Origin: Pseudobdellovibrionaceae bacterium | GTDB taxonomy: Bacteria > Bdellovibrionota > Bdellovibrionia > Bdellovibrionales > Bdellovibrionaceae | Assembly: GCA_019637955.1 (NCBI GenBank) | Contig: JAHBUS010000012.1 | Coordinates: 1 to 64,000 of the forward strand | Direction: 5' to 3' | Length of the DNA stretch: 64,000 nucleotides | Shown here: in pieces, positions 1 to 64,000 of the stretch | How positions within the stretch are numbered: position 1 is the stretch's first letter | Layout of the letters: each line of letters starts with the position of its first letter | Program-made: the position numbers and the translations under genes | The notes under the pieces: generated by a model | Database searches by the model: none | What the model was told of the DNA's origin: nothing | The model's input: only the letters and a program-made list of their open reading frames with translations

Positions 1-2424
1 GGCCGCGCCGCCCGCAATGTGCAGGCGTCCTTGCGGACTGGTCGTGCCGATGCCGACGCTTCCGTCATTGCGCACTTTAAAAAGCTGCGTGCTGGCGCTG
101 TTGGTTATATTGAGCGCATCTTTGGTGGCATCCGCCGTGTTGCCCTTGATGCCAACTTGAATGTTCGAAGAGGCGCTCGTGCCAAAACCAGCGTAGACGC
201 CAACGGGAGTGGTGATGTGATTGGCAAACTGAATTTGGCTGGGGTTCACGGTGTCCTGACGGATGACCAGGCTATTGCTGCCGATGCGAAGATCGCCCGT
301 CACCTGAGCGTTGCCAACGACGTGAAGGTTGGCGCCGGGGCTGGCCGTGCCAATCCCGACAGATCCACCGCTCACCACGAGTTGATTTGTTCCCACCGCG
401 AGACCATTGCTCGGAAGCGTGAGCGCTCCGGTCATGGTGTCGCCAGCTTTAAGAACATAATCATTCAAGGCGGCCGTGCTGGCCTTGCTATTGAATGTCG
501 TCCAGTCAGTGGAGCTGAGATAACCATTGGTCGTTGCGCTGGCTTGAGCGATGGTGATCGCAGGAGTTGAGTTGTTATTTGTCACCGAGATCGGTGCCGA
601 ACCGGTGACGTTCGTGACGGTTCCACCGGAACCTGTCGCCGACACTTCGATGCCGCCCGCCGAGTGCGTGATGGTCACGCCCGCGCCGCCCGTGATGGAC
701 TTGTATTCCATCGAGGAGCCTGCGTTGTTAACGCCAAGGACCTGATTCGAGGTGCCAAGAGCCGTTAGGCCCGTTCCACCTTTGGTGGGATCGATGGTGG
801 GAAGACGAGCCGCATTGATGGTTCCCGACGTGATTTGAGCTCCGGCAATACCGATCGTGGTGCACGCAAAAGCATCTGTAATGGTGGACCACGTAAGTGT
901 CTGATCTGCACCGCAATTGGTGGCGAACTGTTGAAGACCAGCTTCGGTGCGAAGATCATCCACGCCAAAGTTTACCGCTTCAAACTGAGTTCCTGACCAA
1001 CGATAAACTTTCCCGGTGTCACCAACGGCCAGCGTACCCGCAGCCACGGGGTTGCCGCGAACGGCATTCACCGAAGGATTGGGATAGTTGCCACCGAGGT
1101 CACCGCCCGCAGAGCCTCCCGGAGCATTTGAAATCGAAGTCCAAGAAAGTTTGCCCGAAGCATCCGTTTGCAAGACTTGGCCGTTGGTTCCCAAGGCCGT
1201 TGGCAAGGTGAAGACCACTTGCGAACTCAAAGCCGCATCGGCAACGAACTCGACATAATTGGTCGTCGAAGGTTTATAAACGCGAAGCGCGTTCAAGCGT
1301 GCATCATTGGCGGTCACGGAATTGGTCGCGGTTAAATTTGCGCCCGCGATGTTGCCACTTGAAGTGATCGCGCCCGAGTTGATCGTCCCCGTGATCGAAA
1401 TGTTGCCTTCAATCGAAGAGCCATTCAAATGCGTCAGATTCGATCCATCCAAAACGGGGAGTTTGCCGCCGGTCTGCACCTGCACGATTTGCCCCGCGCC
1501 GGTTCCAACGTTCACGTTCAGCGTTCCGGTCGACGTGATCGAGCCACCGGGACCGGCGCCCACGTTAAGGCCCGTGCCCGCGGTCACCGACGTGATCCCC
1601 GCTCCGGCGACACCCAACGTTTGCGGGCCCAAATTGGATTGATACTTCAGTTGGTTGGAGGCCGTGTCGTACCAAATTTGTCCGGCGCTGGCGCTCGAGG
1701 CATTTCCAGAAACTCCAGGGACGGTGATCGTGTTGTTCGAACCGTTTTGCACGTAGAGGCTCGATGTTCCGCCGAGAAGCGCATTGAGAATCGGAAGCTG
1801 AGTCGTGTTGAACAGGGCTTCAAGGTGAGCCATGTCCACCCGGTTGGCGCCGGCATTGCTCACGTTCAGGATCTGGCTGCGGTCCAAGCCACCAATGCTT
1901 TCGGCGACCATGGCGCTCGGAACGGACGAGAGCGTGATGTCGGGTGCCAGAGTTTCAACGCCGCCCGTGGTGGGGCGGATCGAGACACGCAAGTAGCGGG
2001 CATCGCCATCGGCCGGCGTGTAACCGGCCAGACAGCGCGGGACCGCCGGAAAGTTGTTGAGCGTGTTGTTGAAAATCTTGTCCATCGAGTAGCCGGGATC
2101 ACCCGAAGTGCGCTTGCCGGTGAGATCCGGTGCGGCCGATCCCACCTTGAGCGAGAAGTAGCCGTTCGAGAGCTCGGTGTCGTAGCCTTGCTCCTCTTCG
2201 TAGAGAAGGCAGTTCTTACTCGGATTCAGAATTTGCAAAATAAAAACCAAGCCCGAATCACGAAGCGGCTGCGTGGTGCCTTTGCGGTACAGGCGTCCAT
2301 CCACGCTGGTGGCCTGCGGCTGCGCCGCAAGCGCCAAGGTCCCTAAAAAGAGCGAGGCGAAAACCAACCCTAAGGTTTCGCGAAGAAATTTAAAAAAAGA
2401 TCGTGAGTTCAGGGGTCTGTGCAT
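1..2424 (-). CDS. Secreted fibre / tail-fibre-like adhesin, 3' end outside window
   Basis: An open frame of 808 codons runs without a stop from an ATG at 2424 to the left edge, so the C-terminus is missing. The N-terminus (MHRPLNSRSFFKFL, then a hydrophobic stretch ending ALAAQ) is a signal peptide. An approximately 150-residue globular head follows (VDGRLYRKGT, then GYFSLKVGSAAPDLTG). After that come low-complexity Gly/Ser/Thr/Asn-rich repeats of phage tail-fibre type, such as GYLSSTDWTTFNSKA, KAGDTMTGALTLPSNG, VGIGTASPGANLHV and VGIGTTSPQGRLHI. Proteins with these repeats usually end in an intramolecular-chaperone peptidase S74 domain, which would lie off the window. This architecture matches the long trimeric prey-recognition fibres of Bdellovibrio. 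Surface adhesion is an inference. The Shine-Dalgarno site is weak. Confidence 0.85.
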   Translation of the reverse strand, partial: MHRPLNSRSFFKFLRETLGLVFASLFLGTLALAAQPQATSVDGRLYRKGTTQPLRDSGLVFILQILNPSKNCLLYEEEQGYDTELSNGYFSLKVGSAAPDLTGKRTSGDPGYSMDKIFNNTLNNFPAVPRCLAGYTPADGDARYLRVSIRPTTGGVETLAPDITLSSVPSAMVAESIGGLDRSQILNVSNAGANRVDMAHLEALFNTTQLPILNALLGGTSSLYVQNGSNNTITVPGVSGNASSASAGQIWYDTASNQLKYQSNLGPQTLGVAGAGITSVTAGTGLNVGAGPGGSITSTGTLNVNVGTGAGQIVQVQTGGKLPVLDGSNLTHLNGSSIEGNISITGTINSGAITSSGNIAGANLTATNSVTANDARLNALRVYKPSTTNYVEFVADAALSSQVVFTLPTALGTNGQVLQTDASGKLSWTSISNAPGGSAGGDLGGNYPNPSVNAVRGNPVAAGTLAVGDTGKVYRWSGTQFEAVNFGVDDLRTEAGLQQFATNCGADQTLTWSTITDAFACTTIGIAGAQITSGTINAARLPTIDPTKGGTGLTALGTSNQVLGVNNAGSSMEYKSITGGAGVTITHSAGGIEVSATGSGGTVTNVTGSAPISVTNNNSTPAITIAQASATTNGYLSSTDWTTFNSKASTAALNDYVLKAGDTMTGALTLPSNGLAVGTNQLVVSGGSVGIGTASPGANLHVVGNAQVTGDLRIGSNSLVIRQDTVNPSQIQFANHITTPVGVYAGFGTSASSNIQVGIKGNTADATKDALNITNSASTQLFKVRNDGSVGIGTTSPQGRLHIAGGAA

Positions 2425-2507
2425 TCCCAAACTCTTCGGATTTTGCGCCCTCGTTCTTTAAAAAATGGACAAAAAACCGAGGTTTCATCCCAAGATGAGA
2501 CAGAATT

Positions 2508-2687
2508 CTAGACGTTCATTTGATCAAGGACCCAGGCGATCGTCTTGTCGTCCACGCCGGCTTTTTTCATCAACTTCTTGGCCCGCGCGAAGTCATCGGC
2601 ATCGACGGCCTCCAAGAAATCATCGACTTTGCCGATGGCGGCGAGGGCTTCTAAAACGTCGGAACCTTCCAGATCAAGTTCGCTCAT
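2508..2687 (-). CDS. Small acidic hypothetical protein (59 aa)
   Basis: The predicted product begins MSELDLEGSDVLEAL and ends WVLDQMNV. It is acidic and helical, and reads as a compact helical hairpin (VDDFLEAVDADDFARAKKLM, then KKAGVDDKTIAWVL). I do not recognise the family. The start at 2687 was chosen because the frame upstream of it is antisense to the thioredoxin gene. The ribosome site is weak. It lies divergent from thioredoxin and just downstream of the fibre gene's promoter region. The frame being real rests mainly on its protein-like composition. Confidence 0.5.
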   Translation of the reverse strand: MSELDLEGSDVLEALAAIGKVDDFLEAVDADDFARAKKLMKKAGVDDKTIAWVLDQMNV

Positions 2688-2795
2688 AACCAAAAGACTA
2701 TCGAACCCCGTAAAGCCCGAGAAGCGAATTCTTTGCCCGTGGAAGTTTGCTTGACCCTCTTCCCGAGAGAAGCGAGGGTTGGTGGGGGAGGCGTT

Positions 2796-3167
2796 ATGGC
2801 CCATGAAGTGAGTTCCGCCGAGGTGATCTCCACCGAAAAGTTCAAAGACGAGATTTTCGATTTCACTCAGAGCAACGACTTTGAGTTTAAGGGAACGAAG
2901 CCCGTCATTCTCAATTTTTTCGCGGTTTGGTGCGGCCCCTGCCGCAACTTCGCGCCCGTCCTGGACGAAGCCGCGACGGAGTACAAAGACCAAATCAAAG
3001 TCTTTAAGATCGATATCGACACCGACCCCGAAGTGCCGGCGATGTTTGGCGTTCAAAGCGTTCCCACCACGATCTTTTTCGCCCCCGGTCAAGACCCGGC
3101 CCTCGCCATGGGCGGTATGGGCCACGAGGGTCTCAAGAAAGCCATTGCCGATCTGTTTCAGCTTTGA
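2796..3167 (+). CDS. Thioredoxin
   Basis: A 123-residue single-domain thioredoxin, a cytoplasmic disulfide reductase. The active site is WCGPC at residues 45-49, with a cis-proline in SVPTTIFF (about residue 90) and the expected beta-alpha-beta fold around VILNFFAVWCGPC. The ATG at 2796 is preferred over one 63 bases upstream because GGGGGAGG lies just before it and the upstream residues do not resemble thioredoxin. No signal peptide is visible. It converges on the copper-linked gene at 3169, with one base between the two stop codons. Confidence 0.93.
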   Translation: MAHEVSSAEVISTEKFKDEIFDFTQSNDFEFKGTKPVILNFFAVWCGPCRNFAPVLDEAATEYKDQIKVFKIDIDTDPEVPAMFGVQSVPTTIFFAPGQDPALAMGGMGHEGLKKAIADLFQL

Positions 3168-3168
3168 A

Positions 3169-3588
3169 TCAATGATGGTGCGGCGCCGCCGCCGGCACTT
3201 CCGCCGCTTTTGGGATCACCAAGGGAAGCGAGTAGGTGGCGTCGTTGCCTTGAGCGCCTTCGCGCCGGGCCCGTAAGATCAATCGTCCTTTGCGTTCGAG
3301 GTTCCCCTTGGCAAAGACGCACGTAAAAGCGACGCCCTCTTTTGTACAGTCCACGAAGTTTTTTGAGTCGAGGCTCGCGCGAACGGACGAGTCTTTCGTG
3401 GTGGGATTTTTCCAGTCCATATCCAGCAAATGGACCTTGATCGTACGTGCGTTTGTCGTCATGACTTCCGTGTGAAACGCGCCCGGCATGCGAATCGCGC
3501 CGCCGTGCGGGCCGGGCTTGTCCTCGCCGTGAGCGAAAACGAAAAGCGGCGAGCAGACCACGGCGGTCAAAATGGTTTTTAGATTCAT
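3169..3588 (-). CDS. Periplasmic copper-regulon hypothetical protein
   Basis: A 139-residue protein with a signal peptide (MNLKTILTAVVCSPLFVFA) and an immunoglobulin-like beta-rich body (HTEVMTTNARTIKVHLLDM). Two cysteines occur (VDCTKEG and FTCVFAKG), and it ends in PHHH. I do not recognise a named family. Its ATG overlaps the stop of the CueR-type regulator (ATGA at 3585-3588), so the two are translationally coupled and probably share the copper-responsive promoter. A periplasmic copper-handling role is inferred from the His-rich end and this context. The start has a GGAGAG site. Confidence 0.82.
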   Translation of the reverse strand: MNLKTILTAVVCSPLFVFAHGEDKPGPHGGAIRMPGAFHTEVMTTNARTIKVHLLDMDWKNPTTKDSSVRASLDSKNFVDCTKEGVAFTCVFAKGNLERKGRLILRARREGAQGNDATYSLPLVIPKAAEVPAAAPHHH

Positions 3589-3980
3589 GTGAACTCTCCT
3601 GCAAGGTTGTTGAGGATCGGGCAATGAGGGCGGTTGTCGCCTTGGCAATTTCGGGACAGATGGCGGAGGCTGTCCGCCATCGTCTGCAGCTCGCGCATCT
3701 TTTGCTCGAGATTCTCGATGTGCGTTTTGCAGAGATTTTTAACGTCGGCGCTTGATCGGCCCTTGTTGCGCCAAAGACCGACCAGCTTCTTGATGTCCTT
3801 CATATCGAAACCCAAACCCCGGGCCCGCTTGACGAATCTCAAAATCTGCACGTCGCTTTCGGAATATTCGCGGTACCCAGATTCCGTTCTCGACACTTTC
3901 GGCGTGACACCGATGGATTCGTAATGGCGGATGAGTTTGGCGCTGACCCCTGATTTTTTGGCGGCTTGACCGATTGTCAT
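3585..3980 (-). CDS. cueR: MerR-family Cu(I)-responsive regulator, CueR-like
   Basis: A 131-residue MerR-family activator. The winged HTH opens with MTIGQAAKKSGVSAKLIRHY and is followed by a dimerisation helix. The metal loop has Cys112 and Cys120 in CQGDNRPHC (C-x7-C), with a serine at about position 77. These are the positions that define monovalent coinage-metal sensors such as CueR rather than Hg or Zn sensors. An AAAGGAGG site precedes the ATG. A CueR-type promoter with a 19-bp spacer lies directly upstream, which indicates autoregulation. The gene is coupled to the periplasmic protein downstream and faces the membrane protein at 4092. Confidence 0.92.
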   Translation of the reverse strand: MTIGQAAKKSGVSAKLIRHYESIGVTPKVSRTESGYREYSESDVQILRFVKRARGLGFDMKDIKKLVGLWRNKGRSSADVKNLCKTHIENLEQKMRELQTMADSLRHLSRNCQGDNRPHCPILNNLAGEFT

Positions 3981-3997
3981 AGGCCTCCTTTACCTCG

Positions 3998-4028
3998 AGG
4001 CTAAACCTTCCCACCGTTGGAAGGTCAA
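3998..4028 (-). promoter_or_regulatory. CueR-type promoter/operator for the cueR operon
   Basis: Read on the minus strand this is TTGACC, a 19-base spacer holding the dyad CCTTCC-N7-GGAAGG, then TAGCCT. The stretched 19-bp spacer and the ACCTTCC/GGAAGGT dyad are hallmarks of copper-dependent MerR/CueR promoters. The regulator's ATG lies 18 bases downstream of the -10 element. Confidence 0.87.
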
Positions 4029-4042
4029 GCACCGAATGGGCC

Positions 4043-4073
4043 TTGACCTTCCAATGATGGGAGGGTTCAGGAT
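4043..4073 (+). promoter_or_regulatory. Second CueR-type promoter, facing right
   Basis: TTGACC at 4043-4048, a 19-base spacer with the dyad CCTTCC-N7-GGGAGG, then CAGGAT at 4068-4073. It mirrors the leftward promoter 15 bases away, so one regulator probably controls both directions. The right half-site has one change from the perfect dyad, which suggests slightly different affinity. An AGGAGG ribosome site and the ATG at 4092 follow. Confidence 0.83.
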
Positions 4074-4091
4074 GGGTGCTCAGGAGGTCTT

Positions 4092-4649
4092 ATGGAATCG
4101 ATTCCCCATCACAATCACCAAGCGCCCGCGTCTTCATGCTGCGAGGCCGAAAAGCCCGCGCCGCCCTCGTTTCTGCAAACTTACCGGCCACTGCTGCTGG
4201 TGGCGGCTTTTTTGATCGGCGCCACGGCCTTGGTGGAGGTCCGTGCCGGCTCTTGGGACCCGATGCGGGCGATGAGCGTTTTTATGGGCGGCTTTTTTCT
4301 GTTTTTCTCTTTTTTTAAGTTTCTCGATCTGTCGAGCTTTGCCGAAGCGTTCGCGACCTACGATGTGATCGCGAAACGATCGAGCGTGTACGCTTGGTCC
4401 TACCCATTTATCGAGTTGGCGTTGGGTGTGGGCTTCGTCTTGAATGTCTTTCCTGTCTTTGTGAACGGCGCGACGGCCGTCCTGATGGTGGTCGGGAATC
4501 TCGGTGTGTGGCGGGCCTTGCGAAAAAAGCAGGCCATCGAGTGCGCGTGTCTCGGCACAATCTTCAAGCTCCCGATGACCAAGGTCACGCTTTTTGAAAA
4601 CACGCTCATGCTCGTTATGGCCGTCTCGACACTTTGGATGCAGGGCTAG
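4092..4649 (+). CDS. MauE/DoxX-like membrane protein in the copper regulon
   Basis: A 185-residue inner-membrane protein. The first 20 residues carry possible metal ligands (HHNHQ and SSCCE), and about four membrane helices follow. A conserved CACLG at residues 151-155 precedes the last helix, as in MauE/DoxX redox-type membrane proteins. CAGGAGG precedes the start. The CueR-type promoter upstream implies copper induction, so a role in copper export, sequestration or cuproprotein disulfide handling is likely. The exact activity cannot be read from sequence. It overlaps the convergent gene at 4646 by four bases. Confidence 0.82.
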   Translation: MESIPHHNHQAPASSCCEAEKPAPPSFLQTYRPLLLVAAFLIGATALVEVRAGSWDPMRAMSVFMGGFFLFFSFFKFLDLSSFAEAFATYDVIAKRSSVYAWSYPFIELALGVGFVLNVFPVFVNGATAVLMVVGNLGVWRALRKKQAIECACLGTIFKLPMTKVTLFENTLMLVMAVSTLWMQG

Positions 4650-5017
4650 CGCATTTTCAAGCCGCAGAACGGGACGTTCGAAAAATCGGAGAGAAGCTGG
4701 CGGTTTTCGCCGCTGGCCGTTTTAAACGTGACCACCGCATCGATTTCGCGGCAGTTGATCGTGAAGTTCGGGTTCTGAATCAACACCACGGGTGCGTGGG
4801 TGGTCACGTCCACCTTCCATCTGCCTTGGCGCGCTTCAAGATAAGTCTTGAGATTCTGAAACTGCCCGTGGGCTTGATCGAAAGCCTCGCGATGAGCGGG
4901 AAGCCCTTGTTGATACCTCACCAGTTCCGACGGCTGGGAGAAGTCCAATCGGTCCATCGGTAGATCTGTGCGCCAAAACGAAAAGATCGACATCAAAAAA
5001 GCGGTGACGGCGTTCAT
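4646..5017 (-). CDS. Hypothetical protein with N-terminal hydrophobic segment
   Basis: A 123-residue protein from the ATG at 5017, which has AAGGACTCGG before it. The N-terminus MNAVTAFLMSIFSFW is short and hydrophobic, either a signal peptide or an anchor. A helical stretch (LVRYQQGLPAHREAFDQAHG) and a beta-rich C-terminal half with two cysteines (TINCREID, PFCGLKMR) follow. I do not recognise the family. The 3' end overlaps the copper-regulon membrane gene tail-to-tail. Export is an inference. Confidence 0.68.
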   Translation of the reverse strand: MNAVTAFLMSIFSFWRTDLPMDRLDFSQPSELVRYQQGLPAHREAFDQAHGQFQNLKTYLEARQGRWKVDVTTHAPVVLIQNPNFTINCREIDAVVTFKTASGENRQLLSDFSNVPFCGLKMR

Positions 5018-5154
5018 CCGAGTCCTTTGTTTAAAGTGCGAGTTCGAGCGCCCATCACACCACACTCGCCCAGTAAAAGTATCAAGAAACCTTAACAGGT
5101 CTTGCTGCCTGTTTTCAGAAGACCCATTCAGGTGGAAGTGTTAACTTTGTCTTA

Positions 5155-5415
5155 ATGAGCCCAGTTGAGCGCGAGCAAACCGCAATGAACGTCAAAGAGA
5201 TGTTGGACGCAATTTTGAAGCACCTTCAAGGGCCAGACGTGCCTTATGAGGTCACGTATCAATTGGGTCCCGATACGATCGCGTTTTCCATTAAGAGCGA
5301 CCGGCTCGGCATCGTCCTCGGCAAGCAAGGCAAGACCATCGATTGCATCCGGCATTTGGTCGACGCCGTCGGTAGCAAGCAAGGGCACCGGGTCGTGATC
5401 GAAACCTTGTATTGA
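5155..5415 (+). CDS. KH-domain RNA-binding protein, KhpA-like
   Basis: An 86-residue single KH domain. The nucleic-acid-binding GxxG loop is visible as LGKQGKTIDCIRHLVDA, preceded by the beta-strand IAFSIKSDRLGIVLG. The size matches the small KhpA family, which binds RNA in the cytoplasm, often as a partner of KhpB. Neither possible start (5155, or ATG at 5185 giving MNVKEML) has a strong ribosome site, and the shorter form begins closer to typical KhpA proteins. It stands alone here, away from the rpsP-rimM context seen in some bacteria. Confidence 0.82.
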   Translation: MSPVEREQTAMNVKEMLDAILKHLQGPDVPYEVTYQLGPDTIAFSIKSDRLGIVLGKQGKTIDCIRHLVDAVGSKQGHRVVIETLY

Positions 5416-5441
5416 AATCGCGCCATCGCTAGTCTGACGGC

Positions 5442-5828
5442 ATGATTGATCACACGGGTCTCCAAGTTCACGATCCTAAGAAAAGCCGTCATTTCTACGA
5501 CGAGGCCCTGGCTCCATTGGGCTACAAGATGCTCTTTCAGGTTCCTTTGGAGCATTCCGGTGGCAAGGTGATGCTTGGCTACGGAGTGCCTCCGAAGATG
5601 GATTTCTGGATGGGCGAAGGGGTTCCTCAGACGCCGAGAGTTCACATCGCGTTTCGCGCGCAAACTCGTGCTCAGGTTGATGAATTTTATAAGGCCGCGC
5701 TCAAAGCTGGTGGTCGAGACAACGGGGAACCCGGGCCGCGCCCTCATTATCATAAAGACTACTACGGAGCCTTCGTTCTTGATCCCGACGGCCACAATAT
5801 TGAGGCCGTCTGCCATGATCCGGCGTAA
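5442..5828 (+). CDS. VOC-family (glyoxalase/bleomycin-resistance fold) protein
   Basis: A 128-residue protein starting MIDHTGLQVHDPKKSRHFYD, the usual first beta-alpha unit of a vicinal-oxygen-chelate domain. It closes with LDPDGHNIEAVCHD, the C-terminal strand that carries the metal-ligand glutamate. Possible ligands are His4 and the late Glu. Members bind a divalent metal and act on lactoylglutathione, catechols or antibiotics, and the substrate cannot be told here. It follows the KH gene by 26 bases in the same direction. The ribosome site is weak. Confidence 0.85.
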   Translation: MIDHTGLQVHDPKKSRHFYDEALAPLGYKMLFQVPLEHSGGKVMLGYGVPPKMDFWMGEGVPQTPRVHIAFRAQTRAQVDEFYKAALKAGGRDNGEPGPRPHYHKDYYGAFVLDPDGHNIEAVCHDPA

Positions 5829-5832
5829 GGTC

Positions 5833-6276
5833 TTAAGGGGTGCTCAACATCATGCCGGCGACGCGGATGACGATCAGGCCCCAAAGTCCCAGCACCGCAA
5901 ACCAACTTAAAAAATAAGCGCGTGAACGGTAAAGGATGCGGTTCGAACCCAAATGCATCAGGGCGTGCAAAACGCGCGCGGCCACAAACAGCCAGGCCCA
6001 GATCTGCAGGAGCGTCCCCAAAAGCGGAATCATCATCGCGACCAGGCAGCCCGCGTAAAAAAGGACCGGCACTTCAAAAAGATTTCGGAAGTGATTGTCC
6101 GCTTGAAGCATCGAGCGCGGCGGCGGGTCTTCGCCGCGAACCAGCTTGAAATAGTCCATTTTGATATGGCCGCCGCGCACGGCTTGAAGGCGTTGGTGCA
6201 GCATCCACAGTGCCACAACAAAAGTGAGTAGCACCATGGCGGCCATTGGAAAAACCAAAGTGAGATTCATGATCAC
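5833..6276 (-). CDS. MAPEG-family membrane protein
   Basis: A 147-residue protein with four predicted membrane helices. The signature of the MAPEG superfamily (glutathione and eicosanoid metabolism) is visible as DNHFRNLFEVPVLFYAG in the first loop and helix 2, followed by WLFVAARVLHALMHLGSN. Bacterial members are poorly characterised, and some are glutathione transferases. A GST is also encoded at 22.7 kb. An alternative start at 6270 is possible. It sits 32 bases downstream of the XRE regulator and may be cotranscribed with it. Confidence 0.87.
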   Translation of the reverse strand: MIMNLTLVFPMAAMVLLTFVVALWMLHQRLQAVRGGHIKMDYFKLVRGEDPPPRSMLQADNHFRNLFEVPVLFYAGCLVAMMIPLLGTLLQIWAWLFVAARVLHALMHLGSNRILYRSRAYFLSWFAVLGLWGLIVIRVAGMMLSTP

Positions 6277-6308
6277 CCCTTAAAAAAGAGTGACCATCTT
6301 ACCGAGTT

Positions 6309-6560
6309 TTATTTCACCACGGTAGTGTCATTGACATTTGAAGGCAGCAGGTCGGTGGGGTGACGGCGGTAAAATCGCGCCAGCTTAAACAGGGTTCCCA
6401 TGGTGATGTTCGCGCGGCCCGTTTCGATGTTTTGATAGTAACGATACGAAACGCCCGATTGGTCGGCCGCATCTTTTTGTAAAAGACCCTCTTTGCGTCG
6501 GAAAGCCGCAATCCTTTGACCAATCGCTTTCAGAAAAATTTCGAGTGTCATGTTTGTCAT
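6309..6560 (-). CDS. XRE/Cro-C1-family HTH regulator
   Basis: An 83-residue protein, essentially one helix-turn-helix domain: IGQRIAAFRRKEGLLQKDAA, then GVSYRYYQNIETGRANITMG. The start at 6560 follows GGAAGCAAC and gives MTNMTLEIF. The longer upstream frame lacks support. The last 15 residues (LLPSNVNDTTVVK) are a short tail. A repressor-type function is likely, and the MAPEG gene 32 bases downstream is the obvious candidate target or operon partner. Confidence 0.85.
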   Translation of the reverse strand: MTNMTLEIFLKAIGQRIAAFRRKEGLLQKDAADQSGVSYRYYQNIETGRANITMGTLFKLARFYRRHPTDLLPSNVNDTTVVK

Positions 6561-6812
6561 GTTGCTTCCTTCCCATTTTGTTGCCGTTTGATGAAGCTTC
6601 TCGACAAATGAAAGGCAAATCACAGACCAGCGAATTGATAAATGACAATAATGAAGGATTCCGCGCGTTTAGTGAGAAAACTAAAGCTCAAGTCGCTTGC
6701 TTGGAGAGCAAGCAAATGAGGCAAAATGACTCGATTTTTTGAGGCGATTTTCCCGGAACTTAGCGACCGGTTTTGATTGACCCCCCTACGTGCATTCAAT
6801 AGCGTGGTGGCG
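6561..6812. other. Intergenic region with a small hairpin
   Basis: This AT-richer 252-base gap lies between the divergent XRE regulator and sensor kinase genes and must hold both promoters. A perfect 7-bp hairpin GCTTGCT-TGGAG-AGCAAGC lies at 6695-6713. No convincing -35/-10 pair and no coding frame were recognised. Confidence 0.4.
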
Positions 6813-9554
6813 ATGCCCGAAGCGACGCTCCGACAGATCGAACGCCAGCGACGATTCTTCTCGCCCCTGGTGGTTTGCGCCTTTTGCGCCGTCTTAACGG
6901 CAGTGGCTTGGCTGGCGGCCCACCGGGCGTCTTCATCCGAAAACACCGCACGCTTCGAGCGTTCCGCGGCCGCGGTGCTGTTCTCTTTCAAAAGTCGGAT
7001 GTCTTTTTACACCAACGCTCTGATTTACACTCGCAATCTCTTCAACCTCAAGCCTGATCTCTCACCCGAAGAGTTTGCGACGTTCGTGCGCGGGATGAAT
7101 CTGAAAGATGAGTTTCCCGGCATTCAGACCGTGGGCTACATCCGCCGTTACTCGCGCGACCAGCTGATGCGAAATCTCAAGGCGCTCCCTCCGCGGGCGC
7201 AAGAACTCGCCGGACAGAAGCGAGATTCTTACGATGTCGTGATCTTTGTCGAGAGCTTGATGGCCGTGCCGACGACGGCGATCGGGATGGACTTGTCGGT
7301 GAGTCCCGAGCGTCTCGAAAAAATGAACAAGGCCGCCGAAATGGGGGTTCCGATCGCCACCGACCGCGTGGTGCGCATCTCCGATCCCAACGCGTCGCCG
7401 ACGGAACATTTTTTTCTGGTGTTCGTTCCGCACTATAAAACCGGTGCCCCGATCTCAACGCCTGAAGAAAGGCGCCGCGCCTTGATCGGATTTGTCTACG
7501 GAGGTTTTCGCGCGCCGGTGCTGTTCGGAAACCTCGGAATCGACCGCCGAACGCAAGACAATCGATTCGTCTTTCAAGTTTACGACGGCCGCGAAGCCAA
7601 AGCGGACAATCTTGTCTTCGCCCGGGGCGACATCGCCTCGGCGGATCTCGAATTCTACAAGGAGATTCGGCTCGATGCGGCCGAGCACGAATGGACGATC
7701 ATTTTGGGCGCGGTCCGGGGATTCTCGCCGGCGTATTCGCGTCTTCTCCCGCTGCTTCTTCTTTTGGTGGGCGGAACTCTGACGGCGGCGGTGACCATCG
7801 CGGCTCGCAAGTCGCAGAAGTACGCGGAAAAGCTGCAGGAGGACATTTTGATCCGGCGCCAAGCCGAGGCGCAGCTCCAGGAAGAAAAGCAAATCGTCGA
7901 GCTGACGTCGAAAATCGGGATGACCTTAAAAGCCGAGCAGGATTTGGAAAGCATCGTTCAGTTGGTGACCGACGTCGCCACCAACTTGACGGGCGCCAAG
8001 TTCGGCGCTTTCTTTTACAGCCTTCTCAATGAGGCGGGCGAAAACTTGATGCTGTTCAGTCTTTCGGGCGCGGACAAATCCGACTTCACGAAGTTCGGCA
8101 TGCCCCGCAACACGGCGGTGTTTCGTCCCACGTTCGAGGGGACCGGGGTCGTGCGTGTCGACGACATCACCAAAGACCAACGCTACGGACAAATGGGGCC
8201 CCACCACGGAATGCCGATCGGGCATTTGCCGGTGCGCTCGTACCTTTCGGTGCCGGTCATTTCAAAAAATGGGAAAGTTCTCGGTGGGCTGATGTTTGGC
8301 CACCCGGAGGCGGGGCTTTTCACCGCTCGTTCCGAAGCGATTGTGCGCTCCTTGGCGATCCAGGCGGCCTCCGCCATGGACAACGCCACGCTCTACCGCG
8401 AACTCTCCCAGGCCCGCGCCGCCGCGGACGCCGCGAACAAAGCGAAATCGCTCTTCCTGGCGAACGTCAGCCATGAAATACGAACGCCTCTCGGCGTGAT
8501 GCTGGGGTTTGCCGAGCTGACGACCGAGCACCGGCACGACCCTGACGTGGTGGACGAAAACGTCAAAAAGATTTTGCGCAGCGGGCGCGAGTTGTCCCGT
8601 ATTATCGGCGAGGTTTTGGATCTGTCGAAAATCGAAGCCAACGCGCTTCTCATCGAAAACTCGACGTTCTCATTGGCCGGTTTTTTTGAAGATCTTCGGA
8701 CCGATTGGCAGCCCCGCATTGAGGCCAAAGGAATTCGATTCTCGCTGGAGATGGCGAGCGATCTTCCGGCGCAGCTGCGGACGGATTCCACGCGCATGAA
8801 TCAAATCATCGTCAATCTGCTTTCGAATGCGCTCAAGTTCACCGAGCGGGGTTCCATTCAGCTTCGGGTTCGTGCGGCGGGCGATGATGTTCATGGCCAG
8901 AGGCTGCGGATCGAAGTCGTGGACTCGGGCTTGGGAATTTCGGCCGAACACAAATCCTTGCTCTTCAAGACGTTCTCTCAAGGCGACAGTTCGATCACTC
9001 GCAAGTACGGAGGAAGCGGCCTGGGGCTGGCCTTATCGCGTCAGCTGGCGATCGCCTTGGGCGGCACCTTGGAACTGGCGTCGAGCATCGAGGGCGAGGG
9101 TTCGGTTTTTGCGCTGACCGTGCCGTCGCGCCGCGAACCCTCACAGGATTTGGATGTGGCGGCCGAAAAAAGAGCCGGACCTGCGGTGCTGAATTCGGTT
9201 CGCGTCCTCTTGGTCGAAGATTCTTTGGACAATCAGGTGTTGATCAGCACGTTTCTGAGCAAGGCTCAAGCCACGGTGGACACCGCGAACAACGGTGAAG
9301 AGGGCGTCGCCAAAGCCCTGGCGAACGAGTACGATATCGTCTTGATGGACATCCAAATGCCGGTGCTCGATGGCTACGGCGCTTTTCAGCGGCTGAAGTC
9401 TCAAGGTTACAGCAAGCCGGTGATCGCTCTGACCGCGCACGCCCTCATCGAAGAAAAAGAGCGTGCGTTTGACCTGGGATTTTTTGGTTATTTGACGAAA
9501 CCCGTGAACCGCCAAACGTTGGTGAACACCATCGCCGAAGCGGTTCTGAGCTGA
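6813..9554 (+). CDS. Hybrid sensor histidine kinase: CHASE-GAF-HisKA-HATPase-REC
   Basis: About 913 residues. An N-terminal membrane helix (FFSPLVVCAFCAVLTAVAW) is followed by a periplasmic CHASE domain (FVRGMNLKDEFPGIQTVGYI), a second helix near residue 310 and a coiled coil. A GAF domain comes next (about 370-530). The HisKA box FLANVSHEIRTPLG has its phospho-His at about 554, followed by an ATPase with N box QIIVNLLSNALKFTE and G boxes. A C-terminal receiver has the phospho-Asp in LMDIQMP (about 845) and the Lys in LTKPVN. It should sense an extracellular ligand by CHASE and relay phosphate internally. No output domain or HPt is adjacent. The ATG at 6813 was chosen, though an in-frame TTG lies at 6777. 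Confidence 0.93.
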   Translation: MPEATLRQIERQRRFFSPLVVCAFCAVLTAVAWLAAHRASSSENTARFERSAAAVLFSFKSRMSFYTNALIYTRNLFNLKPDLSPEEFATFVRGMNLKDEFPGIQTVGYIRRYSRDQLMRNLKALPPRAQELAGQKRDSYDVVIFVESLMAVPTTAIGMDLSVSPERLEKMNKAAEMGVPIATDRVVRISDPNASPTEHFFLVFVPHYKTGAPISTPEERRRALIGFVYGGFRAPVLFGNLGIDRRTQDNRFVFQVYDGREAKADNLVFARGDIASADLEFYKEIRLDAAEHEWTIILGAVRGFSPAYSRLLPLLLLLVGGTLTAAVTIAARKSQKYAEKLQEDILIRRQAEAQLQEEKQIVELTSKIGMTLKAEQDLESIVQLVTDVATNLTGAKFGAFFYSLLNEAGENLMLFSLSGADKSDFTKFGMPRNTAVFRPTFEGTGVVRVDDITKDQRYGQMGPHHGMPIGHLPVRSYLSVPVISKNGKVLGGLMFGHPEAGLFTARSEAIVRSLAIQAASAMDNATLYRELSQARAAADAANKAKSLFLANVSHEIRTPLGVMLGFAELTTEHRHDPDVVDENVKKILRSGRELSRIIGEVLDLSKIEANALLIENSTFSLAGFFEDLRTDWQPRIEAKGIRFSLEMASDLPAQLRTDSTRMNQIIVNLLSNALKFTERGSIQLRVRAAGDDVHGQRLRIEVVDSGLGISAEHKSLLFKTFSQGDSSITRKYGGSGLGLALSRQLAIALGGTLELASSIEGEGSVFALTVPSRREPSQDLDVAAEKRAGPAVLNSVRVLLVEDSLDNQVLISTFLSKAQATVDTANNGEEGVAKALANEYDIVLMDIQMPVLDGYGAFQRLKSQGYSKPVIALTAHALIEEKERAFDLGFFGYLTKPVNRQTLVNTIAEAVLS

Positions 9555-9562
9555 GTTTTCGC

Positions 9563-9922
9563 TTAAGCTTCCACCAAGGCTTTGAATCCCCCGTAGATCA
9601 TGCGCTTTCCATCGAAAGGCATCATTTCGGGACCCATCTTTTGCAGGCGTTTGTCCGCCATGACGGCCTTGTTGACCCGGTCGCGGTGCGCGCGTGATTT
9701 GTAGGTGATCCACGAGAAGAACACGACCTCGTCCTTTTTGAGCTTCACGCTTTGGGGAAAAGAAGTCCACTTGCCTGGCTTCACATCGTCCGCTTGCGCT
9801 TCGACGTACTCAAGAGCCCCGTGTTCTTTCCACACCTTGGCCGCCAACTTTGCGACCTTGCGGTATTTCTCGACATTCTTTTTTGGGACCGGCAGAACAA
9901 ATCCATCGACGTAACGGGCCAT
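9563..9922 (-). CDS. DUF1428 / YbaA-like protein
   Basis: A 119-residue cytoplasmic protein that reads as DUF1428 over its whole length: it opens MARYVDGFVLPVPKKN and contains FFSWITYKSRAHRDRVN and PFDGKRMIYGGF. The fold is a dimeric alpha/beta barrel and the function is unknown. GGAGGAGTCA precedes the ATG. It converges on the hybrid kinase with eight bases between stops. No operon partner is apparent. Confidence 0.9.
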   Translation of the reverse strand: MARYVDGFVLPVPKKNVEKYRKVAKLAAKVWKEHGALEYVEAQADDVKPGKWTSFPQSVKLKKDEVVFFSWITYKSRAHRDRVNKAVMADKRLQKMGPEMMPFDGKRMIYGGFKALVEA

Positions 9923-10125
9923 TGACTCCTCCTGGCTGCGTTGTTGGTGTAAGGTTAAAAGACTGTATCAATGAGCCGCAAGACGGGCAGTCGAGAAGCG
10001 ACGCATGAATGTGGAGTTTTCTTCATCTCAGATTGTTTCATTCCAAAACAGGGGCGTTGTGGCTGCGTTCGAATTGGCCGATACTTAGATGGACCAGACC
10101 TCCATGTCTGAGAGAAAGAGAAGTC

Positions 10126-11460
10126 TTGAGCACCTTGAGTTTGGACCGCCGCAAATTTGAAGAGTACCGGATCCAGATTTTGTTCAACCGCTCGTCCGCC
10201 AACCAATGGGCGGGAATGGTGACGGCCTCAATTTACGCTCTTTGGTCGTACTGGCAATTTTCGAACGTGTCGTTCTGGGCTTGGTGGTGGGGCGCCTACA
10301 TGTTGGGCTTCGCCATGCGCATCGCCATTCACCAACGGTATTTTTATTTGAGCAAGCGCTCCCAATCGCCGGCGCCGCTGATTTTCGAAAATTGGATCGC
10401 GTTCGGCAATTTTGTCACGGGCTGCTTTTGGGCGGTGGCCGCCGCGCAGCTTTTTCCGGAAGCCAACTTCGAAAGCGTCGTTTTTTTGAGCTTCATCTTG
10501 GCCGGGAATACGGCGGGGGCCGCGGTCGGTTATTGTGCCTCGAGCCGGGCGACGGCGACCTTCGTCTTTCCCTCGTTGATTCCCTTCATGCTTTTGCTCT
10601 TTGCCGATGGCCGTGACTTCCTCTGGCACATGGGGTGGCTGCTCGCGCTTTATCTTTTGGTCAACACGCTCCTGTTTCGAAGCTTGCACCGACACATCAT
10701 CGACACCATCCGCCTGCGTTTCGAGAAGGACCGGCTCGTGCAAGAGGTCCTCGAGGCCCAAAAGAAAGCCGTTTACGCCGAGAAGATGGCGGCCCTTGGC
10801 GAAATGTCCGGCGGAATCGCGCATGAAATCAACAACCCGCTGGCGATCATCCAGCTGGCCAACGATCAAATCCAAACCAAGATTCGAGCCGAAAAGGTGG
10901 ATGTTGAATTCATTCTCAAGCTCAGTTCGCGCATCCAAAATACGGTGCAAAGGGTGTCGCGGATCGTCGAAAGCCTGCGCGTGTTTTCTCGCGACGGGTC
11001 CGGCGATGCCTATGAGCATTTTCAGGCGGCCAAGCTGGTCGAGGACACCGTGGTTCTTTGCGGCGAGAAGTTTAAGACCTCGAATGTTCAGCTCAAGATC
11101 GTTCCTTCCGGCGATTTGGCCATCTACGGAAACCAGGTGCAGCTCAGCCAAGTGCTGCTGAATCTGCTCAACAATGCCTTGGACGCGGCCAAGCTCAAGG
11201 AGGACGGAAGGGTCGTCGTGAGCTGGGCGCAGACTCGCGAGTACGTGGAGATTTTTGTTCAAGACAGTGGGCCGGGCATCGCGCCCGAGATCGCGAACAA
11301 GATCTTTCAGCCCTTCTTTTCCACCAAACAAGTGGGACACGGAACCGGACTCGGTCTGAGCATCTCGCTCGGGATCATGCAGTCGCATGATGGTCAGCTC
11401 TTTTTTGAGAACACGTCGCCCGGAACCAAGTTCGTGATGCGCCTGAAGCGCTTCAACTGA
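10126..11460 (+). CDS. Membrane sensor histidine kinase
   Basis: About 444 residues from a TTG start (STLSLDRRKFEEYRIQ). An ATG upstream at 10009 would add a 39-residue segment that does not look like protein. The N-terminal half has five or six membrane helices, then a linker coiled coil. The HisKA motif is EMSGGIAHEINNPLAII with His at about 233. The ATPase follows with N box LNLLNNALDAAK, DSGPGI and GTGLGLSIS. It resembles orphan NtrB/ZraS-like kinases with a 7TM-like sensor. It has no receiver of its own, and the single-domain regulator converging on it at 11461 is the likely partner. Confidence 0.9.
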   Translation: MSTLSLDRRKFEEYRIQILFNRSSANQWAGMVTASIYALWSYWQFSNVSFWAWWWGAYMLGFAMRIAIHQRYFYLSKRSQSPAPLIFENWIAFGNFVTGCFWAVAAAQLFPEANFESVVFLSFILAGNTAGAAVGYCASSRATATFVFPSLIPFMLLLFADGRDFLWHMGWLLALYLLVNTLLFRSLHRHIIDTIRLRFEKDRLVQEVLEAQKKAVYAEKMAALGEMSGGIAHEINNPLAIIQLANDQIQTKIRAEKVDVEFILKLSSRIQNTVQRVSRIVESLRVFSRDGSGDAYEHFQAAKLVEDTVVLCGEKFKTSNVQLKIVPSGDLAIYGNQVQLSQVLLNLLNNALDAAKLKEDGRVVVSWAQTREYVEIFVQDSGPGIAPEIANKIFQPFFSTKQVGHGTGLGLSISLGIMQSHDGQLFFENTSPGTKFVMRLKRFN

Positions 11461-11853
11461 TCAGTCGCCGCCGATGGATGAGCGGCGCTTTGAAAAAACC
11501 TGCAAGTTGTCGGTGAATTTAATCAGATCGCCAAAAGCGAGCTTGTCGAAAATCGGCACGCGCAAGCGGCGAAAAGAATCTCCCATTTCCCGGTGCGAGG
11601 TCCAAAGAATAAAGTGGCAGTCCCGAAGCTTTCCGCTGGTTTCGAGGCTCTGGTAGAGCTGCTCGGCGCCCCCGGCGGGCATTTGCAAATCGCAGAAAAT
11701 GGGTCCTTTAAAATCGGCTGGAAGATTCTCGAGGGCGTCCGTGGCAGACGAGAATTCGAGGATGTGAATATCGAAATGCCGCAACAGATGAAACTTTAAA
11801 ACTGCGCGCAGGTCGTGATGGTCTTCAACGATAATGGCCGTGGGCTTGCTCAA
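11461..11853 (-). CDS. Single-domain response regulator (CheY-like)
   Basis: A 130-residue receiver domain with no output domain: acidic pocket AIIVEDHHDL, phospho-acceptor Asp in FCDLQMP, switch residue in LWTSH and the conserved Lys in IFDKLAF. The frame is open far upstream, but homology starts at the TTG at 11853 (SKPTAIIVEDH). The TTG start has only a weak ribosome site. It ends one base from the end of the histidine kinase on the other strand. Pairing with that kinase is an inference from position. Confidence 0.83.
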   Translation of the reverse strand: MSKPTAIIVEDHHDLRAVLKFHLLRHFDIHILEFSSATDALENLPADFKGPIFCDLQMPAGGAEQLYQSLETSGKLRDCHFILWTSHREMGDSFRRLRVPIFDKLAFGDLIKFTDNLQVFSKRRSSIGGD

Positions 11854-12048
11854 AAAATAGGCTCTCTTTTTTAAGTTCCGTCCCTCTAATTTAGCCGATT
11901 TTCCCTGCGCGCGCGACCGAAAAAAAGCAAGACAAAACGGCCTTAAGTGTTTCAAGAAATGTTCACATTTGCAGCGTAAATGCTTAATTTGATTTTTGCC
12001 AAACGGCGCCCTAGATTTCTTTTTCAACGCTCTTTTCTGGAGGAACAG

Positions 12049-12699
12049 ATGAAGAAACTGGCCATCGGTCTGACAGTGGTCGCGGCACTCGCGGCGGGCT
12101 GTGCGTCCAATGATGAAAATAAAAATATGAAAAAAGGCGCGGGCATTGGAGCCGGTGCTGGTGCTCTGATCGGGGCTGTTGTCGGCAACCAATTTGGTGA
12201 TGCGACAAAAGGCGCCGTGATCGGCGGGGTTCTCGGCGGCGGCGTGGGCGCGCACATGGGAAATCGCATGGACAAGCAAGCCAAAGAACTTGCGGCCGTG
12301 GCCGAAACCAAACGCACCGAAGAGGGAATCGTCACCAAGCTGAAAAGCGACATTCTCTTCGATACCGGCCAAGCGACTCTGAAGCCTCAAGCCAAGGCAA
12401 ATTTGAGCCAAATGGCCGGCATCATGAAAAAGTACCCCGAGAACGTTTTGACCGTAAACGGCTACACCGACAACACCGGCGGATCGAAAGTGAACGAAGC
12501 CCTCTCGACCAAGCGCGCGGAAGTGGTCCGCCAGTCCTTGATCGAAAACGGAATGCCCGCATCGACCATCAAGGCGCAAGGCTGGGGACCCTCGAAACCC
12601 GTCGCAAGCAACGATTCGGCTGACGGGCGTCAGAAAAACCGCCGCGTTGAAATTGAAATTGCCGCGGACCCTTCAAAAGTTCCGCCCGAGAAAAAATAA
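12049..12699 (+). CDS. OmpA-family lipoprotein with glycine zipper (YiaD/Pal-like)
   Basis: A 216-residue outer-membrane lipoprotein. The signal peptide ends ALAAGC, giving the lipidated cysteine. A glycine-zipper segment (KGAGIGAGAGALIGAVVG and GGVLGGGVGAHMG) follows. The C-terminal OmpA domain binds peptidoglycan: LFDTGQATLKPQAKANL, VNGYTDNTGG and GWGPSKPVASN...RQKNRRVEI. The start is fixed by CTGGAGGAACAG. It should tether the outer membrane to the wall. A rho-independent terminator follows at once, so it is a monocistronic unit or the last gene of one. Confidence 0.93.
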   Translation: MKKLAIGLTVVAALAAGCASNDENKNMKKGAGIGAGAGALIGAVVGNQFGDATKGAVIGGVLGGGVGAHMGNRMDKQAKELAAVAETKRTEEGIVTKLKSDILFDTGQATLKPQAKANLSQMAGIMKKYPENVLTVNGYTDNTGGSKVNEALSTKRAEVVRQSLIENGMPASTIKAQGWGPSKPVASNDSADGRQKNRRVEIEIAADPSKVPPEKK

Positions 12700-12730
12700 T
12701 TCTCGCGCTCTTTGGATCTGACAAATAAAA

Positions 12731-12757
12731 AAGCCAGCCGCGAGGCTGGCTTTTTTA
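12731..12757. terminator. Rho-independent terminator, probably bidirectional
   Basis: AAGCCAGCC-GCGA-GGCTGGCTT followed by T's on the plus strand and preceded by A's, so it also works for the leftward gene at 12808. The stem is 9 bp and perfect. Confidence 0.93.
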
Positions 12758-12807
12758 TTTGTCGCTCTTGCGTTCACTTCATCATGAGAAGTGTCGGCGT
12801 TTCGGGG

Positions 12808-13095
12808 TTAGTGATCGAGGCGGCGAGGATTTTGAGTTGTTCCGGCGTGAACCTTCCCGGAATCGACTTCATCGCTGACAGTTTTGACTTCGGGGACGTC
12901 GCCGTAGGAGAAGTCCCGTTCAATTTCAGAAGGCGAGCGGCGAACTCGAGCAGCTTCGATCTCTTTGTCTTCGGGAGTTCGGGGGGCGTTGCTCTCAACA
13001 GAACCAAATTCGAGTTTCTCATCGGATCCCTCTTGCCCATCGGGCGTCATGATTTGTTTGATCTTCGAGTCGGCACGGTCGCTTTGTGGTTTCAA
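12808..13095 (-). CDS. Small charged hypothetical protein (95 aa)
   Basis: The predicted product is very hydrophilic and charged (KPQSDRADSKIKQI; TPEDKEIEAARV; SEIERDFSYGDV), with no signal peptide or obvious fold. The TTG at 13095 is chosen because an AGGAGG lies exactly six bases before it, and codon use looks coding to the stop. I do not recognise the family. It resembles stress-type disordered small proteins, as does the product at 13886-14134. A second frame overlapping its 3' end (12774-13040) is also open but lacks a ribosome site. Confidence 0.62.
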   Translation of the reverse strand: MKPQSDRADSKIKQIMTPDGQEGSDEKLEFGSVESNAPRTPEDKEIEAARVRRSPSEIERDFSYGDVPEVKTVSDEVDSGKVHAGTTQNPRRLDH

Positions 13096-13247
13096 GTTCA
13101 ACCTCCTGCTTTCAATTGCTTCTCGATGGAGCAACCGGGGTGCCAGACGTCGCGGTGGCTTATAAAAGAAATGGAGACTTGAGCTGGGGCAGGATTCCCT
13201 TCTTATTTGCTTGCGCCGGCCTGGCCGCCCGTTCTAATTTTCGACCC

Positions 13248-13889
13248 ATGATTCGGTTCTTGCTCACTCTCTTCTTGGCGGCTCCGGTGCTGGCCTGGGC
13301 CCAGCTTCCGGTGATTTCGGACGTTCAACTCAAGCCGGGTTCCAGCTACACGTGGACTTACTATGAGAACGGCGGGGAGGGTCCCGCCTATTCGGCCGAA
13401 CGCTACACGATTCTCTCGAACGTGAACGGCGTTTTGATGATCCAGCACAGTTCACGCATGGATTTCAAGGGCGACGCCGTCTTTAAAGACACCAACCGTT
13501 TTCGAGTCGATCTCAAAAAATGTCTCGCGGCCCATCAGGATCCACGGGTCAAAATGGCTTTTATGATCGAGATTTTTCAGTTGCAGCCTGATGGCAGTTT
13601 CGCGCCGCCATTGGCTTTGCAGGCGACCGCTTTTGAAGAGAAATTCAACTGTCACGGGATCGTACGAACGGGGCGACCTTCGCTTTACACGACGTACTTC
13701 ACTTTTGAAGAGACGAACATCGGGATGGCGAAGCTGTTTCAGCAAAAGCGCGTTCCCGACGATCAGTTGGGGAGTTTTTACTTTCTCGACGATTCGATGC
13801 TCAAAGGGGTGGCTTACAAAAAAGACTTCAACCCCGGAACGAATCATCACTACTTGATGCGTTTGACCGACTGGTCGCAAACCCCTTAG
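13248..13889 (+). CDS. Secreted hypothetical protein (213 aa)
   Basis: A signal peptide (MIRFLLTLFLAAPVLAWAQ) is followed by a beta-rich exported body with a motif of aromatic residues (SSYTWTYYENGG) and two cysteines (KKCLAAHQD, KFNCHG) that could pair in the periplasm. I do not recognise the family. The frame is open further upstream, but the signal peptide sets the start at 13248. The ribosome site is poor. Its stop overlaps that of the small gene on the other strand (13886-13889). Confidence 0.75.
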   Translation: MIRFLLTLFLAAPVLAWAQLPVISDVQLKPGSSYTWTYYENGGEGPAYSAERYTILSNVNGVLMIQHSSRMDFKGDAVFKDTNRFRVDLKKCLAAHQDPRVKMAFMIEIFQLQPDGSFAPPLALQATAFEEKFNCHGIVRTGRPSLYTTYFTFEETNIGMAKLFQQKRVPDDQLGSFYFLDDSMLKGVAYKKDFNPGTNHHYLMRLTDWSQTP

Positions 13890-14134
13890 CGCCCGCTCTC
13901 AATCTTTGAATCCGAAGCCACCGAGTGCTCATAAAAGTGCTCGCGGCTTTCGCTCGAGAATGACAAGTCGTTGACGACGCCATTCTCTTGATCTTCGGCC
14001 ATTTCGGCGGCCGTTCTTTTGGCATGGCCAAGGTCGTCGGCGCTTTGTTCGGCACTTTGACTTTCGGTTTCAGGAACGGGTTTGACAAGGGGCTGTCGAA
14101 GTTGCTGTTCGGGAAAGGCTTCGGGCGTGGGCAT
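13886..14134 (-). CDS. Small acidic hypothetical protein (82 aa)
   Basis: It starts at an ATG with a near-consensus AAGGAGGTCCTT before it, which is strong support for translation. The product (MPTPEAFPEQQLRQPLV; AKRTAAEMAEDQENGVVND; HFYEHSVASDSKIE) is acidic, low in hydrophobics and probably disordered. The function is unknown. It lies 105 bases downstream of the VTC/efflux operon on the same strand and could be its last gene or a separate unit. Confidence 0.7.
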   Translation of the reverse strand: MPTPEAFPEQQLRQPLVKPVPETESQSAEQSADDLGHAKRTAAEMAEDQENGVVNDLSFSSESREHFYEHSVASDSKIESGR

Positions 14135-14238
14135 AAGGACCTCCTTATCAATCAAGGAGCAAGGGCAGTGCCATCCATGGGCGGGGTGCTGAAACGCCCG
14201 GCCGCCAAGCCGGGGCATATTTCCGCTCGTCAGCGGGA

Positions 14239-15273
14239 TCAAAAGTAAACGTTCTGCTCGCCCCACTGCTGCGTGAGGCCGCGCACGTGCTGCAAAAGGG
14301 CTTGTGCGCGCGCCAAGAGCGACGACGCATCGGATTTCAGGCGAAGGGCCGTGATCAAGTCATTGCGTTCAGGTCCGCTCAAAAGATCAGCCAAACGCTG
14401 CACGCGCTGGATCTGCGCGCGGTCAAAGCGGCTGACAATTTTCAAGTACGTCGTGACCTGATTGGTTCCGCGCATCGACGCTCCGCCATTGTCGCGGGCG
14501 AAGAAGAACAGTTTGCCGTTGCCGTCGATCGAAGCCTCGACGTTGCCGCCACTCCAGCGGTCCCATTGTCCGCACAAGAGGTCCAGAACCATGATCTGCG
14601 AAAACTGGCGCGAGAGTTCAAGCTCGCTCTGCGTGGGCGTGCTTCCGTTTTTCGCCTTCACCCCTTTGAGTGACATTTCGCGAGTCGTGGGACGGGGGCC
14701 ATCGGCGCGGATAAATTGCGCGATGGGGTGCGCGCGGTTGATGGTGTTGGCATCGGGGTTCGCGACGTCCAAAGCCTCCCACTCATCGGTCTTGGGCGTG
14801 AGCACGCCCGCCAGTGAGTTGGGATTCGCCCGGATCTTTTCGATCAACTCGTCTTGATTTTCGCGGCGCCATTGATTGCGCTCGTTCGCGCTGGTGAGCA
14901 TGCCGTAGAAAATCTGCGTGGTGCGCGGCCCGATCGTGTAAGGAGCCGAAGGAACCACGAGGGCGCTCATGCGCAGAAACTGCGCCAGGCGGTGCGACAC
15001 CAGCTGAGCTTCCGAATTGGCGGCGCCGTTTGCGGGTAAGAACTTGCCGACCGACTTTCCGGCGGGGTCTTTGATTTTAAGCCCCAGCGACGTGCCGCCC
15101 GGTTTGTACTCAAGTTGGTAGGACGGGTCTTCAAGATTGAGCGCCGCCGCCTTGGCTTCGAAGGCCTGATCCTGCGCCAAAATTTGAAATTCTTCCGAGC
15201 GCACATCGCGGGCCAGGGCCGAGACCGAGCAGCCCGTCAGGGCGAGGAGGGTGAGGGTCCATCCGAGTTTCAT
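14239..15273 (-). CDS. Kinase-like (CotH/Fam20/HipA-type) lipoprotein
   Basis: About 344 residues. The signal peptide ends LLALTGC, a lipobox, so the product should be anchored outside the inner membrane. The body has features of atypical protein kinases: a glycine/lysine beta unit (GGTSLGLKIKDPAGKSVGKF), a helix (EAQLVSHRLAQFLRMS), a catalytic-loop-like LLCGQWDRWSGGN with Asp and Asn, and a metal-binding-like FFARDNGG. CotH-type kinases are frequent neighbours of VTC-domain and DUF4956 genes. It is the last gene of that operon here, 22 bases after VTC. AAAGGA precedes the ATG at 15273; another ATG lies at 15291. Kinase activity is inferred. Confidence 0.72.
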   Translation of the reverse strand: MKLGWTLTLLALTGCSVSALARDVRSEEFQILAQDQAFEAKAAALNLEDPSYQLEYKPGGTSLGLKIKDPAGKSVGKFLPANGAANSEAQLVSHRLAQFLRMSALVVPSAPYTIGPRTTQIFYGMLTSANERNQWRRENQDELIEKIRANPNSLAGVLTPKTDEWEALDVANPDANTINRAHPIAQFIRADGPRPTTREMSLKGVKAKNGSTPTQSELELSRQFSQIMVLDLLCGQWDRWSGGNVEASIDGNGKLFFFARDNGGASMRGTNQVTTYLKIVSRFDRAQIQRVQRLADLLSGPERNDLITALRLKSDASSLLARAQALLQHVRGLTQQWGEQNVYF

Positions 15274-15295
15274 GAAAAATCCTTTCATCAATGTT

Positions 15296-16099
15296 TTATC
15301 TTAAAAATGAAGTTTGAATGCGGCCGCCGGCGAAGTCCTCGAAGCCCTGCGGTGAGTAGCACTCGCGCATGCTGCCTTCAAATTTCGAAAACCCGCGCCG
15401 GACCAGATCAAAGCGTTTGATCAGATCCACCATCCAAACCGGGATCTTGCGTTCGCATTTGAGCTCCAAAATCACGTTCACGCCCGGCATGCCGAAGGTG
15501 GCCGGATGGTCATAATTGAGCATCTCCTCTTCGCGAGGGATGACATCGTAACCCGTTTCCATGCGGTAGCGCAGGCTTCGGTCAAACGTGATCCGGGCGT
15601 AATCGTCGACGGTCGAGAGGTAAGCCTTGCGCCGGTACTGGGTTAAGATCATCGGGCTGGCGCCGTAGGTGCTGACCAGACCCATGAAGTGCATCAAGTG
15701 AGGATCTTCAGTGGGGTCAAAGTCTTTGATGCTCTCGGGTTTGAGAAAGAGATCGCCCCAGTTTTCGAACGGGACCCGGCCCCGCCGCTTTTTCGAAAAC
15801 TCAGCCGTCTTTTCTTTCGTCTCGAAATAATAGGGAGGCTTCGGGTTGTCGCCGTAGGACCGCACGCGCAGGCTCATCTTTCCGGTCAAATTTTCTTTGG
15901 CGCGGATGAAATGGTAATTGGGCGTCTCAAAATACAGACTGTTGATCGTGTAGAAGTGGTCGGGAGAGATCTGCGAGTAGTAATCCATGTCGCAAAACGC
16001 TTCGACGTAGCGGGAGATCGGCTCGACCATCGAAAACGGAATGAGATACTTCAGTTCGTACCGTTCCAGAACCAAGGGAGAAACGGGACCCACCGCCAT
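15296..16099 (-). CDS. VTC-domain polyphosphate polymerase-like protein
   Basis: A 267-residue protein that is one VTC domain, the tunnel-shaped catalytic domain of eukaryotic Vtc4 that builds polyphosphate from ATP. Basic and acidic tunnel residues are visible: LERYELKYLIP, LRVRSYGD, YFETKEKT, KKRRGRVPF, LTQYRRKAYL, RITFDRSLRYR and the metal-ligand strand VILELKCERK. There is no signal peptide, so it acts in the cytoplasm. Its ATG overlaps the TolC-like gene's stop (TAATG), so it is translationally coupled. Polymer synthesis is inferred from the family; the product could be polyphosphate or a related polymer. Confidence 0.9.
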   Translation of the reverse strand: MAVGPVSPLVLERYELKYLIPFSMVEPISRYVEAFCDMDYYSQISPDHFYTINSLYFETPNYHFIRAKENLTGKMSLRVRSYGDNPKPPYYFETKEKTAEFSKKRRGRVPFENWGDLFLKPESIKDFDPTEDPHLMHFMGLVSTYGASPMILTQYRRKAYLSTVDDYARITFDRSLRYRMETGYDVIPREEEMLNYDHPATFGMPGVNVILELKCERKIPVWMVDLIKRFDLVRRGFSKFEGSMRECYSPQGFEDFAGGRIQTSFLR

Positions 16100-17328
16100 T
16101 AGAGAATCCTCTTGGCGGTCTTCGAAAGGTGATTGGACTCGGGCGCCGAAGCGATGGATGAGGATTCATGCAAGTACTTGATGTAGAGCGCGCGGATCCG
16201 GAACTCCAGATCCAACAAGTGTTCGCGGCTTTCGAGCCATCCGCGCTGCAGGTCCAGCGCGAGCATCGGGTCTTGGCCCGCGATGGCGCTACTGGCCCGG
16301 CGAAGTTCATCGGGATTCATGCGAGACGTCTCGCGCATTGATTTGTGCAAGTCCAAGAGCGTGCGCAGTTCGGTCACGGTATTTTTGTAATCGCGGTCCG
16401 AAAGAGCGGTGGTTTCGCGCGATTTGTTGCGTTCGCGCAGCATTTTGATTCGCTTGTCGACGGCCGAGAGGTCGGGCGCACCCGCGAACGGGAGATTGAT
16501 GGCGACTTCGACCCCGTAAACCTTTTCGCCCTTGTCATCCTTCATCGAGACTTCGATGTGTTCGAGCCATTTCTCGTCGCGGGCGCGGTCGTACTGCAAG
16601 GCCGACTGCGATTTTTCAAGATCGGCGAGAACAACTTGATTTGTCAGCGTTTGCTCGAGGCGCTTGTCGGCGGCTCCGTCGAATTTCGTGCGGATGTCGT
16701 CGATCGAAGCCAGATCTGTGAGATCGAATTGGTCGATCCCGCCCAATTGCAGGTCGCTGAGTTCGCTCTGCGTGTTGCTGTAATCGCGCTGGATGTCGGC
16801 GATCTTCAGGTCGATCTTGTCCAGATCGGTTTTGGCTTTGAGGTAGGATTTCAGTTCGGTGCGGCTTTTCTGGGCCGCGTACGAAAGGGCTTTCGAAGCG
16901 CGGCGGCTCACCTGCGAGAGCTGATCGGCCATCGCCTTTTTCTCTTTGGCTAGAGTCAGCCGCGCGATCAGGTCGTAGCGGGCCACCAGCATCTTTGAGA
17001 GGGCCTCGCTCAGGGCGGCCTCTTCGTTTTTTTCGAGCGCGCGCTGAAAACGCGAGCTGGCGACGTGTTCGGAGTACCCCTTCGGGTACAAACGCAGACC
17101 CACTTTGACGTCTTGCTGGTTCAGTTCGCCGCGGTCAAACCGGATGTCGGCTTTTTCCAGTGGATTCAGGCTCGACGCGTCCTTCGTCAGGCGCACGGCC
17201 TCTTGTTGGTTGGCGATTTGCGGATCTTTCCAGGCCGTCTTTAAAATGTCCTCGGGCGAGGCGGCCCAAAGGGGCGCCTGCACGAGCGAAAGGCCGGCAA
17301 AGAGAAGGGCGGCGGTCTTACTTTTCAT
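16099..17328 (-). CDS. TolC-like outer-membrane efflux protein
   Basis: A 409-residue protein with signal peptide (MKSKTAALLFAGLSLVQAPLWA) and long alpha-helical coiled-coil stretches (ALSEALSKMLVARYDLIARL; KKAMADQLSQVSRRASKAL), the layout of an outer-membrane efflux protein. It is somewhat divergent from canonical TolC: the beta-barrel segments are short and hard to see apart from KVGLRLYPKG and YGVEVAINLPFAG. It overlaps the adaptor gene upstream by 11 bases and the VTC gene downstream at TAATG. It likely forms the outer-membrane exit of the operon's machine. Confidence 0.8.
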   Translation of the reverse strand: MKSKTAALLFAGLSLVQAPLWAASPEDILKTAWKDPQIANQQEAVRLTKDASSLNPLEKADIRFDRGELNQQDVKVGLRLYPKGYSEHVASSRFQRALEKNEEAALSEALSKMLVARYDLIARLTLAKEKKAMADQLSQVSRRASKALSYAAQKSRTELKSYLKAKTDLDKIDLKIADIQRDYSNTQSELSDLQLGGIDQFDLTDLASIDDIRTKFDGAADKRLEQTLTNQVVLADLEKSQSALQYDRARDEKWLEHIEVSMKDDKGEKVYGVEVAINLPFAGAPDLSAVDKRIKMLRERNKSRETTALSDRDYKNTVTELRTLLDLHKSMRETSRMNPDELRRASSAIAGQDPMLALDLQRGWLESREHLLDLEFRIRALYIKYLHESSSIASAPESNHLSKTAKRIL

Positions 17329-19141
17329 TTTTCTTGGCCGGGGCCTTCACGGCATTTTGGAGGGAGAGGCGTGTGAATTTGGCGGTTTCGTCCTTGAGGT
17401 CGAAAGCGACGAAGAGCGAGCTGTCTTTGGTGTCGAGCGCGAGCCCTTCGGGTTTAAGCCCCTTGAACTCGCGGATCAGTTCGGGCGTGACCACACCCTG
17501 GTTCTCCTGAAGGCGCCAAACGGCCCCGCAGTTTTCGTCGTCGCAGACGGTGGCCGCGTACAGGCGCCCTTTGATCTTGATCAAGTCGCTGAGGCGCTGA
17601 CTCTGCCCTTGGTTTTTGCCGAAATCCAAGGCCTTCCAAAGAGCGACGTTCTCGCTCTTGAGAGTCTTGGTTTTCAAGAGCGCATCGACGCCCTTGACCA
17701 CCACGATGGCGGTTTTGTCACCCTCGAGGAAGGGCTCTTTAAAGCCGAGATAAAGATCGCCGCCATCAACGAAGTGGCTCTCGATTTCAAAGTCGTCTTC
17801 GTCCGCGGACTTGAGCAGAGCCTGCAAAGCTTTATCTTGACCGGCTTTGATCGCCTTGATGAGCAAAGGTTTGAGTTCGACTTGGCCCACGACCGAGAGG
17901 TCCAGTCCCGAGCGCTTGATTTCGACAAAGAGATTTCGTTCGGACTTTTCTTTGCCTTTTTTGGTCAGGCCTTGCGACGCGAGAATGTAAATCGAATCGC
18001 CGCTTTGGCTGATCGACTCGAGGTCCGAAATTTTGTCAAGGCCCGCGACCGTCAGGACTTGGTCATCCACTTTGCCGTCCCGGTCGGCCAAAAACAGGGT
18101 CGCGCTCTTTTTCTTGTCGGTGTCGTCGCTGACGATCAGGTATTTCTTTAAATCCTCCAGGTACAAAACGCCCGAAGGCTCGAACGAATAGCGTCGGCCC
18201 AAGCCCGAAGGCAGGTGCATGGCCTGAGGAGCCATCTCGGGCTCGGCAATCGCCGCCGCGCTCGCGGTTTCGGTTGCCGCCACCGCGATCGGAAAGCTGA
18301 AGAGTTCAAACTTGGGTTTGATTTGAACTTTTTCACCCAAAAGCAGGCCGTTTTGCGAGGGGATTTCGACCACGACTTCGCGGCCCCAAATCTGAACGTT
18401 CGGAAAGTGCATCAGGCGCGGGGGCATCAGGATGATGCGCGAGCCGACGCTGACGATCTTGCCTTGCAAAGTGGCGTGGCCGCGCGTGAGCGGAACCACC
18501 GACACGGTTTTGCCGATCTCGAGTTTGGTTTGCAAATTCTCATGAACGAAGCCCTCGACATAGGAGGGGTTCGCGGGCGAGAGCGTGAGCACACTCGTGA
18601 ACGCGGGAACCTTCTCGCCTTTTTTGAAATTCACGGCGCCGACGATCCCATCGACCTCGGCGAAAACGTAAAGATTCTTCTTTTGCAGCTCGAGGTACTC
18701 GATCTCTTGGCCCAGGTCTTCGATGTCGACCGCGAGCGGGTCGGCGAGGTCAACGCTCGACGAGTTGCTCACGATCGAGTTCAGGTGCTGACGCACTTTC
18801 ATCTCGGATTGCAGCTTCGCCATTTGCGATCTTGCCAGGCGCAGGCGTGAATTCAGCTCGGACTGATTGAGCTCGATCAAGAGATCGCCTTTTTTGACCA
18901 TCTGTCCCGCCAGGACGTGGATGCGTTTGATCTCGACCGGCGATTCGAAATTGACTTGCAGTTCGCGCGAATCGGCGACGCCCAAAAAGCTCATGGACTC
19001 GGAGCCCATGTAGAAGCTCAAGGCGACCACGCCGGCCAAGCAGGCGGCCCAGACCATGGCCATGTAGCGGTTGTCGGTCCCGACGATGTCTTCTTGAATA
19101 ATCGTGATGAGTTTTTTGATGGATTTCACGTCAGACCTCAA
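17318..19141 (-). CDS. HlyD-like adaptor fused to a beta-propeller-like domain
   Basis: A 607-residue inner-membrane-anchored periplasmic protein. A single helix lies near residues 27-45 (MAMVWAACLAGVVALSFYMG). A HlyD/membrane-fusion part follows: the lipoyl half VEIKRIHVLAGQMVKKGDLL, a coiled-coil hairpin (LNSRLRLARSQMAKLQSEM) and the second half VDGIVGAVNFKKGEKVPAFT. After about residue 300 comes an approximately 300-residue domain with repeated blade-like strands (GVLYLEDLKKYLIVSDD; DLESISQSGDSIYILAS; PEGLALDTKDSSLFVAF), like SdiA-regulated or esterase-like-phytase propellers. This fusion is unusual. It overlaps neighbours on both sides by 11 bases, so translation is coupled. Confidence 0.8.
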   Translation of the reverse strand: MRSDVKSIKKLITIIQEDIVGTDNRYMAMVWAACLAGVVALSFYMGSESMSFLGVADSRELQVNFESPVEIKRIHVLAGQMVKKGDLLIELNQSELNSRLRLARSQMAKLQSEMKVRQHLNSIVSNSSSVDLADPLAVDIEDLGQEIEYLELQKKNLYVFAEVDGIVGAVNFKKGEKVPAFTSVLTLSPANPSYVEGFVHENLQTKLEIGKTVSVVPLTRGHATLQGKIVSVGSRIILMPPRLMHFPNVQIWGREVVVEIPSQNGLLLGEKVQIKPKFELFSFPIAVAATETASAAAIAEPEMAPQAMHLPSGLGRRYSFEPSGVLYLEDLKKYLIVSDDTDKKKSATLFLADRDGKVDDQVLTVAGLDKISDLESISQSGDSIYILASQGLTKKGKEKSERNLFVEIKRSGLDLSVVGQVELKPLLIKAIKAGQDKALQALLKSADEDDFEIESHFVDGGDLYLGFKEPFLEGDKTAIVVVKGVDALLKTKTLKSENVALWKALDFGKNQGQSQRLSDLIKIKGRLYAATVCDDENCGAVWRLQENQGVVTPELIREFKGLKPEGLALDTKDSSLFVAFDLKDETAKFTRLSLQNAVKAPAKKNEK

Positions 19142-19814
19142 TGATCGAGTCTTGCATCATCAGGTTGACGCCCTTGGCGCCCGGAACCTTCTGCAATGAA
19201 GACAGCATCGAATGGTTGGTGGTTTTGCCTTTGAACTTCAATTGATAGGCGTAGTCGAGAAGATCGCCTTGGCCGATTTCGCGGACCGAGATCATCGCGA
19301 AGTGTTTGCAGTTTTCGTTCAGCACCTTCTCGAGTTCACGCACGTTTTCGTCTTCGCGCTTCAAATGCAGGCGCAAGAGGGCGTCGAACTGGGGACCGTG
19401 GGCGAAGGGCGTCTTGGCCAACACCAGCGTCGAAGCCACAAAGCACATCGCCCCGATGGTGGCGATGGCGTAGGCGTGAACGCCGGCCGCGAGTCCGATC
19501 GCGAGTGAAGCGAAGATAAAGAACATGTCGCGGGGGTCTTTGATATTGGTGCGAAAGCGCAAAATCGAAATGGCGCCGATCATGCCGATCCCGCGCGCGA
19601 CATTGTCGCCGATCGCCTGCATCGCGGTGGCCGTCAGGATCGGGCAGAGCACCAAGCAGTGCAGAAAGTTTCGCGAGTACGACAAACCTTGAAAAGTTTT
19701 AACGTACAAGACGGCGATCACGGTGCCGAGAACGAAAGACAGCAGAAACGCGTAGAACACCGACAGGATTGTCGGGTTGGCCATGGATGTGCTGAGCACA
19801 TTAAAATCAAGCAT
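19131..19814 (-). CDS. DUF4956 membrane protein, first gene of the VTC operon
   Basis: A 227-residue protein. The N-terminal two thirds has four or five membrane helices, with the family's conserved core (GDNVARGIGMIGAISILRFRTNIKDPRDM, given here as GMIGAISILRFRTN and KDPRDM). A cytoplasmic C-terminal ferredoxin-like domain ends with PGAKGVNLMMQDSIIEV. DUF4956 proteins commonly neighbour VTC-domain genes in bacteria, and their biochemical role is unknown. GGGGAG lies eight bases before the ATG. The 3' end overlaps the adaptor gene by 11 bases. A promoter is expected in 19815-19933 but no clear boxes were found. Confidence 0.88.
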   Translation of the reverse strand: MLDFNVLSTSMANPTILSVFYAFLLSFVLGTVIAVLYVKTFQGLSYSRNFLHCLVLCPILTATAMQAIGDNVARGIGMIGAISILRFRTNIKDPRDMFFIFASLAIGLAAGVHAYAIATIGAMCFVASTLVLAKTPFAHGPQFDALLRLHLKREDENVRELEKVLNENCKHFAMISVREIGQGDLLDYAYQLKFKGKTTNHSMLSSLQKVPGAKGVNLMMQDSIIEV

Positions 19815-19933
19815 TGAGCTTCTCCCCGGAAAACGCCCCGTTCAAAATCTAAGACGCTGCGCAACATAACCGAATCCTGACCATTTGCGAACCCTTAGAG
19901 CGAGGGCGGAAGCTTTTACAAGGGGGCAAACCC

Positions 19934-20743
19934 TTAAGGTTTGTAAAGAGGACGCACCTTCGGGAGTAAGGCCTCGATATCCTTGAGGCGGCGGGAGCTG
20001 GAAGGGTGGGTGCTCAAGAATTCTGGAGGAGAACCGCCGCCCGCGCTGCCCATTTTTTTCCATAAACTGAGGGCCTCTTCGGGGTCGTAGCCCGCCCGGG
20101 CCATCAACTCCACCCCGATTTGGTCGGCTTCAAGTTCCTGATTGCGGCCGTGAGGCAGGGTCAAAAGAAGGGCCGAGGCCGTGCCCGCGACCGCCGCGTA
20201 TTTGGGATCGAGCTTGCCGCTGGCGACGCCGATGTCCAAGACCCCTTGCTTGACCATTTCTTCCGAAATGCGCTCCCGGCCGTGTTCACGCAGGGCATGC
20301 GCGATTTCGTGCCCCATCACGGCGGCGAGTTCCGCATCGGTGAGTTTGAGCTGATCGATCAAGCCCGAGTAGACCATCATCTTCCCGCCGGGCATGCAAA
20401 AGGCATTGAGGTCTTTGGAGGTGATCACGTGCGTTTCCCACTTCCAATCGCGGGCGTCGCCCCGGAAGATGGGTGTTTGGGCGATCAGACGGCGCGCGAT
20501 TTCATTCACGCGGGCGACCTGCTGTTTGTTCTGATCGAGAAGTCCCTTCTTGGCCGCGTCGGCTTTCATCTCCTCGTAACCTTTTGTGGCCATTTCATTG
20601 ATCTGACTTTCGGAGACCAGCATGAGCTGTTTGCGATCGGCGCCGATCACGCCGGAATCGGTCGTGCTGGCGCAAGACAGAGCCGTCAGGGAGAGGACCA
20701 AAGACATGACGATCGAGGCGATGAATGAAGTCGCGTTTTCCAT
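19934..20743 (-). CDS. M48-family metalloprotease lipoprotein
   Basis: A 269-residue lipoprotein (signal peptide ending LSLTALSC). The zinc site is HEIAHALREH with the third ligand in NQELEADQIGVELMARAGYD, and the C-terminal DPEEALSLWKKM and STHPSSSRRLKDIE are typical of M48 periplasmic proteases (LoiP/YcaL/BepA type, without the TPR tail of BepA). It probably degrades misfolded envelope proteins. It is 119 bases upstream of the DUF4956 gene on the same strand, so cotranscription is possible but not shown. Confidence 0.92.
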   Translation of the reverse strand: MENATSFIASIVMSLVLSLTALSCASTTDSGVIGADRKQLMLVSESQINEMATKGYEEMKADAAKKGLLDQNKQQVARVNEIARRLIAQTPIFRGDARDWKWETHVITSKDLNAFCMPGGKMMVYSGLIDQLKLTDAELAAVMGHEIAHALREHGRERISEEMVKQGVLDIGVASGKLDPKYAAVAGTASALLLTLPHGRNQELEADQIGVELMARAGYDPEEALSLWKKMGSAGGGSPPEFLSTHPSSSRRLKDIEALLPKVRPLYKP

Positions 20744-20867
20744 AGGGCCTTATTTTTAAGGGGCCCCCGCGCGAAAAACAAACCGCTTCTGACGCTGTTA
20801 AGAAAAGATGACAGCGCTGGGAGGGCTCGTTATCGTTTTTTGTCGATGCCATTCTCAAGGAGGGACC

Positions 20868-22676
20868 ATGACGCGAATTCTTCTCGGCGCGCTGATCATT
20901 TTGTCAGCAAGCGCGCACGCCGCCACGACCGAAAAAGCCTCTTGTCAGGAGTTTGACAAAGCCGTTTCGGGCTCCGTCTCCGGGGCGCAAAAGCTCAAGC
21001 GTTTCTTGGACGCCCAGTGGGCCTACAATCTTCGCGAGTACCCAGAAATGGGAACGTTCGTCGGTAAGAAAGATCTCGATGATCAATTCACCGATGTGTC
21101 CTTCGAGGCCGTCGAACGCCGCAAGAAAGTCACCGTTTGCCAGCTCAAGTCCGCCGAGAAAATTTCGGCCAAAGGGCTGAACGAGGTCGATAAAATCTCG
21201 CGTGATCTCTTGGTGCGCAATTTGCGCGAGCGCGTCGAGTGGCAGAAGTTCGATGACGACTATTTGATTTTGAACCACTTGGGCGGCATCCATATGGATC
21301 TGCCCGATCTGTTTCAAGCCATGCCGGCGACGTCGGTCAAAGATTACGAAAACATCGCCGCGCGCCTCGAGAAGATCCCGCAGCTCGTGCGTCAACATGA
21401 AGCATGGCTGCGCAAAGGGCTCGAGAAAAAAGTCACGCCGGTAAAGATGTTTCTCAAAAAAGTTCCGGAGCAGTTCGATGGCGTTTTGACCAAAAAAGTC
21501 GAAGACAGCCCACTGTATGCGCCGTTCACGCGCATGCCGTCTTCGATTCCCGAGGCGGACCGCGTGCGTTTGCAGAACCGCGCCAAAGCCGCACTGACCG
21601 AAAAGGCGCTGCCGGCCCTGGGGCTGCTCAAAGAGTACGTCGTTCGCGAGTACATCCCGGGCGCGCGCGAGAGCATCTCGTGGAGCGAAATGCCCAACGG
21701 GGTGGAGTGGTACAATTTCTTGGTCCGTCAACAGACGACGACAACTCTCACGGCCGATCAGTTGCACACGCTCGGGCTGCAAGAGGTGGAGCGGATCACC
21801 GGCGACATGAAAAAAGTCATGGAGACCCTGAAGTTCAAGGGCTCCGTGCGTGATTTCAACCAAATGCTGCTCAAGGATTCAAAATTTTATTTCGAGGATC
21901 CGCAAATGCTCCTGATGGCCTACCGCGATTTGGCCAAACGGATCGACGCCGAGCTGCCGAAACTGTTCGGTCGTCTCCCGCGACTGCCTTACGGGGTGCG
22001 CGCCATCCCCGAGTACAAGGCCAAGGCCTCTCCGACCGCTTATTACATGCCTGGCAGCCCCGAGGGCGGGCGCGCGGGATTTTTTGAGGCCAACACCTAC
22101 GACCTCAAAGCGCGTCCCAAATGGGGCATGGAGGCGCTGACGATGCACGAGGCCGTTCCGGGTCATCATCTTCAGATCGCGATCGGCCAAGAGATCGAAG
22201 GCCTTCCGGAGTTTCGCAAGCACGGTGGCTTCACGGCGTTTGTGGAAGGCTGGGCGCTTTACGCCGAGGGCCTTGGCGAGGAGATGGGTTTTTACCAAGA
22301 CCCGTACTCCAAGTACGGGGCGCTCTCTTACGAGTTGTGGCGCGCGGTGCGCTTGGTGGTCGACACGGGCATGCACTCAAAAGGTTGGAGCCGCGACAAG
22401 GCGCTCGACTATTTCTTGGAGCTGATGCCGAAATCCAAACTTGAGGCCGAAGTTGAGATCGACCGCTACATCACATGGCCCGGCCAGGCCTTGGCGTACA
22501 AGGTGGGGCAACTGAAGTTCCGCCAGCTGCGTGATGAAGCCCAAAGCGCTTTGGGCGAGAAGTTCGACGTGCGTATGTTCCACGACGAGGTCTTGCGCCA
22601 TGGCGCGCTTCCGTTGGACACGCTCGAGACTTTAACGCGGTCCTGGATTCAGAAGCAAAAAACGGCGAAGAAGTGA
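20868..22676 (+). CDS. DUF885-family secreted metallopeptidase-like protein
   Basis: A 602-residue exported protein. The signal peptide (MTRILLGALIILSASAHA) and AAGGAGGGACC fix the start at 20868. The DUF885 core is clear, with the metal-site motif MHEAVPGHHLQIAIGQ, upstream GGRAGFFEANTY and downstream AFVEGWALYAEGLGEEMG. DUF885 proteins are HExxPGH-type peptidases, many annotated as secreted dipeptidase or aminopeptidase-like. The length is typical. A strong terminator follows the stop. Peptide scavenging in the periplasm or outside is a likely role. Confidence 0.92.
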   Translation: MTRILLGALIILSASAHAATTEKASCQEFDKAVSGSVSGAQKLKRFLDAQWAYNLREYPEMGTFVGKKDLDDQFTDVSFEAVERRKKVTVCQLKSAEKISAKGLNEVDKISRDLLVRNLRERVEWQKFDDDYLILNHLGGIHMDLPDLFQAMPATSVKDYENIAARLEKIPQLVRQHEAWLRKGLEKKVTPVKMFLKKVPEQFDGVLTKKVEDSPLYAPFTRMPSSIPEADRVRLQNRAKAALTEKALPALGLLKEYVVREYIPGARESISWSEMPNGVEWYNFLVRQQTTTTLTADQLHTLGLQEVERITGDMKKVMETLKFKGSVRDFNQMLLKDSKFYFEDPQMLLMAYRDLAKRIDAELPKLFGRLPRLPYGVRAIPEYKAKASPTAYYMPGSPEGGRAGFFEANTYDLKARPKWGMEALTMHEAVPGHHLQIAIGQEIEGLPEFRKHGGFTAFVEGWALYAEGLGEEMGFYQDPYSKYGALSYELWRAVRLVVDTGMHSKGWSRDKALDYFLELMPKSKLEAEVEIDRYITWPGQALAYKVGQLKFRQLRDEAQSALGEKFDVRMFHDEVLRHGALPLDTLETLTRSWIQKQKTAKK

Positions 22677-22685
22677 GACTTAAAA

Positions 22686-22718
22686 AAAAAGCCCCGGCGC
22701 AAAACTCCGGGGCTTTTT
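22686..22718. terminator. Rho-independent terminator, bidirectional
   Basis: AAAAAGCCCCGG, a nine-base loop, then CCGGGGCTTTTT. It lies between the DUF885 peptidase gene (plus) and the GST gene (minus), and can serve both because the A and T tracts flank both arms. Confidence 0.94.
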
Positions 22719-22743
22719 GATTGTTGGACCACCAGCGGTCAAA

Positions 22744-23355
22744 TTAAATCAGGCCTTCGGCTTTCATGGTCTCGCGAACCGAGGGGCGAGCGCCCACGCG
22801 CTCCACGTAGCCCATGAGTCCGGGCCATTTCGTCATATCAACGCCCAGCATTTTGCTCCATCCCAACACGGTGAACAGGTAGGCGTCCGCGACCGTGAAC
22901 GTCTGGCCCATCAAAAAGGGGCGGCCCTGCAGCTGTTCTTGCAGCCAGTCCAGGCGCTTTGACAGATTGGCTTTGGCGATCTCGCGGTACGCGTCGGGAG
23001 TTTTGGGATTGAAAAGGGGGCTCATGCCCTTGTGCACTTCGGAGCTGATGAACGTCAGCCATTCTTGCAGTTTGTAACGCTCGAACGTGCCGGCTCGGGG
23101 AGCCAATTCTTTTTCGGGCGCGCGGTCCGCGATGTATTGCAAGATCGCGGCGCCTTCGGTCAGGACTTCGCCCGTTTGAGTTTCAAGTGCGGGCACGTAA
23201 CCTTTGGGGTTGATGCGCAGGAAGCTCTGGCCCGTGGCCGTCGTCTTCTCGGGAATCTTCATGTTTACTTTTTCGGTTTGAAATTTCAGGCCGGCTTCGG
23301 TCAGGGCGATGTGAGATGCCATCGAGCAGGCACCGGGGCTGTAGTAGAGTTTCAT
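22744..23355 (-). CDS. Glutathione S-transferase (beta/theta-like)
   Basis: A 203-residue cytoplasmic GST. The N-terminal thioredoxin-like domain opens MKLYYSPGACSMASHIAL with the beta-class catalytic Cys10 and the cis-Pro region GYVPALETQTGEVLTEGAAI. The helical C-terminal domain contains FTVADAYLFTVLGW, the N-capping box and hydrophobic staple of GSTs. GAGGAGGAAAC precedes the ATG. It may act in detoxification or oxidative stress, and stands alone between a terminator and the divergent region. Confidence 0.93.
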   Translation of the reverse strand: MKLYYSPGACSMASHIALTEAGLKFQTEKVNMKIPEKTTATGQSFLRINPKGYVPALETQTGEVLTEGAAILQYIADRAPEKELAPRAGTFERYKLQEWLTFISSEVHKGMSPLFNPKTPDAYREIAKANLSKRLDWLQEQLQGRPFLMGQTFTVADAYLFTVLGWSKMLGVDMTKWPGLMGYVERVGARPSVRETMKAEGLI

Positions 23356-23450
23356 GTTTCCTCCTCAAGGAATGTTTGAGGAGATCAGTCCAACCCAAGA
23401 CCGGGTCCGGCGCAAGCCCCGCCGAGGCTGCCCCGCGGCTTTAGTGCGCG

Positions 23451-24233
23451 TTATTTCTTCCAGGGAGGGCGCTCGCCCAGTTCGGCCTCGGGAGAACGTC
23501 CCAGGTATTGAAGGCGCGTCCATTCCATCGACAAGAAGTTGGTCTCATCGCCGCGAGCCGACTGCTCGTAAGAACGCGTGGTCTCGCAAGGAGAGTCCGG
23601 ATCGTAACTGTTGGTCGAGCAGATCGAAATTTGCGCTTCGGGGGCGTTCATGATCTTGAGCCACTCTTGAGCTTTGAGCGGGCGCTGGGGTTCGATCGCG
23701 GGATCGTACACGTAATACTCGGTGCCGACGCGAACGATCGGGGCGACGTGGTACCACCAGCTGACCATCCCATCCGGGTGGTTCGGCGTGTTCACGGCAA
23801 GGCCGCCAAAGGCGAAGATCTTCGCGGGAGCGGCGGCGCCTTTGGACTGCAGCAAGCGGGCCGCCAGTTCGGCGCGCGCGTAACAGCCGTCATCGGGATA
23901 AAGCCAGGTCAGGCGGCGCGATCGGTTCTGCGAATCCTTGAGAATTTTTTCGTCACGGATCAGCTGAAATCGGGCTTGCAGGTCCTGGGGCTGGATCACG
24001 GGAACGCGGTTCCAGTTGGCGTCCTTCCAGTCTTTTTTGGATGCGAGCGCCGAGGGGGCCGACGTCTCGGCCTGCATCTGGTTCAGGCGCTGACGGGTTT
24101 CGTGCAAACGCAAGAGGCTCTCGGCCGAAAATCCGGCTGGACGTTGAGCCGAAAGTCCGCGCGCGTGGGCGAAAGAAGTCGTACTCAACAAAACGGTGAT
24201 GAGGGTCGCGGTCGCGAGGCCAAGTGTGCGCAT
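23451..24233 (-). CDS. Secreted protein-glutaminase-like enzyme
   Basis: A 260-residue exported protein (signal peptide MRTLGLATATLITVLLSTTSFAHA). The C-terminal half has the transglutaminase-like triad expected for the protein-glutaminase family: Cys117 in DDGCYARAEL, His162 in SWWYHVAP and Asp177 in YYVYDPAI. Characterised members deamidate glutamine side chains of whole proteins and are secreted with a pro-region; residues 25-100 could be that pro-region. Two late cysteines (SICSTN, SPCETT) may form a disulfide. The start has AAAGGACCTCC. The frame is open further upstream but is then antisense to the CBS-PAS gene. Confidence 0.84.
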   Translation of the reverse strand: MRTLGLATATLITVLLSTTSFAHARGLSAQRPAGFSAESLLRLHETRQRLNQMQAETSAPSALASKKDWKDANWNRVPVIQPQDLQARFQLIRDEKILKDSQNRSRRLTWLYPDDGCYARAELAARLLQSKGAAAPAKIFAFGGLAVNTPNHPDGMVSWWYHVAPIVRVGTEYYVYDPAIEPQRPLKAQEWLKIMNAPEAQISICSTNSYDPDSPCETTRSYEQSARGDETNFLSMEWTRLQYLGRSPEAELGERPPWKK

Positions 24234-24350
24234 GGAGGTCCTTTTTAGTGACGAGAATGTACCCCAAAATCGGGGGTCCGGGGCAAATTTAGACAGACCC
24301 TCTCCCTTTTTCAATACCCGGGTCGTTTGGAGCGGTGCTACGCTCAAGGC

Positions 24351-25166
24351 ATGATTCAAGCCAAGCATGTGATGAACCTGTCCACCCCTGTTTTGAGCTT
24401 CGATGCCACCGTGGCCGAAGCTATTGAATTCATGAGAAAAAACTCGGCCGGCTTTGTGGCCGTGAGGGCCAATCAGGAGCGCTTTCAAGGCGTTCTGACC
24501 GAGGGGGGCCTGGCGCGCGTGTATTTGCGCTATCAGCTGCAGCCAGACAAAGAGGCGTTGATTCTTTACCGCGATTTGCTCGAGCCCATGCAGCTGATTC
24601 ACGAGAATGAGGTCTTTCCTGAGGTCGTGAAAAAGTTGCTCACCGCGGTGGGGCACCGGATTTTTGTGATCAACGACGCCGGCATGGTGGTGGGCTACAT
24701 CACCGCCAAGGATATTCTGCCTTACTTCACCGCGGGCGGCGGTAAGGACAAAACCAAGGATCAAACCGAATCCCTCAAGTCGGATCTTTACATGTACGAG
24801 AGTTTTTTCGACAAAAGCCCGTTTATGATGCATTCGGTGAACAAAGAGGGCGTCATCCAGATGGCGAACGAAATGCTTCACAGCGTGCTCGAGTTTCCGT
24901 ACGGGGAGTTGATCGGAAAAACGATTTTCGACTTGTACCCCAAAGAGGCGCACAAGTTCGCCGAAGAAGGGCTCAGGACGATCCTCTCGCAGGGGTATCA
25001 CAAGGTGGTGAAATCCAGCATGCTCACGAAAACGGGCAAAAGCGTCGACGTCGAGCTCGTCTCACGCGTCTTGACGAACCAATTCCAGGAGCCCATCGGC
25101 ACGATGACCGTGGCGCGCCCCTTGGAAATGGCCGTCGTTCTTAAAACACTTCGGATGTCGGAGTAA
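24351..25166 (+). CDS. CBS-pair and PAS-domain signalling protein
   Basis: A 271-residue soluble protein. Residues 1-125 hold two CBS motifs (AKHVMNLSTPVLSFDATVAE; GHRIFVINDAGMVVGYITAK), which usually bind adenine nucleotides. A PAS domain follows at about 150-265 (SFFDKSPFMMHSVNKEGVI; SVLEFPYGELIGKTIFDLY). There is no output domain, so it probably works through a partner. The ATG at 24351 is preferred over a TTG 24 bases earlier. Its 3' end overlaps the convergent nuclease gene by 26 bases. Confidence 0.87.
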   Translation: MIQAKHVMNLSTPVLSFDATVAEAIEFMRKNSAGFVAVRANQERFQGVLTEGGLARVYLRYQLQPDKEALILYRDLLEPMQLIHENEVFPEVVKKLLTAVGHRIFVINDAGMVVGYITAKDILPYFTAGGGKDKTKDQTESLKSDLYMYESFFDKSPFMMHSVNKEGVIQMANEMLHSVLEFPYGELIGKTIFDLYPKEAHKFAEEGLRTILSQGYHKVVKSSMLTKTGKSVDVELVSRVLTNQFQEPIGTMTVARPLEMAVVLKTLRMSE

Positions 25167-26076
25167 GTTCGGCCGCCGCGGGGATCGCCTCGCGCTTAAA
25201 GGCTTCGCACGCGCCGGGGTTGCGCATTTGGCCGCGCATCTTGGCGAGTTCGGTGCGGGTGATTTTCAGGGCGCGGGTGTCGCAGTTGTTTTGCGCGAGC
25301 AGGTCCGAAATTTTCTCGGTTTCGTCCGAGAACATCATCATCTTCCAGATCAATTTAATTTTGAGCCAGTTCGTCAGATAGTCGCACTGGTATTTTTGGT
25401 TCGGCGGCATGTAGTCGGCGGGACTGCGATCGCCTTTGCGCATGTTCTCGCGTCCGCTGGCCGAAATCAGGTGGTAGGTGTTGGCCAAAAAATTCGCGTA
25501 CAGACAGCGTGTCTCCGAGGTCCACTGCCAGCCGCCCGCGATGTACGCGTGCTTCAAGGGAACCATGTGATCGATTTGAATTTGCCGTGAAGAATCGAAG
25601 AGGTCGCCCGTGTAAGGGTCTTTCCAAAGTCCTTTGTCGACGATGCATTTGTTATTACCGCGGTAGGTGACGGGCTTTGAAGAGTCGCGGATCAGAACTT
25701 TGGCGCGTGTGTTGTAACAGTTGTCGTCGTCGGGATCGTTGACCCAGGCACCGAAGTGCTTGCGACGGACATAATTTTCACTGGCAACGGGGGGAGCTTT
25801 GTCGTGGTGAATCCATTTGAGAAGTGAGAGAGAGGAGGCGGCGGCTTGAAGGTCTTCGAGGAATTCGGTGTCGGTCATCAGTTCGATCGGGTCTTCCCAC
25901 TCGGCGCGTTTGACGGTCGCCGTATCGTCAAGAGTGAAATACTCAATTTCTCTTGATGGGTCGGTGGCTTTGCCCGAGAGATACGTGCGGAGATCAGAAG
26001 CGAATGCCGACGGAGCCACTAGCAGTAGTAGCCCGATGATCCAAGGAACACGAGACTTGCCGTGCAGATTGAACAT
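25141..26076 (-). CDS. Secreted HNH endonuclease-like protein
   Basis: A 311-residue exported protein (signal peptide ending VAPSAFAS). The HNH fold is visible as CIVDKGLWKDPYTG, then QIQIDHMVPLKHAYIAGGW and the Asn/His end FLANTYHLISASGREN...KGDRSPADYMPPN, similar to DUF1524/secreted nuclease groups. Several cysteines in this region could be structural. Such enzymes degrade extracellular DNA, or prey DNA in predators. Two ATGs (26079 and 26076) are possible. It overlaps the CBS-PAS gene tail-to-tail by 26 bases. Confidence 0.87.
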   Translation of the reverse strand: MFNLHGKSRVPWIIGLLLLVAPSAFASDLRTYLSGKATDPSREIEYFTLDDTATVKRAEWEDPIELMTDTEFLEDLQAAASSLSLLKWIHHDKAPPVASENYVRRKHFGAWVNDPDDDNCYNTRAKVLIRDSSKPVTYRGNNKCIVDKGLWKDPYTGDLFDSSRQIQIDHMVPLKHAYIAGGWQWTSETRCLYANFLANTYHLISASGRENMRKGDRSPADYMPPNQKYQCDYLTNWLKIKLIWKMMMFSDETEKISDLLAQNNCDTRALKITRTELAKMRGQMRNPGACEAFKREAIPAAAELTPTSEVF

Positions 26077-26299
26077 CAATTCCCCCTCGATGTCTCAATT
26101 GAACTGGTCCAGCGAACAAGATGCAAGAAAACCACGGTCAGAATTCGCTCATGACTTATGTTGTCGCAACAAGGGCATTGCGTCATGATGTTGTTTATGC
26201 AGAGTGGCAAGTGGTCCAGTTTGCTGAACAACAGGGCAAAAGTCGGCGTCTCGTTTTAAGCTTTCTTAACACATGGAAAACACTGAAGAATTGCAATAC

Positions 26300-26344
26300 T
26301 CAATCGTTTGATTAAAAATAACGTTGTCCTAATCAAATGATTGA
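26300..26344. promoter_or_regulatory. Paired operator upstream of the TetR-RND operon
   Basis: Two 15-base arms in inverted orientation, TCAATCGTTTGATTA at 26300-26314 and TAATCAAATGATTGA at 26330-26344, match in 14 of 15 positions and are 15 bases apart. Each arm is itself near-palindromic. They end 15 bases before the TetR ATG, so this is the likely autoregulatory operator. The surrounding 26080-26359 gap is AT-rich and otherwise holds no convincing gene. Confidence 0.82.
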
Positions 26345-26359
26345 ATTAATCTGAGTCCC

Positions 26360-27055
26360 ATGACCGATACCAAAAAAAACGACAAGGTTGAAGCTGTGGA
26401 CGTCGTGCACGCGCCTGAGGTTGCGCCCTCGGATCTTGAGGGGAACGCGCGCGAACGTCTGAAGGAAGTGGCGATTCGACTTTTCGCCCAGAGTGGGATT
26501 GACGGCGTGAGCACGCGCGATATCGCGCGCGAAGCGAACGTGAACATCAGTCTCATCAGCTATTACTTCGGCGGCAAAGAAGGCCTCTATAAGACCGCCG
26601 TTCTCGAGTACGCGCAGCTGGCGGTTGGTGACCTCACTCAGCTGATGGATTCGTACCACGCCGATTCGCTGAACAAAGCCGACTACATGAAACTCATGCG
26701 CGGGATCATCACGGGAATCATTCAGTTCAAGCTGCGTTCTCCGCAAATGAGCGAGTTGATGATGCGCGAGATTTTGGCGGGACTGCCGCACATGCGTGAA
26801 ATGTACGCGACGCTCTTTAACACGGTCGCTATTCGCATCATGGACATCTTCGCGGTCGCTCAGAAAAAGGGGATCGTGCGCGCCGATGTGAACGGCCACA
26901 CCTGGCTTTTCGCGATCATGCATTCGATGGACTCTTACTTTTTCGCCTCGAAGTGCGGAACGCCGTTCACCGACAAGTCCTACAAAATTCCAGAAGAAAA
27001 AGACCTTTTTATTGATCAACTGATGAAGATCTTCGTTGAAGGAGTGATGAAATGA
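26360..27055 (+). CDS. TetR-family regulator of the RND efflux operon
   Basis: A 231-residue regulator. A charged N-terminal extension of about 30 residues precedes the HTH (RERLKEVAIRLFAQSGIDGV; TRDIAREANVNISLISYYFG), and the C-terminal region (MSELMMREILAGLPHMREMY) resembles the CecR/CerR-type ligand domain. Its stop overlaps the TolC-like gene's start (ATGA at 27052-27055), so it is cotranscribed with the pump. It should repress the operon at the dyad just upstream and be released by a pump substrate. Confidence 0.92.
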   Translation: MTDTKKNDKVEAVDVVHAPEVAPSDLEGNARERLKEVAIRLFAQSGIDGVSTRDIAREANVNISLISYYFGGKEGLYKTAVLEYAQLAVGDLTQLMDSYHADSLNKADYMKLMRGIITGIIQFKLRSPQMSELMMREILAGLPHMREMYATLFNTVAIRIMDIFAVAQKKGIVRADVNGHTWLFAIMHSMDSYFFASKCGTPFTDKSYKIPEEKDLFIDQLMKIFVEGVMK

Positions 27056-28485
27056 AATCGCATCTCGCCTTGAGCCTCGTTCTGCTTGTGGCCCCCGTGA
27101 TGGGCACCGCGATGACGCTCGAGGAGTACTTGGCCCAGGTTCGCGCCAAACACCGCGGCCTGCAATCTTTGGACGCGTCCAGGGACGCCGCCACCAACCG
27201 CCGCGAAGCGGGAGATATCGGGCTCTCGCCCGTGCTCACGTTCAAAGCGACTTCGCTCGATGACAAAAAGCCCCAGAATTTGGGCGCCTTCGTCGTCGAT
27301 CGCAATGAGGTGATGGATTATTCGCTGGGTTTGGGCAAGACCTTCACCACCGGCACCACCGCGCAGGTCACGGCCAATACCAATGAAACCAAGCTCACGG
27401 GCCGCAATCTCGGCACCACGCCTCCGCAAGGGATCAGTCAGACCCTCGGAACGGGGAGTTTGGGGCTTTCGTTGTCGCAGTCGCTCTGGAAGGGCGGCTT
27501 TGGCAGCAACGTGCGCCTCCGCCAAGAGCGCGAACTGCAAATCGAACGCACCGAGAAGCAGTCTTACGACCTTCAGGCCCAACAAATTTTGATCCAAGCC
27601 GAGTCGGCCTACTGGGATGCGCTCTTTCAGCGCGACGAGCTCAAGCTCCGTCAAGACTCGCTCGAGCGCGCCCGCCGCATCGAGAGTTGGGTGAGGCGCC
27701 GCGTGTCGAACGGGATCGGCGACGACGCCGACTCGTTTACGGCGCAAGGCCTGGTGGCCGGACGCGAACTTCAGCTCTTGATCGCGCAAGACGACATGGT
27801 CGCGGTCGAAAGACGCCTGCGCGACATTCTCGAGCTTCCGGATTCGGAGCCACTGCCGCCCTTGAGCGGAACGCTGACCGGTCAGCGCCGCTTGGATCAA
27901 ATGTCTCAAGGACGCGAAGGGCGTAAGATCCGCCTGGATTCGTACCTCGCGGTTCTCGAGGCCAAAACCAAGGCGATTGTCGCCGACGAAATCGAAGACA
28001 GCTACAAACCCGATCTCGTGCTGGAAGGCGCTTACCGCACCAACTCGGCCGAGCCGACGATGAGCGAAGCTTCGACCAAGATGGCCGAGAATGACAAGCC
28101 CACGCAGTCGATCGGCTTGAAGCTGGTTTGGCTGCTGGATGGCGACGTGAAAAATGCCGCGCGCCGCACGGCCAAGTCCGAAGCTCTGGCTTCGGCTCTT
28201 AAAAAAGAGCGCCAATTGCTCGAGAGCGATTCGGCCTGGGCCGAGCTCAACCGCCGGCATGGCGAGCTGACCAAAAAAATCCAAGCCGCCAAAATCGCGA
28301 GCGATGTGCAAACCAAAAAGGCCTCCGCCCAGCGTGACAAATTGAACAAAGGACGCGCGATCACCTCGGACGTGATCACGGCCGAGCAGGACGCCGCCGA
28401 GGCTCTCTCGACCTTTATTCGCCTGCAAGCAGAACAACGTAAACTTGAAGCCCAAGGTCGCCTGTTCGTGACCTTCGAGGAGTGA
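27052..28485 (+). CDS. TolC-family outer-membrane efflux protein
   Basis: A 477-residue OEP with signal peptide (MKSHLALSLVLLVAPVMGTA). It has the two-fold helical repeat of TolC (LQAQQILIQAESAYWDALFQ and a later SDVITAEQDAAEALSTFIRL) and short barrel strands (GSLGLSLSQSLWKGGF). It forms the outer-membrane tunnel of the tripartite pump whose RND subunit follows four bases later. Its start overlaps the TetR stop. Confidence 0.92.
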   Translation: MKSHLALSLVLLVAPVMGTAMTLEEYLAQVRAKHRGLQSLDASRDAATNRREAGDIGLSPVLTFKATSLDDKKPQNLGAFVVDRNEVMDYSLGLGKTFTTGTTAQVTANTNETKLTGRNLGTTPPQGISQTLGTGSLGLSLSQSLWKGGFGSNVRLRQERELQIERTEKQSYDLQAQQILIQAESAYWDALFQRDELKLRQDSLERARRIESWVRRRVSNGIGDDADSFTAQGLVAGRELQLLIAQDDMVAVERRLRDILELPDSEPLPPLSGTLTGQRRLDQMSQGREGRKIRLDSYLAVLEAKTKAIVADEIEDSYKPDLVLEGAYRTNSAEPTMSEASTKMAENDKPTQSIGLKLVWLLDGDVKNAARRTAKSEALASALKKERQLLESDSAWAELNRRHGELTKKIQAAKIASDVQTKKASAQRDKLNKGRAITSDVITAEQDAAEALSTFIRLQAEQRKLEAQGRLFVTFEE

Positions 28486-28489
28486 TTTT

Positions 28490-31400
28490 ATGAATTTGGC
28501 AGGACTCTCCATCAAACGTCCGATTTTCATCACATGCATCGTGCTCCTCATGCTGGTGCTCGGCGGGATGAGCATGAAGCGCATGAGCGTGGATTTGTTT
28601 CCGGACGTGACCTTCCCGATCGTGTTCGTGCAGTCGATTTATCCCGGCGCTTCGCCGGTGGACATGGAAAAACTCGTTTCAAAACCGATCGAGGACGAGC
28701 TCGGCTCGCTCTCGGGTTTGGACACCATGTCGTCGACCAATGCCGAGTCGGTTTCGTACGTCATCCTCAAATTTAAACTCGGGACCGACATCAAGGATGC
28801 CGAACAGCAGGTGCGCCAGCGCATCGGCAACATCCGTAAAAATCTGCCGGACGAGCTCGAAGAACCCGTGATCCGCCGCTTCGACCCCGCCGATCAGGCC
28901 GTGGTGCAACTCGCGGTGGTGTCGGATTTGGATCCGGCCGAGCTCTATGACGTGACCAATGAGATCATCAAACCCAAGTTCGAAACCGTGAACGGCGTTG
29001 GCCAGGTGCTGGTCGTCGGCGGAACGAAAAAAGAAATTCAGGTTTTGGTCGACAAGAACAAACTGCAAGAGCGCCGTCTATCGCTTTTGCAGGTGTCGGA
29101 CCGGATCCGTAGCACCTCGAAGGACGTTCCGGTCGGCAAGCTCGATTCGGGAGATCAGGAGATGGTCTTCCGCGCGACGGGTGAGTTCGACAAGGTCGAC
29201 ACGCTGAAAACCGTGAACGTGAACTTCTTCGGCTCGGACCAAGCGGTCGCTTTGAATACGATCGCCGAAGTCAAAGAAGGTCTGGAGGAGAAAAAATCGA
29301 TCGCGACCGTGATGCTTCGCGAAGAGGGTTTTAAGAAAACACCCTCCATCTTTTTGTCCGTCTTTAAGCAGTCGGGTTCGAACACCATCGACGTGGTCGA
29401 CACCTCGCTCAAACGTCTGCCCGAAGTGAATAAAATGCTTCAAGACCGCGGCATCAAAGCCGAGGTTAAAACCGTGCGTGAAAATGCGCGTCCCATCCGC
29501 TTGAACGTCGCCGATGTCCAAGAGTCGATCCTGATCGGGATCATTCTTTGTATCATCGTCGTGTTCTTCTTCTTGGGTTCGGGGCGCTCGACCTTCATCA
29601 CCGCGATGGCGCTGCCGAACTCCCTGCTCGGCGGGTTTGTCATCATGTACTCGATGGGCTTTACCATCAACATCCTGACGCTCTTGGCGCTGTCGCTGGC
29701 GGTCGGGCTGCTCATCGATGACGCGATCGTGGTGCGGGAAAACATCTTCCGTCACTTGGAAATGGGAAAAACGCCCGTCCAGGCCGCGCTCGAAGGAACC
29801 AAAGAGGTCGCCATGGCGGTCATCGCCACGACGCTGGTTGTGATTTCGGTGTTCGGTCCCATCGCCTTCCTGTCGGGGATCGTGGGGCAATTCTTCAAGC
29901 AGTTCGGACTGACGGTCGTCTTTACGATGCTGATTTCGCTCTTTGATGCGTTCACCGTGGCGCCGATGCTCTCGGCCTACATGGCCACCAAGCACGAGAA
30001 GAACGAGGGCAAGAGTTTCATCGGCCGCATGCTGCTGGCCTTTGACCGCTTCCAAACTTGGCTCGAGAACATCTACGAGTCGTCTTTGAAGTGGGTGCTC
30101 GTGCACCCCAAGACGGTCTTGGCACTGGGTCTGGGCTCGTTTGTTGGGGCCGTGATGCTCGCGCGCTTCATCCCCGCGACCTTCTTGCCCGCGCAGGACA
30201 ACGGGGAGTTCATCGTGAGCATCGAGAAGCCTGTTGGTTCCTCGCTCGAGGCCACCGGCGCGTTTATGCTCAAGGTTGAACAGATCTTGAAGGACAACCC
30301 GACCGTTGATTTGATCGCCTCGACCGTGGGATCTACCTCGGGTCAGAGCGAGTCGAACAAAGGCTCCTTCTACGTTCGGTTGGTGCCCAGCAAGCAGCGC
30401 AAGCTCAACACCACCGGCGTGAAAGAAGAGCTGCGCAAGACGTTCGAGCCCTTGCAGAAAGAAGCGATTCTGCAAATTGGCGATATCAACATCGGCGGGA
30501 ACGCCGACAAGATCCTCAACTTGAACTTGGTCGGTGACGATCTCGAAGTGCTCAGCGCCTACGCCGACAAGCTCGTGGCCCGGGTGAAGCAGGTTCCGGG
30601 TCTCGTGGACGTGGACACCAACTACCGCAAAGGCAAGCCGGAGTTCCATGTCGACTTTAAACGCTCGCAGTCGGAGTCGCTCGGGGTTTCGACCGTGACC
30701 GCGGGTGCGGAGCTCCGCGCGCGTGTTGAGGGCGTGGTGGCCGGCACCTACCGCCGCAACGGGATTGAGTACGACATCCGCGTCCGGCTGCGCGATGAAG
30801 ACCGCGACTTGCGCAAGCAGTTTGCGACCACCACCGTGCCGAACACGAACTACAACCAGATTCCTTTGGCGAAAATCGCCGACGGCGTCGAGGCCAAGGG
30901 TTATTCGCAGATCAACCGTCAGAACAAGGCCCGTTACATCAACGTGGGCGGAAACTTGGGAGCCGGCGGATCGCTCGGAAACGTCATGGCCGACATCGAG
31001 AAGATTTTGAAAACCGAACCCGAGTACGCACCGCCCGCGGGCGTGAGCTACAAGTTCTTCGGTCAGGCCGAGGACTTCAAGGAACTCATGCAGAACATGG
31101 TTATGGCGATGCTCCTGGGCGTGCTGTTCATCTACCTGGTCTTGAGTTCGCTGTACGAGAGTTTCGTGACGCCGATCACGATTCTGCTCGCGCTGCCGCT
31201 GGGCGTGTCGGGGGCTTTGGTTGCGCTGCTCGTGACCGGTAAAACGCTGGATCTGTTTTCGATGATCGGGTTCGTCATGCTCCTCGGGGTCGTGGCGAAA
31301 AACTCGATCCTGCTCGTGGATTACGCCAAGCAGTTGACCGACGGCGGAATGAACCGTGCTGAGGCTTTGATCAAATCGGGCCGCACGCGCCTGCGTCCGA

Positions 31401-31681
31401 TTTTGATGACGAGTTTCGCGCTGATCGGCGGGGTTATCCCGATCGCCATCGGTTTGAACGAAGCCTCGGCTCAGCGAACCTCGATGGGGGTTGCGATCAT
31501 CGGCGGTTTGATCAGCTCGACGCTGCTCACGCTGCTCGTGGTGCCGGCGGCCTACGGTTACATCGATGATTTCCGTCTTTGGTCGGCGCGTCTGGTGCTG
31601 CGCCTGCGTGATGGCAAGCCCAGTCCTGCGGCCGCGCACCACGGGCCGGCGAGCGTTGATCAGATGGCCGGACCGAAATAA
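28490..31681 (+). CDS. RND-family efflux transporter (AcrB/HAE-like)
   Basis: A 1063-residue inner-membrane pump of full length. The first helix begins MNLAGLSIKRPIFITC and the porter domain VFVQSIYPGASPVDMEKLVS. The proton-relay aspartates in helix 4 are present (VGLLIDDAIVVREN), and the second half repeats the fold (LLGVVAKNSILLVDYAK). It exports drugs, lipophilic compounds or metabolites using proton motive force. The operon has regulator, outer-membrane protein and pump but no membrane-fusion protein gene, which a tripartite pump needs. A large hairpin terminator follows inside the next, opposite gene. Confidence 0.96.
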   Translation: MNLAGLSIKRPIFITCIVLLMLVLGGMSMKRMSVDLFPDVTFPIVFVQSIYPGASPVDMEKLVSKPIEDELGSLSGLDTMSSTNAESVSYVILKFKLGTDIKDAEQQVRQRIGNIRKNLPDELEEPVIRRFDPADQAVVQLAVVSDLDPAELYDVTNEIIKPKFETVNGVGQVLVVGGTKKEIQVLVDKNKLQERRLSLLQVSDRIRSTSKDVPVGKLDSGDQEMVFRATGEFDKVDTLKTVNVNFFGSDQAVALNTIAEVKEGLEEKKSIATVMLREEGFKKTPSIFLSVFKQSGSNTIDVVDTSLKRLPEVNKMLQDRGIKAEVKTVRENARPIRLNVADVQESILIGIILCIIVVFFFLGSGRSTFITAMALPNSLLGGFVIMYSMGFTINILTLLALSLAVGLLIDDAIVVRENIFRHLEMGKTPVQAALEGTKEVAMAVIATTLVVISVFGPIAFLSGIVGQFFKQFGLTVVFTMLISLFDAFTVAPMLSAYMATKHEKNEGKSFIGRMLLAFDRFQTWLENIYESSLKWVLVHPKTVLALGLGSFVGAVMLARFIPATFLPAQDNGEFIVSIEKPVGSSLEATGAFMLKVEQILKDNPTVDLIASTVGSTSGQSESNKGSFYVRLVPSKQRKLNTTGVKEELRKTFEPLQKEAILQIGDINIGGNADKILNLNLVGDDLEVLSAYADKLVARVKQVPGLVDVDTNYRKGKPEFHVDFKRSQSESLGVSTVTAGAELRARVEGVVAGTYRRNGIEYDIRVRLRDEDRDLRKQFATTTVPNTNYNQIPLAKIADGVEAKGYSQINRQNKARYINVGGNLGAGGSLGNVMADIEKILKTEPEYAPPAGVSYKFFGQAEDFKELMQNMVMAMLLGVLFIYLVLSSLYESFVTPITILLALPLGVSGALVALLVTGKTLDLFSMIGFVMLLGVVAKNSILLVDYAKQLTDGGMNRAEALIKSGRTRLRPILMTSFALIGGVIPIAIGLNEASAQRTSMGVAIIGGLISSTLLTLLVVPAAYGYIDDFRLWSARLVLRLRDGKPSPAAAHHGPASVDQMAGPK

Positions 31682-31708
31682 GGATCCTCGGCGCGGCCGG
31701 AGCCGCGC

Positions 31709-33166
31709 TTATCGAGGCTTCACCGTTTTCAAGTCTGTTAAAGCTCGAAGAGATCGGATCTCTTCGAGCTTTTTGTTGTAGGGTCCCCAGTCGTCCTTCT
31801 GATCAATGGGTTTCCAGAGCGACTCAATCTCGTCGATCAAAAGCGTGACGGGGTCTTTTCGCGTCAAGGCGGGGTGCGAGCCGCGTGCGCTCGAGTCGAT
31901 CTCAAAAGACGAGATTAAAGCCGTAAGGGCCTGCCCCTCGGGCGTTTCGACGTAAAGCGAGTTTTGCGGCGAAAGTCTCCAGGCCTCATGATCATCCGTG
32001 CGCCGGAAGAAATCAAAGAAGGTGCGTTCAAATCCGACGGGGTGGGTTTCCATGAAGTGGAAGAAGGTCCGTAATAGACCGACGTCGTCCGTTTGGCCTT
32101 TGGATCTCAGGTTCAGCTTGTGCATGAACATGTGCTGGATGCTGTCCGAGAAGACCTCGCCAAAGTCGGCCAGGGTCTCTTCGGTCGCAAGCCCTGGAGC
32201 CGCGATCTGAAGGCTCTCGCCCAAGCGCTGAAGGGCCCACATCACCATGTGCGGCTGGCGGCCGTAAGCGTACAGACCTTGATGGTCAAAATAGGCGGCG
32301 GTGAAGTCGGGGTCGTAGTTCGGTAAAAACCGGTACGGGCCGTAGTCAAAGGACTCGCCGGTGATGTTGAGATTGTCGGTGTTTAAAACACCATGAACGA
32401 ATCCGGCCATCATCCACTGCGCGGTCAGGTGCGCGAGGCGGTGACTCACGTTCTTGAGAAACTGCACCGCCAGCAGGTCCAAACTTTCGTTGGGATCGAG
32501 CTCGGTGATCAAGTGGCGGGCCGAGTATCGAAGTAGGGTCTCGATCGCCTTTTCATTTTTAAAATAGGCCAGACGCTGGAAGGTGCCGATGCGCACGTGC
32601 GAGTGGCTGAAGCGCGTGAGAACGGCGGACCGCGTGGGTGAGGGCTCATCGCCGCGGGTCAGCTTCTCGCCAGTTTCAAAGAAGCTCCACGTGCGGCTGG
32701 TGTTCACGCCCATCGCATCCAGAAGTTCGGTGGCGAGCGATTCGCGGTAGGCCCCTTTGAGGGTGAGGCGGCCATCGCCCCGGCGTGAGTAGGGCGTGGT
32801 GCCCGACCCCTTGGTGCCGAAGTCCCAGAGTTTTCCGTTCCAAAGCACCTGAGCGTAGGTAAAGCCGCGTCCATCACCGAGATCGGGATTGTAGTGGGTG
32901 AACTGATGGCCGTGGTAGCGCAGAGCCAGAGGTGCGGGAAGGCTTGAAGCAAAAGGTTTAAATTCCTGAAACCGCAGCCGTTTTTCTGCATCGAAGGAGA
33001 ACTCTTTGCTCCACCCCAGCGCGTGAACGAGGGGCTCGTTCCAGTACCGCAGCTGACTTTCGGGAAAGCGGGCGGGTTGGGCGGGATCATAGAACTCGTC
33101 TCCCAATTCGAGGAGATTTTTGCAGAGCAGGGCCTTGGCGTTGACAGAATCGGAGGGCTGGTTCAC
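31709..33166 (-). CDS. selO: SelO-family protein adenylyltransferase (UPF0061/YdiU)
   Basis: A 485-residue SelO pseudokinase, which transfers AMP from ATP to protein hydroxyls. Family landmarks are RYHGHQFTHYNPDLGDGRG, GTKGSGTTPYSRRGDGRLTL, GAYRESLATELLDAMG, SHVRIGTFQRLAY and FVHGVLNTDNLNITGESFDYGPY (given here in part). The C-terminus ends TDLKTVKPR without the CxxC/CxxU seen in E. coli and eukaryotic SelO. The GTG start at 33166 leaves only 11 bases to the divergent MerC gene. Its last approximately 65 bases carry the terminator of the RND operon. Confidence 0.94.
   Translation of the reverse strand: MNQPSDSVNAKALLCKNLLELGDEFYDPAQPARFPESQLRYWNEPLVHALGWSKEFSFDAEKRLRFQEFKPFASSLPAPLALRYHGHQFTHYNPDLGDGRGFTYAQVLWNGKLWDFGTKGSGTTPYSRRGDGRLTLKGAYRESLATELLDAMGVNTSRTWSFFETGEKLTRGDEPSPTRSAVLTRFSHSHVRIGTFQRLAYFKNEKAIETLLRYSARHLITELDPNESLDLLAVQFLKNVSHRLAHLTAQWMMAGFVHGVLNTDNLNITGESFDYGPYRFLPNYDPDFTAAYFDHQGLYAYGRQPHMVMWALQRLGESLQIAAPGLATEETLADFGEVFSDSIQHMFMHKLNLRSKGQTDDVGLLRTFFHFMETHPVGFERTFFDFFRRTDDHEAWRLSPQNSLYVETPEGQALTALISSFEIDSSARGSHPALTRKDPVTLLIDEIESLWKPIDQKDDWGPYNKKLEEIRSLRALTDLKTVKPR
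31741..31775 (+). terminator. RND-operon terminator inside the 3' end of selO
   Basis: A perfect 15-base inverted repeat, AAGCTCGAAGAGATC and GATCTCTTCGAGCTT, with a single base between the arms and a run of T's on the plus strand. It follows the RND gene by about 60 bases and is coding sequence for the last residues of SelO on the other strand. A shorter hairpin GCGCGGC-CGGA-GCCGCGC at 31691-31708 lies between the two stops. Confidence 0.85.
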
Positions 33167-33177
33167 AAGTTGGGTCT

Positions 33178-33609
33178 ATGCCCAGCCTTGCGCAAAGCCA
33201 ACCGAAAACTCAGGACGAACTCGGCCTTCTGGACCGTCTCGGTATCGTTCTTTCGGCTCTTTGCATGGTTCACTGTTTGGTGACGCCGGTCTTGATTCTG
33301 TCGCTGCCAATCATGGCCCGCTACTATTTGTTGCACCCTTACTTTCATTGGATCTTGGCGGCCGTGCTTTTGCCCTTGGGCCTGTTTGCATTTGCTCGAG
33401 GTTATCAACGTCATCACAACAAGTCGGTTTGGTACTTAGGGATTCCGGGCCTGTTTTTAGTGGCGGTGAGCCCCTTGATCTTGCACCAAACCCAGATGCT
33501 CGGCCCCGAGCCTTTTTGGGTTTCGGTCGGGAGTATTCTGTTGGTTGCGGCCCACTGGAAAAATCAAAAATCCTGTCAGTCCTGCGCGGCCCATTCGCAT
33601 TCGCACTGA
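33178..33609 (+). CDS. MerC-like membrane protein
   Basis: A 143-residue protein with four membrane helices. The first helix carries the metal-binding Cys pair of MerC (LSALCMVHCLVTPVLI), and a second pair lies in the C-terminal tail with histidines (KSCQSCAAHSHSH). MerC proteins take up or move Hg(II) or other thiophilic metals across the inner membrane. No mer reductase or regulator is nearby, so the ion is unknown. The start lies 11 bases from the divergent selO start and has no good ribosome site. Confidence 0.87.
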   Translation: MPSLAQSQPKTQDELGLLDRLGIVLSALCMVHCLVTPVLILSLPIMARYYLLHPYFHWILAAVLLPLGLFAFARGYQRHHNKSVWYLGIPGLFLVAVSPLILHQTQMLGPEPFWVSVGSILLVAAHWKNQKSCQSCAAHSHSH

Positions 33610-33709
33610 GTCAGTCACCTGGTCTTTTGCTCGATTTTTCGTCACACCGTTGGTTTTCATTTACATTTCATTTGGTTTTCAGGAATGCTGAGGTCCATCT
33701 GGAGGTCGA

Positions 33710-34111
33710 ATGAATCAGAATCGACGTGATTTCTTTAAAAAGTCTCTGGTCGTCCTAGGTGCAGGTCTCGCTCTGCCGAGCCTTTTGGCATCCGTGGTCC
33801 AAGCCGAGGAGCCCCGCCGCCGCACACGTGGTGGCGATGCTGGTGGTAAGCCGGGCGAAGTGCCCTTGGTGAAGCCGGGCGTGGGCATGGCGGTGTCCCT
33901 CAACTACGTTGAGGATCACAAGGACATCAAAGACGCCAAACTGAAGATGGAGCGCTCGGGCGTGCCGTTTGAAAAGCAGCACTGCAGCGGCTGTATGCTC
34001 TACACCAAAGAAAAGGGCGCGGGCGCCGACGAACTCGGCAAGTGCCAACTCTTCGCGGGTCAACACGTGAAGGGCAAAGCCTGGTGCAGCAGCTGGGCCA
34101 AAAAAGTCTAA
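33710..34111 (+). CDS. High-potential iron-sulfur protein (HiPIP)
   Basis: A 133-residue exported electron carrier. The twin-arginine signal (NRRDFFKKSLVVLGAGLAL) implies that the folded protein with its cluster is exported by Tat. The C-terminal HiPIP domain has four cluster cysteines: CSGCMLYTKE, GKCQLF and WCSSWAKKV. HiPIPs shuttle single electrons in the periplasm between a bc1 complex and oxidases or reaction centres. GGAGGTCGA precedes the ATG. It is a separate unit 100 bases after the MerC gene. Confidence 0.94.
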   Translation: MNQNRRDFFKKSLVVLGAGLALPSLLASVVQAEEPRRRTRGGDAGGKPGEVPLVKPGVGMAVSLNYVEDHKDIKDAKLKMERSGVPFEKQHCSGCMLYTKEKGAGADELGKCQLFAGQHVKGKAWCSSWAKKV

Positions 34112-34153
34112 GGTGTCTTCTAAGGTGCCTGCCGTTCTAAGGTGCCTGGCACC
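34108..34153 (+). repeat. CTAAGGTG repeats with the GGTGCCTGGCACC palindrome
   Basis: Three copies, CTAAGGTGTCT at 34108, CTAAGGTGCCT at 34120 and CTAAGGTGCCTGGCACC at 34137. The last contains the 13-base palindrome GGTGCCTGGCACC (34141-34153). The first copy includes the HiPIP stop codon. Palindromes of this type are, to my knowledge, frequent intergenic repeats in Bdellovibrio. Confidence 0.75.
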
Positions 34154-34176
34154 TTTTAGGGACTCCATGCGCAATG

Positions 34177-34204
34177 AAAACGCCCTCTTTCGAGGGCGTT
34201 TTTG
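34177..34204. terminator. Rho-independent terminator between HiPIP and fadD
   Basis: AACGCCCTC-TTTC-GAGGGCGTT with A's before and T's after. It lies between convergent genes and serves both. Confidence 0.93.
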
Positions 34205-34228
34205 TTTTTCAGTTCGCGTGTCGGGCGC

Positions 34229-35917
34229 TCAAGCCTTGGGGTTGTCGCGCAGAGCGCGGCGTAGGATTTTGCCGACGTTCGTTTTTGGCAGTTCGGTGCG
34301 GAACTCAACCGAGCGGGGAACCTTGTAATTGGTGAGCGTGCGTTTGGCATGCACGATCACGTCTTCGGATTTAAGGCCCGGATCTTTCTTCACGACGAAG
34401 GCTTTGACGACCTCGCCAGAGTGCTCGTCGTTCACGCCGACCACCGCAACTTCCAGAACGCCCGGGTGGGAGGCAATCGCGTCTTCGACCTCGTTCGGGT
34501 AAACGTTAAAGCCCGAAACGATAATCATATCTTTCTTGCGGTCGACAATTTTGAAGTAGCCCTTTTCGTTCATAACCGCGACGTCGCCGGTCTTGAGCCA
34601 GCCGTCTTGCAGAACCTTCTTCGACTCATCGTCGCGGTTCCAGTAGCCCTGCATCACTTGCGGACCCTTGGCGCAGAGTTCGCCCTCTTGTCCTTGCGCC
34701 ACCTCTTTGCCGTCGTCGTCCAAAATCGCCACGAGCGTCGAGGGGAGCGGAAGGCCGATCGTCCCGACAATGTCGCCGCCCGCGATGGGGTTGCAGCACA
34801 CAACTGGGCTTGCCTCCGTCAGGCCGTAGCCCTCGAAGATCGGCGTGCCGGTCGCCTGTTTCCAGCGGTCGCTCACGGCTTTTTGCAAGGCCATCGCGCC
34901 GGCAACCGACATTTTAACTTTTTCAAAACTGATCGACTTGAAGTCCTCATGATTCATAAGCGCGTTGAAGAGCGTGTTGACGCCCGTCATGATCGTGAAC
35001 GGCGTCGTTTTCAGCGTCTTGATAAAAGCGGGAATGTCGCGAGGATTGGTGATCAGGATGTTGTGCCCACCGTAGCGCATGATCGCGAGGCAGTTCACCG
35101 TGAGCGAAAAGATGTGGTACAGCGGCAGCGCCGTGATCACGGTCTCTTGGCCGGGTTTGAGAACGGGCTTCATCCACTCGACGATCTGCTGCATGTTCGC
35201 CACGATATTGCGGTGGGTGAGAATGGCACCCTTCGAGACGCCCGTGGTTCCGCCGGTGTACTGCAAGAAGGCGATGTCGTCCATCGCGAGTTCAACCGGT
35301 GTCGCGGGTCTTTGCGCGCCGATTTCGAGCGCCTTTTTCCACGAGTAAGCTTGCGGCAAGGAGTAGGCGGGAACCATCTTTTTGACGTGTTTCACCACCG
35401 TGTTGACGATTAAGTTTTTGGGAAACGCGCAGGCGTCGCCGATTTCGGTGATGACGACGGATTCAATCTTGGTGTCTTTGATGACTTGCTCAAGATTGGC
35501 GGCAAAGTTGGCCAGGATCACGATCGCTTTCGCGCCCGAATCTTGAAATTGGTGCCGCATCTCCGAGGTCGTGTAAAGCGGATTGGTGTTCACGATGACG
35601 AGGCCGGCGCGCAAAGCCCCAAAGAGCGCGACCGGAAATTGCAGCAGGTTCGGCATCTGAATCGCGATGCGGTCGCCTTTTTTAAGCTTGAGCTCGTTCT
35701 GAAAAAACGAAGCCATGTCGGCAGATTTTCGATCGAGATCATCGAAGCTGTAGGTCACGCCCAAGTTCGAAAAGGCCGGCGCATTTTTATGCGTCCGAAT
35801 CGCCTCTTCGAAGACGGTCAGGATCGATTTGTAGGGAGTCAGATCAATCTCTTTCGAGACTTGCGAGGGGTACGAAGAAAGCCAAACTTTTTGATTCGCC
35901 GTCGGAGTCTCAATCAT
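34229..35917 (-). CDS. fadD: Long-chain fatty-acid-CoA ligase
   Basis: A 562-residue acyl-CoA synthetase of the AMP-forming superfamily and typical FadD length. The ATP/AMP motif is YTGGTTGVSKGAILTHRN, the adenine motif EGYGLTEASP and the FACS/A8 region WLKTGDVAVMNEKGYFKIVDRKKDMI (given in part), with the catalytic lysine near the end in LPKTNVGKILRR. It activates fatty acids for beta-oxidation or lipid recycling. A thiolase at 63 kb and a thioesterase at 56 kb are related functions. GAGAGGACACATC precedes the start. Confidence 0.96.
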   Translation of the reverse strand: MIETPTANQKVWLSSYPSQVSKEIDLTPYKSILTVFEEAIRTHKNAPAFSNLGVTYSFDDLDRKSADMASFFQNELKLKKGDRIAIQMPNLLQFPVALFGALRAGLVIVNTNPLYTTSEMRHQFQDSGAKAIVILANFAANLEQVIKDTKIESVVITEIGDACAFPKNLIVNTVVKHVKKMVPAYSLPQAYSWKKALEIGAQRPATPVELAMDDIAFLQYTGGTTGVSKGAILTHRNIVANMQQIVEWMKPVLKPGQETVITALPLYHIFSLTVNCLAIMRYGGHNILITNPRDIPAFIKTLKTTPFTIMTGVNTLFNALMNHEDFKSISFEKVKMSVAGAMALQKAVSDRWKQATGTPIFEGYGLTEASPVVCCNPIAGGDIVGTIGLPLPSTLVAILDDDGKEVAQGQEGELCAKGPQVMQGYWNRDDESKKVLQDGWLKTGDVAVMNEKGYFKIVDRKKDMIIVSGFNVYPNEVEDAIASHPGVLEVAVVGVNDEHSGEVVKAFVVKKDPGLKSEDVIVHAKRTLTNYKVPRSVEFRTELPKTNVGKILRRALRDNPKA

Positions 35918-36109
35918 GATGTGTCCTCTCTCAAGTTTTAAGAGGTTTTAGTGTGCATCAGGGTTTGGGCGGCTGTCGAACAATTTGCCAGTTTTAGAAC
36001 GCCGTTATTGCTGGCGGCTTCAAGAGCATGGTCTAAGTTATTGATATTCCATGTAAATTATTGACCCGTTTGGCCTTCGCTTTGCTCTTGAGAGAAGGTG
36101 GAGGCCTCT

Positions 36110-37432
36110 ATGAACACCGGTTTGAAAGCTCTCGCTCTTGCACTGCCGCTCGCCCTCTTTGCAGCCTGCTCGAGCAAGCAATCGGATCACAACACCGCGA
36201 TCGCGCGCGCCACGGCGGCTCCCGTGAGTGGCCCTCGCGCGGCCAAACCCACCGGTGAAAACACGCCCCAAGATGTTTTGGATCTGCTCAAGACCCTCGA
36301 AATCTCGCACCAAATGTTTCAGCAAGTCTGGCTCAAGGTGTGGCCCGAGTCTCGCCAGCAAATCGAGTCGCCTTTCTTCGCGCTGAAAAAACGCCTGCTC
36401 CGCCATCAGCAAGGCAGCACGGGTTGGGTAGAGACGTACGAGCAATGCCCTCAATACGCGAGCCGTTTGGAGATCGAAAAGAAAAATGAAGGCGGCCGCG
36501 ATGTGATCGCCAAACTCAAGCTCTCGCGCGTGTCTTGTCAGAATCGCGAAGCGTCCGAGGTGGCCGAAATTCAGTTCAAACCGCAAGAGATCCTCATCAA
36601 AATGCAGCGCAGCCACTTCCGCGACGGTTTCGGTCTTTCGCTCCAAACGGTCGGCGGCACCGCCACCTGCCGCATTCAGCTCAATGCTCAGCGCCGCATG
36701 GAAAACCTCAAGTGCGCGGGCCTGGGACAAAACCACGAGAACGAGACCCATATCGTCTTTGACCACTTCGAGTACAACCGGTCGGCGCAAAGAATGATGA
36801 TCGTGCGCGGCTCGAAGTACCGTGCCTTTCGCAAATCGTGCGAAGTTCCCGAGCCCCAGCCCTGTATCGACATCACGGTTCCGCTCACCGGCGCGATCCG
36901 CATTTCCGAGAACTTGATCCGCACCGAAGACCGCGAGAAGTACCGCCGCGAACTCGACCGCATCCAATTCGAGAACGCCAAGATTGACCAAGAAGCGCAG
37001 CGCGCGAAAATGGCCTCGGCTCCCGTGCAGCCGGGCGACCGCGGTGCCGGCAGCCGGCCCGCGCCCAAAGTTCCCGAAGCGCTAGACGGCGACATGACCG
37101 ACACGCGTGAACGCGGCACGGGCCTGCGCCGCCGAACCGAAACCACGGTGGCCCGCCCGGACACCGCGCCCACGACGCAGCAAGAGCCCAAACCCATGAG
37201 CGAGCGCGAGCTGCGCGACCGCCTGGGGCTGCGTCCTGAAGAGCCGCTTCCTGATTACGTGCGTCCCGTTCCCGTGGCCGAAACAAAAGGCGCCGCTGGC
37301 GAACGCGTCGAGCAGATCGGGACCCCCGAGACGCGCTACGTGATCGACAACGGCGGTGTCACGTCGCCCGAACAGACGCCGCCCGGCGAGCACGCCGAAG
37401 CGCCGCCCGTCGAGCGCGAACAAATCCGCTAA
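36110..37432 (+). CDS. Hypothetical lipoprotein with disordered C-terminus
   Basis: A 440-residue lipoprotein, with a signal peptide ending LALFAAC and GGAGG in front of the ATG. Residues 50-290 form a mixed globular region with two cysteine pairs (YEQCPQY, RVSCQN; ATCRIQ, LKCAGL) and SRLEIEKKN-type strands. Residues 300-440 are rich in Pro, Arg, Glu and Thr and look disordered, with a repeat-like MSERELRDRLGLRPEEPLP. The family is not recognised. The tail may span the periplasm or bind a partner. Confidence 0.78.
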   Translation: MNTGLKALALALPLALFAACSSKQSDHNTAIARATAAPVSGPRAAKPTGENTPQDVLDLLKTLEISHQMFQQVWLKVWPESRQQIESPFFALKKRLLRHQQGSTGWVETYEQCPQYASRLEIEKKNEGGRDVIAKLKLSRVSCQNREASEVAEIQFKPQEILIKMQRSHFRDGFGLSLQTVGGTATCRIQLNAQRRMENLKCAGLGQNHENETHIVFDHFEYNRSAQRMMIVRGSKYRAFRKSCEVPEPQPCIDITVPLTGAIRISENLIRTEDREKYRRELDRIQFENAKIDQEAQRAKMASAPVQPGDRGAGSRPAPKVPEALDGDMTDTRERGTGLRRRTETTVARPDTAPTTQQEPKPMSERELRDRLGLRPEEPLPDYVRPVPVAETKGAAGERVEQIGTPETRYVIDNGGVTSPEQTPPGEHAEAPPVEREQIR

Positions 37433-37503
37433 GTTTCTTGATTTGTTTTCAAGAATTGGGTCTGCTGTTTCCGGTTTGGTTCAATCGGAACAGGAGATTT
37501 TCC

Positions 37504-38142
37504 ATGGCAAAAAAAGCGAAAAAGACGACCCAAAAAAGCGCGCCCAAAAAGGCCGCAACCAAAAAGACGACCACCAAAAAAACGGCGGTCAAGAAATCCA
37601 TGACGAAGAAGGCCGCGTCCGTGAAGTCGGCGGCAAAAGCGTCCAAGCCGGCCATCAAGCGCGTGGTGGGCGGCTCGAAGGTGAAGGTTGGCGAAGCGGT
37701 TCCGGCCTTCTCGCTTCCGGGCACATCGAACAAGCAATTTGATCTCGCCGCCTTCAAGGGCAAAAGCGTTGTTCTGTATTTTTATCCCAAAGACGCGACT
37801 CCCGGATGCACGATCGAAGGTCATGATTTCACCAAGTTGCTGCCTGAGTTTCAAAAAAGCGGCGCCGAAGTTTTTGGCATTTCTCGAGACACCATCAAGT
37901 CGCACGAAAAATTCAAAGAAAAAGAAGGTTACAGCTTCGATCTTTTGAGTGACGAAGACGAAAAGCTCTGCGGTCTTTTTGGCGTCATGAAAGAAAAAAA
38001 CATGTACGGCAAAAAAGTCTGGGGCGTTGATCGCAGCACTTTCTTGATTGGTCCCGATGGCAAGCTCGCCGCCGAATGGCGCGGAGTCAAAGTCGAGGGC
38101 CATGCGCAAGAAGTCTTAAAAAAGGTTCAAGAACAGGCATGA
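37504..38142 (+). CDS. bcp: Bcp-type peroxiredoxin with histone-H1-like N-terminal tail
   Basis: A 212-residue protein. The first about 55 residues are almost only Lys, Ala and Thr (KKTTTKKTAVKKSMTKKAAS), like histone H1 or AlgP tails. Residues 60-212 are a standard Bcp/PrxQ: peroxidatic Cys102 in PKDATPGCTIEG, downstream FGISRDTIKSHEKF, and VDRSTFLIGPDGKLAAEW. A Cys near 156 (LCGLFG) is the only other one, so recycling may differ from E. coli Bcp. CAGGAG precedes the ATG. The tail should bind DNA or another polyanion. The stop overlaps kynB (ATGA). Confidence 0.93.
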   Translation: MAKKAKKTTQKSAPKKAATKKTTTKKTAVKKSMTKKAASVKSAAKASKPAIKRVVGGSKVKVGEAVPAFSLPGTSNKQFDLAAFKGKSVVLYFYPKDATPGCTIEGHDFTKLLPEFQKSGAEVFGISRDTIKSHEKFKEKEGYSFDLLSDEDEKLCGLFGVMKEKNMYGKKVWGVDRSTFLIGPDGKLAAEWRGVKVEGHAQEVLKKVQEQA

Positions 38143-38801
38143 AGGTCTTCGATCTCACGCCCGTGATCGATTCGAAGCTCGCGGTCTTTCCGGGAGACGT
38201 CGGCTTTCAGCGCGACGTCTCGATGGATTTTAAGACCGGTTCGCATCTGCAGCTGTCGTCTTTTCGCACGACCTTTCACCTGGGCGCGCACGCGGATTCG
38301 AGTTCGCATTACCATGCCGAAGGTGAGGGCGTGGACCAAAGATCACTCCAAAGCTACATGGGCGATGCGCAGGTGATTCGGGTTCAGGTGGAGCGCGGGG
38401 AGCGGCTTCAAGTGAAGCACTTGGGAGATAAAAAAATCCAAGCGCCGCGCGTTCTGTTCTGGACGGGCACGTTTCCGGACCCGCAACGGTGGAATTCGGA
38501 CTTCGCGAGTCTTTCGCCCGAACTCATCGAGCACTTGCACGGGCAGGGCGTGAAGCTGGTCGGGATCGACACTCCCAGCGTTGATCCCGAAACGTCAAAA
38601 GCGTTGGAGTCGCATCAAGCTTTGTACAAAACGAAAATGGCCGTTCTCGAAGGTCTTGTCCTTGAACATGTGCCCGAAGGTCTTTACACGCTCACGGCGT
38701 TGCCGCTCCCGTTTAGGGACGCCGATGCCTCGCCTGTGCGGGCAGTTTTGATCGACATGTCGGGATTGTTTCCGGAAGAGCCCTGGGACTTGCGGTCTTA
38801 A
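38139..38801 (+). CDS. kynB: Cyclase-family kynurenine formamidase-like hydrolase
   Basis: A 220-residue cyclase-family hydrolase. Zn-ligand motifs are HLGAHADSSSHYHAEG and the region IDTPSVDPETSKALESHQAL, and the N-terminus MKVFDLTPVIDSKLAVFPGD is typical of KynB. KynB hydrolyses N-formylkynurenine, the product of tryptophan 2,3-dioxygenase, which is encoded at 46946. The two genes are 8 kb apart here. Its ATG overlaps the bcp stop, so it is coupled to an unrelated gene. A specific arylformamidase role is inferred. Confidence 0.85.
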   Translation: MKVFDLTPVIDSKLAVFPGDVGFQRDVSMDFKTGSHLQLSSFRTTFHLGAHADSSSHYHAEGEGVDQRSLQSYMGDAQVIRVQVERGERLQVKHLGDKKIQAPRVLFWTGTFPDPQRWNSDFASLSPELIEHLHGQGVKLVGIDTPSVDPETSKALESHQALYKTKMAVLEGLVLEHVPEGLYTLTALPLPFRDADASPVRAVLIDMSGLFPEEPWDLRS

Positions 38802-38806
38802 AAACA

Positions 38807-38841
38807 CGCCGGCCCTGGAACTTTCATTCGCAGGGCTGGCG
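38807..38841 (+). terminator. Hairpin after kynB, possible terminator
   Basis: CGCCGGCCCTG pairs with CAGGGCTGGCG (one G-U) across a 13-base loop. A T-tract is not evident (CGGTCTTCCCC follows), so termination may be weak. Confidence 0.45.
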
Positions 38842-38890
38842 GTCTTCCCCGGCGCGCTTGTGCGCGCTCGTCTATTTCAACTGTCTCGAA

Positions 38891-39142
38891 TTAGTGAACA
38901 ACGTGCGAGATTTGGTTTTGCGTCTGCTTTCCAGCAAGGCCAACCTGACTCTTGGCGGCGTCGATGCCATGATCGATCACACCGAGAAGTGCCCCAGTTT
39001 GTTTGGGCAAAATGCCCCGTTTGTTGAGGTATTTAATTCCGTAGTAAGCGGCCACTCCGTAGAGAACCCACGACCATTTAAAATTACGGACGATTTTTGG
39101 GCCCAATGAAGCGACAGCAGCTGATTTGAGAACGTCTTGCAT
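38891..39142 (-). CDS. Small hypothetical protein with one hydrophobic helix
   Basis: An 83-residue protein with a strong GGGAGG site before the ATG at 39142. A hydrophobic helix (WSWVLYGVAAYYGIKYLN) is followed by a Gly/Ala-rich second stretch (TGALLGVIDHGIDAAKS), suggesting a small membrane or membrane-associated protein. I do not recognise the family. It lies between the kynB hairpin and a terminator. Confidence 0.72.
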   Translation of the reverse strand: MQDVLKSAAVASLGPKIVRNFKWSWVLYGVAAYYGIKYLNKRGILPKQTGALLGVIDHGIDAAKSQVGLAGKQTQNQISHVVH

Positions 39143-39190
39143 GTTGGTAACCTCCCTTGCGAGAGATGAAATGCATAAACGCGGCCAAAA

Positions 39191-39219
39191 AAAAGACCCG
39201 CTGTTCGAGCGGGTCTTTT
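39191..39219. terminator. Terminator downstream of the serine protease
   Basis: AAAAGACCCGCT-GTTCG-AGCGGGTCTTTT, a perfect stem with flanking A/T runs. On the minus strand it ends the serine protease unit at 39269. Confidence 0.92.
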
Positions 39220-39268
39220 GAGAAGAAAATTTGAATTGACCCGAGAACGGGCCCGTTCCAGAGAGCGA

Positions 39269-40153
39269 TTAAAGGATCGTTTGTTGGATCCAGGCGTACA
39301 TGGCCGGGATCGACGTGTAAACGCCTTGTTTGACGCAGGAGTTGTCGCCCCAGCTGGTCACGCCCACCAAAGTGAGTTCGCCATTTTCGATCAGGTACGC
39401 CGGTCCACCCGAGTCTCCCGAGCACGCGCTGTGGCCATCGATGACGTCGTATTGAAATTGCGTGGGATTCAAAGCGGGCTTGCCCACGACCACGTCGGTT
39501 CGGCGCAGTTCGTTCGAGGGTGTCGCGAACGGAGCTCCGCGAGTGACGCCGTAGCCCGCCAGGGTCAGCTTGAGGCCCGCGATCAAGCGCTCGTTCGTGG
39601 CCATCATTTTCGCGGCTTTGTAAGGAGCCGGAATTTTGTGCGCCAAGCGGATGATGGCGATGTCGTGGAACGCGATGCCTTTTTCGGCGTTCTCGAGAGC
39701 GTCGGATTCAATGCGGTAGTCCGGGTGAACGGTGGCCGCGCGCAGCTCGAGCCAAGTGGTGCGTTTGTCGTCAAAAGACTTCACCAAGCCCAGACCCAAG
39801 CCGATGCGCAAGCGGGGCAGGAGTTGATCGACGGTGAGGTCGAACATTTGCGCCACGTCCGCCATACAGTGAGCGGCGGTGACGATGGTGTCGTCATTGA
39901 TGATGGTGCCGGTGCAGAAGTTCTGCACGCGAGTCGAATCCGGATATTTCAGGTAGATCGCCACGGTCGATTTCGAGATCGCATCTTGATCCAAGACGAT
40001 ATCGCCATTGACGATGGCTGCGGAGTCGTTGTCCGAAGCGATGTTGCGCTCGACTTGAGCTTGCGGGCTGCAACCCACGGCTGCCCAGAGAGCCATTGCG
40101 GCCAAGCCGACTTTCATGGTTTCGGTCACGCTTTTAATTGTTTGAGCTTTCAT
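39269..40153 (-). CDS. Trypsin-like S1 serine protease (lipoprotein)
   Basis: A 294-residue chymotrypsin-fold protease. The catalytic triad is His in IVTAAHC, Asp in FHDIAIIRL and Ser in ACSGDSGGPAYL. The signal peptide ends ALWAAVGC, so it is likely anchored as a lipoprotein before an IVNGD zymogen-like site. A second ATG at 40117 gives the more usual signal length. It is probably exported to the cell surface or outside, where a predator would use it on prey proteins. This role is inferred. Confidence 0.94.
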   Translation of the reverse strand: MKAQTIKSVTETMKVGLAAMALWAAVGCSPQAQVERNIASDNDSAAIVNGDIVLDQDAISKSTVAIYLKYPDSTRVQNFCTGTIINDDTIVTAAHCMADVAQMFDLTVDQLLPRLRIGLGLGLVKSFDDKRTTWLELRAATVHPDYRIESDALENAEKGIAFHDIAIIRLAHKIPAPYKAAKMMATNERLIAGLKLTLAGYGVTRGAPFATPSNELRRTDVVVGKPALNPTQFQYDVIDGHSACSGDSGGPAYLIENGELTLVGVTSWGDNSCVKQGVYTSIPAMYAWIQQTIL

Positions 40154-40448
40154 CTAGTTCCCCCCGTGAAAAGCTGTGTGAACGTTTCCAACGAATTGGC
40201 AGGAGGTGCAAATGACATTTTGTTATCCGGTCCATAAGGGTGCTGGCTTATTTTGCACTTAAAGCCTCGAAATAACGGTGAAATTGCCGGTTCCAAAGTG
40301 GAACCAAAATTATTAGACGCGCTGCGGTTAAGCTGTTTTCAATGCTTGTTCAGTTGCGGGTCTAAGCCGCGCATTTTGGACATTTCGGAAGGCGGTCGCT
40401 ACAACCCTTGAATTCAAACCGGGCCCTCCGGCCCCTGAAAGGATCCTC
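40154..40448. other. Intergenic region with a dyad
   Basis: This 295-base gap lies between the protease and a small secreted gene, which are divergent, so it contains both promoters. A perfect dyad GGTTCCA-AAG-TGGAACC lies at 40289-40305 and could be an operator or a small hairpin. No frame or RNA gene was recognised. Confidence 0.45.
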
Positions 40449-40781
40449 ATGAAAGCGCTGATGCTCAGCTTTGGACTTTTGTTCGCCTCTTTTTCGGCCA
40501 CCGCCGCCACCGGCTTCTGTGAGAAGTACACCCCGAATGCCACGTACATCCAAGCCCTTCAAGTGGTCGCCGGGAACATGCAGTACGGGTTCGACGAACT
40601 TTGCCAGCTGCCTCGCTTGGCCGACATCTATGTCACCAAGCGCGTGTTCGTCGATCCCCCCAAGAATGAACCGGTCCCGCACGTGTGGGTGACTCTTCAC
40701 TACAATGAGTACTCGTGCCAGTACTTCGTTCGCGAAGCCGACATGAAGGTCACGCGTTCGAACTGCTACAATACGTTCTGA
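40449..40781 (+). CDS. Small secreted hypothetical protein
   Basis: A 110-residue protein with a signal peptide (MKALMLSFGLLFASFSATAA). The mature part is about 90 residues and has four cysteines (GFCEKY, ELCQLP, YSCQYF, SNCYNTF), likely two disulfides in the periplasm. It has an aromatic, beta-rich composition (VWVTLHYNEYSCQYFV). The family is not recognised. AAAGGATCCTC precedes the ATG. Its stop abuts tonB's stop on the other strand. Confidence 0.8.
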   Translation: MKALMLSFGLLFASFSATAATGFCEKYTPNATYIQALQVVAGNMQYGFDELCQLPRLADIYVTKRVFVDPPKNEPVPHVWVTLHYNEYSCQYFVREADMKVTRSNCYNTF

Positions 40782-41390
40782 TCAATTGAGATCGTAGTCC
40801 ACCGGGACGACGAAGAGCCACTCGGCCCGCCCCAGTTCGCTGGGGATGGGCTCAAGGCGGGCCAGGCCGCGCAGGATTTTCAGCGCGTCCTGGTTGAGCG
40901 AGTCGTGCGCGCTTTTCTGCGCGAGCTCCGCGGCCTGAACTTCTCCTGAAGCCAACACCCGAAACTTGAGAATGACCCGGCCCGTGTGGCCCAATCGCCG
41001 TGCCGTGGGCGGGTAGGTCTTTTTTCGGGCGATCTGCGAGCGCACGTAAAGTTCGTAGCGTGACTGCGCGCTCAAGCGGGCGGTGGTCTCGGAGGTCACG
41101 GTGCCTTCGCCGCCTTCGAGCGCGGCGGTCGGCTCCGCGGTTGGTGTCGGGGGCGAGGCCCTGTCGGGAAGAGCGGGCGCATTGATTGTCGGGGGAGCCG
41201 CGGTCTTCGCGGGTTTGGCCGCGATTTTTTGATCGAGAGTGCGATTCACGGTCTCGAGCGGACGCAGCGTTTGGATCTCGATCGGTTGGGCGCTGGCGGA
41301 ACCATCGGACGAGGGGCCGAGGCCCGCGACGAGCGCCAAGATCGCGACGTGCAAACCAACTGAAAGACCGAATGCGCTTCTGCCTTTCAT
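40782..41390 (-). CDS. tonB: TonB-family energy transducer
   Basis: A 202-residue TonB. An N-terminal membrane anchor (GLSVGLHVAILALVAG) is followed by a Pro/Ala-rich periplasmic linker (about 55-105) and a C-terminal TonB domain (YELYVRSQIARKKTYPPTAR; GHTGRVILKFRVLASGEV; SLNQDALKILRGL). It transmits ExbBD energy to outer-membrane receptors such as the one at 44164. No exbB or exbD is nearby. Its ATG overlaps the stop of a 9-codon micro-ORF that carries the only good ribosome site (see 41387-41413). Confidence 0.92.
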   Translation of the reverse strand: MKGRSAFGLSVGLHVAILALVAGLGPSSDGSASAQPIEIQTLRPLETVNRTLDQKIAAKPAKTAAPPTINAPALPDRASPPTPTAEPTAALEGGEGTVTSETTARLSAQSRYELYVRSQIARKKTYPPTARRLGHTGRVILKFRVLASGEVQAAELAQKSAHDSLNQDALKILRGLARLEPIPSELGRAEWLFVVPVDYDLN

Positions 41391-41413
41391 TGTGGTGTGG
41401 CCGCCGTTTTCAT
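41387..41413 (-). CDS. Eight-residue leader micro-ORF coupled to tonB
   Basis: On the minus strand GAGGAGAAGCAA precedes ATG at 41413, and the frame encodes MKTAATPQ and then TGA. The TGA overlaps the tonB ATG as AATGA. tonB itself has no nearby ribosome site, so ribosomes probably load here and restart. A coding role for the octapeptide is not suggested. Confidence 0.6.
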   Translation of the reverse strand: MKTAATPQ

Positions 41414-41553
41414 TTGCTTCTCCTCGGAAGAATCGGGATACGTGAGTTCTCTTTTTCTTTTTAAACCCTCGCGAGGACTTTGAGAAGTAAACATGAGGCT
41501 GGGCGCGAATGCCGCCCCCAAATGAAAATAAAATGAAATCAGGAGGTCTTCAG

Positions 41554-42417
41554 GTGAAAAATTCTCTCATATCTCTGCTTCTGACTCTGTCTTGTGCGGG
41601 CGCCGTCGCCGCCGAAAATGCGATCGTCGTGGCTTTGAAGCCCGATAAAAATCCCGAAGCGATGCTGCAAGAACGCAAAGAGCTCGAATCTTTCTTGTCC
41701 AAAGAAACCGGACGACCCGTCAAAGTCGTGATTCCCTTGAGCGGCTCGGTCATTCAGGAGGGGTTCATCAACGGAACGGTGGATCTGGCTTACATCTCAG
41801 GACTTGAAATGGTGCGCGCGGCGAAAGCCAAGGCGGCGGAGCTTCTGCTCGTGACCGAGATCGAGGGCAAAACGTCCTACGAGTCGTACTGGGTGAGTCT
41901 GAAAGACAAACCCTACAACAAAGTGCAGGACCTCAAAGGTAAGCCCGTGGCTTTCGCGAGCCGCACGAGCACCTCGGGCTACTTGGTGCCGATGGCGGAT
42001 CTCGTTCAGAAAAAACTTCTCAAAGAAAAAGCCGCTCCCGAAGAGTACTTCGGCAAGGGCCACGTCACTTACGGCACGGGTTACGTGTCGGCGATCGAAC
42101 GCGTGCTGCAAGGTCAGAGCGAAGCCGCCGCGGTCAGCGATTACGTGATCAAAGGCGACAAGCACCTCACGGCCGAACAAAAAGCGCGGCTCAAGGTCGT
42201 CACTCAGCAGGGTCCCGTTCCCACGCACATCCTGGCCGTGCGCACGAACTTGGAGGCCAAGACGCGTGAGGCTTTGCAAAAGGCCCTGCTCAAACTGAAC
42301 GAAAAACCCGAACTCCGTGACCGCCTCTTCACCGCCAAGTTGGTGACGACCACTTACGACAAGCAAGTGGCTTCGCTCGCCAAAGCGATGGAGCAAACCG
42401 GTTTGACGCTGGAGTAG
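41554..42417 (+). CDS. PhnD-like periplasmic binding protein of an ABC importer
   Basis: A 287-residue solute-binding protein of the PhnD type: IVVALKPDKNPEAMLQERKE, DLAYISGLEM, PVAFASRTSTSGYLVP and VTYGTGYVSAIERVLQGQSE. The start is set by AGGAGGTCTTCAG before GTG at 41554, which begins a signal peptide (KNSLISLLLTLSCAGAVAA). Family members bind phosphonate, phosphite or similar oxyanions. The ATPase follows four bases after the stop and the permease overlaps it. No phosphonate lyase genes are present, so the substrate is uncertain. Confidence 0.87.
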   Translation: MKNSLISLLLTLSCAGAVAAENAIVVALKPDKNPEAMLQERKELESFLSKETGRPVKVVIPLSGSVIQEGFINGTVDLAYISGLEMVRAAKAKAAELLLVTEIEGKTSYESYWVSLKDKPYNKVQDLKGKPVAFASRTSTSGYLVPMADLVQKKLLKEKAAPEEYFGKGHVTYGTGYVSAIERVLQGQSEAAAVSDYVIKGDKHLTAEQKARLKVVTQQGPVPTHILAVRTNLEAKTREALQKALLKLNEKPELRDRLFTAKLVTTTYDKQVASLAKAMEQTGLTLE

Positions 42418-42421
42418 GCTG

Positions 42422-43048
42422 TTGCTGAAAGCCCGCGGGATTTCCATTCGGATCGAAGACCGCGTCTTGGCGGCGCCCTTCAGTTTTCACGTGAAGCCGG
42501 GGGATGTGATCGCGCTCATGGGCGTGTCGGGAAGCGGAAAGTCGTCGCTGATCCGCACGCTCACGCGCGAACGCGAACTCGGTGACGGTGAGCTGGACCT
42601 GGAGTCCAACTGGGCCGAAATCCCGCAGAACGAATCGCTCAACCCGCTGCTCAGCGCTCTGGACAATGCCGAGGCGGGTCTTCTTAAAAATCTGGGGTTC
42701 TGGAGCGCCTTCGCGCGCCGGCGCGAGGGGCGGCCGCGTTTAAGGCAGCTTTTGAGCGAATGGGGCCTTCGAAATCCCGATCAACCGGTGTCGTCTCTCT
42801 CGGGCGGCGAGAAGCAGCGTCTTTGCATCGTGCGGGCGCTCGCGATGGACTGGAAGATCCTGTATGCCGATGAGCCCATCTCCCAGCTCGACGAAGCCAA
42901 CGCGCGCAAAGCCTTAAAGGCGCTTCGCGAAGAGGCGATCCGCCGTCAAGGCGCGATCATCTGGGCGCTCCATCAGCCCGATCTGGCGCGCGAATTCTCG
43001 GACCGGATTTTGACCTTCGACGGTCGCGGCGGGGTGAGCGAATCATGA
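42422..43048 (+). CDS. ABC transporter ATPase of the PhnC-like importer
   Basis: A 208-residue nucleotide-binding subunit: Walker A GVSGSGKSS, signature LSGGEKQRL, Walker B ILYADEP and the H-loop ALHQPDL. It starts at a TTG, and is somewhat short for PhnC. It couples ATP hydrolysis to transport with the PhnD- and PhnE-like partners. The permease start overlaps its stop (ATGA at 43045-43048), so the three genes form one coupled operon. Confidence 0.92.
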   Translation: MLKARGISIRIEDRVLAAPFSFHVKPGDVIALMGVSGSGKSSLIRTLTRERELGDGELDLESNWAEIPQNESLNPLLSALDNAEAGLLKNLGFWSAFARRREGRPRLRQLLSEWGLRNPDQPVSSLSGGEKQRLCIVRALAMDWKILYADEPISQLDEANARKALKALREEAIRRQGAIIWALHQPDLAREFSDRILTFDGRGGVSES

Positions 43049-43788
43049 AACCGCGCGCGCTGATTTTTTGGATCTTGTTTTTGGCTGCGGTCCTCGTGTC
43101 CTGGCCCGCCTTTAAGGGCTCGGGCCGCGATGTCGATTCGGTGGGGTCGTTCTTGCGCTTTTTCGCCCGGTTTTTTCCGCCCGATTTTTCGGACGCGCGC
43201 GAACTGGTGAGCGGCTTGATCGAAACCGCGCAGATCGGTTTTTTAGCGACGGTCCTGGCCGCGGTGCTCTCGTTCGCGATCGGAATTTTGGGCGGACCGT
43301 GGGTTCACCGCGTGGGCCGGGGCGGGGTGCTTGCGATCTTTGCCGTGATCCGTTCGGTTCCCAGTCTTGTTTGGGCGGTGATCGCGGTGGCCGCCGTGGG
43401 ACCCTTTCCGCTGGCCGGGGTGATCGCGCTCACGTTCTATTCGGTCGGTTATCTCGGCAAGTTTCTGCTCGATGATTTGCGCACGCTCGACCTGTCGCTG
43501 ATGCGCCAGTACCTGCGCTGGGGTTTGTCGCCGCTCTGGGCGTTTTACTATGGCTTTTGGCCGCAGCTCAAAGGGCGTTACTGGGCCCACTGCGTGTGGA
43601 TGCTTGAATACAACATCCGCTCGGCCGCCATCATCGGCTACGTGGGCGCCGGCGGGTTGGGGCTCCGGCTGCACGCGTACCAAGAGTACGGGCAGTGGCG
43701 CCGGTTTAGTGCCGTGCTGATCATGATCCTTTTGATCGTGCTGGTGTTTGAAATTCTTTCGCGTCTGCAAGTCTCAAGAAAGCGCTGA
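43045..43788 (+). CDS. PhnE-like ABC transporter permease
   Basis: A 247-residue permease with about five or six membrane helices. It opens with MKPRALIFWILFLAAVLVSW. PhnE-type motifs are FAVIRSVPSLVWAVIAVAAV and the coupling loop LEYNIRSAAIIGYVGAGGLG. It forms the membrane channel of the operon. Its start overlaps the ATPase stop. Confidence 0.9.
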   Translation: MKPRALIFWILFLAAVLVSWPAFKGSGRDVDSVGSFLRFFARFFPPDFSDARELVSGLIETAQIGFLATVLAAVLSFAIGILGGPWVHRVGRGGVLAIFAVIRSVPSLVWAVIAVAAVGPFPLAGVIALTFYSVGYLGKFLLDDLRTLDLSLMRQYLRWGLSPLWAFYYGFWPQLKGRYWAHCVWMLEYNIRSAAIIGYVGAGGLGLRLHAYQEYGQWRRFSAVLIMILLIVLVFEILSRLQVSRKR

Positions 43789-43852
43789 GAAAGCCTGACT
43801 TTACTCCTGGAGAGGGCGGGCCTATAAGGTCCCATCTTCCAAAGGAGTTCCC

Positions 43853-44167
43853 ATGAAATCCGTTTTGTTGCTTGGTGCTTTGATGATGTCGGTTCCCGCG
43901 TTCGCGTCGCAAAATCTGGAGTTGGCCGGCGACTGCAAGCCCAAGGTTGAAAAAGCCCTCACCGGTTTGGGCGAAGGCAAGGCTCAGGTTGAAACCGTGC
44001 TGAACGTGAATGGCAAGATGATCACCGTGGCTTACACCCGCACCCTGCCTGAAGGCGTGGTCTCGGGCGAGGCGAACCTGGTTTTGAAAGAGACCAAAGA
44101 GATCGCGCGCGGTTCGAACGTGTACATGATCTTGTGCGACGTTGTCTCTGCTGAAATTCTCAACTAA
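43853..44167 (+). CDS. Small secreted hypothetical protein
   Basis: A 104-residue exported protein: AAAGGAG before the ATG, signal peptide MKSVLLLGALMMSVPAFAS, then a mixed alpha/beta domain with a cysteine pair (GDCKPKVE, LCDVVS) likely disulfide-bonded. The family is not recognised. It lies 64 bases after the importer operon and overlaps the TonB-dependent receptor's 3' end by four bases. Confidence 0.78.
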   Translation: MKSVLLLGALMMSVPAFASQNLELAGDCKPKVEKALTGLGEGKAQVETVLNVNGKMITVAYTRTLPEGVVSGEANLVLKETKEIARGSNVYMILCDVVSAEILN

Positions 44168-46143
44168 AACGCGAAGCTGGCCGTGGCTCTGACGTCACGG
44201 CCCACATCCGCGATCGCGGACCCATGCCGGCGGTAGTTGCGGTCAAAGACGTTGTTCACGCGCAAGACCGCTTTGAAGTTTCCCTCTTTCCAAGACGCGT
44301 ACACATCCTGCGAGTAAAATTCGGGCGTTTCGCTCACCCCCGAGGGGACGCGCGTTTGCTTTTGCGCCCATTTGGCATCGGTGCCGAAGGTCAGCGCGTC
44401 GCTGGCATAGTACTCTCCACGCAAATTGAACTGATCGGCCGCCGTATCGGGCAGCGGATCGCCCGAGGCTTTGTCTTTGGAGCGAACCAGGCCGTAAGAA
44501 AGCCCTGCGCCCCAGAGCGTGTGCTGATAAAAGCTGGAGAGTTCGGCGCCTTCGAGGCGCACTTCATCGACATTGATGAAGTTGGTCGTGGTCGCCAGCA
44601 CGTTTTGCTGAATAAAATCCCGCGCTTCGGTCACGAAATAAGTGCCGCTCCACTGCAGGGCGGTTTCGTCGCTCAGAGCCGTCTGGTTTTTGAATCCCAC
44701 TTCAAAGGTTTCCGCGTTCTCGGGCTTGAGATCAGGATTGGGAACGAAGAAGTTGCCGGGGAAGTGAACGCCCGAGACGTACAGATCCTGCAGACGAGGG
44801 GCATTGAAGGCCTGGCCCCACCCCGCGAAGATCAGGTGTTTGGGTTTGTATTCTTTCGAAACATAAAACTTGGCCGAGGTGCGCTCGCCGGAGGTGTCCT
44901 TGGCGGTACCGCCAAGATCTTCGGTCTTGTACGAGTCCCAGCGAAGCCCCGGCGTGATCGTGAGTGTGTCGTTCATGATGATGGACGGCTGCACGTACAC
45001 CCCGGTTTGTTGGGTGCGGCCATCAGGGAACGCCGCGAGCGGTCCGGTGCCTCGCGTGCCGGTGTTCTTATCGGTGAACGTCTCGGCGCCCAAGGTGAGC
45101 ACCGAGCGGACGGAATCCGAGAACGTCAGCGGAAGATTATTCCAGAGATCGATCCCGGTGGTGTCGACGATTTGCGTGTCGGTGCGCTTGTCGCTCACGC
45201 GGATCTTTTCGACTTCGGTGCGGCGGACGTACGGCTTGGCGTGAAAGTCGACGCGCTCATTTTTGAATTGATAATCGCCGACGTAGTCATACTTGCGGCT
45301 TCGCAAGTCGGCGGCCGGGTTTTGCGCGCCGAGGTTGTCGTTGGGATTAATAAGGCTATCGGCCCGCTCATCACGCGCCCCAATTTTCAAATGGAAGTGA
45401 TGGTTTTCGCTGAAGCGCAAACCGAGCGAGGCGTAAAGGTCTTGATCTTTGGAGGCCGAGTAGGGGAGTTCGTCGCCCGTACCGAGGCGCACGTCGGAGG
45501 AGTTGGAAACGCGCGCGGAGATCAAGGGTTCAAAAATCCCGACTTTGCTAAAGCCTGTCACGCGTCCGCCGGTTTGGTTGTTCGCGGTCGCTCCATCGAG
45601 CGTGATTTCGGCGCCGGTGGTCAGGCCCGTGCGGCGGATCAAGTCACTGGCGGTGGAGCGGCGAAAGCTGATGACCCCACCCATGGCGCCGCTACCATAC
45701 AGAGACGACCAGGGTCCTTTAACGACCTCGATCTCTTCCATCAATGAAAAGTCCGCGAAAATGCGCCCGTTGTGGCCGCTCTGAAAGTTTTGTCGAACGC
45801 CCTCATCTAAAATCAAAATACGGTTGGAGTTGAGGCCGCGGATTTGCGGCAGTTCCGCCCCCGCGCGCGGACCGCCGACAAATTCGACATTGGGTTCAAA
45901 ATCCAAAATGTGGCTCAAATTGGAGCTGCTGCGCTCATGAATCTCGTTCTGCGTTTTGTGGCCGAAGCTTCCGGGAGCGGTGATCAGCGGCCCGCCTTGT
46001 TTGTCGAGCTGCGAACGGATTTGCACGGGATCGAGCTCGGTGACGGGATTGTCCGGTCGAAGCGGCTCGGCCGGCATTTGCGCGAAGGCAAAGCTGATGG
46101 GTGCGAGAATCGTGAGCGCGAGAACGAAAACGGTGCGAGTCAT
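44164..46143 (-). CDS. TonB-dependent receptor, haem-receptor-like
   Basis: A 659-residue outer-membrane receptor. After the signal peptide (ILAPISFAFA) comes a TonB-box region (ELDPVQIRSQL), a plug domain (LPQIRGLNSNRILILDEGVR; VKGPWSSLYGSGAMGGVISF) and a 22-strand barrel ending in Phe. The barrel carries a FRAP/NPNL-like box with the conserved His in the spacing expected for haem receptors: FNAP, ten residues, His, then NPDLKPE. I infer that it imports haem or haemoprotein haem. A GAGGACTCACCT site precedes the start. The tonB gene is 2.8 kb away. Confidence 0.92.
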   Translation of the reverse strand: MTRTVFVLALTILAPISFAFAQMPAEPLRPDNPVTELDPVQIRSQLDKQGGPLITAPGSFGHKTQNEIHERSSSNLSHILDFEPNVEFVGGPRAGAELPQIRGLNSNRILILDEGVRQNFQSGHNGRIFADFSLMEEIEVVKGPWSSLYGSGAMGGVISFRRSTASDLIRRTGLTTGAEITLDGATANNQTGGRVTGFSKVGIFEPLISARVSNSSDVRLGTGDELPYSASKDQDLYASLGLRFSENHHFHLKIGARDERADSLINPNDNLGAQNPAADLRSRKYDYVGDYQFKNERVDFHAKPYVRRTEVEKIRVSDKRTDTQIVDTTGIDLWNNLPLTFSDSVRSVLTLGAETFTDKNTGTRGTGPLAAFPDGRTQQTGVYVQPSIIMNDTLTITPGLRWDSYKTEDLGGTAKDTSGERTSAKFYVSKEYKPKHLIFAGWGQAFNAPRLQDLYVSGVHFPGNFFVPNPDLKPENAETFEVGFKNQTALSDETALQWSGTYFVTEARDFIQQNVLATTTNFINVDEVRLEGAELSSFYQHTLWGAGLSYGLVRSKDKASGDPLPDTAADQFNLRGEYYASDALTFGTDAKWAQKQTRVPSGVSETPEFYSQDVYASWKEGNFKAVLRVNNVFDRNYRRHGSAIADVGRDVRATASFAF

Positions 46144-46314
46144 AGGTGAGTCCTCAATGTCGATGTCAAAACCAGACCTCAGTCATAAAACAGGTGTTCC
46201 AAAAAAGCACGAACCGAGCGCGTCTCTTTCAATTACGTTTCACCTCTCTTGAAAGAGTCCAGAACGGCGCGATCCAAATGGACGAAACCCCCACCCATCA
46301 ACGAAACTAAGAAC

Positions 46315-46941
46315 GTGCTACAAGTTCATCAAGACGAGCGTTTCAACACCTTCTCGCATTTCTTTGCGACGATTTTGGCGGGGATTGGGTCTTTCTACCT
46401 GCTCTATCGCTCCATCTCGCACGCCGACCTTTATCAATTCGCGGCCTTCTTGGTGTACGCACTCTCGAGCGTCGGTCTGTTCAGCATTTCGACGGTCTAC
46501 CACGGCAGCCAGGGGCCGCGCCGCGTGTTCATGCAACGCATGGACTACATGGGCATTTATCTTAAGATCGCGGGGAATTACACGCCTTACACGGTTCTGT
46601 TTTTGTCGGGAACCGATTTGATTCTGGTTCTGGGCACGGTCTGGGCGCTGGCGGGCGTCGGGATCGTCCTGGAATTTCTTTACAAGGCGCAGAAACGCAA
46701 CACCGCGCTTTTGCTGTACGTGGCGATGGCGTCCACGATCTTGCTCGCGGCCGGGCACTTCGTGGCCCGCGTGAGCCTGCTGAACCTGGTGCTGATCGGA
46801 CTCGGGTATACCTGTTACGCCGTGGGCGTTTATTTTTATCTGAACGATCACCGCGTTCGCTGGGGACATGAGATCTGGCACGTCTGCGTGATCTGCGGCA
46901 GCTTTTTTCAATACCTGCCGCTCGCCATCCATCTGACTTAA
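46315..46941 (+). CDS. Haemolysin III / AdipoR-family membrane protein
   Basis: About 208 residues and seven membrane helices of the HlyIII/PAQR family: FNTFSHFFATILAGIGSF, SISTVYHGSQGP (Ser/His metal site), MQRMDYMGIYLKIAGNYTP and GHEIWHVCVICGSFF (His metal ligand). The three histidines and the aspartate needed for the zinc site are present. The function in bacteria is unclear. The GTG at 46315 was picked for homology; a TTG at 46249 adds 22 residues, and neither has a clear ribosome site. It converges on the tryptophan dioxygenase gene. Confidence 0.9.
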   Translation: MLQVHQDERFNTFSHFFATILAGIGSFYLLYRSISHADLYQFAAFLVYALSSVGLFSISTVYHGSQGPRRVFMQRMDYMGIYLKIAGNYTPYTVLFLSGTDLILVLGTVWALAGVGIVLEFLYKAQKRNTALLLYVAMASTILLAAGHFVARVSLLNLVLIGLGYTCYAVGVYFYLNDHRVRWGHEIWHVCVICGSFFQYLPLAIHLT

Positions 46942-46945
46942 ATTC

Positions 46946-48043
46946 TCAAGACGACTTTGGGGCCCGGAAAAAGAAATTCATCTGTTCGCGGATATTTTCG
47001 GGAAGCTCGGGGATCTGCGAACTCGGAATCATGAAGCTGGCCAAGTTCACGAGATCGGCAAAAATCTTGTGCTTCTCGGTCGCCGATTTCAAGTACTCGT
47101 GGCCCGAGCTGCCGCCGGTGCCGATTTTTTTGCCCAGCATCCGCTGCGCCATCAAGGCATGGCGGTAGCGCCACTCGGTCATCTTCTCGTCGAGATCCAC
47201 GAGGCAGGCCAAGAGCCGGTACGGGAGCTGTAAGATCGGCTCGTCCCGGTAAATCATGATGAAGAGCGCGGCTTGAAGAGCCTTGGAAGAAAAGCGCACC
47301 GCGCCCGAGGCTTGCAGCTCGCGGTACTTTTCGGGATCAAAGAGGTTCAAGTACGTTTGCTTGGTGGCTTCAAGGCCCTTGATCGTTTTTTCTTTGTCGG
47401 CCTCGTTCAGGCGCGGATTTTTGCGCACGACCTGTTCGTCTTCGTTCAAGAGATTGACGACCGACTGCTCGTAGGATTTCCAGAAGTCGAAATTCGGCTG
47501 CGAGAGAAAGGGCGTGCGTTCGAGCCATGACTCCAGGCCGTCAAAGAGGCTGCGCTCGCTGAGGATCTTTTTCATGGCTTCCTGCTGGCTGGGGTGCAGG
47601 CTGCGCCAGAAGGGTGACTCGCTGTAAGCCAAGCGCTGATCCACCGGGAGGCCCAGCTTGGTTTCGATCATGCGCCACTGAAAGGACTGAAAGCCGCTGG
47701 CCGGGTAGAGATAGTCGCGGAAATCCAAGAAATCCATGGGCGTCATCGTTTCGAGAATGTCGATCTGACCAATCGTGTGCGTGATGATGTCGCGGATGCG
47801 CTCCAGGCGCGCGACGGCGCGGCCCATCTTCTTTTCTTCGATTTTTTCGGTGCCGAAAATCTCCAAAACCGAGTCCAGCTCGAAGAGCACCTGTTTAAAC
47901 CAAAGCTCGTAGGCCTGGTGTACGATGATGAAGAGCATTTCGTCGTGCGCGGGTTTGCCAAAGTCTTGCGAGCGGCGCTTTTGGGTTCCGAGCAGGGCTT
48001 CGATGCCGAGATAGTCGTGGTAGTGAACCGGTGGGTACTTCAT
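46946..48043 (-). CDS. kynA: Tryptophan 2,3-dioxygenase
   Basis: A 365-residue haem dioxygenase that opens tryptophan to N-formylkynurenine. The family core is HYHDYLGIEALLGTQ, HDEMLFIIVHQAYELWFKQV, LFELDSVLEIFG and LDFRDYLYPASGFQSFQWRM, and the haem-ligand His is expected in RYRHALMAQRMLGKKIGTG with GGSSGHEYL. The start is MKYPPVHYHDY at 48043 and its ATG overlaps the aldolase stop (ATGA). It is the last gene of a three-gene coupled operon. The next step, KynB, is encoded at 38139. Confidence 0.95.
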   Translation of the reverse strand: MKYPPVHYHDYLGIEALLGTQKRRSQDFGKPAHDEMLFIIVHQAYELWFKQVLFELDSVLEIFGTEKIEEKKMGRAVARLERIRDIITHTIGQIDILETMTPMDFLDFRDYLYPASGFQSFQWRMIETKLGLPVDQRLAYSESPFWRSLHPSQQEAMKKILSERSLFDGLESWLERTPFLSQPNFDFWKSYEQSVVNLLNEDEQVVRKNPRLNEADKEKTIKGLEATKQTYLNLFDPEKYRELQASGAVRFSSKALQAALFIMIYRDEPILQLPYRLLACLVDLDEKMTEWRYRHALMAQRMLGKKIGTGGSSGHEYLKSATEKHKIFADLVNLASFMIPSSQIPELPENIREQMNFFFRAPKSS

Positions 48044-49062
48044 ACGCAAAGCTCCTTGATGTGACGGATCAGGCCGCGAATGTCGTCGGGACGGGTGTCC
48101 CAGCTCGTCATCAGGCGGCACTCGAAAGTTTTTTCATCCCAGACGTAAAAGAAATAATGCTCGCGCAGCCGTTTGATCCAAGGCTGCGGAAGCTTGGCGA
48201 AGACCGCATTGCTTTCGGTCGGCCTCGTGATTTCGACGCCGTCAAGGCCCGTGAGACCTTCACGCAGCTCGCGCGCTTGGGCCAGGGCGTGCTCGGCGAT
48301 CTCGCGCCAGAGATCGCCCTCAAGGTAGGCCAAAAACTGGGCCGCCACAAAGCGTGTTTTGGACGGCAGCTGTGCGGACTGTTTGCGAACGTACTTGAAG
48401 CCCTCGGCCAGCTTGGGGTTGAGAAAGACAACCGCCTCGCCGAAGACGAGCCCGTTTTTGGTACCGCCGAACGATACGACATCCGCGCCCGCCTCGGTGA
48501 GCATCTCTTGAAAGGTGGTTTTGAGTGAGACCACGGCATTGGCCAGACGGGCGCCATCGATATGAACGAAAAGACCCTCGCGTTTCGCCCACACGCAGAT
48601 CTCGCGGATCTGCGCGAGTGAATAGCAAGTGCCATACTCGGTGGGCTGAGTCAGGCTGACGGCGCGGGCCTGCGAGAAATGCTGATCGCCGCGCCGGATG
48701 AGGGCGGCTTTGAGCGTTTCGATCGACAAAAGGCCTTGGTCGTGCGGCAAAGGTTGAAGCTTGGCGCCGGTAAAGAATTCGGGCGCGCCGCACTCGTCGA
48801 CGTTGAGATGCGAGACCTCGGCGCAAAGAACCGTTTCGTAGGGTTTGAGGCAGGCGCGCAGCGCGAGCACATTGGCGGCGGTGCCGTTAAAGACAAAAAA
48901 ACTCTCGGCCTTTGTGCCGAAAAGAGTTTGAAACGCCTTTTCCGCGCGGGCCGACCAATCATCGGTGCCGTAAGCGGGCGCGTGATCGACGTTGGCTTGC
49001 TGGAGCGAGGCTAAGATTTTGGGGTGCGCGCCTGCGTGGTTGTCGCTGCCAAAGCTTCTCAT
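48040..49062 (-). CDS. Threonine-aldolase / beta-eliminating-lyase family PLP enzyme
   Basis: A 340-residue fold-type I PLP enzyme: FGSDNHAGAHPKILAS, APAYGTDDWSARAEKAFQ, ESFFVFNGTAANVLALRA, FVHIDGARLANAVVS and the PLP lysine in SFGGTKNGLVFGEAVV. This matches low-specificity L-threonine aldolase, which cleaves threonine or allo-threonine to glycine and acetaldehyde. Placement between a ureohydrolase and tryptophan dioxygenase is unusual and leaves room for a different substrate. Both junctions are ATGA overlaps. Confidence 0.9.
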   Translation of the reverse strand: MRSFGSDNHAGAHPKILASLQQANVDHAPAYGTDDWSARAEKAFQTLFGTKAESFFVFNGTAANVLALRACLKPYETVLCAEVSHLNVDECGAPEFFTGAKLQPLPHDQGLLSIETLKAALIRRGDQHFSQARAVSLTQPTEYGTCYSLAQIREICVWAKREGLFVHIDGARLANAVVSLKTTFQEMLTEAGADVVSFGGTKNGLVFGEAVVFLNPKLAEGFKYVRKQSAQLPSKTRFVAAQFLAYLEGDLWREIAEHALAQARELREGLTGLDGVEITRPTESNAVFAKLPQPWIKRLREHYFFYVWDEKTFECRLMTSWDTRPDDIRGLIRHIKELCV

Positions 49063-49988
49063 GCGCGTCGTTCCCGCAGTGTTTGGTACAAGATGAGAGC
49101 CGCGAGTTTGGAGGTGCGATTGTCGATATCCAGCGCCGGTGAGACTTCGTAGAAGCCCAGGCCTTTGAGCGTAAAGTTTTGCGCTAAAAACCGGATCCAC
49201 GGTTGGAACGATTCGATCAACAAGCCGGTTGCGTAAGAGGCCGAGCAGCCGGGCGCTTCTTTGTTCGAAAACACGTCCATGTCGAGGCTGATGAAGCAAG
49301 GCCGGTGCGGCTCGGGCTTCGGAAAAAAATGCGAAGGCGGCGCGCGCAAGAGGTCCTCGAGATCCACCAGCGTCGCCCCTTGCGCTTCGGCCCACTCGCG
49401 GTGCGATTTGGCATTGCAATGAGACTGCAGACCGAGCTCCCAAAATTCGAACTGGCCCTTGTGCTCTTCGAGCAGGCGGCGAAACGGCGTGCCGCTGTGA
49501 AAGCCTTTGTCGAGGGCCCGCACATCCAAGTGAGCATCGAAGTTCAGAACCAGAGGATTTTGGCCGAGGTGGGCATCAACGAAACCCGCGCTGTCCGGAA
49601 AGCCGTAGTCATGGCCGCCGCCCAGGCTGACGGCGAAATGTCCCGCCGAGTGGGCGTCTTTGGCCACCGAGCGGGCCTGTGCGTGGCGGTCGTAAAGGCC
49701 TTGCGTGGACACATTCAAATCGCCGAGGTCGTGAAGCTGGTCGGGAAAGGAGCCCTTCGCGGGCGGGGTCATCTTGTAAAACGCGCGCCGGATCTCGGTC
49801 GGCGCGCTCATGGCACCGGGGCGGCCGCCATTGAGTTTGATGCCGTCGTCGTCGGGAGCTCCCCAGATCACCACGGAGGGTGCGCGGATGTCGGCCAGCG
49901 AGGACCGCCGCGTGCGGTCTCCGAGGCGAGGGTCTTCGGGATCGTTTTTTGAGAAAAGCAGCTTCGGATCGACGGGAGCGAGCAACAT
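49059..49988 (-). CDS. Ureohydrolase-family (arginase/formiminoglutamase-like) enzyme
   Basis: A 309-residue Mn-dependent hydrolase of the ureohydrolase superfamily. Metal-ligand motifs are AVSLGGGHDYG, LVLNFDAHLDVR and CFISLDMDVFSNKEAPG. It could be a formimidoylglutamase, agmatinase or arginase, and the sequence does not decide. It is the first gene of the coupled operon, and its stop overlaps the aldolase start. An amino-acid catabolic role is inferred for the operon. Confidence 0.88.
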   Translation of the reverse strand: MLLAPVDPKLLFSKNDPEDPRLGDRTRRSSLADIRAPSVVIWGAPDDDGIKLNGGRPGAMSAPTEIRRAFYKMTPPAKGSFPDQLHDLGDLNVSTQGLYDRHAQARSVAKDAHSAGHFAVSLGGGHDYGFPDSAGFVDAHLGQNPLVLNFDAHLDVRALDKGFHSGTPFRRLLEEHKGQFEFWELGLQSHCNAKSHREWAEAQGATLVDLEDLLRAPPSHFFPKPEPHRPCFISLDMDVFSNKEAPGCSASYATGLLIESFQPWIRFLAQNFTLKGLGFYEVSPALDIDNRTSKLAALILYQTLRERRA

Positions 49989-49993
49989 GCCCG

Positions 49994-50548
49994 CTAGTTT
50001 CGCTTCGGAATCTTTGTCAGTTCAACCTTTTTGAACACGTCCCCCGTGTCCAAGTTGTAGAAGCGTAAAGTCGCGCGGGCTTCCGAGAGGATGAGCGAGG
50101 CCAAGATCACCGAGTTTTCGTCGGTGAAAAAGATTTTCCAGTCGCTTCCCGCCGAGGGTGCGATCGAGTAATGCAGCTGGGCGCGGGGGGTCATCAGCTT
50201 GAAGACGGGCTGGTAAATGACGACCTTTTGAAAGTCTTGAAAATCAAAGAGCGACTGGCGCCCTTCCGACCAGAGACCGATCAGCGAGCGCAGGCCGACG
50301 AAGTCGATCGAGTCGAGAACGAGTTCGCTCTTGGTGAATTCGCCTTGGCCTTGGAAGAAGTCAAAGCTGCTCAGTTTCTTGAGGCTTTCAACCACCTCGG
50401 TTTTGCCAGGACGGATCGCGAATTTGACGGTGGTGCCGTGTTCAATAAAATAGTGTTGGCCATTTTCAATCGACACAAATCCGGAGATCGGACGCGCCAA
50501 CGCATGGCAAGAGATCAGAGAGAGAAGAAGAGCGGCGATAAGTCTCAT
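49994..50548 (-). CDS. Secreted hypothetical protein
   Basis: A 184-residue exported protein from the ATG at 50548 (signal peptide MRLIAALLLSLISCHALA). The mature part is beta-rich, with SIENGQHYFIEHGTTVKFAI and DWKIFFTDENSVILASLIL. I do not recognise the family. It ends five bases before the ureohydrolase gene begins, so it may be the operon's first gene. The longer frame (from 50662) has no support upstream. Confidence 0.75.
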   Translation of the reverse strand: MRLIAALLLSLISCHALARPISGFVSIENGQHYFIEHGTTVKFAIRPGKTEVVESLKKLSSFDFFQGQGEFTKSELVLDSIDFVGLRSLIGLWSEGRQSLFDFQDFQKVVIYQPVFKLMTPRAQLHYSIAPSAGSDWKIFFTDENSVILASLILSEARATLRFYNLDTGDVFKKVELTKIPKRN

Positions 50549-50665
50549 GACGCGCAAGAAACCGGATTCCGCGTGGAGTGTCAAACTTTGCAGAGTGGCA
50601 CCCTGCGCTAATTGCCCGGTCGCATCATGAGGGTTTGCAATGTTTGAGGTTTTGGTTACCATTTA

Positions 50666-50724
50666 TAGAGAGTGCGCCCGCAGGCGCACCGGGTTGTAGA
50701 GAGTGCGCCTGAAGGCGCACCGGG
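50666..50724 (+). repeat. Two tandem 28-base hairpin repeats
   Basis: TAGAGAGTGCGCC...GGCGCACCGGG at 50666-50693 and again at 50697-50724, with two mismatches. Each folds as GTGCGCC / GGCGCAC with a 4-base loop (CGCA or TGAA). The unit lies directly in front of the gene at 50732 and supplies the GGGG just before its start. Confidence 0.8.
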
Positions 50725-50731
50725 GATATGG

Positions 50732-51310
50732 ATGACGTCAACACAGCGGACATGGAGAGGCGCCTTTCCGAAGACCATCGAGGCCCTGGGAAAGCAAAAT
50801 CTCAGCGCCATGATCGAGTCGTTCGAATTTGAACTCGAAGTTCAGCAGCTGCGCTTGGACCTTCGCTGGTTTCCCGTCTTTCTCAAAATGCAAAATTGCC
50901 CGCGCCGGATTCTGGAACTCGCCGAGTTCGAGTACCTGCGCACCCAGGCCTACGCGATGGACATGGGGCGGCCTCGTTTGGACCCCGGCATGATTGCCCT
51001 GAACCCTCAAGCTCAGTTTGTGGAAGTGCATGAAGATCTTCCCGAGATCGGCCGCGGGCCGGGCCTGTACTGCCTGGTCAAATCGGGCGCACGCTTCTTT
51101 GAAATGGAGCTCTCGCTGGCTCAGGCGCTGCTTTTGGATCTGCTCCGCGAGGACCGCAAGTACTCAAGCCAGCAGCTTTTCGACATGGCCGAAATTCACG
51201 AGGTGAAGCTCGGCCTGAGCCGCGACCAATGGGCTTCGACGCTGCAGACGCTCCTCGACCGCGACGTGGTCGTTGTGGGCGGGCAAGCCAGTGCACACGC
51301 CACCATGTGA
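50732..51310 (+). CDS. Hypothetical protein (192 aa)
   Basis: A soluble, mostly helical 192-residue protein: SAMIESFEFELEVQQLRLDL, RRILELAEFEYLRTQAYAMD, EMELSLAQALLLDLLRED and QWASTLQTLLDRDVVVVGG. The second half looks like a winged-helix or helical-bundle domain. I do not recognise the family. The start at 50732 follows the repeat-borne CGGGG, and an out-of-frame ATG lies four bases before it. It converges on the HD-GYP gene. Confidence 0.7.
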   Translation: MTSTQRTWRGAFPKTIEALGKQNLSAMIESFEFELEVQQLRLDLRWFPVFLKMQNCPRRILELAEFEYLRTQAYAMDMGRPRLDPGMIALNPQAQFVEVHEDLPEIGRGPGLYCLVKSGARFFEMELSLAQALLLDLLREDRKYSSQQLFDMAEIHEVKLGLSRDQWASTLQTLLDRDVVVVGGQASAHATM

Positions 51311-51323
51311 TTTTTCCTCAATT

Positions 51324-52256
51324 TTATGAGGCCTGATTCAGAATGTCGCCGAGCATTTGCAGATGCTGCAAAGGATGCTGGCCCACCGCGCTGAGCATCA
51401 GTCGTTTGGCGACCTCTTTGCGCGGAACGCCCTCGAACGTCATCAAGCGGTCCATCGCGTTGGCCGAGGCCACGATCACCGAGAGCGCGTCCATCTGAGA
51501 CTCTTTCAGACCTTGCGGCCAGCCTTTGCCGTCGATGTACTCTTCGTGTTGGGCGATGATGTTGATCACGGTTTGGTCGAAGTGTTTTTTGTCTTGAACG
51601 CGGCGGGCGCCGAGCATGGGGTGCTCTTTGTAGAGCTTCATTTCTTCGGGGGTCATCTGGGCGAGCGGGCGGGCGATGTCCAGACCCGAGTGAAAATGTT
51701 CGAAGTCGTGCAAGAGCGCGCCGAGCGAGAGCATCTGCTGCTGTTTGGGATCGACGATCCCCAGGCGCTTGGCGAGCGCGGTCGCCAGCGTCGAAACCGT
51801 CACGCCGTGGTGGGCGACGTTCTTGTCGAGATTTTCCATGCCCAGAATCGTGCCGACGGCCTGATCTTCGTTGGTCAAAAACTGCGCGAATTTCGCCGCG
51901 CCTTCTTTGGCTTCATTGTAGGCCTCGACGTTGTCGGTGTTTTCCATCACCTGTTCGACATTGGCTTGCTGCGCGCCCTGGATGATTTCGGCGCGCGTGT
52001 CGATGCTTTTACCGGAGTCGGCGCTGTAGGCCATGTCGATGTTGCTCGAGAGATACTGGCGGTAGTTGGCCTCATCCTCGCCGAGGATGAACATTTTTTT
52101 GAGCTTCTTCTCTTTGAGGCGTTTCAGGCGGGGACCCTCGAAGCTGTCTCCGCGTCGCAGGTAAAGGATGTATTTGTCGTTGATCTTGACGTAAGCGTCG
52201 AACTCGATTTTCTGATCGCCGCGCAAGGTGCTCACCCGAATGGGCACATGACTCAT
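51324..52256 (-). CDS. HD-GYP-type phosphohydrolase, variant motif
   Basis: A 310-residue protein. The N-terminal 120 residues are a beta-rich domain, DUF3391-like (DAYVKINDKYILYLRRGDSF). The C-terminal HD-GYP core has HHGVTVSTLATALAKR (His149/150), HD at 183-184 in LLHDFEHFHSG, His212 (EHPMLGAR), QHEEYIDGKGWP (His237) and a GYP-like GKGWP instead of GYP. Active members hydrolyse cyclic-di-GMP; the W change may mark altered specificity. It is divergent from the HPt/CheZ-like gene at 52326. AGGAAGG precedes the start. Confidence 0.87.
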   Translation of the reverse strand: MSHVPIRVSTLRGDQKIEFDAYVKINDKYILYLRRGDSFEGPRLKRLKEKKLKKMFILGEDEANYRQYLSSNIDMAYSADSGKSIDTRAEIIQGAQQANVEQVMENTDNVEAYNEAKEGAAKFAQFLTNEDQAVGTILGMENLDKNVAHHGVTVSTLATALAKRLGIVDPKQQQMLSLGALLHDFEHFHSGLDIARPLAQMTPEEMKLYKEHPMLGARRVQDKKHFDQTVINIIAQHEEYIDGKGWPQGLKESQMDALSVIVASANAMDRLMTFEGVPRKEVAKRLMLSAVGQHPLQHLQMLGDILNQAS

Positions 52257-52325
52257 CTTTTTACCTTCCTGGACTCGCCATGGCCCCTTCCGGGGCCTAT
52301 GCTTTGAACACGTGAGGACAGTTGA

Positions 52326-52859
52326 ATGAGCGAACCGGACGCTTCCATCCTAAAAGATTTCCAGGCTGAATCCAAGACACTCGTCGAAAAAATGACCGAG
52401 ATTCTCGACAAATGCGAGGGGGACTTCGCGCAAGTCCAAAGTCTTGCCGAGTTCGGGCAGACCGTGGACCGCATTATGGGCGCCGCTTCGACGCTCGCGG
52501 GCTCGGACTCCTCCATGCCCACGGCGCGCATTCAACAAATTGCGGACTGCGCCGCCATTTGCAAAGCCGTCGGCTATAAAGCTTCGAAGATTAAAGGCAA
52601 CGAAACGTTCTACGATATCTGCGTCGCTCTTTTGCAAGATGCGACCGAGGTTCTCGAACACCTGGTTGACGGCCTCACGGCCAAGGGCGAAAGCGATTTG
52701 AAGTCGCTCTTCAGTCAGACGCTCGTGGACCGGCTGAAGTGGGCTTCCGATCAATTCGGTGCCGAATACAGCGCGACGCTGGATCTGCATTCGGGAAAAT
52801 CAACGAAGATGAATCAATCCGATATCGACGAGCTGCTTAAGAAGCTGGGGCTCGACTGA
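52326..52859 (+). CDS. Helical protein with CheZ/FliM-like CheY-binding tail
   Basis: A 177-residue all-helical protein. The C-terminus, SKTMNQSDIDELLKKLGLD by similarity, resembles the CheY-P-binding peptides of CheZ (QDQVDDLLDSLGF) and FliM/FliN (SQDEIDALL). The body has an HPt-like stretch (QTVDRIMGAASTLAGSD) where the phospho-His would be Asp. I infer a signalling role with a CheY-like partner, perhaps linked to the divergent HD-GYP. The family itself is not recognised. GAGGACAGTTGA precedes the start. The 3' end overlaps queG by 23 bases. Confidence 0.72.
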   Translation: MSEPDASILKDFQAESKTLVEKMTEILDKCEGDFAQVQSLAEFGQTVDRIMGAASTLAGSDSSMPTARIQQIADCAAICKAVGYKASKIKGNETFYDICVALLQDATEVLEHLVDGLTAKGESDLKSLFSQTLVDRLKWASDQFGAEYSATLDLHSGKSTKMNQSDIDELLKKLGLD

Positions 52860-53898
52860 TCTTTTCAAAGGCCCACCGGGCGAGTTCGCCCAGGTCGGCA
52901 TCCGTCGTCCAGCGCGCGATCTCTTCTTTCAAATCTTGAAGTCCCAAGTTGCCCGCAACCACCATGGCATTGCGGCGCAAACCGCGAGGACGGCCGCGAA
53001 GCACGGGAGACGCTCCCAATCGCCGCTCGATCTCCCGGTTGCTGGCCGTCAGAAAAAAACGCAAGTCTTCAATTTCTTGCTCGCGGGAGCGCGGGACGAG
53101 GGCGCTGGGTTTTAAGCGCAGCGCCTTCTCGTTCCAAGGGCACACATCTTGGCAGATGTCGCAGCCAAAGAACCAGTCGCCGATCTGTGAGCGCACGGGC
53201 TCGGGCGCGATGGATTTGGACTCGATCGTCCAATAAGAAATGCATTTGGTCGCATCGAGCTTTCGGGGCTCGACGATCGCACCGGTGGGGCACGCGTCCA
53301 TGCAGCGCGTGCACTTGCCGCAAAAATCCGGCACGGGCTCGGGCGCGGTGAAGTCGGCGATGTCGATGTTGGTGAGCAGTTCGCCGATTAAAAAGAACGA
53401 GCCCACTTTGGGATGAATCAAGCAGGTGTTCTTGCCGGTCCATCCCAGGCCCAATTGATTCGCGAGATCGCGTTCAAGCAAAGGTTTCGAGTCGGTTGCG
53501 ACCAAATACTCGAGTCCCGGGTGCTGGGACTTCAGAGCTTCGGCGAAACTCGTGAGTCGGGCGCTCAGCCAGTCATGGTAGTCGCCACCTTGCGCGTAAG
53601 CGGCGAGGCGCACGCCGGTGGGCGTCTCGGGCAAAGGTTCGGGATGGGGCTTGTAGAGGACCGCCACCGAGATCAGACTGCGCGCTTCGCCGAAGACGCG
53701 CGCGGGGTCTTCTTTGAGGGGTGCGTGCGTCTCCAGGTATTTCATGTCACCATGTCTTTGCTCTTTGAGCCAATTCGAGTAGAATTGAAACTGAGTCGGC
53801 TGCGGCAGTGGGGCCCACGCGAGCAAATCGAATCCGAACTCCTCTTTCCAGGCGTCGGTTTGTTCCAAGATGGTCGGGGACGAAATGGAGGGTGTCAT
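52837..53898 (-). CDS. queG: Epoxyqueuosine reductase
   Basis: A 353-residue QueG, a cobalamin-dependent Fe-S enzyme in the last step of queuosine synthesis for tRNA. The cobalamin-domain motif is GDYHDWLSARL, the conserved GWTGKNTCLIHPKVGS follows, and there are two 4Fe-4S sites in FCGKCTRCMDACPTGAI and GCDICQDVCPWNEKAL. Its ATG overlaps that of the CCA gene by two bases on the opposite strand (CATG at 53896-53899). A TTG start at LEQTDAW is an alternative. Its 3' end overlaps the neighbouring gene. Confidence 0.95.
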   Translation of the reverse strand: MTPSISSPTILEQTDAWKEEFGFDLLAWAPLPQPTQFQFYSNWLKEQRHGDMKYLETHAPLKEDPARVFGEARSLISVAVLYKPHPEPLPETPTGVRLAAYAQGGDYHDWLSARLTSFAEALKSQHPGLEYLVATDSKPLLERDLANQLGLGWTGKNTCLIHPKVGSFFLIGELLTNIDIADFTAPEPVPDFCGKCTRCMDACPTGAIVEPRKLDATKCISYWTIESKSIAPEPVRSQIGDWFFGCDICQDVCPWNEKALRLKPSALVPRSREQEIEDLRFFLTASNREIERRLGASPVLRGRPRGLRRNAMVVAGNLGLQDLKEEIARWTTDADLGELARWAFEKISRAPAS

Positions 53899-55120
53899 GA
53901 GTCACAAGATTCGTAGAGTGATTTCGGACCAGTCTGTCACTTTCCAGAAAGCATTACAAGTTCAGAGCGTCCTTGCGAAGGCGGGCCACCGCGCTTGGTT
54001 CGCGGGCGGCTGCGTGCGCGACGCTCTTTTGGGTCGACGGGCCCATGACTACGATTTGGCGACCGACGCCTCGGTGCAGGCGGTGGCGGGGCTGTTTCCG
54101 CAGACGGTCTTGGTGGGGGAGCAGTTCGGCGTTTTGCGCGTGATCCATGAGGGCGAGGAGTTTGAAATCGCTCAGTTCCGCAAAGAGGCCGACTATGCCG
54201 ATGGCCGCCGTCCCAACCTGGTCGAGCCCGGCACGCCCGAGCAGGACGCGCTCCGCCGCGACCTGACGGTCAACGCCTTGTTTTACGATCCTGACCAGCA
54301 AGAGATTCACGATTACGTGGGCGGGATCAAAGATCTCGAAGCGCAAACGCTCCGGGCCGTGGGCGATCCGCTCGTGCGGTTTCAGGAAGATCATTTGCGC
54401 ATCCTGAGGGCCGTGCGCTTCCGCTCGCAGCTGGGGTTTCAGTGGGCGCCGGATTTGATCGAAGCGATCCAGGCCAAAGCCCCTCTGCTTTCGAAAGTCA
54501 GCCGTGAGCGCGTGCGTGATGAGTACCTCAAACTCCGCCGCGGTGAGGCCTTTGGTTTGGTGAAGCGCTCGCTCGTGGAGTTCGGTCTTTTGAAGACCTT
54601 GTTCCCGACGTTGCAATTTGACCCCGCACGGTTTCAGGAGATCCCCTCCAAGCTAGACGAAGCCGCGTGGTGGGAGCTTTCGCTGTGGGCTTTTTTATCG
54701 GGAAGCTCCTGGCAGTCCTCGATCGATGAGGTGGTGGGGCTCAAGCTCTCCAAGCAAGAGCAGCGCTCGCTCGTGCAGTTTATGTCGTGGTTCGAGCCCC
54801 AATTGCGATGGACCAAGGAGTCCACCGGCTCGCTGATTGAACGCAGCTTTCAGGTGGGCGCGCGCGACGGGTTGGTGATGTGGCTCGAAAAAAATCCAGG
54901 GTTCTTGAGCCATGAGGGGCGCCTGCGCGAAGGCCTTCGCCGTCACTCTTTGCCGCCGGCGCCGTGGGTGCGCGCGCAAGACCTTCCGGATTTGAAAGGC
55001 GCTGAGTTGGGAGCCGAACTCAAAGCGCTCTACCACCGTCAGTTGGAGGAGCTGGATGCGAACGCGGATGAAAGTCTCCTGCGTTGGCGGCAGCGACGTC
55101 GGGAGGGCGGCGTCGGTTGA
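53897..55120 (+). CDS. CCA tRNA nucleotidyltransferase / poly(A) polymerase family
   Basis: A 407-residue class II tRNA nucleotidyltransferase-type enzyme. The head domain has AWFAGGCVRDALLGR and HDYDLATDAS (DxD metal site), and the ERDLT-like RRDLTVNALFYD. The RNA-binding neck helix region is EDHLRILRAVRFRSQLGF. It adds CCA ends to tRNAs or, in some bacteria, A-tails to RNA; the sequence does not split these. GGAGGGTGTC precedes the ATG at 53897. It is divergent from queG with overlapping start codons. Confidence 0.92.
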   Translation: MSHKIRRVISDQSVTFQKALQVQSVLAKAGHRAWFAGGCVRDALLGRRAHDYDLATDASVQAVAGLFPQTVLVGEQFGVLRVIHEGEEFEIAQFRKEADYADGRRPNLVEPGTPEQDALRRDLTVNALFYDPDQQEIHDYVGGIKDLEAQTLRAVGDPLVRFQEDHLRILRAVRFRSQLGFQWAPDLIEAIQAKAPLLSKVSRERVRDEYLKLRRGEAFGLVKRSLVEFGLLKTLFPTLQFDPARFQEIPSKLDEAAWWELSLWAFLSGSSWQSSIDEVVGLKLSKQEQRSLVQFMSWFEPQLRWTKESTGSLIERSFQVGARDGLVMWLEKNPGFLSHEGRLREGLRRHSLPPAPWVRAQDLPDLKGAELGAELKALYHRQLEELDANADESLLRWRQRRREGGVG

Positions 55121-55528
55121 GTTCGGAATTTTGCGAAAAATCAGATTTGCGTCATGCAAGACACTTGCGAAGTGGAAACATAATAACTCCGGCTAAGCAT
55201 TGAACTTTCCTTGGTCTCGACATTTTTCCGAGCACAAAAGCCCGCAAAACCTATCCTTTGATCGGTCCAGTTTTCGAAAAAAGATTTTTGTACCCCTTGC
55301 GAAAGGCGAGGTTTGTTGTCAGACTTTAAGACAGGAACGCGGCATTGTAGCCTGACTTCAGGCTGTAAAACGGCTCTCAAATCAAGACCCTTGTCAAGGA
55401 ACGACGAGGTTTGAAGCGGGGGAGGCGGCGTCCATGGTGATGAAACAGAGTTCAAACAAGAAAGTTTGAGTTTCACTAACCAAAAGACACCCGGAAGGTG
55501 TCTGTAACATAAAGGGGAGGGAGCACGG
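55121..55528. other. Intergenic region upstream of the LuxR-type gene
   Basis: This 408-base stretch has no gene I can support. It must contain the promoter of the HTH gene at 55529. A perfect hairpin AGACACC-CGGAA-GGTGTCT lies at 55485-55503, 25 bases before the ATG, without a T-tract. It is either a leader regulatory hairpin or an mRNA-stabilising element. A 111-codon minus-strand frame across it (55141-55476) does not look coding. Confidence 0.55.
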
Positions 55529-55933
55529 ATGCTCAGAGATGTCCTAATTCAAAAAGGTCTTTCGAATCGTGAGGCTGAAGTTGCCGAGTTGGTTTCGAAA
55601 GGTTTGTCGAATAAAGAAGTTGCGAATCAACTTTTCGTCACCGAAAAGACTGTGAAGTTTCACCTCACGAACATTTACAAAAAAATGAACGTGAAATCAC
55701 GCGCACAATTGATCGTTTGGTGCTTGCCTCACCTGGGTTTCGTCGAAAACGAAGCGCAGAAAGAAGCTCCCGTTCAATCCACAAACAACAACGCTTTCGG
55801 CGCGACGACAATTCCCGCTGGTTCGGCGACTGTTGGTGGCAACAATGTTCAAACAATCATTCCTGGTCGCAGCAATGACATCACTGGTGGAAACCGTGGT
55901 GGCAACTCCGATATGGGAGCCATGGGCCTCTAA
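55529..55933 (+). CDS. LuxR/NarL-type HTH protein without receiver
   Basis: A 134-residue protein. Residues 1-70 are a LuxR/GerE HTH (LSNREAEVAELVSKGLSNKE; TEKTVKFHLTNIYKKMNVKS), and the rest is a Gly/Asn/Thr-rich low-complexity tail (NNNAFGATTIPAGSATVGG). No receiver or autoinducer domain is present, as in GerE-like single-domain regulators. GGGAGGGAGC precedes the ATG. A hairpin lies in its leader. It could be a constitutively competent DNA-binding factor or be controlled by partner proteins. Confidence 0.9.
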   Translation: MLRDVLIQKGLSNREAEVAELVSKGLSNKEVANQLFVTEKTVKFHLTNIYKKMNVKSRAQLIVWCLPHLGFVENEAQKEAPVQSTNNNAFGATTIPAGSATVGGNNVQTIIPGRSNDITGGNRGGNSDMGAMGL

Positions 55934-55957
55934 GGCCTCATCGGAAGGGTCGTCACA

Positions 55958-56431
55958 ATGAACGGCAAGCCCGTCTCTGCTTCCCAAGTTGTGATGACCC
56001 AACTGGTTTTACCGTCCCACACTAACGCCCTCGACTCAATCTTCGGGGGCGTTATCATGTCTTGGATCGACATTTGCGGAGCGATCGCCGCCCAAAGGCA
56101 CGCGGGCAAAGAAGTCGTCACCGCCAGTCTCGATGATCTCAGTTTTGTCGCTCCCGTGTACAAAGGCTGGGTCGTCAATCTCAAGGGCAGCGTGAATTTT
56201 GTCTCGACCACTTCGATGGAAGTGGGCGTGCGAATCGATGCCGAGAATCCCAAAACGGGCGAAGTCTTTCACACCGCCACCGCTTATCTGACCTTCGTGG
56301 CCATTGGTTCGAACGGGAAGCCGTCGTCGGTTCCTCCGCTCATTTGCGAAACCGAGACCGAAAAACGCCGCTTTGCCGAGGGAAAAACCCGCCGCGAACT
56401 GCGTCTGGCCCGCCGTAAACGCTCTGACTAA
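55958..56431 (+). CDS. Acyl-CoA thioesterase (hotdog fold, YciA-like)
   Basis: A 157-residue hotdog thioesterase. The catalytic Asp/Glu motif region is LPSHTNALDSIFGGVIMSWI and the central strand VVTASLDDLSFVAPVYKG. Members hydrolyse acyl-CoA. The last 25 residues are unusually basic (RRFAEGKTRRELRLARRKRS). GGAAGGGTCGTCACA precedes the start. It follows the HTH gene by 24 bases and is probably in its operon. Confidence 0.91.
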   Translation: MNGKPVSASQVVMTQLVLPSHTNALDSIFGGVIMSWIDICGAIAAQRHAGKEVVTASLDDLSFVAPVYKGWVVNLKGSVNFVSTTSMEVGVRIDAENPKTGEVFHTATAYLTFVAIGSNGKPSSVPPLICETETEKRRFAEGKTRRELRLARRKRSD

Positions 56432-56540
56432 GAGACGGACCAAGAGATCCGTCTCATTCCCAGAATCTTTCTTTTGATTTCGCCTGGCCTTGCGTCCGGA
56501 CCGGACTCCGTTTGGACGTCGATTTTGTCGATAACGGGGC

Positions 56541-57680
56541 GTGAAATCCATCCTGATTCTCACATTTTGGGTTCTGATGTTCACGGGGCTCGCGAAGGCC
56601 GCCGACGATTTGGAATCGGTGAAGCTCGTGAACGATCCCGCCTACAAGGGGCCGCGCGCCAGCGCTCGTCCCGCGCGTTCGCGTCCCGTGACGATGCCGC
56701 CGCTCGCGCCGCGTCCGCCGCCGCCCGTCTGTCTCTCGGGATCGCCCTCGAATTTAAGTTTGCAGCGTCAATTTGCGAGCTCGCAGCGGCTCTTCAAGGT
56801 GGAGCGCAAGCTCGGGCAAAAACCCGCCACGTTCGCTGATCATTTTCACGCGGCCCCCAAGGGCCGTCAGCCCGCTTCGAAGGCGAAAGGCGTGAAGCGC
56901 CTCAAGAAGGCGTGCGTGATTGCGGCGATGAAGCGCCAGAGCGGCGGGCAGGGTTATTTGTGCCGGAGTTTGGCGAGCGAGCCCATCGCGATTGGTTCGG
57001 CGGATGCCAAAGGCCCCTGCGTGACGGCAGACATGGCCGAGTACATCACGTGGGCCGTGAACTCGGCGGTCGCCTGCATGAACTCACCAGGTCAATCTCT
57101 GGATCCGCTCGTCGTGCTTCGCAAGTTCAACAACGAAACCGGTTTCGCCTATTTTCAAGGTGGGGCCAGCGGGGTCGGTCTTGGCCAGCTCACCTCGTCG
57201 GCGATCCGCGAGGTCAATCGCACGGCGAAGCAATCGCTCGCCCCCTTTCGGAATTTAAAAGCGCCGGCGTGCACGCCTTTTCGCGAGGCGCTCTCGAAGC
57301 GCGCGCCGGCCAGTGCGGGACAGCGCTGCCAGTTTTTGCATTACTCCGAAGGCGTGTCGAACAACCTGATGTATTCGCTCGCGTACCTGGTTCACAGCCG
57401 CGACAACCTCCTCGAAAATTTTGAACGCGAGGCGCGCAAATGCGGCATCAAGCGGCAGGACGTGTACGACACGGCGGCTTTGGCTTCGTACGGACCCGAA
57501 GGCGCGAAAGTTGAAAAGACCTTGCTGAAGATCTTGAAAAAGAATTGCCGCAACCCCGCGGGTTTTATCAAGGACGCCCAGAGGCAAATCGCGTACCTGA
57601 AGCAAACCCAGGCCAAAATGCGCGAGATGATCCGCCTCGCCGGTCCGGGGATTAAAAAAGAGCAAGACTGCCTCGAGTGA
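56541..57680 (+). CDS. Lysozyme/lytic-transglycosylase-like secreted protein
   Basis: A 379-residue exported protein from GTG (signal peptide KSILILTFWVLMFTGLAKA). A Pro/Arg-rich linker is followed by a helical lysozyme-fold-like domain with a catalytic-Glu candidate in RKFNNETGFAYFQGG and GQLTSSAIREVN, as in transglycosylase SLT domains. Several cysteines suggest disulfides. I infer a peptidoglycan-cleaving role, which would fit cell-wall remodelling or prey entry. The start codon has only a weak ribosome site. Confidence 0.68.
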   Translation: MKSILILTFWVLMFTGLAKAADDLESVKLVNDPAYKGPRASARPARSRPVTMPPLAPRPPPPVCLSGSPSNLSLQRQFASSQRLFKVERKLGQKPATFADHFHAAPKGRQPASKAKGVKRLKKACVIAAMKRQSGGQGYLCRSLASEPIAIGSADAKGPCVTADMAEYITWAVNSAVACMNSPGQSLDPLVVLRKFNNETGFAYFQGGASGVGLGQLTSSAIREVNRTAKQSLAPFRNLKAPACTPFREALSKRAPASAGQRCQFLHYSEGVSNNLMYSLAYLVHSRDNLLENFEREARKCGIKRQDVYDTAALASYGPEGAKVEKTLLKILKKNCRNPAGFIKDAQRQIAYLKQTQAKMREMIRLAGPGIKKEQDCLE

Positions 57681-57767
57681 GTGTGGGGAAAATTTCCTCA
57701 AGCCTCGCGTCAATTGAAACTCCGCGCAGGTCATGACCGGTACGGCATTTGCTCGCATCGGCTCTAG

Positions 57768-58361
57768 ATGGAAACTCCTTGTTCGCCCGAGCTGGCCGCC
57801 AAAACGATCAATCAGCCTTTGCAGACCGCAGGCGACGGTGTGGGACCGCTTTACCACCGCCGTTACTGGGTCGATTTCGACGAAAAACCCGGCAGCGAGA
57901 CGGCGATCATGAAAACCCTCATCGGCAATATCAATGCCTGTTCTCCGACCGTGCTGGCGGAGTTTCAAAAGACCAAAGGCGACCTCCGTGAGCTGAAGGT
58001 GGGGGATGAGTTCCTCGTCAAGATCAATGGTCCTTGGGATGGGCCGGTTCGGGTTGTCGAGCGCTCAAGCAATTCGTTCACCCTGCAAACGCTGCGGGGC
58101 CATCTGGAAGCGGGCCGCATTCAGTTTTCGATCATTGAGCAGGAGACGGGATGGTTTCGATTGTTGATCGAGTCGTTCGCGCGCAGTCAAAACCGCTTCG
58201 TCGATTTTTTTTACACGCGCGTGCCGATCATCCGCTGGATCCAGCGGATGATGTGGACTTCATTCTGCCGCCGATTTGTTCGTGACGTTCTGCCGGCCAC
58301 GCGCGGTCCGCGCAGCGCGCGCGTGACCGGAAGCGTTTGCGAAAGAACGGTGATGCGATGA
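57768..58361 (+). CDS. DUF1990-like protein, first of a pair
   Basis: A 197-residue protein with METPCSPELAAKTINQPLQT, LKVGDEFLVKINGPWDGPVR and FTLQTLRGHLEAGRIQFSII, resembling the DUF1990 (START-like) family. Its stop overlaps the next gene's ATG (58358-58361), and the two products share the theme TLRGHLEAG / TLKGHFEVG, so they look like tandem paralogs. The function is unknown. The C-terminal tail is basic. Start 57768 has weak ribosome-site support. Confidence 0.74.
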   Translation: METPCSPELAAKTINQPLQTAGDGVGPLYHRRYWVDFDEKPGSETAIMKTLIGNINACSPTVLAEFQKTKGDLRELKVGDEFLVKINGPWDGPVRVVERSSNSFTLQTLRGHLEAGRIQFSIIEQETGWFRLLIESFARSQNRFVDFFYTRVPIIRWIQRMMWTSFCRRFVRDVLPATRGPRSARVTGSVCERTVMR

Positions 58362-59047
58362 GTTCGCGCGATCACGCCTTAAACGAAAAACTGCGAGATC
58401 TGGCGCAGCTGGATTACAACTACGATGCCCGGGTTTTTGAGGCGTCGCAGGACCGTCTGGGGTGGAAAATTGATGCGTACCACGAGGTGGTGGGACGCGA
58501 GCAGCCGGGTCCGCCTCTCCCGAACGGGCCTTTCGAGCGCCTCAAGTCGATGATTCAAGCCTATCGGTTTCCGGACCCTCATCTCATCCATGCCGTCTTC
58601 GATGCGGACTCAAGGCTTGAGGGCCGCAACATGCTGCTCATCGCGCATTTCATGGGTTTTTCGTTTCAGTTCGGCGTGCGCATCGTGAAAGTGTTCGACG
58701 AGATCTACACCAATGCCAAGCATCACCACGAGCAGGTCTGGGGCTACTCGTACCGGACTCTCAAGGGTCACTTCGAAGTGGGTGAGATCAGCTTTCGCTT
58801 GAGCAAAGACTACGAAACGGGCGAGATTTTTTTCTCGATCAACGCCTATTCAAAACCGGACCGCATTCCGCAGTTCTATTTTCGTTGGGGATTTAAAATT
58901 TTCGGTCGCCGCTTGCAGCGCTACTTCGCGCTATCGGCTTTTGACCGGCTCCGAGAAGAGGCCATTCGCGGCGCACCCCGTGACTTGCAGCCGGCCGAGA
59001 TCGCTCCTCGCATCGCGGAGACAACGAAGCTCGGATCCTCATCGTAA
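58358..59047 (+). CDS. DUF1990-like protein, second of a pair
   Basis: A 229-residue protein with the DUF1990 layout: GWKIDAYHEVVGREQPGPPL, GFSFQFGVRIVKVFDEIYTN, YSYRTLKGHFEVGEISF and a C-terminal FYFRWGFKIFGRRLQRYFAL. It is clearer than its neighbour upstream. The family is soluble and uncharacterised, likely binding a hydrophobic ligand. Its ATG overlaps the previous stop, so the two are coupled. Confidence 0.78.
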   Translation: MSSRDHALNEKLRDLAQLDYNYDARVFEASQDRLGWKIDAYHEVVGREQPGPPLPNGPFERLKSMIQAYRFPDPHLIHAVFDADSRLEGRNMLLIAHFMGFSFQFGVRIVKVFDEIYTNAKHHHEQVWGYSYRTLKGHFEVGEISFRLSKDYETGEIFFSINAYSKPDRIPQFYFRWGFKIFGRRLQRYFALSAFDRLREEAIRGAPRDLQPAEIAPRIAETTKLGSSS

Positions 59048-59100
59048 ATCCCGTGCGCGCACATTCATGACGCAGCGTTTTCTGGGCGCCGCGAAAGTTC

Positions 59101-60363
59101 CTATTTGACCAGGTAGTCTTTCCATTTCGAGATCATCGACGGTGTCATCTGCACCACGCAGATCGTGCCTTCGGAGCCGGGCTCGCGGCGCACGATCTTG
59201 GTGTCGCGGGTCAGATCAAAGATCCGGTGCTCATCGGTGCGCGGGAAGTACAGCTCCACGTCCGTTTGGATTTCGGAGATCACATCGCACATGAGTTTCT
59301 TAAGTTGCTCCATGCCTTGCCCGGTGAGCGCCGAAACGAACACGCGCGGGTAGCCTTTGACTTGGAATTGGCGTTCGGGCGGAGCGGCGTCCACTTTGTT
59401 AAAGACGTGGATGATCTTTTTGTCCTGCCAACCGAACTCCTCGATGAGCTTCTCGACGACTTCGATTTGGCGTTTCATGTTGGGCGAGCTCAAATCCACG
59501 ACGTGAATGAGAACGTCGGCTTCCGACGACTCTTCGAGCGTGGCCTTAAAAGCCTCGATCAGCTGAGTGGGGAGTTTGCGAATAAACCCCACGGTGTCGG
59601 TGACGACCGAAGGGGGGCCGTCGGGCAGAAAGATCTTTCTCGTTGTCGGGTCCAGCGTCGCGAACACCTGATTCTTGGCCAGCACTTGGGCGCCGGTCAG
59701 GCGGTTCAAGAGCGAGCTCTTGCCGGAGTTGGTGTAACCGATCAAAGCAAACGAAGGAATCTCGTGGCGCCGGCGCGATTGCCGGTGCTGCGCGCGGTTC
59801 TTGCGAACCGATTCGAGCTTGGACCGGACAAGCGAGATTTTTTCGCGGATGCGGCGGCGGTCGTTTTCGAGTGCCGTCTCTCCGGGGCCGCGGGTTCCGA
59901 TCCCGCCGCCTTGGCGGGAAAGAGATTCCATCCAGGCGCCGACCATGCGCGGGAGTTGGTCCATCAGTTGTGCAAGTTCCACTTGAAGTTTTCCTTCAAA
60001 GGTCTGTGCACGCAGGGCAAAGATATCCAAAATCAATTGATTGCGGTCCAAGACTTTCACGCCGATCGAAAGTTCCAAGTTGCGGGCCTGAACGCCCGAC
60101 AGCTGATGATCGACAACAACGAGATTGGCGCCCGAAGATTGCACCATCTCTTTGACCTCATCCACCTTGCCGGTCCCGATGAGCGTGGCCGGGTTCCATT
60201 GCGGAAGGGTCTGAATCAGGGCGCCGACGACTTCGCCGCCCGCGGCCCTGACGAGCTCTTCGAGCTCGAGCAGGTTCTCTTTGATTTCCGAAGTGGGTTC
60301 GGTTTTCAAACCCACGCCGACGACGATGGCGCGATCCGTTGCTTTGACCTGAGCCTTATTCAT
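59101..60363 (-). CDS. hflX: GTPase HflX
   Basis: A 420-residue ribosome-splitting GTPase. The N-terminal HflX domain has IGTGKVDEVKEMVQ, VVDHQLSGVQARNLE, VLDRNQLILDIFALRAQTFE and GPGETALENDRR. The G domain follows with G1 GYTNSGKSS, G3 DTVGFI, G4 NKVD and G5 SALTG. It rescues stalled ribosomes under heat stress. The ATG at 60363 is preferred, with an in-frame ATG at 60390. It ends 54 bases from the convergent DUF1990 gene and precedes no obvious partner. Confidence 0.96.
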   Translation of the reverse strand: MNKAQVKATDRAIVVGVGLKTEPTSEIKENLLELEELVRAAGGEVVGALIQTLPQWNPATLIGTGKVDEVKEMVQSSGANLVVVDHQLSGVQARNLELSIGVKVLDRNQLILDIFALRAQTFEGKLQVELAQLMDQLPRMVGAWMESLSRQGGGIGTRGPGETALENDRRRIREKISLVRSKLESVRKNRAQHRQSRRRHEIPSFALIGYTNSGKSSLLNRLTGAQVLAKNQVFATLDPTTRKIFLPDGPPSVVTDTVGFIRKLPTQLIEAFKATLEESSEADVLIHVVDLSSPNMKRQIEVVEKLIEEFGWQDKKIIHVFNKVDAAPPERQFQVKGYPRVFVSALTGQGMEQLKKLMCDVISEIQTDVELYFPRTDEHRIFDLTRDTKIVRREPGSEGTICVVQMTPSMISKWKDYLVK

Positions 60364-60429
60364 CCGTGACAATGCTCCCTGCAGGCCCACGGGCCTGGTT
60401 GAGTTGCGTTGTTTTCAGTTGTTTTATTT

Positions 60430-62742
60430 TTAATTGCGCTGCTTTCTGCGGTCTTTGAGATATTGCGCTTCGAGAGTGGTGAGAACCACTGAGTTCACGA
60501 TGGCATCGACAGTTGTGGTTCTTTGCAGAACGTTGGCTGATCTTCGGACTCCCATCAAAAACGGGCCAATCACTTCGCCCTTCCCGAGCTGTTGGAGCAA
60601 TTTGTACGAGATATTGCTCGACTCCAAGTTCGGGAATAACAAAATGTTAGCACCCTCTTTCAGTTCGCAAAAGGGAAAAATGCGGTTCAAAATGTCAGGA
60701 TTCACCGCCGTATCGGCCTGAATATCGCCATCCACGATAAAATCAGGGCGTTTTTGTTTAACCAATTGGGCCGCCTGGCGCATCTTTGAGGGAGTGCCCG
60801 GGGCCGCCGTGAAGTTCGAGTAGCTGAGCATGGCGATTTGCGGTTTTTGCCCGAAATACTCCATCACGCGGGCCGCTTGCAGCGCGATCGTCGACAGCTG
60901 CTCGGCCGTGGGCGAAAAGTTGACGGTCGTGTCAGCCAGCAAAAGAAAGCGGTCTTCCAGCAGAACCACGTTTAGGCCCGCCGCCACGCCGTCTTTGCCG
61001 GTGCCGATGATCTGGAAGATCGGGCGCACGGCTTCGGCGTAGTTCTGGCTCGCGCCATTGACCAGGCCGTCGGCATCGCCGAGTTCGACCATCATCGCCG
61101 CGAAATAATTGTTGTCCATCATCAAGCGTTCGGCCTCGGCCATCTGCACGCCCTTGCGATTGCGGCGCTGATAGAGCTCCTGGGCATAAGCTTTGTAATT
61201 GGCGTGCGTGATCGGAAGGTGGATCTCCACCTCGCCAAGGTTGCGAAGATCCAGAGTTTTGATTTTTTCGCGCACGCGATCGGGGTTCCCGAGGAGAATC
61301 GGTTGGCAGATTTTTTCTTCGACCAAAACCGAAAGGGCTTTCAAAATTTTGGAGCTGGTGCCCTCAGGGAACACGATTTTCGGCAGCACGCCGCCTTCCG
61401 CGGCGGTGTTGGCGCGCACTTTGTGAATCGCGTTGCGGATAAAGACCTTCGAGGGTCCTTGGAAGGACTCGAGGGTGTCTCGGTACTGATTGAAATCGGT
61501 GATCTGCTTTTGCGCGACGCCCGAGTCCATCGCCGCTTTGGCGACGGCCGGTGCGACCCACAGCAAAACACGGGTGTCGAAGGGCTTGGGAATCAAATAC
61601 TCGGCGCCGTAGCGGAACGACTTTCCGCCGTAGCTGGCCGACACTTTTTCGGGAACGTCTTCGCGAGCCAGGCGAGCCAGGGCATGGCAGGCCGCCAGCT
61701 TCATCTCCTCGTTGATTTGCGTCGCGCGGGTGTCCAAGGCCCCGCGGAAAATCGACGGGAAGCCCAGCACATTGTTCACTTGGTTCGGGTAGTCCGAGCG
61801 GCCGGTTGCGATGATCGCGTCGGGACGCGCCTCGCGGGCCTTGTCGGGCGTGATCTCGGGATCGGGGTTCGCCATCGCGAAGATGATCGGGTTTTTTGCC
61901 ATGGGCTTGAGCATTTCGCCCGTGACGGCGCCCGCGACCGAGAGACCCACAAAGCAGTCCGCGTTTTTCAAGGCGTCGCTGAGAGTTCGCGCTTCGGTGT
62001 CGACCGCGAAGAATTCTTTGTACTTGTTCATGCCGTTTTTGCGGCCCTTATAGATCACCCCGGAGCTGTCGCACATGACGAGGTTCTCGGGTCGCACGCC
62101 CAAGTGGAGAAAGATTTTGGAGCAGGCCATCGCCGAAGCGCCCGCACCGTTGACCACCACGCGCAGGTTTTCGAGCTTGCGGTCGGTGATGTGGCAGGCG
62201 TTGATGAGCGCGGCGCCCGAAACGATCGCCGTTCCATGCTGGTCATCGTGGAAAACGGGGATATTCATTTCTTTTTTGAGTCGCTCTTCGATTTCGAAGC
62301 ACTCGGGGGCCTTGAAGTCTTCGAGATTGATCCCGCCAAAGGTCGGCTCCAAGGCTCTGATGGCGGCAACCGTTGCGTCGACATCTTGGGTTTTAAGCTC
62401 AAGGTCGAACACGTCGATCCCGGCAAATTGCTTAAACAGAATCCCTTTACCTTCCATGACCGGCTTGGAGGCCAGCGGCCCAATGTTGCCCAGACCCAGG
62501 ACGGCGGTGCCATCCGAGATCACGGCGACCAAGTTGCCCTTGGCGGTGTAATCGTAAACTTTCGAGGGGTCCTTGGCGATCACCTTACAGGGGACGGCGA
62601 CGCCCGGAGAGTAAGCAAGACTTAAAGCTTTCTCGGTATTTGTCGGTTTACTCGAATGAATTTCGATTTTGCCGGGCTTGCCTTTGGAGTGAAAATCGAG
62701 GGCTTCCTGTTCAAATTGCGAAAATGTTTTGTCAGAGCTCAT
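60430..62742 (-). CDS. maeB: NADP-dependent malic enzyme (MaeB, fused to phosphotransacetylase-like domain)
   Basis: A 770-residue MaeB, typical length. The N-terminal malic-enzyme domain has SLAYSPGVAVPCKVIAKDPS, YTAKGNLVAVISDGTAVLGLGNIG (given in part), IPVFHDDQHGTAIVSGAALI and the Rossmann motif VVVNGAGASAMAC. The C-terminal about 320 residues are a phosphotransacetylase-like domain (LPKIVFPEGTSSKIL). It makes pyruvate and NADPH from malate; the second domain is regulatory in E. coli MaeB. GGAAGCACACC precedes the ATG. Confidence 0.96.
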   Translation of the reverse strand: MSSDKTFSQFEQEALDFHSKGKPGKIEIHSSKPTNTEKALSLAYSPGVAVPCKVIAKDPSKVYDYTAKGNLVAVISDGTAVLGLGNIGPLASKPVMEGKGILFKQFAGIDVFDLELKTQDVDATVAAIRALEPTFGGINLEDFKAPECFEIEERLKKEMNIPVFHDDQHGTAIVSGAALINACHITDRKLENLRVVVNGAGASAMACSKIFLHLGVRPENLVMCDSSGVIYKGRKNGMNKYKEFFAVDTEARTLSDALKNADCFVGLSVAGAVTGEMLKPMAKNPIIFAMANPDPEITPDKAREARPDAIIATGRSDYPNQVNNVLGFPSIFRGALDTRATQINEEMKLAACHALARLAREDVPEKVSASYGGKSFRYGAEYLIPKPFDTRVLLWVAPAVAKAAMDSGVAQKQITDFNQYRDTLESFQGPSKVFIRNAIHKVRANTAAEGGVLPKIVFPEGTSSKILKALSVLVEEKICQPILLGNPDRVREKIKTLDLRNLGEVEIHLPITHANYKAYAQELYQRRNRKGVQMAEAERLMMDNNYFAAMMVELGDADGLVNGASQNYAEAVRPIFQIIGTGKDGVAAGLNVVLLEDRFLLLADTTVNFSPTAEQLSTIALQAARVMEYFGQKPQIAMLSYSNFTAAPGTPSKMRQAAQLVKQKRPDFIVDGDIQADTAVNPDILNRIFPFCELKEGANILLFPNLESSNISYKLLQQLGKGEVIGPFLMGVRRSANVLQRTTTVDAIVNSVVLTTLEAQYLKDRRKQRN

Positions 62743-62977
62743 GGTGTGCTTCCTTCAGAGGAGAATGTCGTAAAGCTAGAACTCTAGTTCTCGAGGGGGT
62801 CTAGGGTCAAAGTCTTGGGGAGAATGGCACATTGCATGCGCCCGCTTCTACGCTCTGCCGCAACAAGTCTTAATCGTTCAGGATTTCTCAAATCACGCCC
62901 GGCTCGGGTACACTGTTCTGGTTGCAAAACCAACAGAGCGGTCCACTGATGGACCCTCAGTCGAACATGGAGGACTC

Positions 62978-64000
62978 ATGTCCGCACGTGATGTGGTGAT
63001 CGTCGAAGGCGTTCGCACGCCGTTCGCTAAATCTGGTACCAAACTCGCCAAGGTGCACCCCGCCGAACTGGGCAAGGCCGCGCTGAAAGAGCTGATCAAC
63101 AAGACCAACCTGGATGTGAATCTGGTCGATGAGGTGATCATCGGCAACACCGGCAATCCCGTCGATGCCGTGAACATCTCGCGCGTGGTCGCGCTGAACG
63201 CGGGCTTTCCGATTCAGACCTCGGCGTACACGGTTCATCGCAACTGCGCCTCGGCGCTGGAGTCGATCAGTCAAGGCTATGAAAAAATCAAATCGGGCAC
63301 CATGGACGTGATCGTCGCCGGTGGCACCGAGAACATGTCGCAAATGCCGGTTTTGCTCCCGCAAAAGTTTCAAGACCTTTTCGGCAAACTCTTCGCCGCG
63401 AAAGGACCGGGCCAAGCGCTGCCGCTGCTCTGGCAGCTCCTCAAGTATGACCTCAAGCAGATCAAGGCGCTGCTGACCGCCAATCAGCGCGACGATTTCT
63501 TTCCGATCATCGCGGTGATGAAAGGTCTGACCGACCCGTTCGTCGGCATCAATATGGGGCAGACCGCCGAGATCCTCGCCAAGGAGTGGGGGCTTTCGCG
63601 CGAGACGCAAGACCGCTTCGCGCTGCGTTCGCACCAACTCGCGGCCAAAGCGATGAAAGAGGGCCTGCACAAAGACGAGGTGTCGCCTTTGCAGCTGGCT
63701 CCCAAGTATGAAGAGACTCTGATGGATGACAACGGCCCGCGTGACAATCAAAGCATGGAGGCGCTCGCCAAACTCAAGCCGTTCTTCGACAAGAAGACCG
63801 GTTCGATCACGCCCGGAAACGCGTGCCCGATCACCGACGGCGCGGCGATGCTTTTGATGATGAGCCGCGAGAAGGCGCAAGGTCTCGGTTACAAGCCTCT
63901 GGCGAAAATCCGCGGTTACGGGTTCGCGGGATGTGAACCCGAGCGCATGGGCTTGGGCCCCGTGTACTCCACGCCCGTGGCGCTGAAGCGCTCGGGACTC
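62978..64000 (+). CDS. Acetyl-CoA C-acyltransferase (thiolase), 3' end outside window
   Basis: 341 codons are visible and the frame is open at the right edge. GGAGGACTC precedes the ATG. The N-terminus MSARDVVIVEGVRTPFAKSG and the nucleophile Cys in HRNCASALESISQGYE are thiolase hallmarks, with the later GGTENMSQ and SITPGNACPITDGAAM (the NxxPxxDGAA-like region). The approximately 50-residue insertion after the nucleophile (LFGKLFAAKGPGQALPLLWQ) resembles FadI rather than FadA. It completes beta-oxidation cycles with FadD. The second His/Cys site lies outside the window. Confidence 0.94.
   Translation, partial: MSARDVVIVEGVRTPFAKSGTKLAKVHPAELGKAALKELINKTNLDVNLVDEVIIGNTGNPVDAVNISRVVALNAGFPIQTSAYTVHRNCASALESISQGYEKIKSGTMDVIVAGGTENMSQMPVLLPQKFQDLFGKLFAAKGPGQALPLLWQLLKYDLKQIKALLTANQRDDFFPIIAVMKGLTDPFVGINMGQTAEILAKEWGLSRETQDRFALRSHQLAAKAMKEGLHKDEVSPLQLAPKYEETLMDDNGPRDNQSMEALAKLKPFFDKKTGSITPGNACPITDGAAMLLMMSREKAQGLGYKPLAKIRGYGFAGCEPERMGLGPVYSTPVALKRSGL

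Follow-up and report, generated by a model that had tools for sequence, protein, structure and literature searches.

A contig-end gene fragment assigned to the mosaic adhesive trimer family in a relative of Bdellovibrio

The MAT fibres of Bdellovibrio and the gene at the contig end

The mosaic adhesive trimers (MATs) of Bdellovibrio bacteriovorus HD100 are the closest described relatives of the fibre considered here. They have been shown on the surface of the predator, they trimerise, and the S74 domain of HD100 MATs cuts itself at its serine (PMC10769870). The ligand of one tip is also known, that of Bd2439, which binds GlcNAc (PMC10769870).

The DNA analysed here, referred to as the window, is a stretch of 64,000 nucleotides (C4:1-64000) from a 3.77-Mb genome in 14 contigs (G000). 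On its minus strand, from 2424 to 1, runs an open frame of 808 codons without a stop, which starts with an ATG at 2424 and is still open at base 1; the probability of such a stop-free run by chance at the base composition of the window is ~8e-14. A preliminary description of this DNA had proposed a long secreted fibre with a head and a repeat shaft, and the 808-codon frame, the signal peptide and the motifs that it named are all present (Table 1). It was also right that the gene is cut at the left. The window edge is not an arbitrary cut there: contig C4 ends at base 1, and it is this end, not the way the window was chosen, that truncates the fibre gene.

The signal peptide, judged by eye, is of the classical type, with a charged start, a hydrophobic core and an ALA|AQ boundary. 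The shaft is common to paralogues of the same genome. As Tandem Repeats Finder reported no DNA tandem array in the fibre gene, its 'repeats' are degenerate modules at the protein level, and they show mainly on comparison with the paralogues.

Table 1. Features of the fibre gene, in window positions.
Feature	Position	Strand	Basis
Partial CDS assigned to the MAT fibre family, N-terminal 808 aa, open at contig end	1..2424	-	
Signal peptide, aa 1-34, cleavage near the ALA/AQ boundary (ALA|AQ)	2323..2424	-	by eye from translation
MAT N-terminal head, aa 39-179, with conserved C72/C131	1888..2310	-	NF053851 match, profile search, alignments, AlphaFold2 model
Second conserved element 3' of the head, aa 201-225, LEALFNTTQLPILNALLGGTSSLYV	1750..1824	-	alignment
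Repeat shaft, aa 226-808, Ser/Thr/Gly/Asn-rich	1..1749	-	translation and paralogue comparison
GYLSSTDWTTFNSKA shaft motif, aa 634	481..525	-	translation, paralogue comparison
First VGIGTASP motif, aa 689	316..360	-	translation
Second such motif, VGIGTTSPQGRLHI, aa 790, at contig end	16..57	-	translation

Family assignment, head domain and proposed function

The assignment to the MAT family is carried by the N-terminal region. Residues 26-184 match the NCBIfam model NF053851 (Bdello_MAT_N), which stands for the mosaic adhesive trimer family chimeric fiber protein, with 88.5 bits (E 4.1e-25), above the curated cut-off of 60 bits. Together with the homology of the head to those of HD100 MATs, this match bears out the family named in the preliminary description, and it is nearly certain that the window gene is the N-terminal part of a MAT fibre in a genus of the Bdellovibrio family other than Bdellovibrio. 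The fibre is an additional member of an already known family, and four features that go with membership are found: a signal peptide, a beta-rich domain directly after it, a phage-fibre-like shaft and several genomic copies. The window fragment alone gave no match in PDB, Pfam or PHROG.

The distribution of the head was surveyed with profiles. One built only from the five related heads of this genome had matches in 48 of 59 relatives, including 16 loci in the genome labelled G036, in which a broad profile (36 heads) found exactly 21 heads; 21 MATs have been published for HD100 (PMC10769870). The C-terminal ends of an 843-aa and a 627-aa MAT of G036 match PDB entries 8okw (691-843) and 8oks (516-627), respectively. 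Because these residue ranges are those of the constructs published for Bd2734 and Bd2740 (PMC10769870), G036 was identified, from its sequence, as HD100. The window's genome belongs to the same family as HD100 and to a different genus. In a scan of genome contigs, the heads of this genome retrieved no relative and HD100-type heads retrieved 34, and the same head is encoded in named Bdellovibrio and Bdellovibrionaceae records. Beyond the head, two paralogues have C-terminal halves that match 8ond, the solved bd2133 shaft (3.6e-11 and 2.7e-9). This fibre carries the MAT prey-recognition family into a further genus of the Bdellovibrio family, where its heads form a distinct subgroup.

The window protein has the conserved type of beta-rich domain, which is ~130 aa long and follows the signal peptide directly. 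Two cysteines, C72 and C131 of the window protein, are among the residues invariant in 36 heads and likely form a disulphide. An AlphaFold2 model computed for a 263-residue fragment from 32 alignment rows places strands over aa 39-165; blocks with pLDDT above 90 extend over fragment residues 21-70 and 121-140, and the model as a whole, which joins confident strands to a poorly resolved insertion, has a pTM of 0.52. Foldseek searches with the head model against PDB and BFVD returned no match at E <= 0.001, and a profile search of the head against PDB sequences returned nothing. VIA-align yielded FN3/Ig-like domains at Z 6-7.4; as none of them stands out, these matches support the general sandwich arrangement only, and the head is predicted to be an Ig/FN3-like beta sandwich with the poorly resolved insertion. 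The LEALFNTTQLPILNALLGGTSSLYV element that follows is shared between MATs of this genome and many further ones from the Bdellovibrionota.

By analogy with the HD100 family, the window protein would be exported and would trimerise along its shaft, the conserved head would hold it at the cell surface, and a projecting C-terminal tip would bind a target cell through its glycans or other epitopes. An S74 domain, where present, would aid folding of the trimer and cleave itself off. That the bacterium itself is a predator may be presumed from kinship only. A fibre of this type could instead have a non-predatory use, for example attachment to surfaces or in biofilms, in a relative that perhaps does not enter prey. 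The occurrence of the head in many genera and families throughout the order would accord with this; the only functional data, however, come from HD100 and link MATs to predation (PMC10769870), which makes such a use rather unlikely.

Paralogues, broken contigs and the missing tip

With the broad profile, eight clear MAT heads were found in the window's genome, five of them closely related to each other. N-terminal fibre halves terminate at the right ends of contigs C1 and C14 and at the left ends of C2 and C4, the last being the window gene, and C-terminal halves start at C1-left, C3-left, C7-right and C11-right; one complete paralogue, of ~2,150 aa, lies on C2. In all, 10 of the 28 contig ends fall inside fibre genes (C1L, C1R, C2L, C3L, C4L, C6R, C7R, C11R, C12R and C14R). 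The assembly thus breaks at repeat shafts. MAT counts taken from draft genomes are therefore probably too low and are best read as lower bounds. The break of the assembly within the fibre's repeats is also why the window fibre lacks its tip.

Further observations were made on these contigs. The right ends of C6 (L031:3498-5000) and C12 (L036:3518-4999) hold two further fibre C-halves, whose ends are GHTH-rich and tail-collar-like. The two share an identical stretch of 57 bases, and their N-ends were not assembled. Contig C1 also encodes a small secreted protein that consists of Cys-rich repeat units of the kind YxxCRxxGFDHASCxxQ (L009:7026-7559).

The contig end might mark a collapsed repeat, or the gene might be broken just beyond it, so that the fragment would belong to a truncated or misassembled gene. 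The number of contig ends in fibre genes would fit this reading, as would the start of two C-half contigs, C1-left and C7-right, with almost the same 106 bases, as at an assembly-graph repeat. The 808 codons are intact, however, and a complete paralogue exists on C2, which makes this explanation quite improbable.

The N-terminal part of a MAT fibre is the preferred reading, and the question of its tip was approached through the paralogues. S74 domains with SDxxxK end those on C2, C7 and C11, whereas the MAT pieces on C1 and C3 end in other domains, C1-left and C3-left being without S74; the C1-left half contains an internal C1q-like domain. The preliminary view that a repeat region of this kind tends to end in S74 was too strong in view of C1 and C3 and of HD100, where 8 of the 21 MATs have no S74 (PMC10769870). 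Since both classes of tip occur among the paralogues, the window copy could have either, an S74 end being possible and not implied.

Candidate partners were compared with the window's end. The window copy has already passed the point of the shaft at which the C3 and C11 halves begin, and a join of C1-right with C1-left would give a circle. Exact matching showed no overlap between the window end and any contig end. By exclusion, and assuming that no pieces went unassembled, the C1-left half, which lacks S74, can tentatively be proposed as the tip of the window fibre. Marker synteny in the relatives supported no pairing of N-halves with C-halves; in a single genome (G017), the thioredoxin-like gene adjoins the C11 marker, but in another orientation.

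Genomic neighbours and comparison with known systems

Least probable, and very unlikely, is that the gene encodes a phage or prophage tail fibre that resembles MATs only through common shaft modules: residues 649-807 do match cyanophage tail fibres (~31% identity), the C-halves of paralogues match many PHROG tail-fibre families and S74 is a phage domain, but the phage matches are limited to the shaft, the window protein has a signal peptide, its head was not found, at the sensitivity of the scan, in 2.9 million viral contigs scanned with two different profiles, the same head is found on dispersed chromosomal paralogues, and the right flank (thioredoxin, MerR, MauE/DoxX, KhpA-like KH, glyoxalase, MAPEG) is ordinary chromosome with no phage genes on that side, the left flank lying beyond the contig end. 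Farther along the window, at 14239-19814, the minus strand carries a run in which three kinds of protein were recognised by eye: one with a VTC-like domain (15296-16099), one that is membrane-fusion-like (17318-19141) and a membrane protein of DUF4956-like type (19131-19814). The run may be a cluster related to polyphosphate or CotH.

Some other MAT genes, in several genera, have a FecR/beta-barrel plus SpoIIE-phosphatase pair as neighbours. Both fibre genes on C2 stand head-to-head, ~125-165 bp apart, with a gene for a FecR-domain protein, which is followed by one for a HAMP-SpoIIE protein (L011:1-5055, L012:4476-15434). The FecR-domain protein ends in a probable outer-membrane beta-barrel (by eye; no Pfam match). 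The same trio is present in a genome of another family (G045, contig C2, L078:1734-9432), and looser MAT/FecR/SpoIIE arrangements are found in G047, G052, G040, G050 and G008. Over 13 genomes, 6 of 17 FecR loci, not all of them independent, have a MAT gene at a distance of no more than 5 kb, where 0.5 would be expected. No MAT adjoins the FecR-SpoIIE pair of HD100 (L182:7195-11314), and the window fibre gene has no FecR/SpoIIE neighbour. The tie between the pair and MATs is an association by position only. It is doubtful that, in this lineage, the FecR-barrel protein is the surface anchor of the MAT head and the HAMP-SpoIIE phosphatase a switch for fibre display; the FecR-barrel/SpoIIE neighbour is nonetheless a candidate lead on how MAT heads are anchored.

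With phage fibres that carry S74, the chaperone of endosialidase, such as the T5 L-shaped fibre and the K1F endosialidase, the fibres of this genome have shaft modules in common and, in some paralogues, S74 itself. Those phage fibres are not known to have a secretion signal or a MAT head. As for the head of the window protein, no difference was found in the domain itself when aa 26-184 were compared with Bdello_MAT_N (NF053851). The 21 MATs of HD100, among them Bd2133, Bd2439, Bd2734, Bd2740, Bd1334 and Bd3182, are built like those of this genome, with a signal peptide, a conserved N-terminal domain and a repeat shaft, and in both genomes the paralogues carry S74 or other tips. In length, the complete C2 paralogue (~2,150 aa) exceeds the ~1,000 aa quoted as typical of HD100 MATs. 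Identity to the window head is roughly 26-32% for the HD100 heads in the alignment, compared with 72-73% for its closest paralogues in the same genome, and the heads of this genome are, as judged by sequence, a subgroup distinct from those of HD100.

Follow-up and report, generated by a model that had tools for sequence, protein, structure and literature searches.

A conserved gene set joining a VTC polymerase and DUF4956 with a periplasmic adaptor and TolC-like channel, a candidate route for polyphosphate export

We analyzed a 64,000-nucleotide stretch of DNA (hereafter the window) from a Pseudobdellovibrionaceae genome, a relative of predatory bacteria. On the minus strand, the window carries a run of five genes encoding a DUF4956 protein, a HlyD-type adaptor, a TolC-like protein, a VTC protein and a putative lipoprotein. 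A sequence-only reading had named five minus-strand genes of these types; all five open reading frames are present, and Pfam returned matches for VTC, DUF4956 and HlyD, while neither the TolC-like protein nor the fifth gene product has a Pfam match of its own. The features are as follows.

19131..19814, minus strand: DUF4956 membrane protein, 227 aa (PF16316 and MgtC matches)
19530..19559, minus strand: conserved basic stretch of DUF4956, R86, R88, K92 and R95 (alignment of relatives)
17318..19129, minus strand: periplasmic adaptor with predicted C-terminal beta-propeller, 603 aa, likely GTG start at 19129 (HlyD Pfam match, model)
18299..19003, minus strand: HlyD/MacA-like region of the adaptor, residues about 43-277 (VIA-align to MacA)
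17336..18247, minus strand: predicted beta-propeller of the adaptor, residues about 295-598 (VIA-align to YjiK)
16099..17328, minus strand: predicted TolC-like outer-membrane channel subunit, 409 aa (model, fold match)
15296..16099, minus strand: VTC polyphosphate polymerase domain, 267 aa (PF09359, Vtc4 profile match)
14239..15273, minus strand: putative lipoprotein, 344 aa, whose motifs alone are kinase-like; a lineage-specific neighbor (motifs read from sequence)

The adaptor and TolC-like genes share an 11-base overlap (ATGAAAAGTAA), the TolC-like and VTC genes meet at TAATG, and 22 bases separate VTC from the fifth gene if the ATG at 15273, which follows AAAGGA, is taken as its start. These three junctions had been described correctly, but the other 11-base overlap claimed, between DUF4956 and the adaptor, holds only if the adaptor begins with the TTG at 19141. 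More likely, it begins with the GTG at 19129, one base past the DUF4956 stop; the homolog L033 likewise begins directly past the stop, and with this start the overlap disappears. Promoter and terminator scans gave results near chance level and Rfam found zero families, so operon boundaries were not drawn from these scans. Tight junctions by themselves are usual in operons, but the gene set is kept at 77 distinct loci, showing that the grouping goes beyond chance.

These 77 adaptor loci come from Bdellovibrionota, Desulfobacterota, Myxococcota and a phylum titled UBP6, and represent a few phylum-level samples. DUF4956 lies beside the adaptor in 76 of the 77 and VTC in 72 of the 77, every missing case being at a contig end. 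Adaptor and VTC thus co-occur in other genomes, as the sequence-only reading needed them to. DUF4956, VTC and adaptor genes are on the same strand wherever all three are present (71/71 loci). Among loci found through the adaptor alone, VTC is present in 47/49, and the remaining two stop at contig edges. In a blind set, DUF4956 was found in 9/9 loci and VTC in seven of the eight with full flanks; the true exception, L263, lacks an adjacent VTC although its DUF4956, adaptor and TolC-like genes are present. The TolC-like gene was undetected in some Myxococcota loci of the survey. Core gene order is permuted, with several arrangements among loci. The tie of VTC and DUF4956 to the adaptor and TolC-like protein across phyla and permuted orders shows that their association in the window, proposed from this one locus, is not a local coincidence. 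Altogether, the four-gene core is a real conserved module, common to at least four bacterial phyla. Its culturable carriers include Bdellovibrio bacteriovorus strain kdesi, Desulfonema magnum and Desulfoluna limicola.

The same survey bears on whether VTC and DUF4956 might make polyphosphate that never leaves the periplasm or membrane, with an unrelated, co-regulated exporter formed by the adaptor and TolC-like protein. VTC-DUF4956 pairs without any adaptor occur in the window's class, suggesting that the pair can work alone. We nevertheless judge such a split very improbable: contig ends aside, our searches found no adaptor of this subfamily apart from DUF4956, the set is kept while gene order varies, and in a quick tree adaptor-linked VTC proteins cluster together against non-adaptor VTC proteins of the window's class (SH-aLRT 82). 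Separately, a mobile-element origin was considered and rejected: the adaptor is absent from the plasmid collection, VTC has only distant plasmid hits, and viral contigs gave no confirmed VTC relative.

The conserved module does not include the fifth gene. No other VTC/adaptor locus examined has it, its relative in the closest related genome found (G039) is on another contig, and further relatives occur away from VTC. The protein carries an LTGC lipobox and a DRWSGGN ... ARDNGG motif, read from the sequence. Assignment as a CotH or Fam20-type kinase was rejected, with no match in Pfam, NCBIfam or the PDB; in a comparison with the CotH profile the DR..N and DN motifs align, at a level that is not significant. 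The CotH kinase family PF08757 matches neither this protein nor any other in the window genome. The idea that a kinase-like lipoprotein belongs to the machine is therefore not supported. Decoration by a kinase, also suggested earlier, fares better elsewhere, as 22/77 loci have a true CotH kinase gene close to the adaptor, but not in the CotH-free window genome.

The VTC protein matches PF09359 (E 5.1e-37; 128 bits, cut-off 23), and its profile matches yeast Vtc4 (3g3q, E 1.5e-18), which was found only with the profile, a single-sequence search of the PDB giving zero hits. Vtc4 active-site residues K200, R264, R266, K281, R361, R373, E426 and K458 align to VTC K17, R78, R80, K95, R157, R169, E212 and K239; all eight are identical and invariant in 12 relatives, so the catalytic residues on which the polymerase assignment depended are kept. 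Pfam found the VTC domain alone, with no SPX domain on the 267-aa protein. Sequence comparison places the predicted VTC protein with the Vtc4 polymerase. The residues examined also occur in triphosphatases of the tunnel-enzyme superfamily, so the protein could instead act as a hydrolase. The same genome encodes PPK1 on another contig, which suggests that VTC, as an additional polymerase, has a task of its own.

DUF4956 (PF16316, E 1.1e-15, 58.2 bits against 30.6; MgtC, E 2.8e-5) has an MgtC-like membrane domain followed by a soluble C-terminal domain, and its hydropathy profile gives three clear transmembrane candidates. R86 and R88 are invariant across 81 adaptor-linked and 11 other proteins, and position 92 is K or R throughout; R95 is basic in 81/81 adaptor-linked proteins and in few of the 11 others. 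Pfam found no Vtc1-type membrane subunit, the operon's membrane protein being DUF4956. In the yeast VTC complex, basic residues line the channel wall and are required for translocation (PMC9911596). We propose that DUF4956 may be the inner-membrane channel.

The adaptor, described earlier simply as HlyD-like, fits that description in its N-terminal half; the C-terminal half, a predicted beta-propeller, had been missed. HlyD domains (PF13437, E 3.1e-8) are detected, HlyD Pfam matches recur in 36/36 relatives, and the N-terminal half is MacA/MexA-like (E 5.3e-13), but only about residues 43-277 of 603 belong to this part. In the predicted model (pLDDT 84), residues 43-275 align to MacA (9qgy_G, VIA-align Z 15.5), and the propeller aligns to the C-terminal domain of E. 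coli YjiK (3qqz, Z 20.6) and to human Ca-activated nucleotidase (2h2u/1s18, Z 17.2). Relatives of the adaptor have weak Pfam matches to DUF3616, Phytase-like and SdiA-regulated families, and the modeled domain has the propeller fold of the YjiK/DUF3616/Phytase-like group. Against the type I secretion HlyD subfamily TIGR01843, the adaptor scores 25.6 bits, below the curated cut-off of 208.65.

For the TolC-like protein, structure prediction (pLDDT 88.9) gives a TolC protomer fold made up of long helices and two beta hairpins; its best PDB match is E. coli TolC (Foldseek E 1.9e-11; TM-score 0.63 by query). PF02321 matches 5 of 20 relatives. A PDB profile search was uninformative, returning coiled-coil noise only, and the fold search settled the identity. 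Channel, adaptor and VTC could in principle work inward or as a sensor, taking up external polyphosphate or phosphate, with VTC as a phosphohydrolase or storage enzyme. Triphosphatases are among the tunnel enzymes, and the nucleotidase that the propeller resembles is a phosphoanhydride hydrolase. Yet VTC sorts with the Vtc4 polymerase and TolC-like channels with HlyD-type adaptors work outward in the cases known to us, making inward function quite improbable.

Pfam found no ABC, MFS or RND pump among the five window genes or in the upstream M48 gene, and none is seen to recur in the gene maps of relatives; with pump genes missing, polymerization would drive transport. We lean toward reading the four genes at 15296-19814 as encoding a single machine that spans the envelope and couples synthesis of an inorganic phosphate polymer, in all likelihood polyphosphate, to its export. 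In the cytoplasm, VTC would polymerize phosphate derived from ATP, and the growing chain would enter the proposed DUF4956 channel, which would be the bacterial counterpart of the yeast Vtc1/3/4 membrane channel. The chain would then pass through a periplasmic adaptor ring and exit via the TolC-like trimer, with polymerization, perhaps together with membrane potential, as the driving force. The propeller, with its predicted fold similar to a calcium-dependent nucleotidase and YjiK, probably serves as an anchor or gate in the periplasm. The secreted CotH kinase that is often found with the set in other phyla may act on an acceptor at the cell surface, modifying it. The yeast VTC complex offers a precedent for coupled polyphosphate synthesis and translocation (PMC9911596).

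HlyD and TolC-like proteins serve many substrates, and those encoded here might export another one, such as a polysaccharide or protein, with VTC, DUF4956 and CotH phosphorylating or regulating export. In Gram-positives the VTC-DUF4956-CotH trio adjoins Pel polysaccharide operons (PMC7112168). DUF4956 and CotH deletions alter Pel levels and aggregation in Streptococcus intermedius, while no such effect was reported for VTC deletion (PMC12345266); the Gram-positive trio may thus serve polysaccharide, which counts against polyphosphate export. On the other side, no recurring glycosyltransferase, pump or substrate gene is seen beside the core in gene maps, where most neighbors were mapped without a family search, and VTC stays with the adaptor through order changes and four phyla, L263 excepted, beyond the usual need for a regulator. 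We consider another substrate unlikely.

More tentatively than polyphosphate export at this locus, we suggest that at least four phyla have a secretion machine of a new class, a pump-free, polymerase-driven tripartite conduit that would thread cytoplasmic polyphosphate through both membranes to the surface, with a metal-binding adaptor propeller and, in many lineages, CotH attaching or modifying surface polymer. If true, polyphosphate export would have its first identified machinery in bacteria, DUF4956 would gain a function, and the VTC polymerase would take a bacterial transport role parallel to that at the yeast vacuole. Some bacteria have polyphosphate on their exterior, and a 2023 study of the gonococcus does not settle which gene products carry it across the outer membrane (PMC10237660). 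The module is a concrete candidate route for external polyphosphate, with parts that can be tested singly.

Coupling of VTC or DUF4956 to HlyD/TolC is undescribed in the full-text literature searched, a body outside which most subscription papers fall, and there VTC-DUF4956-CotH appears beside Pel loci only. A 2025 Streptococcus paper did not find the trio outside Pel loci (PMC12345266), a statement that needs revision. The Gram-positive genes belong to the same VTC and DUF4956 families, with CotH shared by other phyla here, but they accompany pelDEADAFG rather than an adaptor and TolC-like protein; Pfam found neither Pel genes nor a glycosyltransferase among the five operon genes. Pel, alginate and cellulose secretion resemble the module in that a polymerase supplies its own envelope conduit, whereas here an inorganic phosphate polymer is expected, the conduit is of TolC type and the operon is free of glycosyltransferases. 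With the yeast Vtc1/Vtc3/Vtc4 complex the module shares the polymerase domain and its active-site residues, the conservation of basic residues in a membrane partner and a proposed synthesis-driven translocation; it differs in having VTC without SPX, a membrane part encoded separately as DUF4956, and a coupled two-membrane conduit. Like type I secretion, MacAB-TolC and EmrAB-TolC exporters, it combines a MacA-like adaptor with a TolC-like outer-membrane subunit, but the adaptor bears a C-terminal propeller and a polymerase with DUF4956 replaces the pump, so that, if our reading holds, a TolC-type conduit would here be worked by a polymerase.

The five ORFs of the sequence-only reading are present in the window as described:

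19131-19814, minus strand: DUF4956 (domain search)
17318-19129, minus strand: adaptor, with HlyD domains (domain search)
16099-17328, minus strand: TolC-like protein
15296-16099, minus strand: VTC domain (domain search)
14239-15273, minus strand: fifth gene, putative lipoprotein

The Pfam search gave no match of their own for the proteins at 16099-17328 and 14239-15273. In the sequence, the likeliest start of the adaptor is GTG 19129, a single base past the DUF4956 stop; the first overlap reported earlier thus requires a TTG start that is less probable. The remaining junctions are as had been stated.

The TolC-like protein, modeled from a 35-sequence alignment (pLDDT 88.9), shows two beta hairpins together with paired long helices, resembling a TolC protomer, and Foldseek ranked TolC, ST50, SilC and CusC at the top (best E 1.9e-11). 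The adaptor model (pLDDT 84; domain placement unsure at a pTM of 0.54) matches MacA and MexA in its N-terminal half (E 5.3e-13) and, in its C-terminal half, the YjiK propeller (Z 20.6), glutaminyl cyclases and human calcium-activated nucleotidase (Z 17.2). Adaptor relatives gave weak Pfam matches to DUF3616, Phytase-like and SdiA-regulated. Conserved acidic residues (E317, D335, D369, E371, E450, D515 and E561) suggest a metal site in the C-terminal half. The propeller is not essential to the adaptor family, since it is not detectable in about 1 adaptor in 11, although contig ends or small indels interrupt a few of these. Stand-alone proteins related to the propeller occur in the phylum away from any adaptor (regions L049:5126-6082, L050:3126-4043, L051:4937-5902 and L271:5172-6134), that of L049 following genes that read like ExbB/ExbD/TonB. 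Desulfobacterota and UBP6-titled adaptors (L117, L120, L128 and relatives) are longer, at ~640-730 aa; the additional residues lie in the N-terminal half, apparently in the hairpin region, so that adaptor reach may vary among lineages.

Of 144 genomes searched in the window's class, 26 gave strong adaptor matches, and the surrounding regions show the order DUF4956, adaptor, TolC-like, VTC. The operon is present in a single-contig genome (G004; 3,782,950 bases) and in a record titled B. bacteriovorus strain kdesi. Scanning named genomes with a DUF4956 profile recovered the core set in Desulfonema and Desulfoluna (both NCBI phylum Thermodesulfobacteriota), Desulfatirhabdium and Halobacteriovorax, and the profile also found it in MAGs from the rumen, some of which bear UBP6 or Spirochaetales in the title. 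Adaptor searches matched 4/395 sampled genomes in the phylum of Desulfonema, 16/28 in that of a UBP6-titled genome, 32/331 in that of an Anaeromyxobacter-titled genome (Myxococcota, by title) and 11/129 in the class of Halobacteriovorax, some matches in the last two being propeller-only.

Coupling of the adaptor and outer-membrane protein (OEP) to VTC, as had been proposed, is borne out by their co-occurrence. Six-frame profile searches across the fetched loci gave 77 distinct adaptor loci, with DUF4956 in 76, VTC in 72, the propeller in 70, the TolC-like gene in 68 and CotH in 22; every VTC or DUF4956 gap in this set falls at a contig edge adjoining the operon. DUF4956, VTC and adaptor share a strand in 71/71 loci having all three. 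Among the gene orders are DUF4956-adaptor-OEP-VTC, adaptor-OEP-VTC-DUF4956 and VTC-DUF4956-adaptor-OEP; CotH sits inside the cluster or at one of its ends. DUF4956 itself led to 28 of the 77 loci and the adaptor to 49, among which DUF4956 is found in 48/49 and VTC in 47/49. Since these loci had also served to train the profiles, ten new regions were tested without retraining: the adaptor is present in 9, with DUF4956 in 9/9 of these and VTC in 7/8 of those with full flanks. The sole complete exception to the linkage, L263:5514-9264 (G928:C8), carries genes for DUF4956, the adaptor and the TolC-like protein, with other genes downstream and no adjoining VTC.

The fifth gene, by contrast with its earlier placement in a five-gene operon, occurs in 1 of the 77 loci, the window's own. 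By sequence it is found in 6/144 class genomes, and among the contexts read only the window's copy adjoins VTC; the genome with the most closely related operon found, G039, has VTC on contig 2 and the fifth gene on contig 3. It may be co-transcribed with the operon in this single lineage. Its product, previously called kinase-like, has a lipobox and a DRWSGGN...ARDNGG motif resembling kinase catalytic and metal loops, and gave no significant match in any family or profile search; the idea of a kinase in the system does apply to other lineages, whose clusters include a true CotH gene (L117, L120 and L139, for example). Other putative lipoproteins related to it (L104:5238-6086, L105:5869-7113, L106:5791-7212) share a DR..GGN / DNGG motif, belong to no Pfam family and are unlinked to VTC.

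The catalytic residues of VTC are retained. A 12-protein VTC profile matches yeast Vtc4 structures (E 1.5e-18), and the window protein is identical at Vtc4 positions K200, R264, R266, K281, R361, R373, E426 and K458, among which R264, R266 and E426 are altered in the variant of a published cryo-EM structure (PMC9911596). These identities make an active enzyme likely, which could be a polymerase or a triphosphatase. PPK1, the usual cytoplasmic enzyme, is encoded elsewhere in the genome, consistent with VTC having a role of its own. Adaptor-free VTC also occurs in the window's class, in most cases with DUF4956 as a neighbour and frequently together with CotH. A quick tree of 90 VTC proteins places all 75 that are adaptor-linked, members from distant phyla included, on the same side of one branch (SH-aLRT 82); the long branches of the non-adaptor rows keep the support for this grouping moderate. 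Adaptor-free VTC-DUF4956 pairs of the same class (L087-L101), some of which have CotH or an MMPL-type transporter close by, carry a separate, more diverged VTC branch. An in-frame stop and a frame change interrupt the second VTC gene of G049 (L102:5567-6254, G049:C133), which is apparently decayed, while the operon copy is intact. One MAG (L046:7495-8568, G118:C94) has a 357-aa ORF fusing an adaptor/propeller part in frame to a VTC C-terminal part, in a region with neither DUF4956 nor a TolC-like gene, probably through a deletion or assembly join.

In DUF4956, R86 and R88 are invariant across 92 sequences and the K92 position is always basic, while the R95 and R148 positions hold a basic residue throughout the adaptor-linked proteins and in few others. 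Basic residues needed for polyphosphate translocation line the yeast VTC channel (PMC9911596), a likeness in kind, not in sequence; DUF4956 is thus a candidate channel. In a Streptococcus relative, the reported topology is four TM segments, with an ACT domain on the cytoplasmic side (PMC12345266), and a simple hydropathy scan of the window protein gives three clear TM segments.

Synthesis-coupled polyphosphate export thus appears the likeliest function of the core module. Its main rival, in which another polymer is exported and VTC, DUF4956 and CotH are modifiers, draws on the linkage of this trio to Pel in Gram-positives and on S. intermedius, where VTC deletion had no reported phenotype and DUF4956 and CotH deletions altered Pel levels (PMC12345266). 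Among published findings, this one speaks most strongly against a simple polyphosphate reading; that organism, however, has no outer membrane. Were export shown, the module would amount to a new class of machine. The trio is already known beside Pel, and we found no description in the open-access full-text library searched of VTC/DUF4956 coupled to an adaptor and a TolC-like protein. The core set lacks a defining feature of each named system compared: unlike tripartite exporters it has no pump, unlike eukaryotic VTC it lacks SPX and has a different membrane subunit, and unlike Pel secretion its operon holds no glycosyltransferase. We file it as a VTC-DUF4956 module extended to both membranes.

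Follow-up and report, generated by a model that had tools for sequence, protein, structure and literature searches.

A HlyD-type periplasmic adaptor with a C-terminal five-bladed β-propeller in a probable phosphate-polymer operon of a Pseudobdellovibrionaceae bacterium

The window, a 64,000-nucleotide stretch of DNA from a Pseudobdellovibrionaceae bacterium, encodes an unusual export adaptor. Computation shows it to be a HlyD-type periplasmic adaptor, anchored in the inner membrane, which carries a five-bladed β-propeller of the YjiK/SdiA-regulated type at its C-terminus and has been kept as a fusion. The gene lies in a compact operon of overlapping genes for a DUF4956 protein, the adaptor, an outer-membrane-factor (OMF)-like protein and a VTC polymerase (Table 1). 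The VTC gene bears out the phosphate-polymer context that a preliminary description, made from the sequence alone, had given to the operon. All the parts belong to known families; what we could not find described is a propeller on an adaptor within an operon whose probable task is to make and export a phosphate polymer. Two adaptor reviews (PMC13328181 and the first part of PMC8277102) make no mention of a propeller. A search of the open-licence literature brought up no account of a propeller on an export adaptor and no paper that combines three of CotH, polyphosphate polymerase, HlyD and operon, and the papers naming DUF4956 that were examined do not describe the adaptor.

Table 1. Features of the adaptor-propeller locus in the window
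Feature	Position	Strand	Size and basis
Secreted protein, unassigned family	14239..15291	-	350 aa; 4 bp past VTC; no Pfam match
VTC-domain polyphosphate polymerase	15296..16099	-	267 aa; PF09359, 128 bits
Outer-membrane-factor (TolC)-like protein, putative	16099..17328	-	409 aa; overlaps adaptor gene, downstream, and VTC gene
Adaptor-propeller fusion gene	17318..19141	-	607 aa, TTG start; HlyD domains and full-length orthologues
Five-bladed β-propeller	17351..18235	-	Residues 303-597; model, fold search, conservation
Disordered linker	18242..18304	-	About residues 280-300; pLDDT < 50 in full-length model
HlyD-type adaptor body	18314..18988	-	Residues 52-276; barrel-sandwich, short α-hairpin, β-barrel; Pfam and model
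Short α-helical hairpin	18677..18862	-	About residues 94-155 (helices 93-122, 134-154); model
N-terminal membrane-anchor helix	19004..19078	-	About residues 22-46 (helix 21-45); model helix, hydrophobic stretch behind K/R-rich start
DUF4956/MgtC-like inner-membrane protein	19131..19814	-	227 aa; PF16316, 58.2 bits; overlaps adaptor gene, upstream

The adaptor and its operon

The fusion gene is a single intact frame of 607 codons, in which ORF analysis found zero internal stops. Its TTG start may be off by four codons because a GTG at residue 5, which would give a protein of 603 amino acids, aligns with the starts of the relatives. In the full-length model the anchor helix is followed by a lipoyl/barrel-sandwich domain with its short hairpin, a barrel, the disordered linker and the propeller. 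The single domains are confident and the pLDDT of the whole is 82, with a pTM of 0.56 that leaves the placement of the propeller relative to the adaptor undefined. The anchor helix would put the remainder of the protein in the periplasm.

The preliminary description took the protein for a HlyD-type adaptor with an extra C-terminal propeller in residues 300-607, and it was right about both halves. The barrel-sandwich/barrel domains, at residues 59-236, match the Pfam families HlyD_3 (34.8 bits, cut-off 22.2) and HlyD_D23 (30.1 bits, cut-off 30.0), and both the hairpin and the N-terminal anchor are present in the model. The hairpin region is about 70-100 residues longer in the relatives from Desulfobacterota and Fibrobacterota than in the window protein. 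The operon contains no ABC, RND or MFS transporter that could be the partner of the adaptor; its membrane partner is the DUF4956/MgtC-like protein. The OMF (TolC-like) assignment is putative, being weak by sequence and made mainly from the position of the gene; a homologue has a sub-threshold match to OEP (E 0.0087).

The VTC gene of the operon is the only copy in the window genome. The family profile finds yeast Vtc4 (E 2.4e-9), and when the family is aligned to Vtc4 the window protein is seen to keep R78/R80, E93/K95, K104, E212/K214 and K239. These belong to the motifs R-x-R, E-x-K, K and E-L-K, which are conserved.

The operon is kept across phyla as DUF4956, adaptor, OMF-like protein and VTC, often together with a CotH kinase. 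Of 38 related loci, 36 have DUF4956 next to the adaptor, 36 have the OMF-like gene and 28 have VTC, some of the absences being due to contig ends. CotH accompanies at least 14 of the 38 loci (21 by looser clustering) and was confirmed by Pfam in two, L039 and L040; it is absent from the window genome. The 350-residue secreted protein encoded after VTC was considered as a conserved partner and rejected, its gene being present in 4 of 69 genomes and lying, in the nearest relative, on a contig other than that of the operon. Its GQWDRWSGGN...DNGGA motif recalls the secretory kinases of the Fam20 type. In three other Bdellovibrionota loci (L045:13749-17078, L049:13992-17321 and the partial L032:2-2371) the operon adjoins a gene for a protein of about 1,100 residues, which follows VTC in the first two. 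The protein has the kinase-like motifs NNDVKEAANN...DLGFSFG, with no Pfam match in L045, and may stand in for CotH in these Bdellovibrionota.

Fold and conserved residues of the propeller

Residues 300-607 of the window protein match no Pfam family above cut-off. An alignment of the C-terminal region was made from 25 loci and its members were scanned singly against Pfam. DUF3616 (PF12275) matches 18 of these 25, Phytase-like (PF13449) matches 17 (best 8.1e-8), and SdiA-regulated (PF06977) matches six (best 4.6e-9). The window propeller scores 13.8 bits against PF13449, under the cut-off of 27.6, and the window protein has no sequence match to PF06977. The β-propeller phytase family PF02333 does not match the window protein, and the list of 25 families for the relatives does not contain it.

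The AlphaFold2 model of the domain, computed with 25 relatives, is all-β, with a mean pLDDT of 89.1 and a pTM of 0.88. It has about 21 strands, which make up five four-stranded blades and a closing N-terminal strand, a grouping read from the strand list of the model. The best match among the solved structures in VIA-align is 3qqz, the C-terminal domain of YjiK (Z 20.2, rmsd 2.8, 215 residues). Five-bladed glutaminyl cyclases come next (Z 17-18), and the human calcium-activated nucleotidase SCAN-1 matches at Z 16.0. Only the YjiK match stands out, because Z values of 14-18 are common to many five-bladed enzymes. A sequence search of the propeller family against solved structures gave no direct link, and a search of the viral fold library returned many unspecific propellers and was uninformative.

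The propeller had been proposed to be of the SdiA-regulated or the phytase-like type. The first proposal is right, because the top fold match is YjiK, an E. coli member of the SdiA-regulated family. The second is not supported, given the low Phytase-like score and the number of blades. True β-propeller phytases have six blades, and a phytase or a PhoX-type phosphatase was rejected on this count and for want of a family match above cut-off. The phytase-like activity on phosphate esters that had been suggested was not upheld either: the domain showed no phosphatase site, and none of the families that matched has a proven one. The propeller also turns up in the absence of the operon, and the operon often lacks the propeller, so an invariable role in phosphate-ester chemistry is unsupported.

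Seven residues (E321, D339, D373, E375, R402, E454 and E565) are invariant in the 25-member family, and D519 and D581 occur in 23 of the members. Each blade has one near-invariant acidic residue at, or just ahead of, its first strand: E321, E375 (with D373), E454, D519 and E565 for blades one to five in turn. Such a ring suggests a metal at the propeller axis. The acidic pattern is also kept in the free-standing relatives of the propeller. In one genome, G039, the adaptor carries a degenerate propeller that has lost most of the acidic residues (L023:1012-2634, reverse strand). A Campylobacterales locus with an unfused adaptor (L063:2884-3693, reverse strand) has a divergent, unfused gene for an SdiA-regulated lipoprotein adjoining the operon. 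This lipoprotein shares the acidic residue in four of the five blades, and a phmmer search with it found designed propellers only.

Distribution and history of the fusion

The same fusion was sought in other genomes, as the preliminary description had advised, and was found at full length in 26 of the 290 genomes of the phylum. In about nine more the domain, some 300 residues long, occurs only by itself, with counts made from open-frame lengths. In a set of 118 relatives, full-length fusions of 586-610 amino acids, 37-58% identical, come from about 20 genomes. When 84,980 species genomes were scanned, 38 relatives emerged, and among them the fusion occurs in Bdellovibrionota, Desulfobacterota, Myxococcota and Fibrobacterota. 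The uninterrupted fusion is seen in complete genomes as well.

The adaptor and the propeller have evolved together, as their tree distances at 39 loci are correlated with r = 0.90. Mapped on an adaptor tree with 56 rows, the three states (fused, split and unfused) take eight changes, compared to 15.6 after shuffling. Fourteen propeller-less adaptors are scattered over the tree, and four free-standing propellers nest within the fusion group of Bdellovibrionota. The simplest reading is an ancient fusion, after which the propeller was lost repeatedly and detached at least once, a direction that the trees do not prove. The propeller is best regarded as an accessory module, because homologous adaptors occur without it and because it has been repeatedly lost or detached from systems that are otherwise retained.

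Several arrangements depart from the common one. The four nesting propellers (L024, L025, L026 and L027; 292-321 amino acids) have starts that resemble signal peptides, as does another free-standing copy of the same propeller at G056:C1:288238-289068. At L083 in genome G338 a reverse-strand frame of 369 codons (1249-2355) joins the anchor straight to the propeller, the adaptor body being absent. Genome G319 has an operon with an unfused adaptor and, separately, a 707-residue adaptor-propeller fusion (L078 and L052).

Possible function and comparison with known systems

To our knowledge, how polyphosphate is transported across two membranes in bacteria is an open question. We tentatively favour, at somewhat less than even confidence, a trans-envelope machine that would make a phosphate polymer and export it, with the propeller serving as an accessory module for calcium-dependent binding or trimming of the polymer; the cargo, its direction, the metal and the role of the propeller are all inferred. 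On the cytosolic side, VTC would use ATP to make polyphosphate or a related phosphate polymer. The DUF4956 protein would be the inner-membrane conduit for the chain, and the adaptor and the outer-membrane factor would carry it through the periplasm and the outer membrane. The propeller would hang in the periplasm on its flexible linker, with a divalent metal, most likely calcium, held by its acidic ring. There it might bind or trim the emerging anionic polymer, or pass it to a target at the surface. Several points tell against this reading. Loci of Bacteroidota have DUF4956, adaptor and OMF without VTC alongside, so something other than polyphosphate may be exported; the VTC-like gene of S. 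intermedius has no reported aggregation phenotype of its own (PMC12345266); the OMF assignment is weak by sequence; and the propeller has no defined placement relative to the adaptor.

The propeller could instead be a structural or docking domain, which steadies the adaptor ring or its contact with DUF4956, CotH or the outer-membrane factor and binds no cargo. Propellers are common interaction scaffolds, genome G039 keeps the domain without the acidic ring, and the short hairpin of Bdellovibrionota might call for extra contacts. However, the domain is dispensable in many relatives, some genomes have it as a protein of its own that looks secreted, and the ring is otherwise near-invariant. Docking is possible but unlikely.

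An equally unlikely alternative is that another anionic or phosphorylated cargo is exported, such as a protein phosphorylated by CotH or a Pel-like polysaccharide, VTC being only a phosphate donor or modifier. The Bacteroidota loci that lack VTC nearby fit this reading. In addition, CotH adjoins the operon in many loci, and the Gram-positive homologues sit in Pel loci and affect the amount of Pel (PMC12345266). Against this, the window genome has no CotH, and VTC, with its catalytic residues kept, is the sole polymerase recognised in the operon.

It is rather improbable that the propeller is a calcium-dependent hydrolase, a polyphosphatase or nucleotidase acting in the periplasm to trim the polymer or to recycle phosphate. 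The resemblance to SCAN-1, the invariant acids with the invariant R402 and the phosphate-polymer type of the operon would all fit such an enzyme. Yet the fold matches take in many unrelated five-bladed enzymes, cyclases and glycosidases among them, the Phytase-like score is under its cut-off and no catalytic motif can be transferred. That the fusion is an artefact of annotation or assembly, a sequencing error having joined two genes, is scarcely credible: adaptor and propeller are separate ORFs at three loci of Chitinispirillaceae, but the fusion runs uninterrupted through the orthologues in the phylum and in several others, complete genomes included.

A frameshift joining two genes had been named as a possibility in the preliminary description. 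For the window protein, a rearranged or frameshifted gene pair was rejected on the strength of the intact orthologues. The split is seen in the three Chitinispirillaceae genomes. There the two ORFs, in differing frames, meet at a poly-A run exactly at the junction (A9 at L058:11006-11014, A10 at L059:10355-10364 and A11 at L060:3627-3637), which is the longest homopolymer of the locus in each case. Changing the run by one base in silico restores a continuous fusion of 660-668 amino acids. Five further Chitinispirillaceae genomes have an in-frame fusion and no such run at the junction. That all three cases are out of frame is no test, its chance under random frames being 0.3. The tract looks like a candidate switch working by phase variation or transcriptional slippage; a homopolymer error in assembly is a possible alternative source of the split.

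Put together, these observations might describe an undescribed polymer synthase-exporter of diderm bacteria, in which a VTC polymerase and a DUF4956 conduit, joined to an adaptor and an outer-membrane factor, would synthesise polyphosphate and export it in a single pass. The adaptor's propeller, loaded with calcium, would handle the emerging chain, and some lineages would turn the propeller on and off by means of a poly-A tract. We hold this fuller picture to be less likely than not. The operon, which cultured Bdellovibrio and several other phyla possess, is a concrete four-gene candidate for polyphosphate transport over two membranes. It brings three orphan pieces, DUF4956, the bacterial VTC proteins and the SdiA-regulated propellers, together in a single machine. 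What lacks a precedent among the export adaptors checked is the propeller.

The known members of the SdiA-regulated/YjiK family are separate proteins of unknown function. The window domain shares their five-bladed fold but forms the C-terminus of an export adaptor, and its sequence misses the Pfam model. The Phytase-like and DUF3616 families give weak to moderate matches for most members of the propeller family, whereas the window domain is below cut-off, and an esterase or phytase activity is unsupported.

In the yeast VTC complex, polyphosphate is made at the cytosolic side and passed through the membrane part (review PMC10657179). The VTC polymerase domain of the operon is alike, with its key residues aligned to Vtc4, but it is encoded by a separate gene, its membrane part would be the DUF4956 protein, and there are two membranes to cross. 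Gram-positive Pel loci hold CotH, polyphosphate polymerase and DUF4956 together (PMC7112168; PMC12345266). In S. intermedius, deleting the DUF4956-like or the CotH gene alters Pel amount and aggregation, whereas no aggregation phenotype of its own is reported for the VTC-like gene, and the trio was reported as not found outside Pel loci (PMC12345266). All three are present in the Desulfobacterota and Fibrobacterota loci, and no Pel locus was recognised in a comparison that covered the operon genes and CotH. The diderm loci resemble the Gram-positive cassette in having DUF4956 and VTC, and often CotH, which the window genome lacks. They differ from it in the added adaptor and outer-membrane factor, the Gram-positives having no outer membrane to cross. 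With the HlyD/RND periplasmic adaptors the window protein has in common the anchor, barrel-sandwich, hairpin and barrel, and an adjoining gene that is putatively outer-membrane-factor-like. Unlike them, it bears a C-terminal propeller, and its inner-membrane partner is a DUF4956 protein rather than an ABC, RND or MFS pump.
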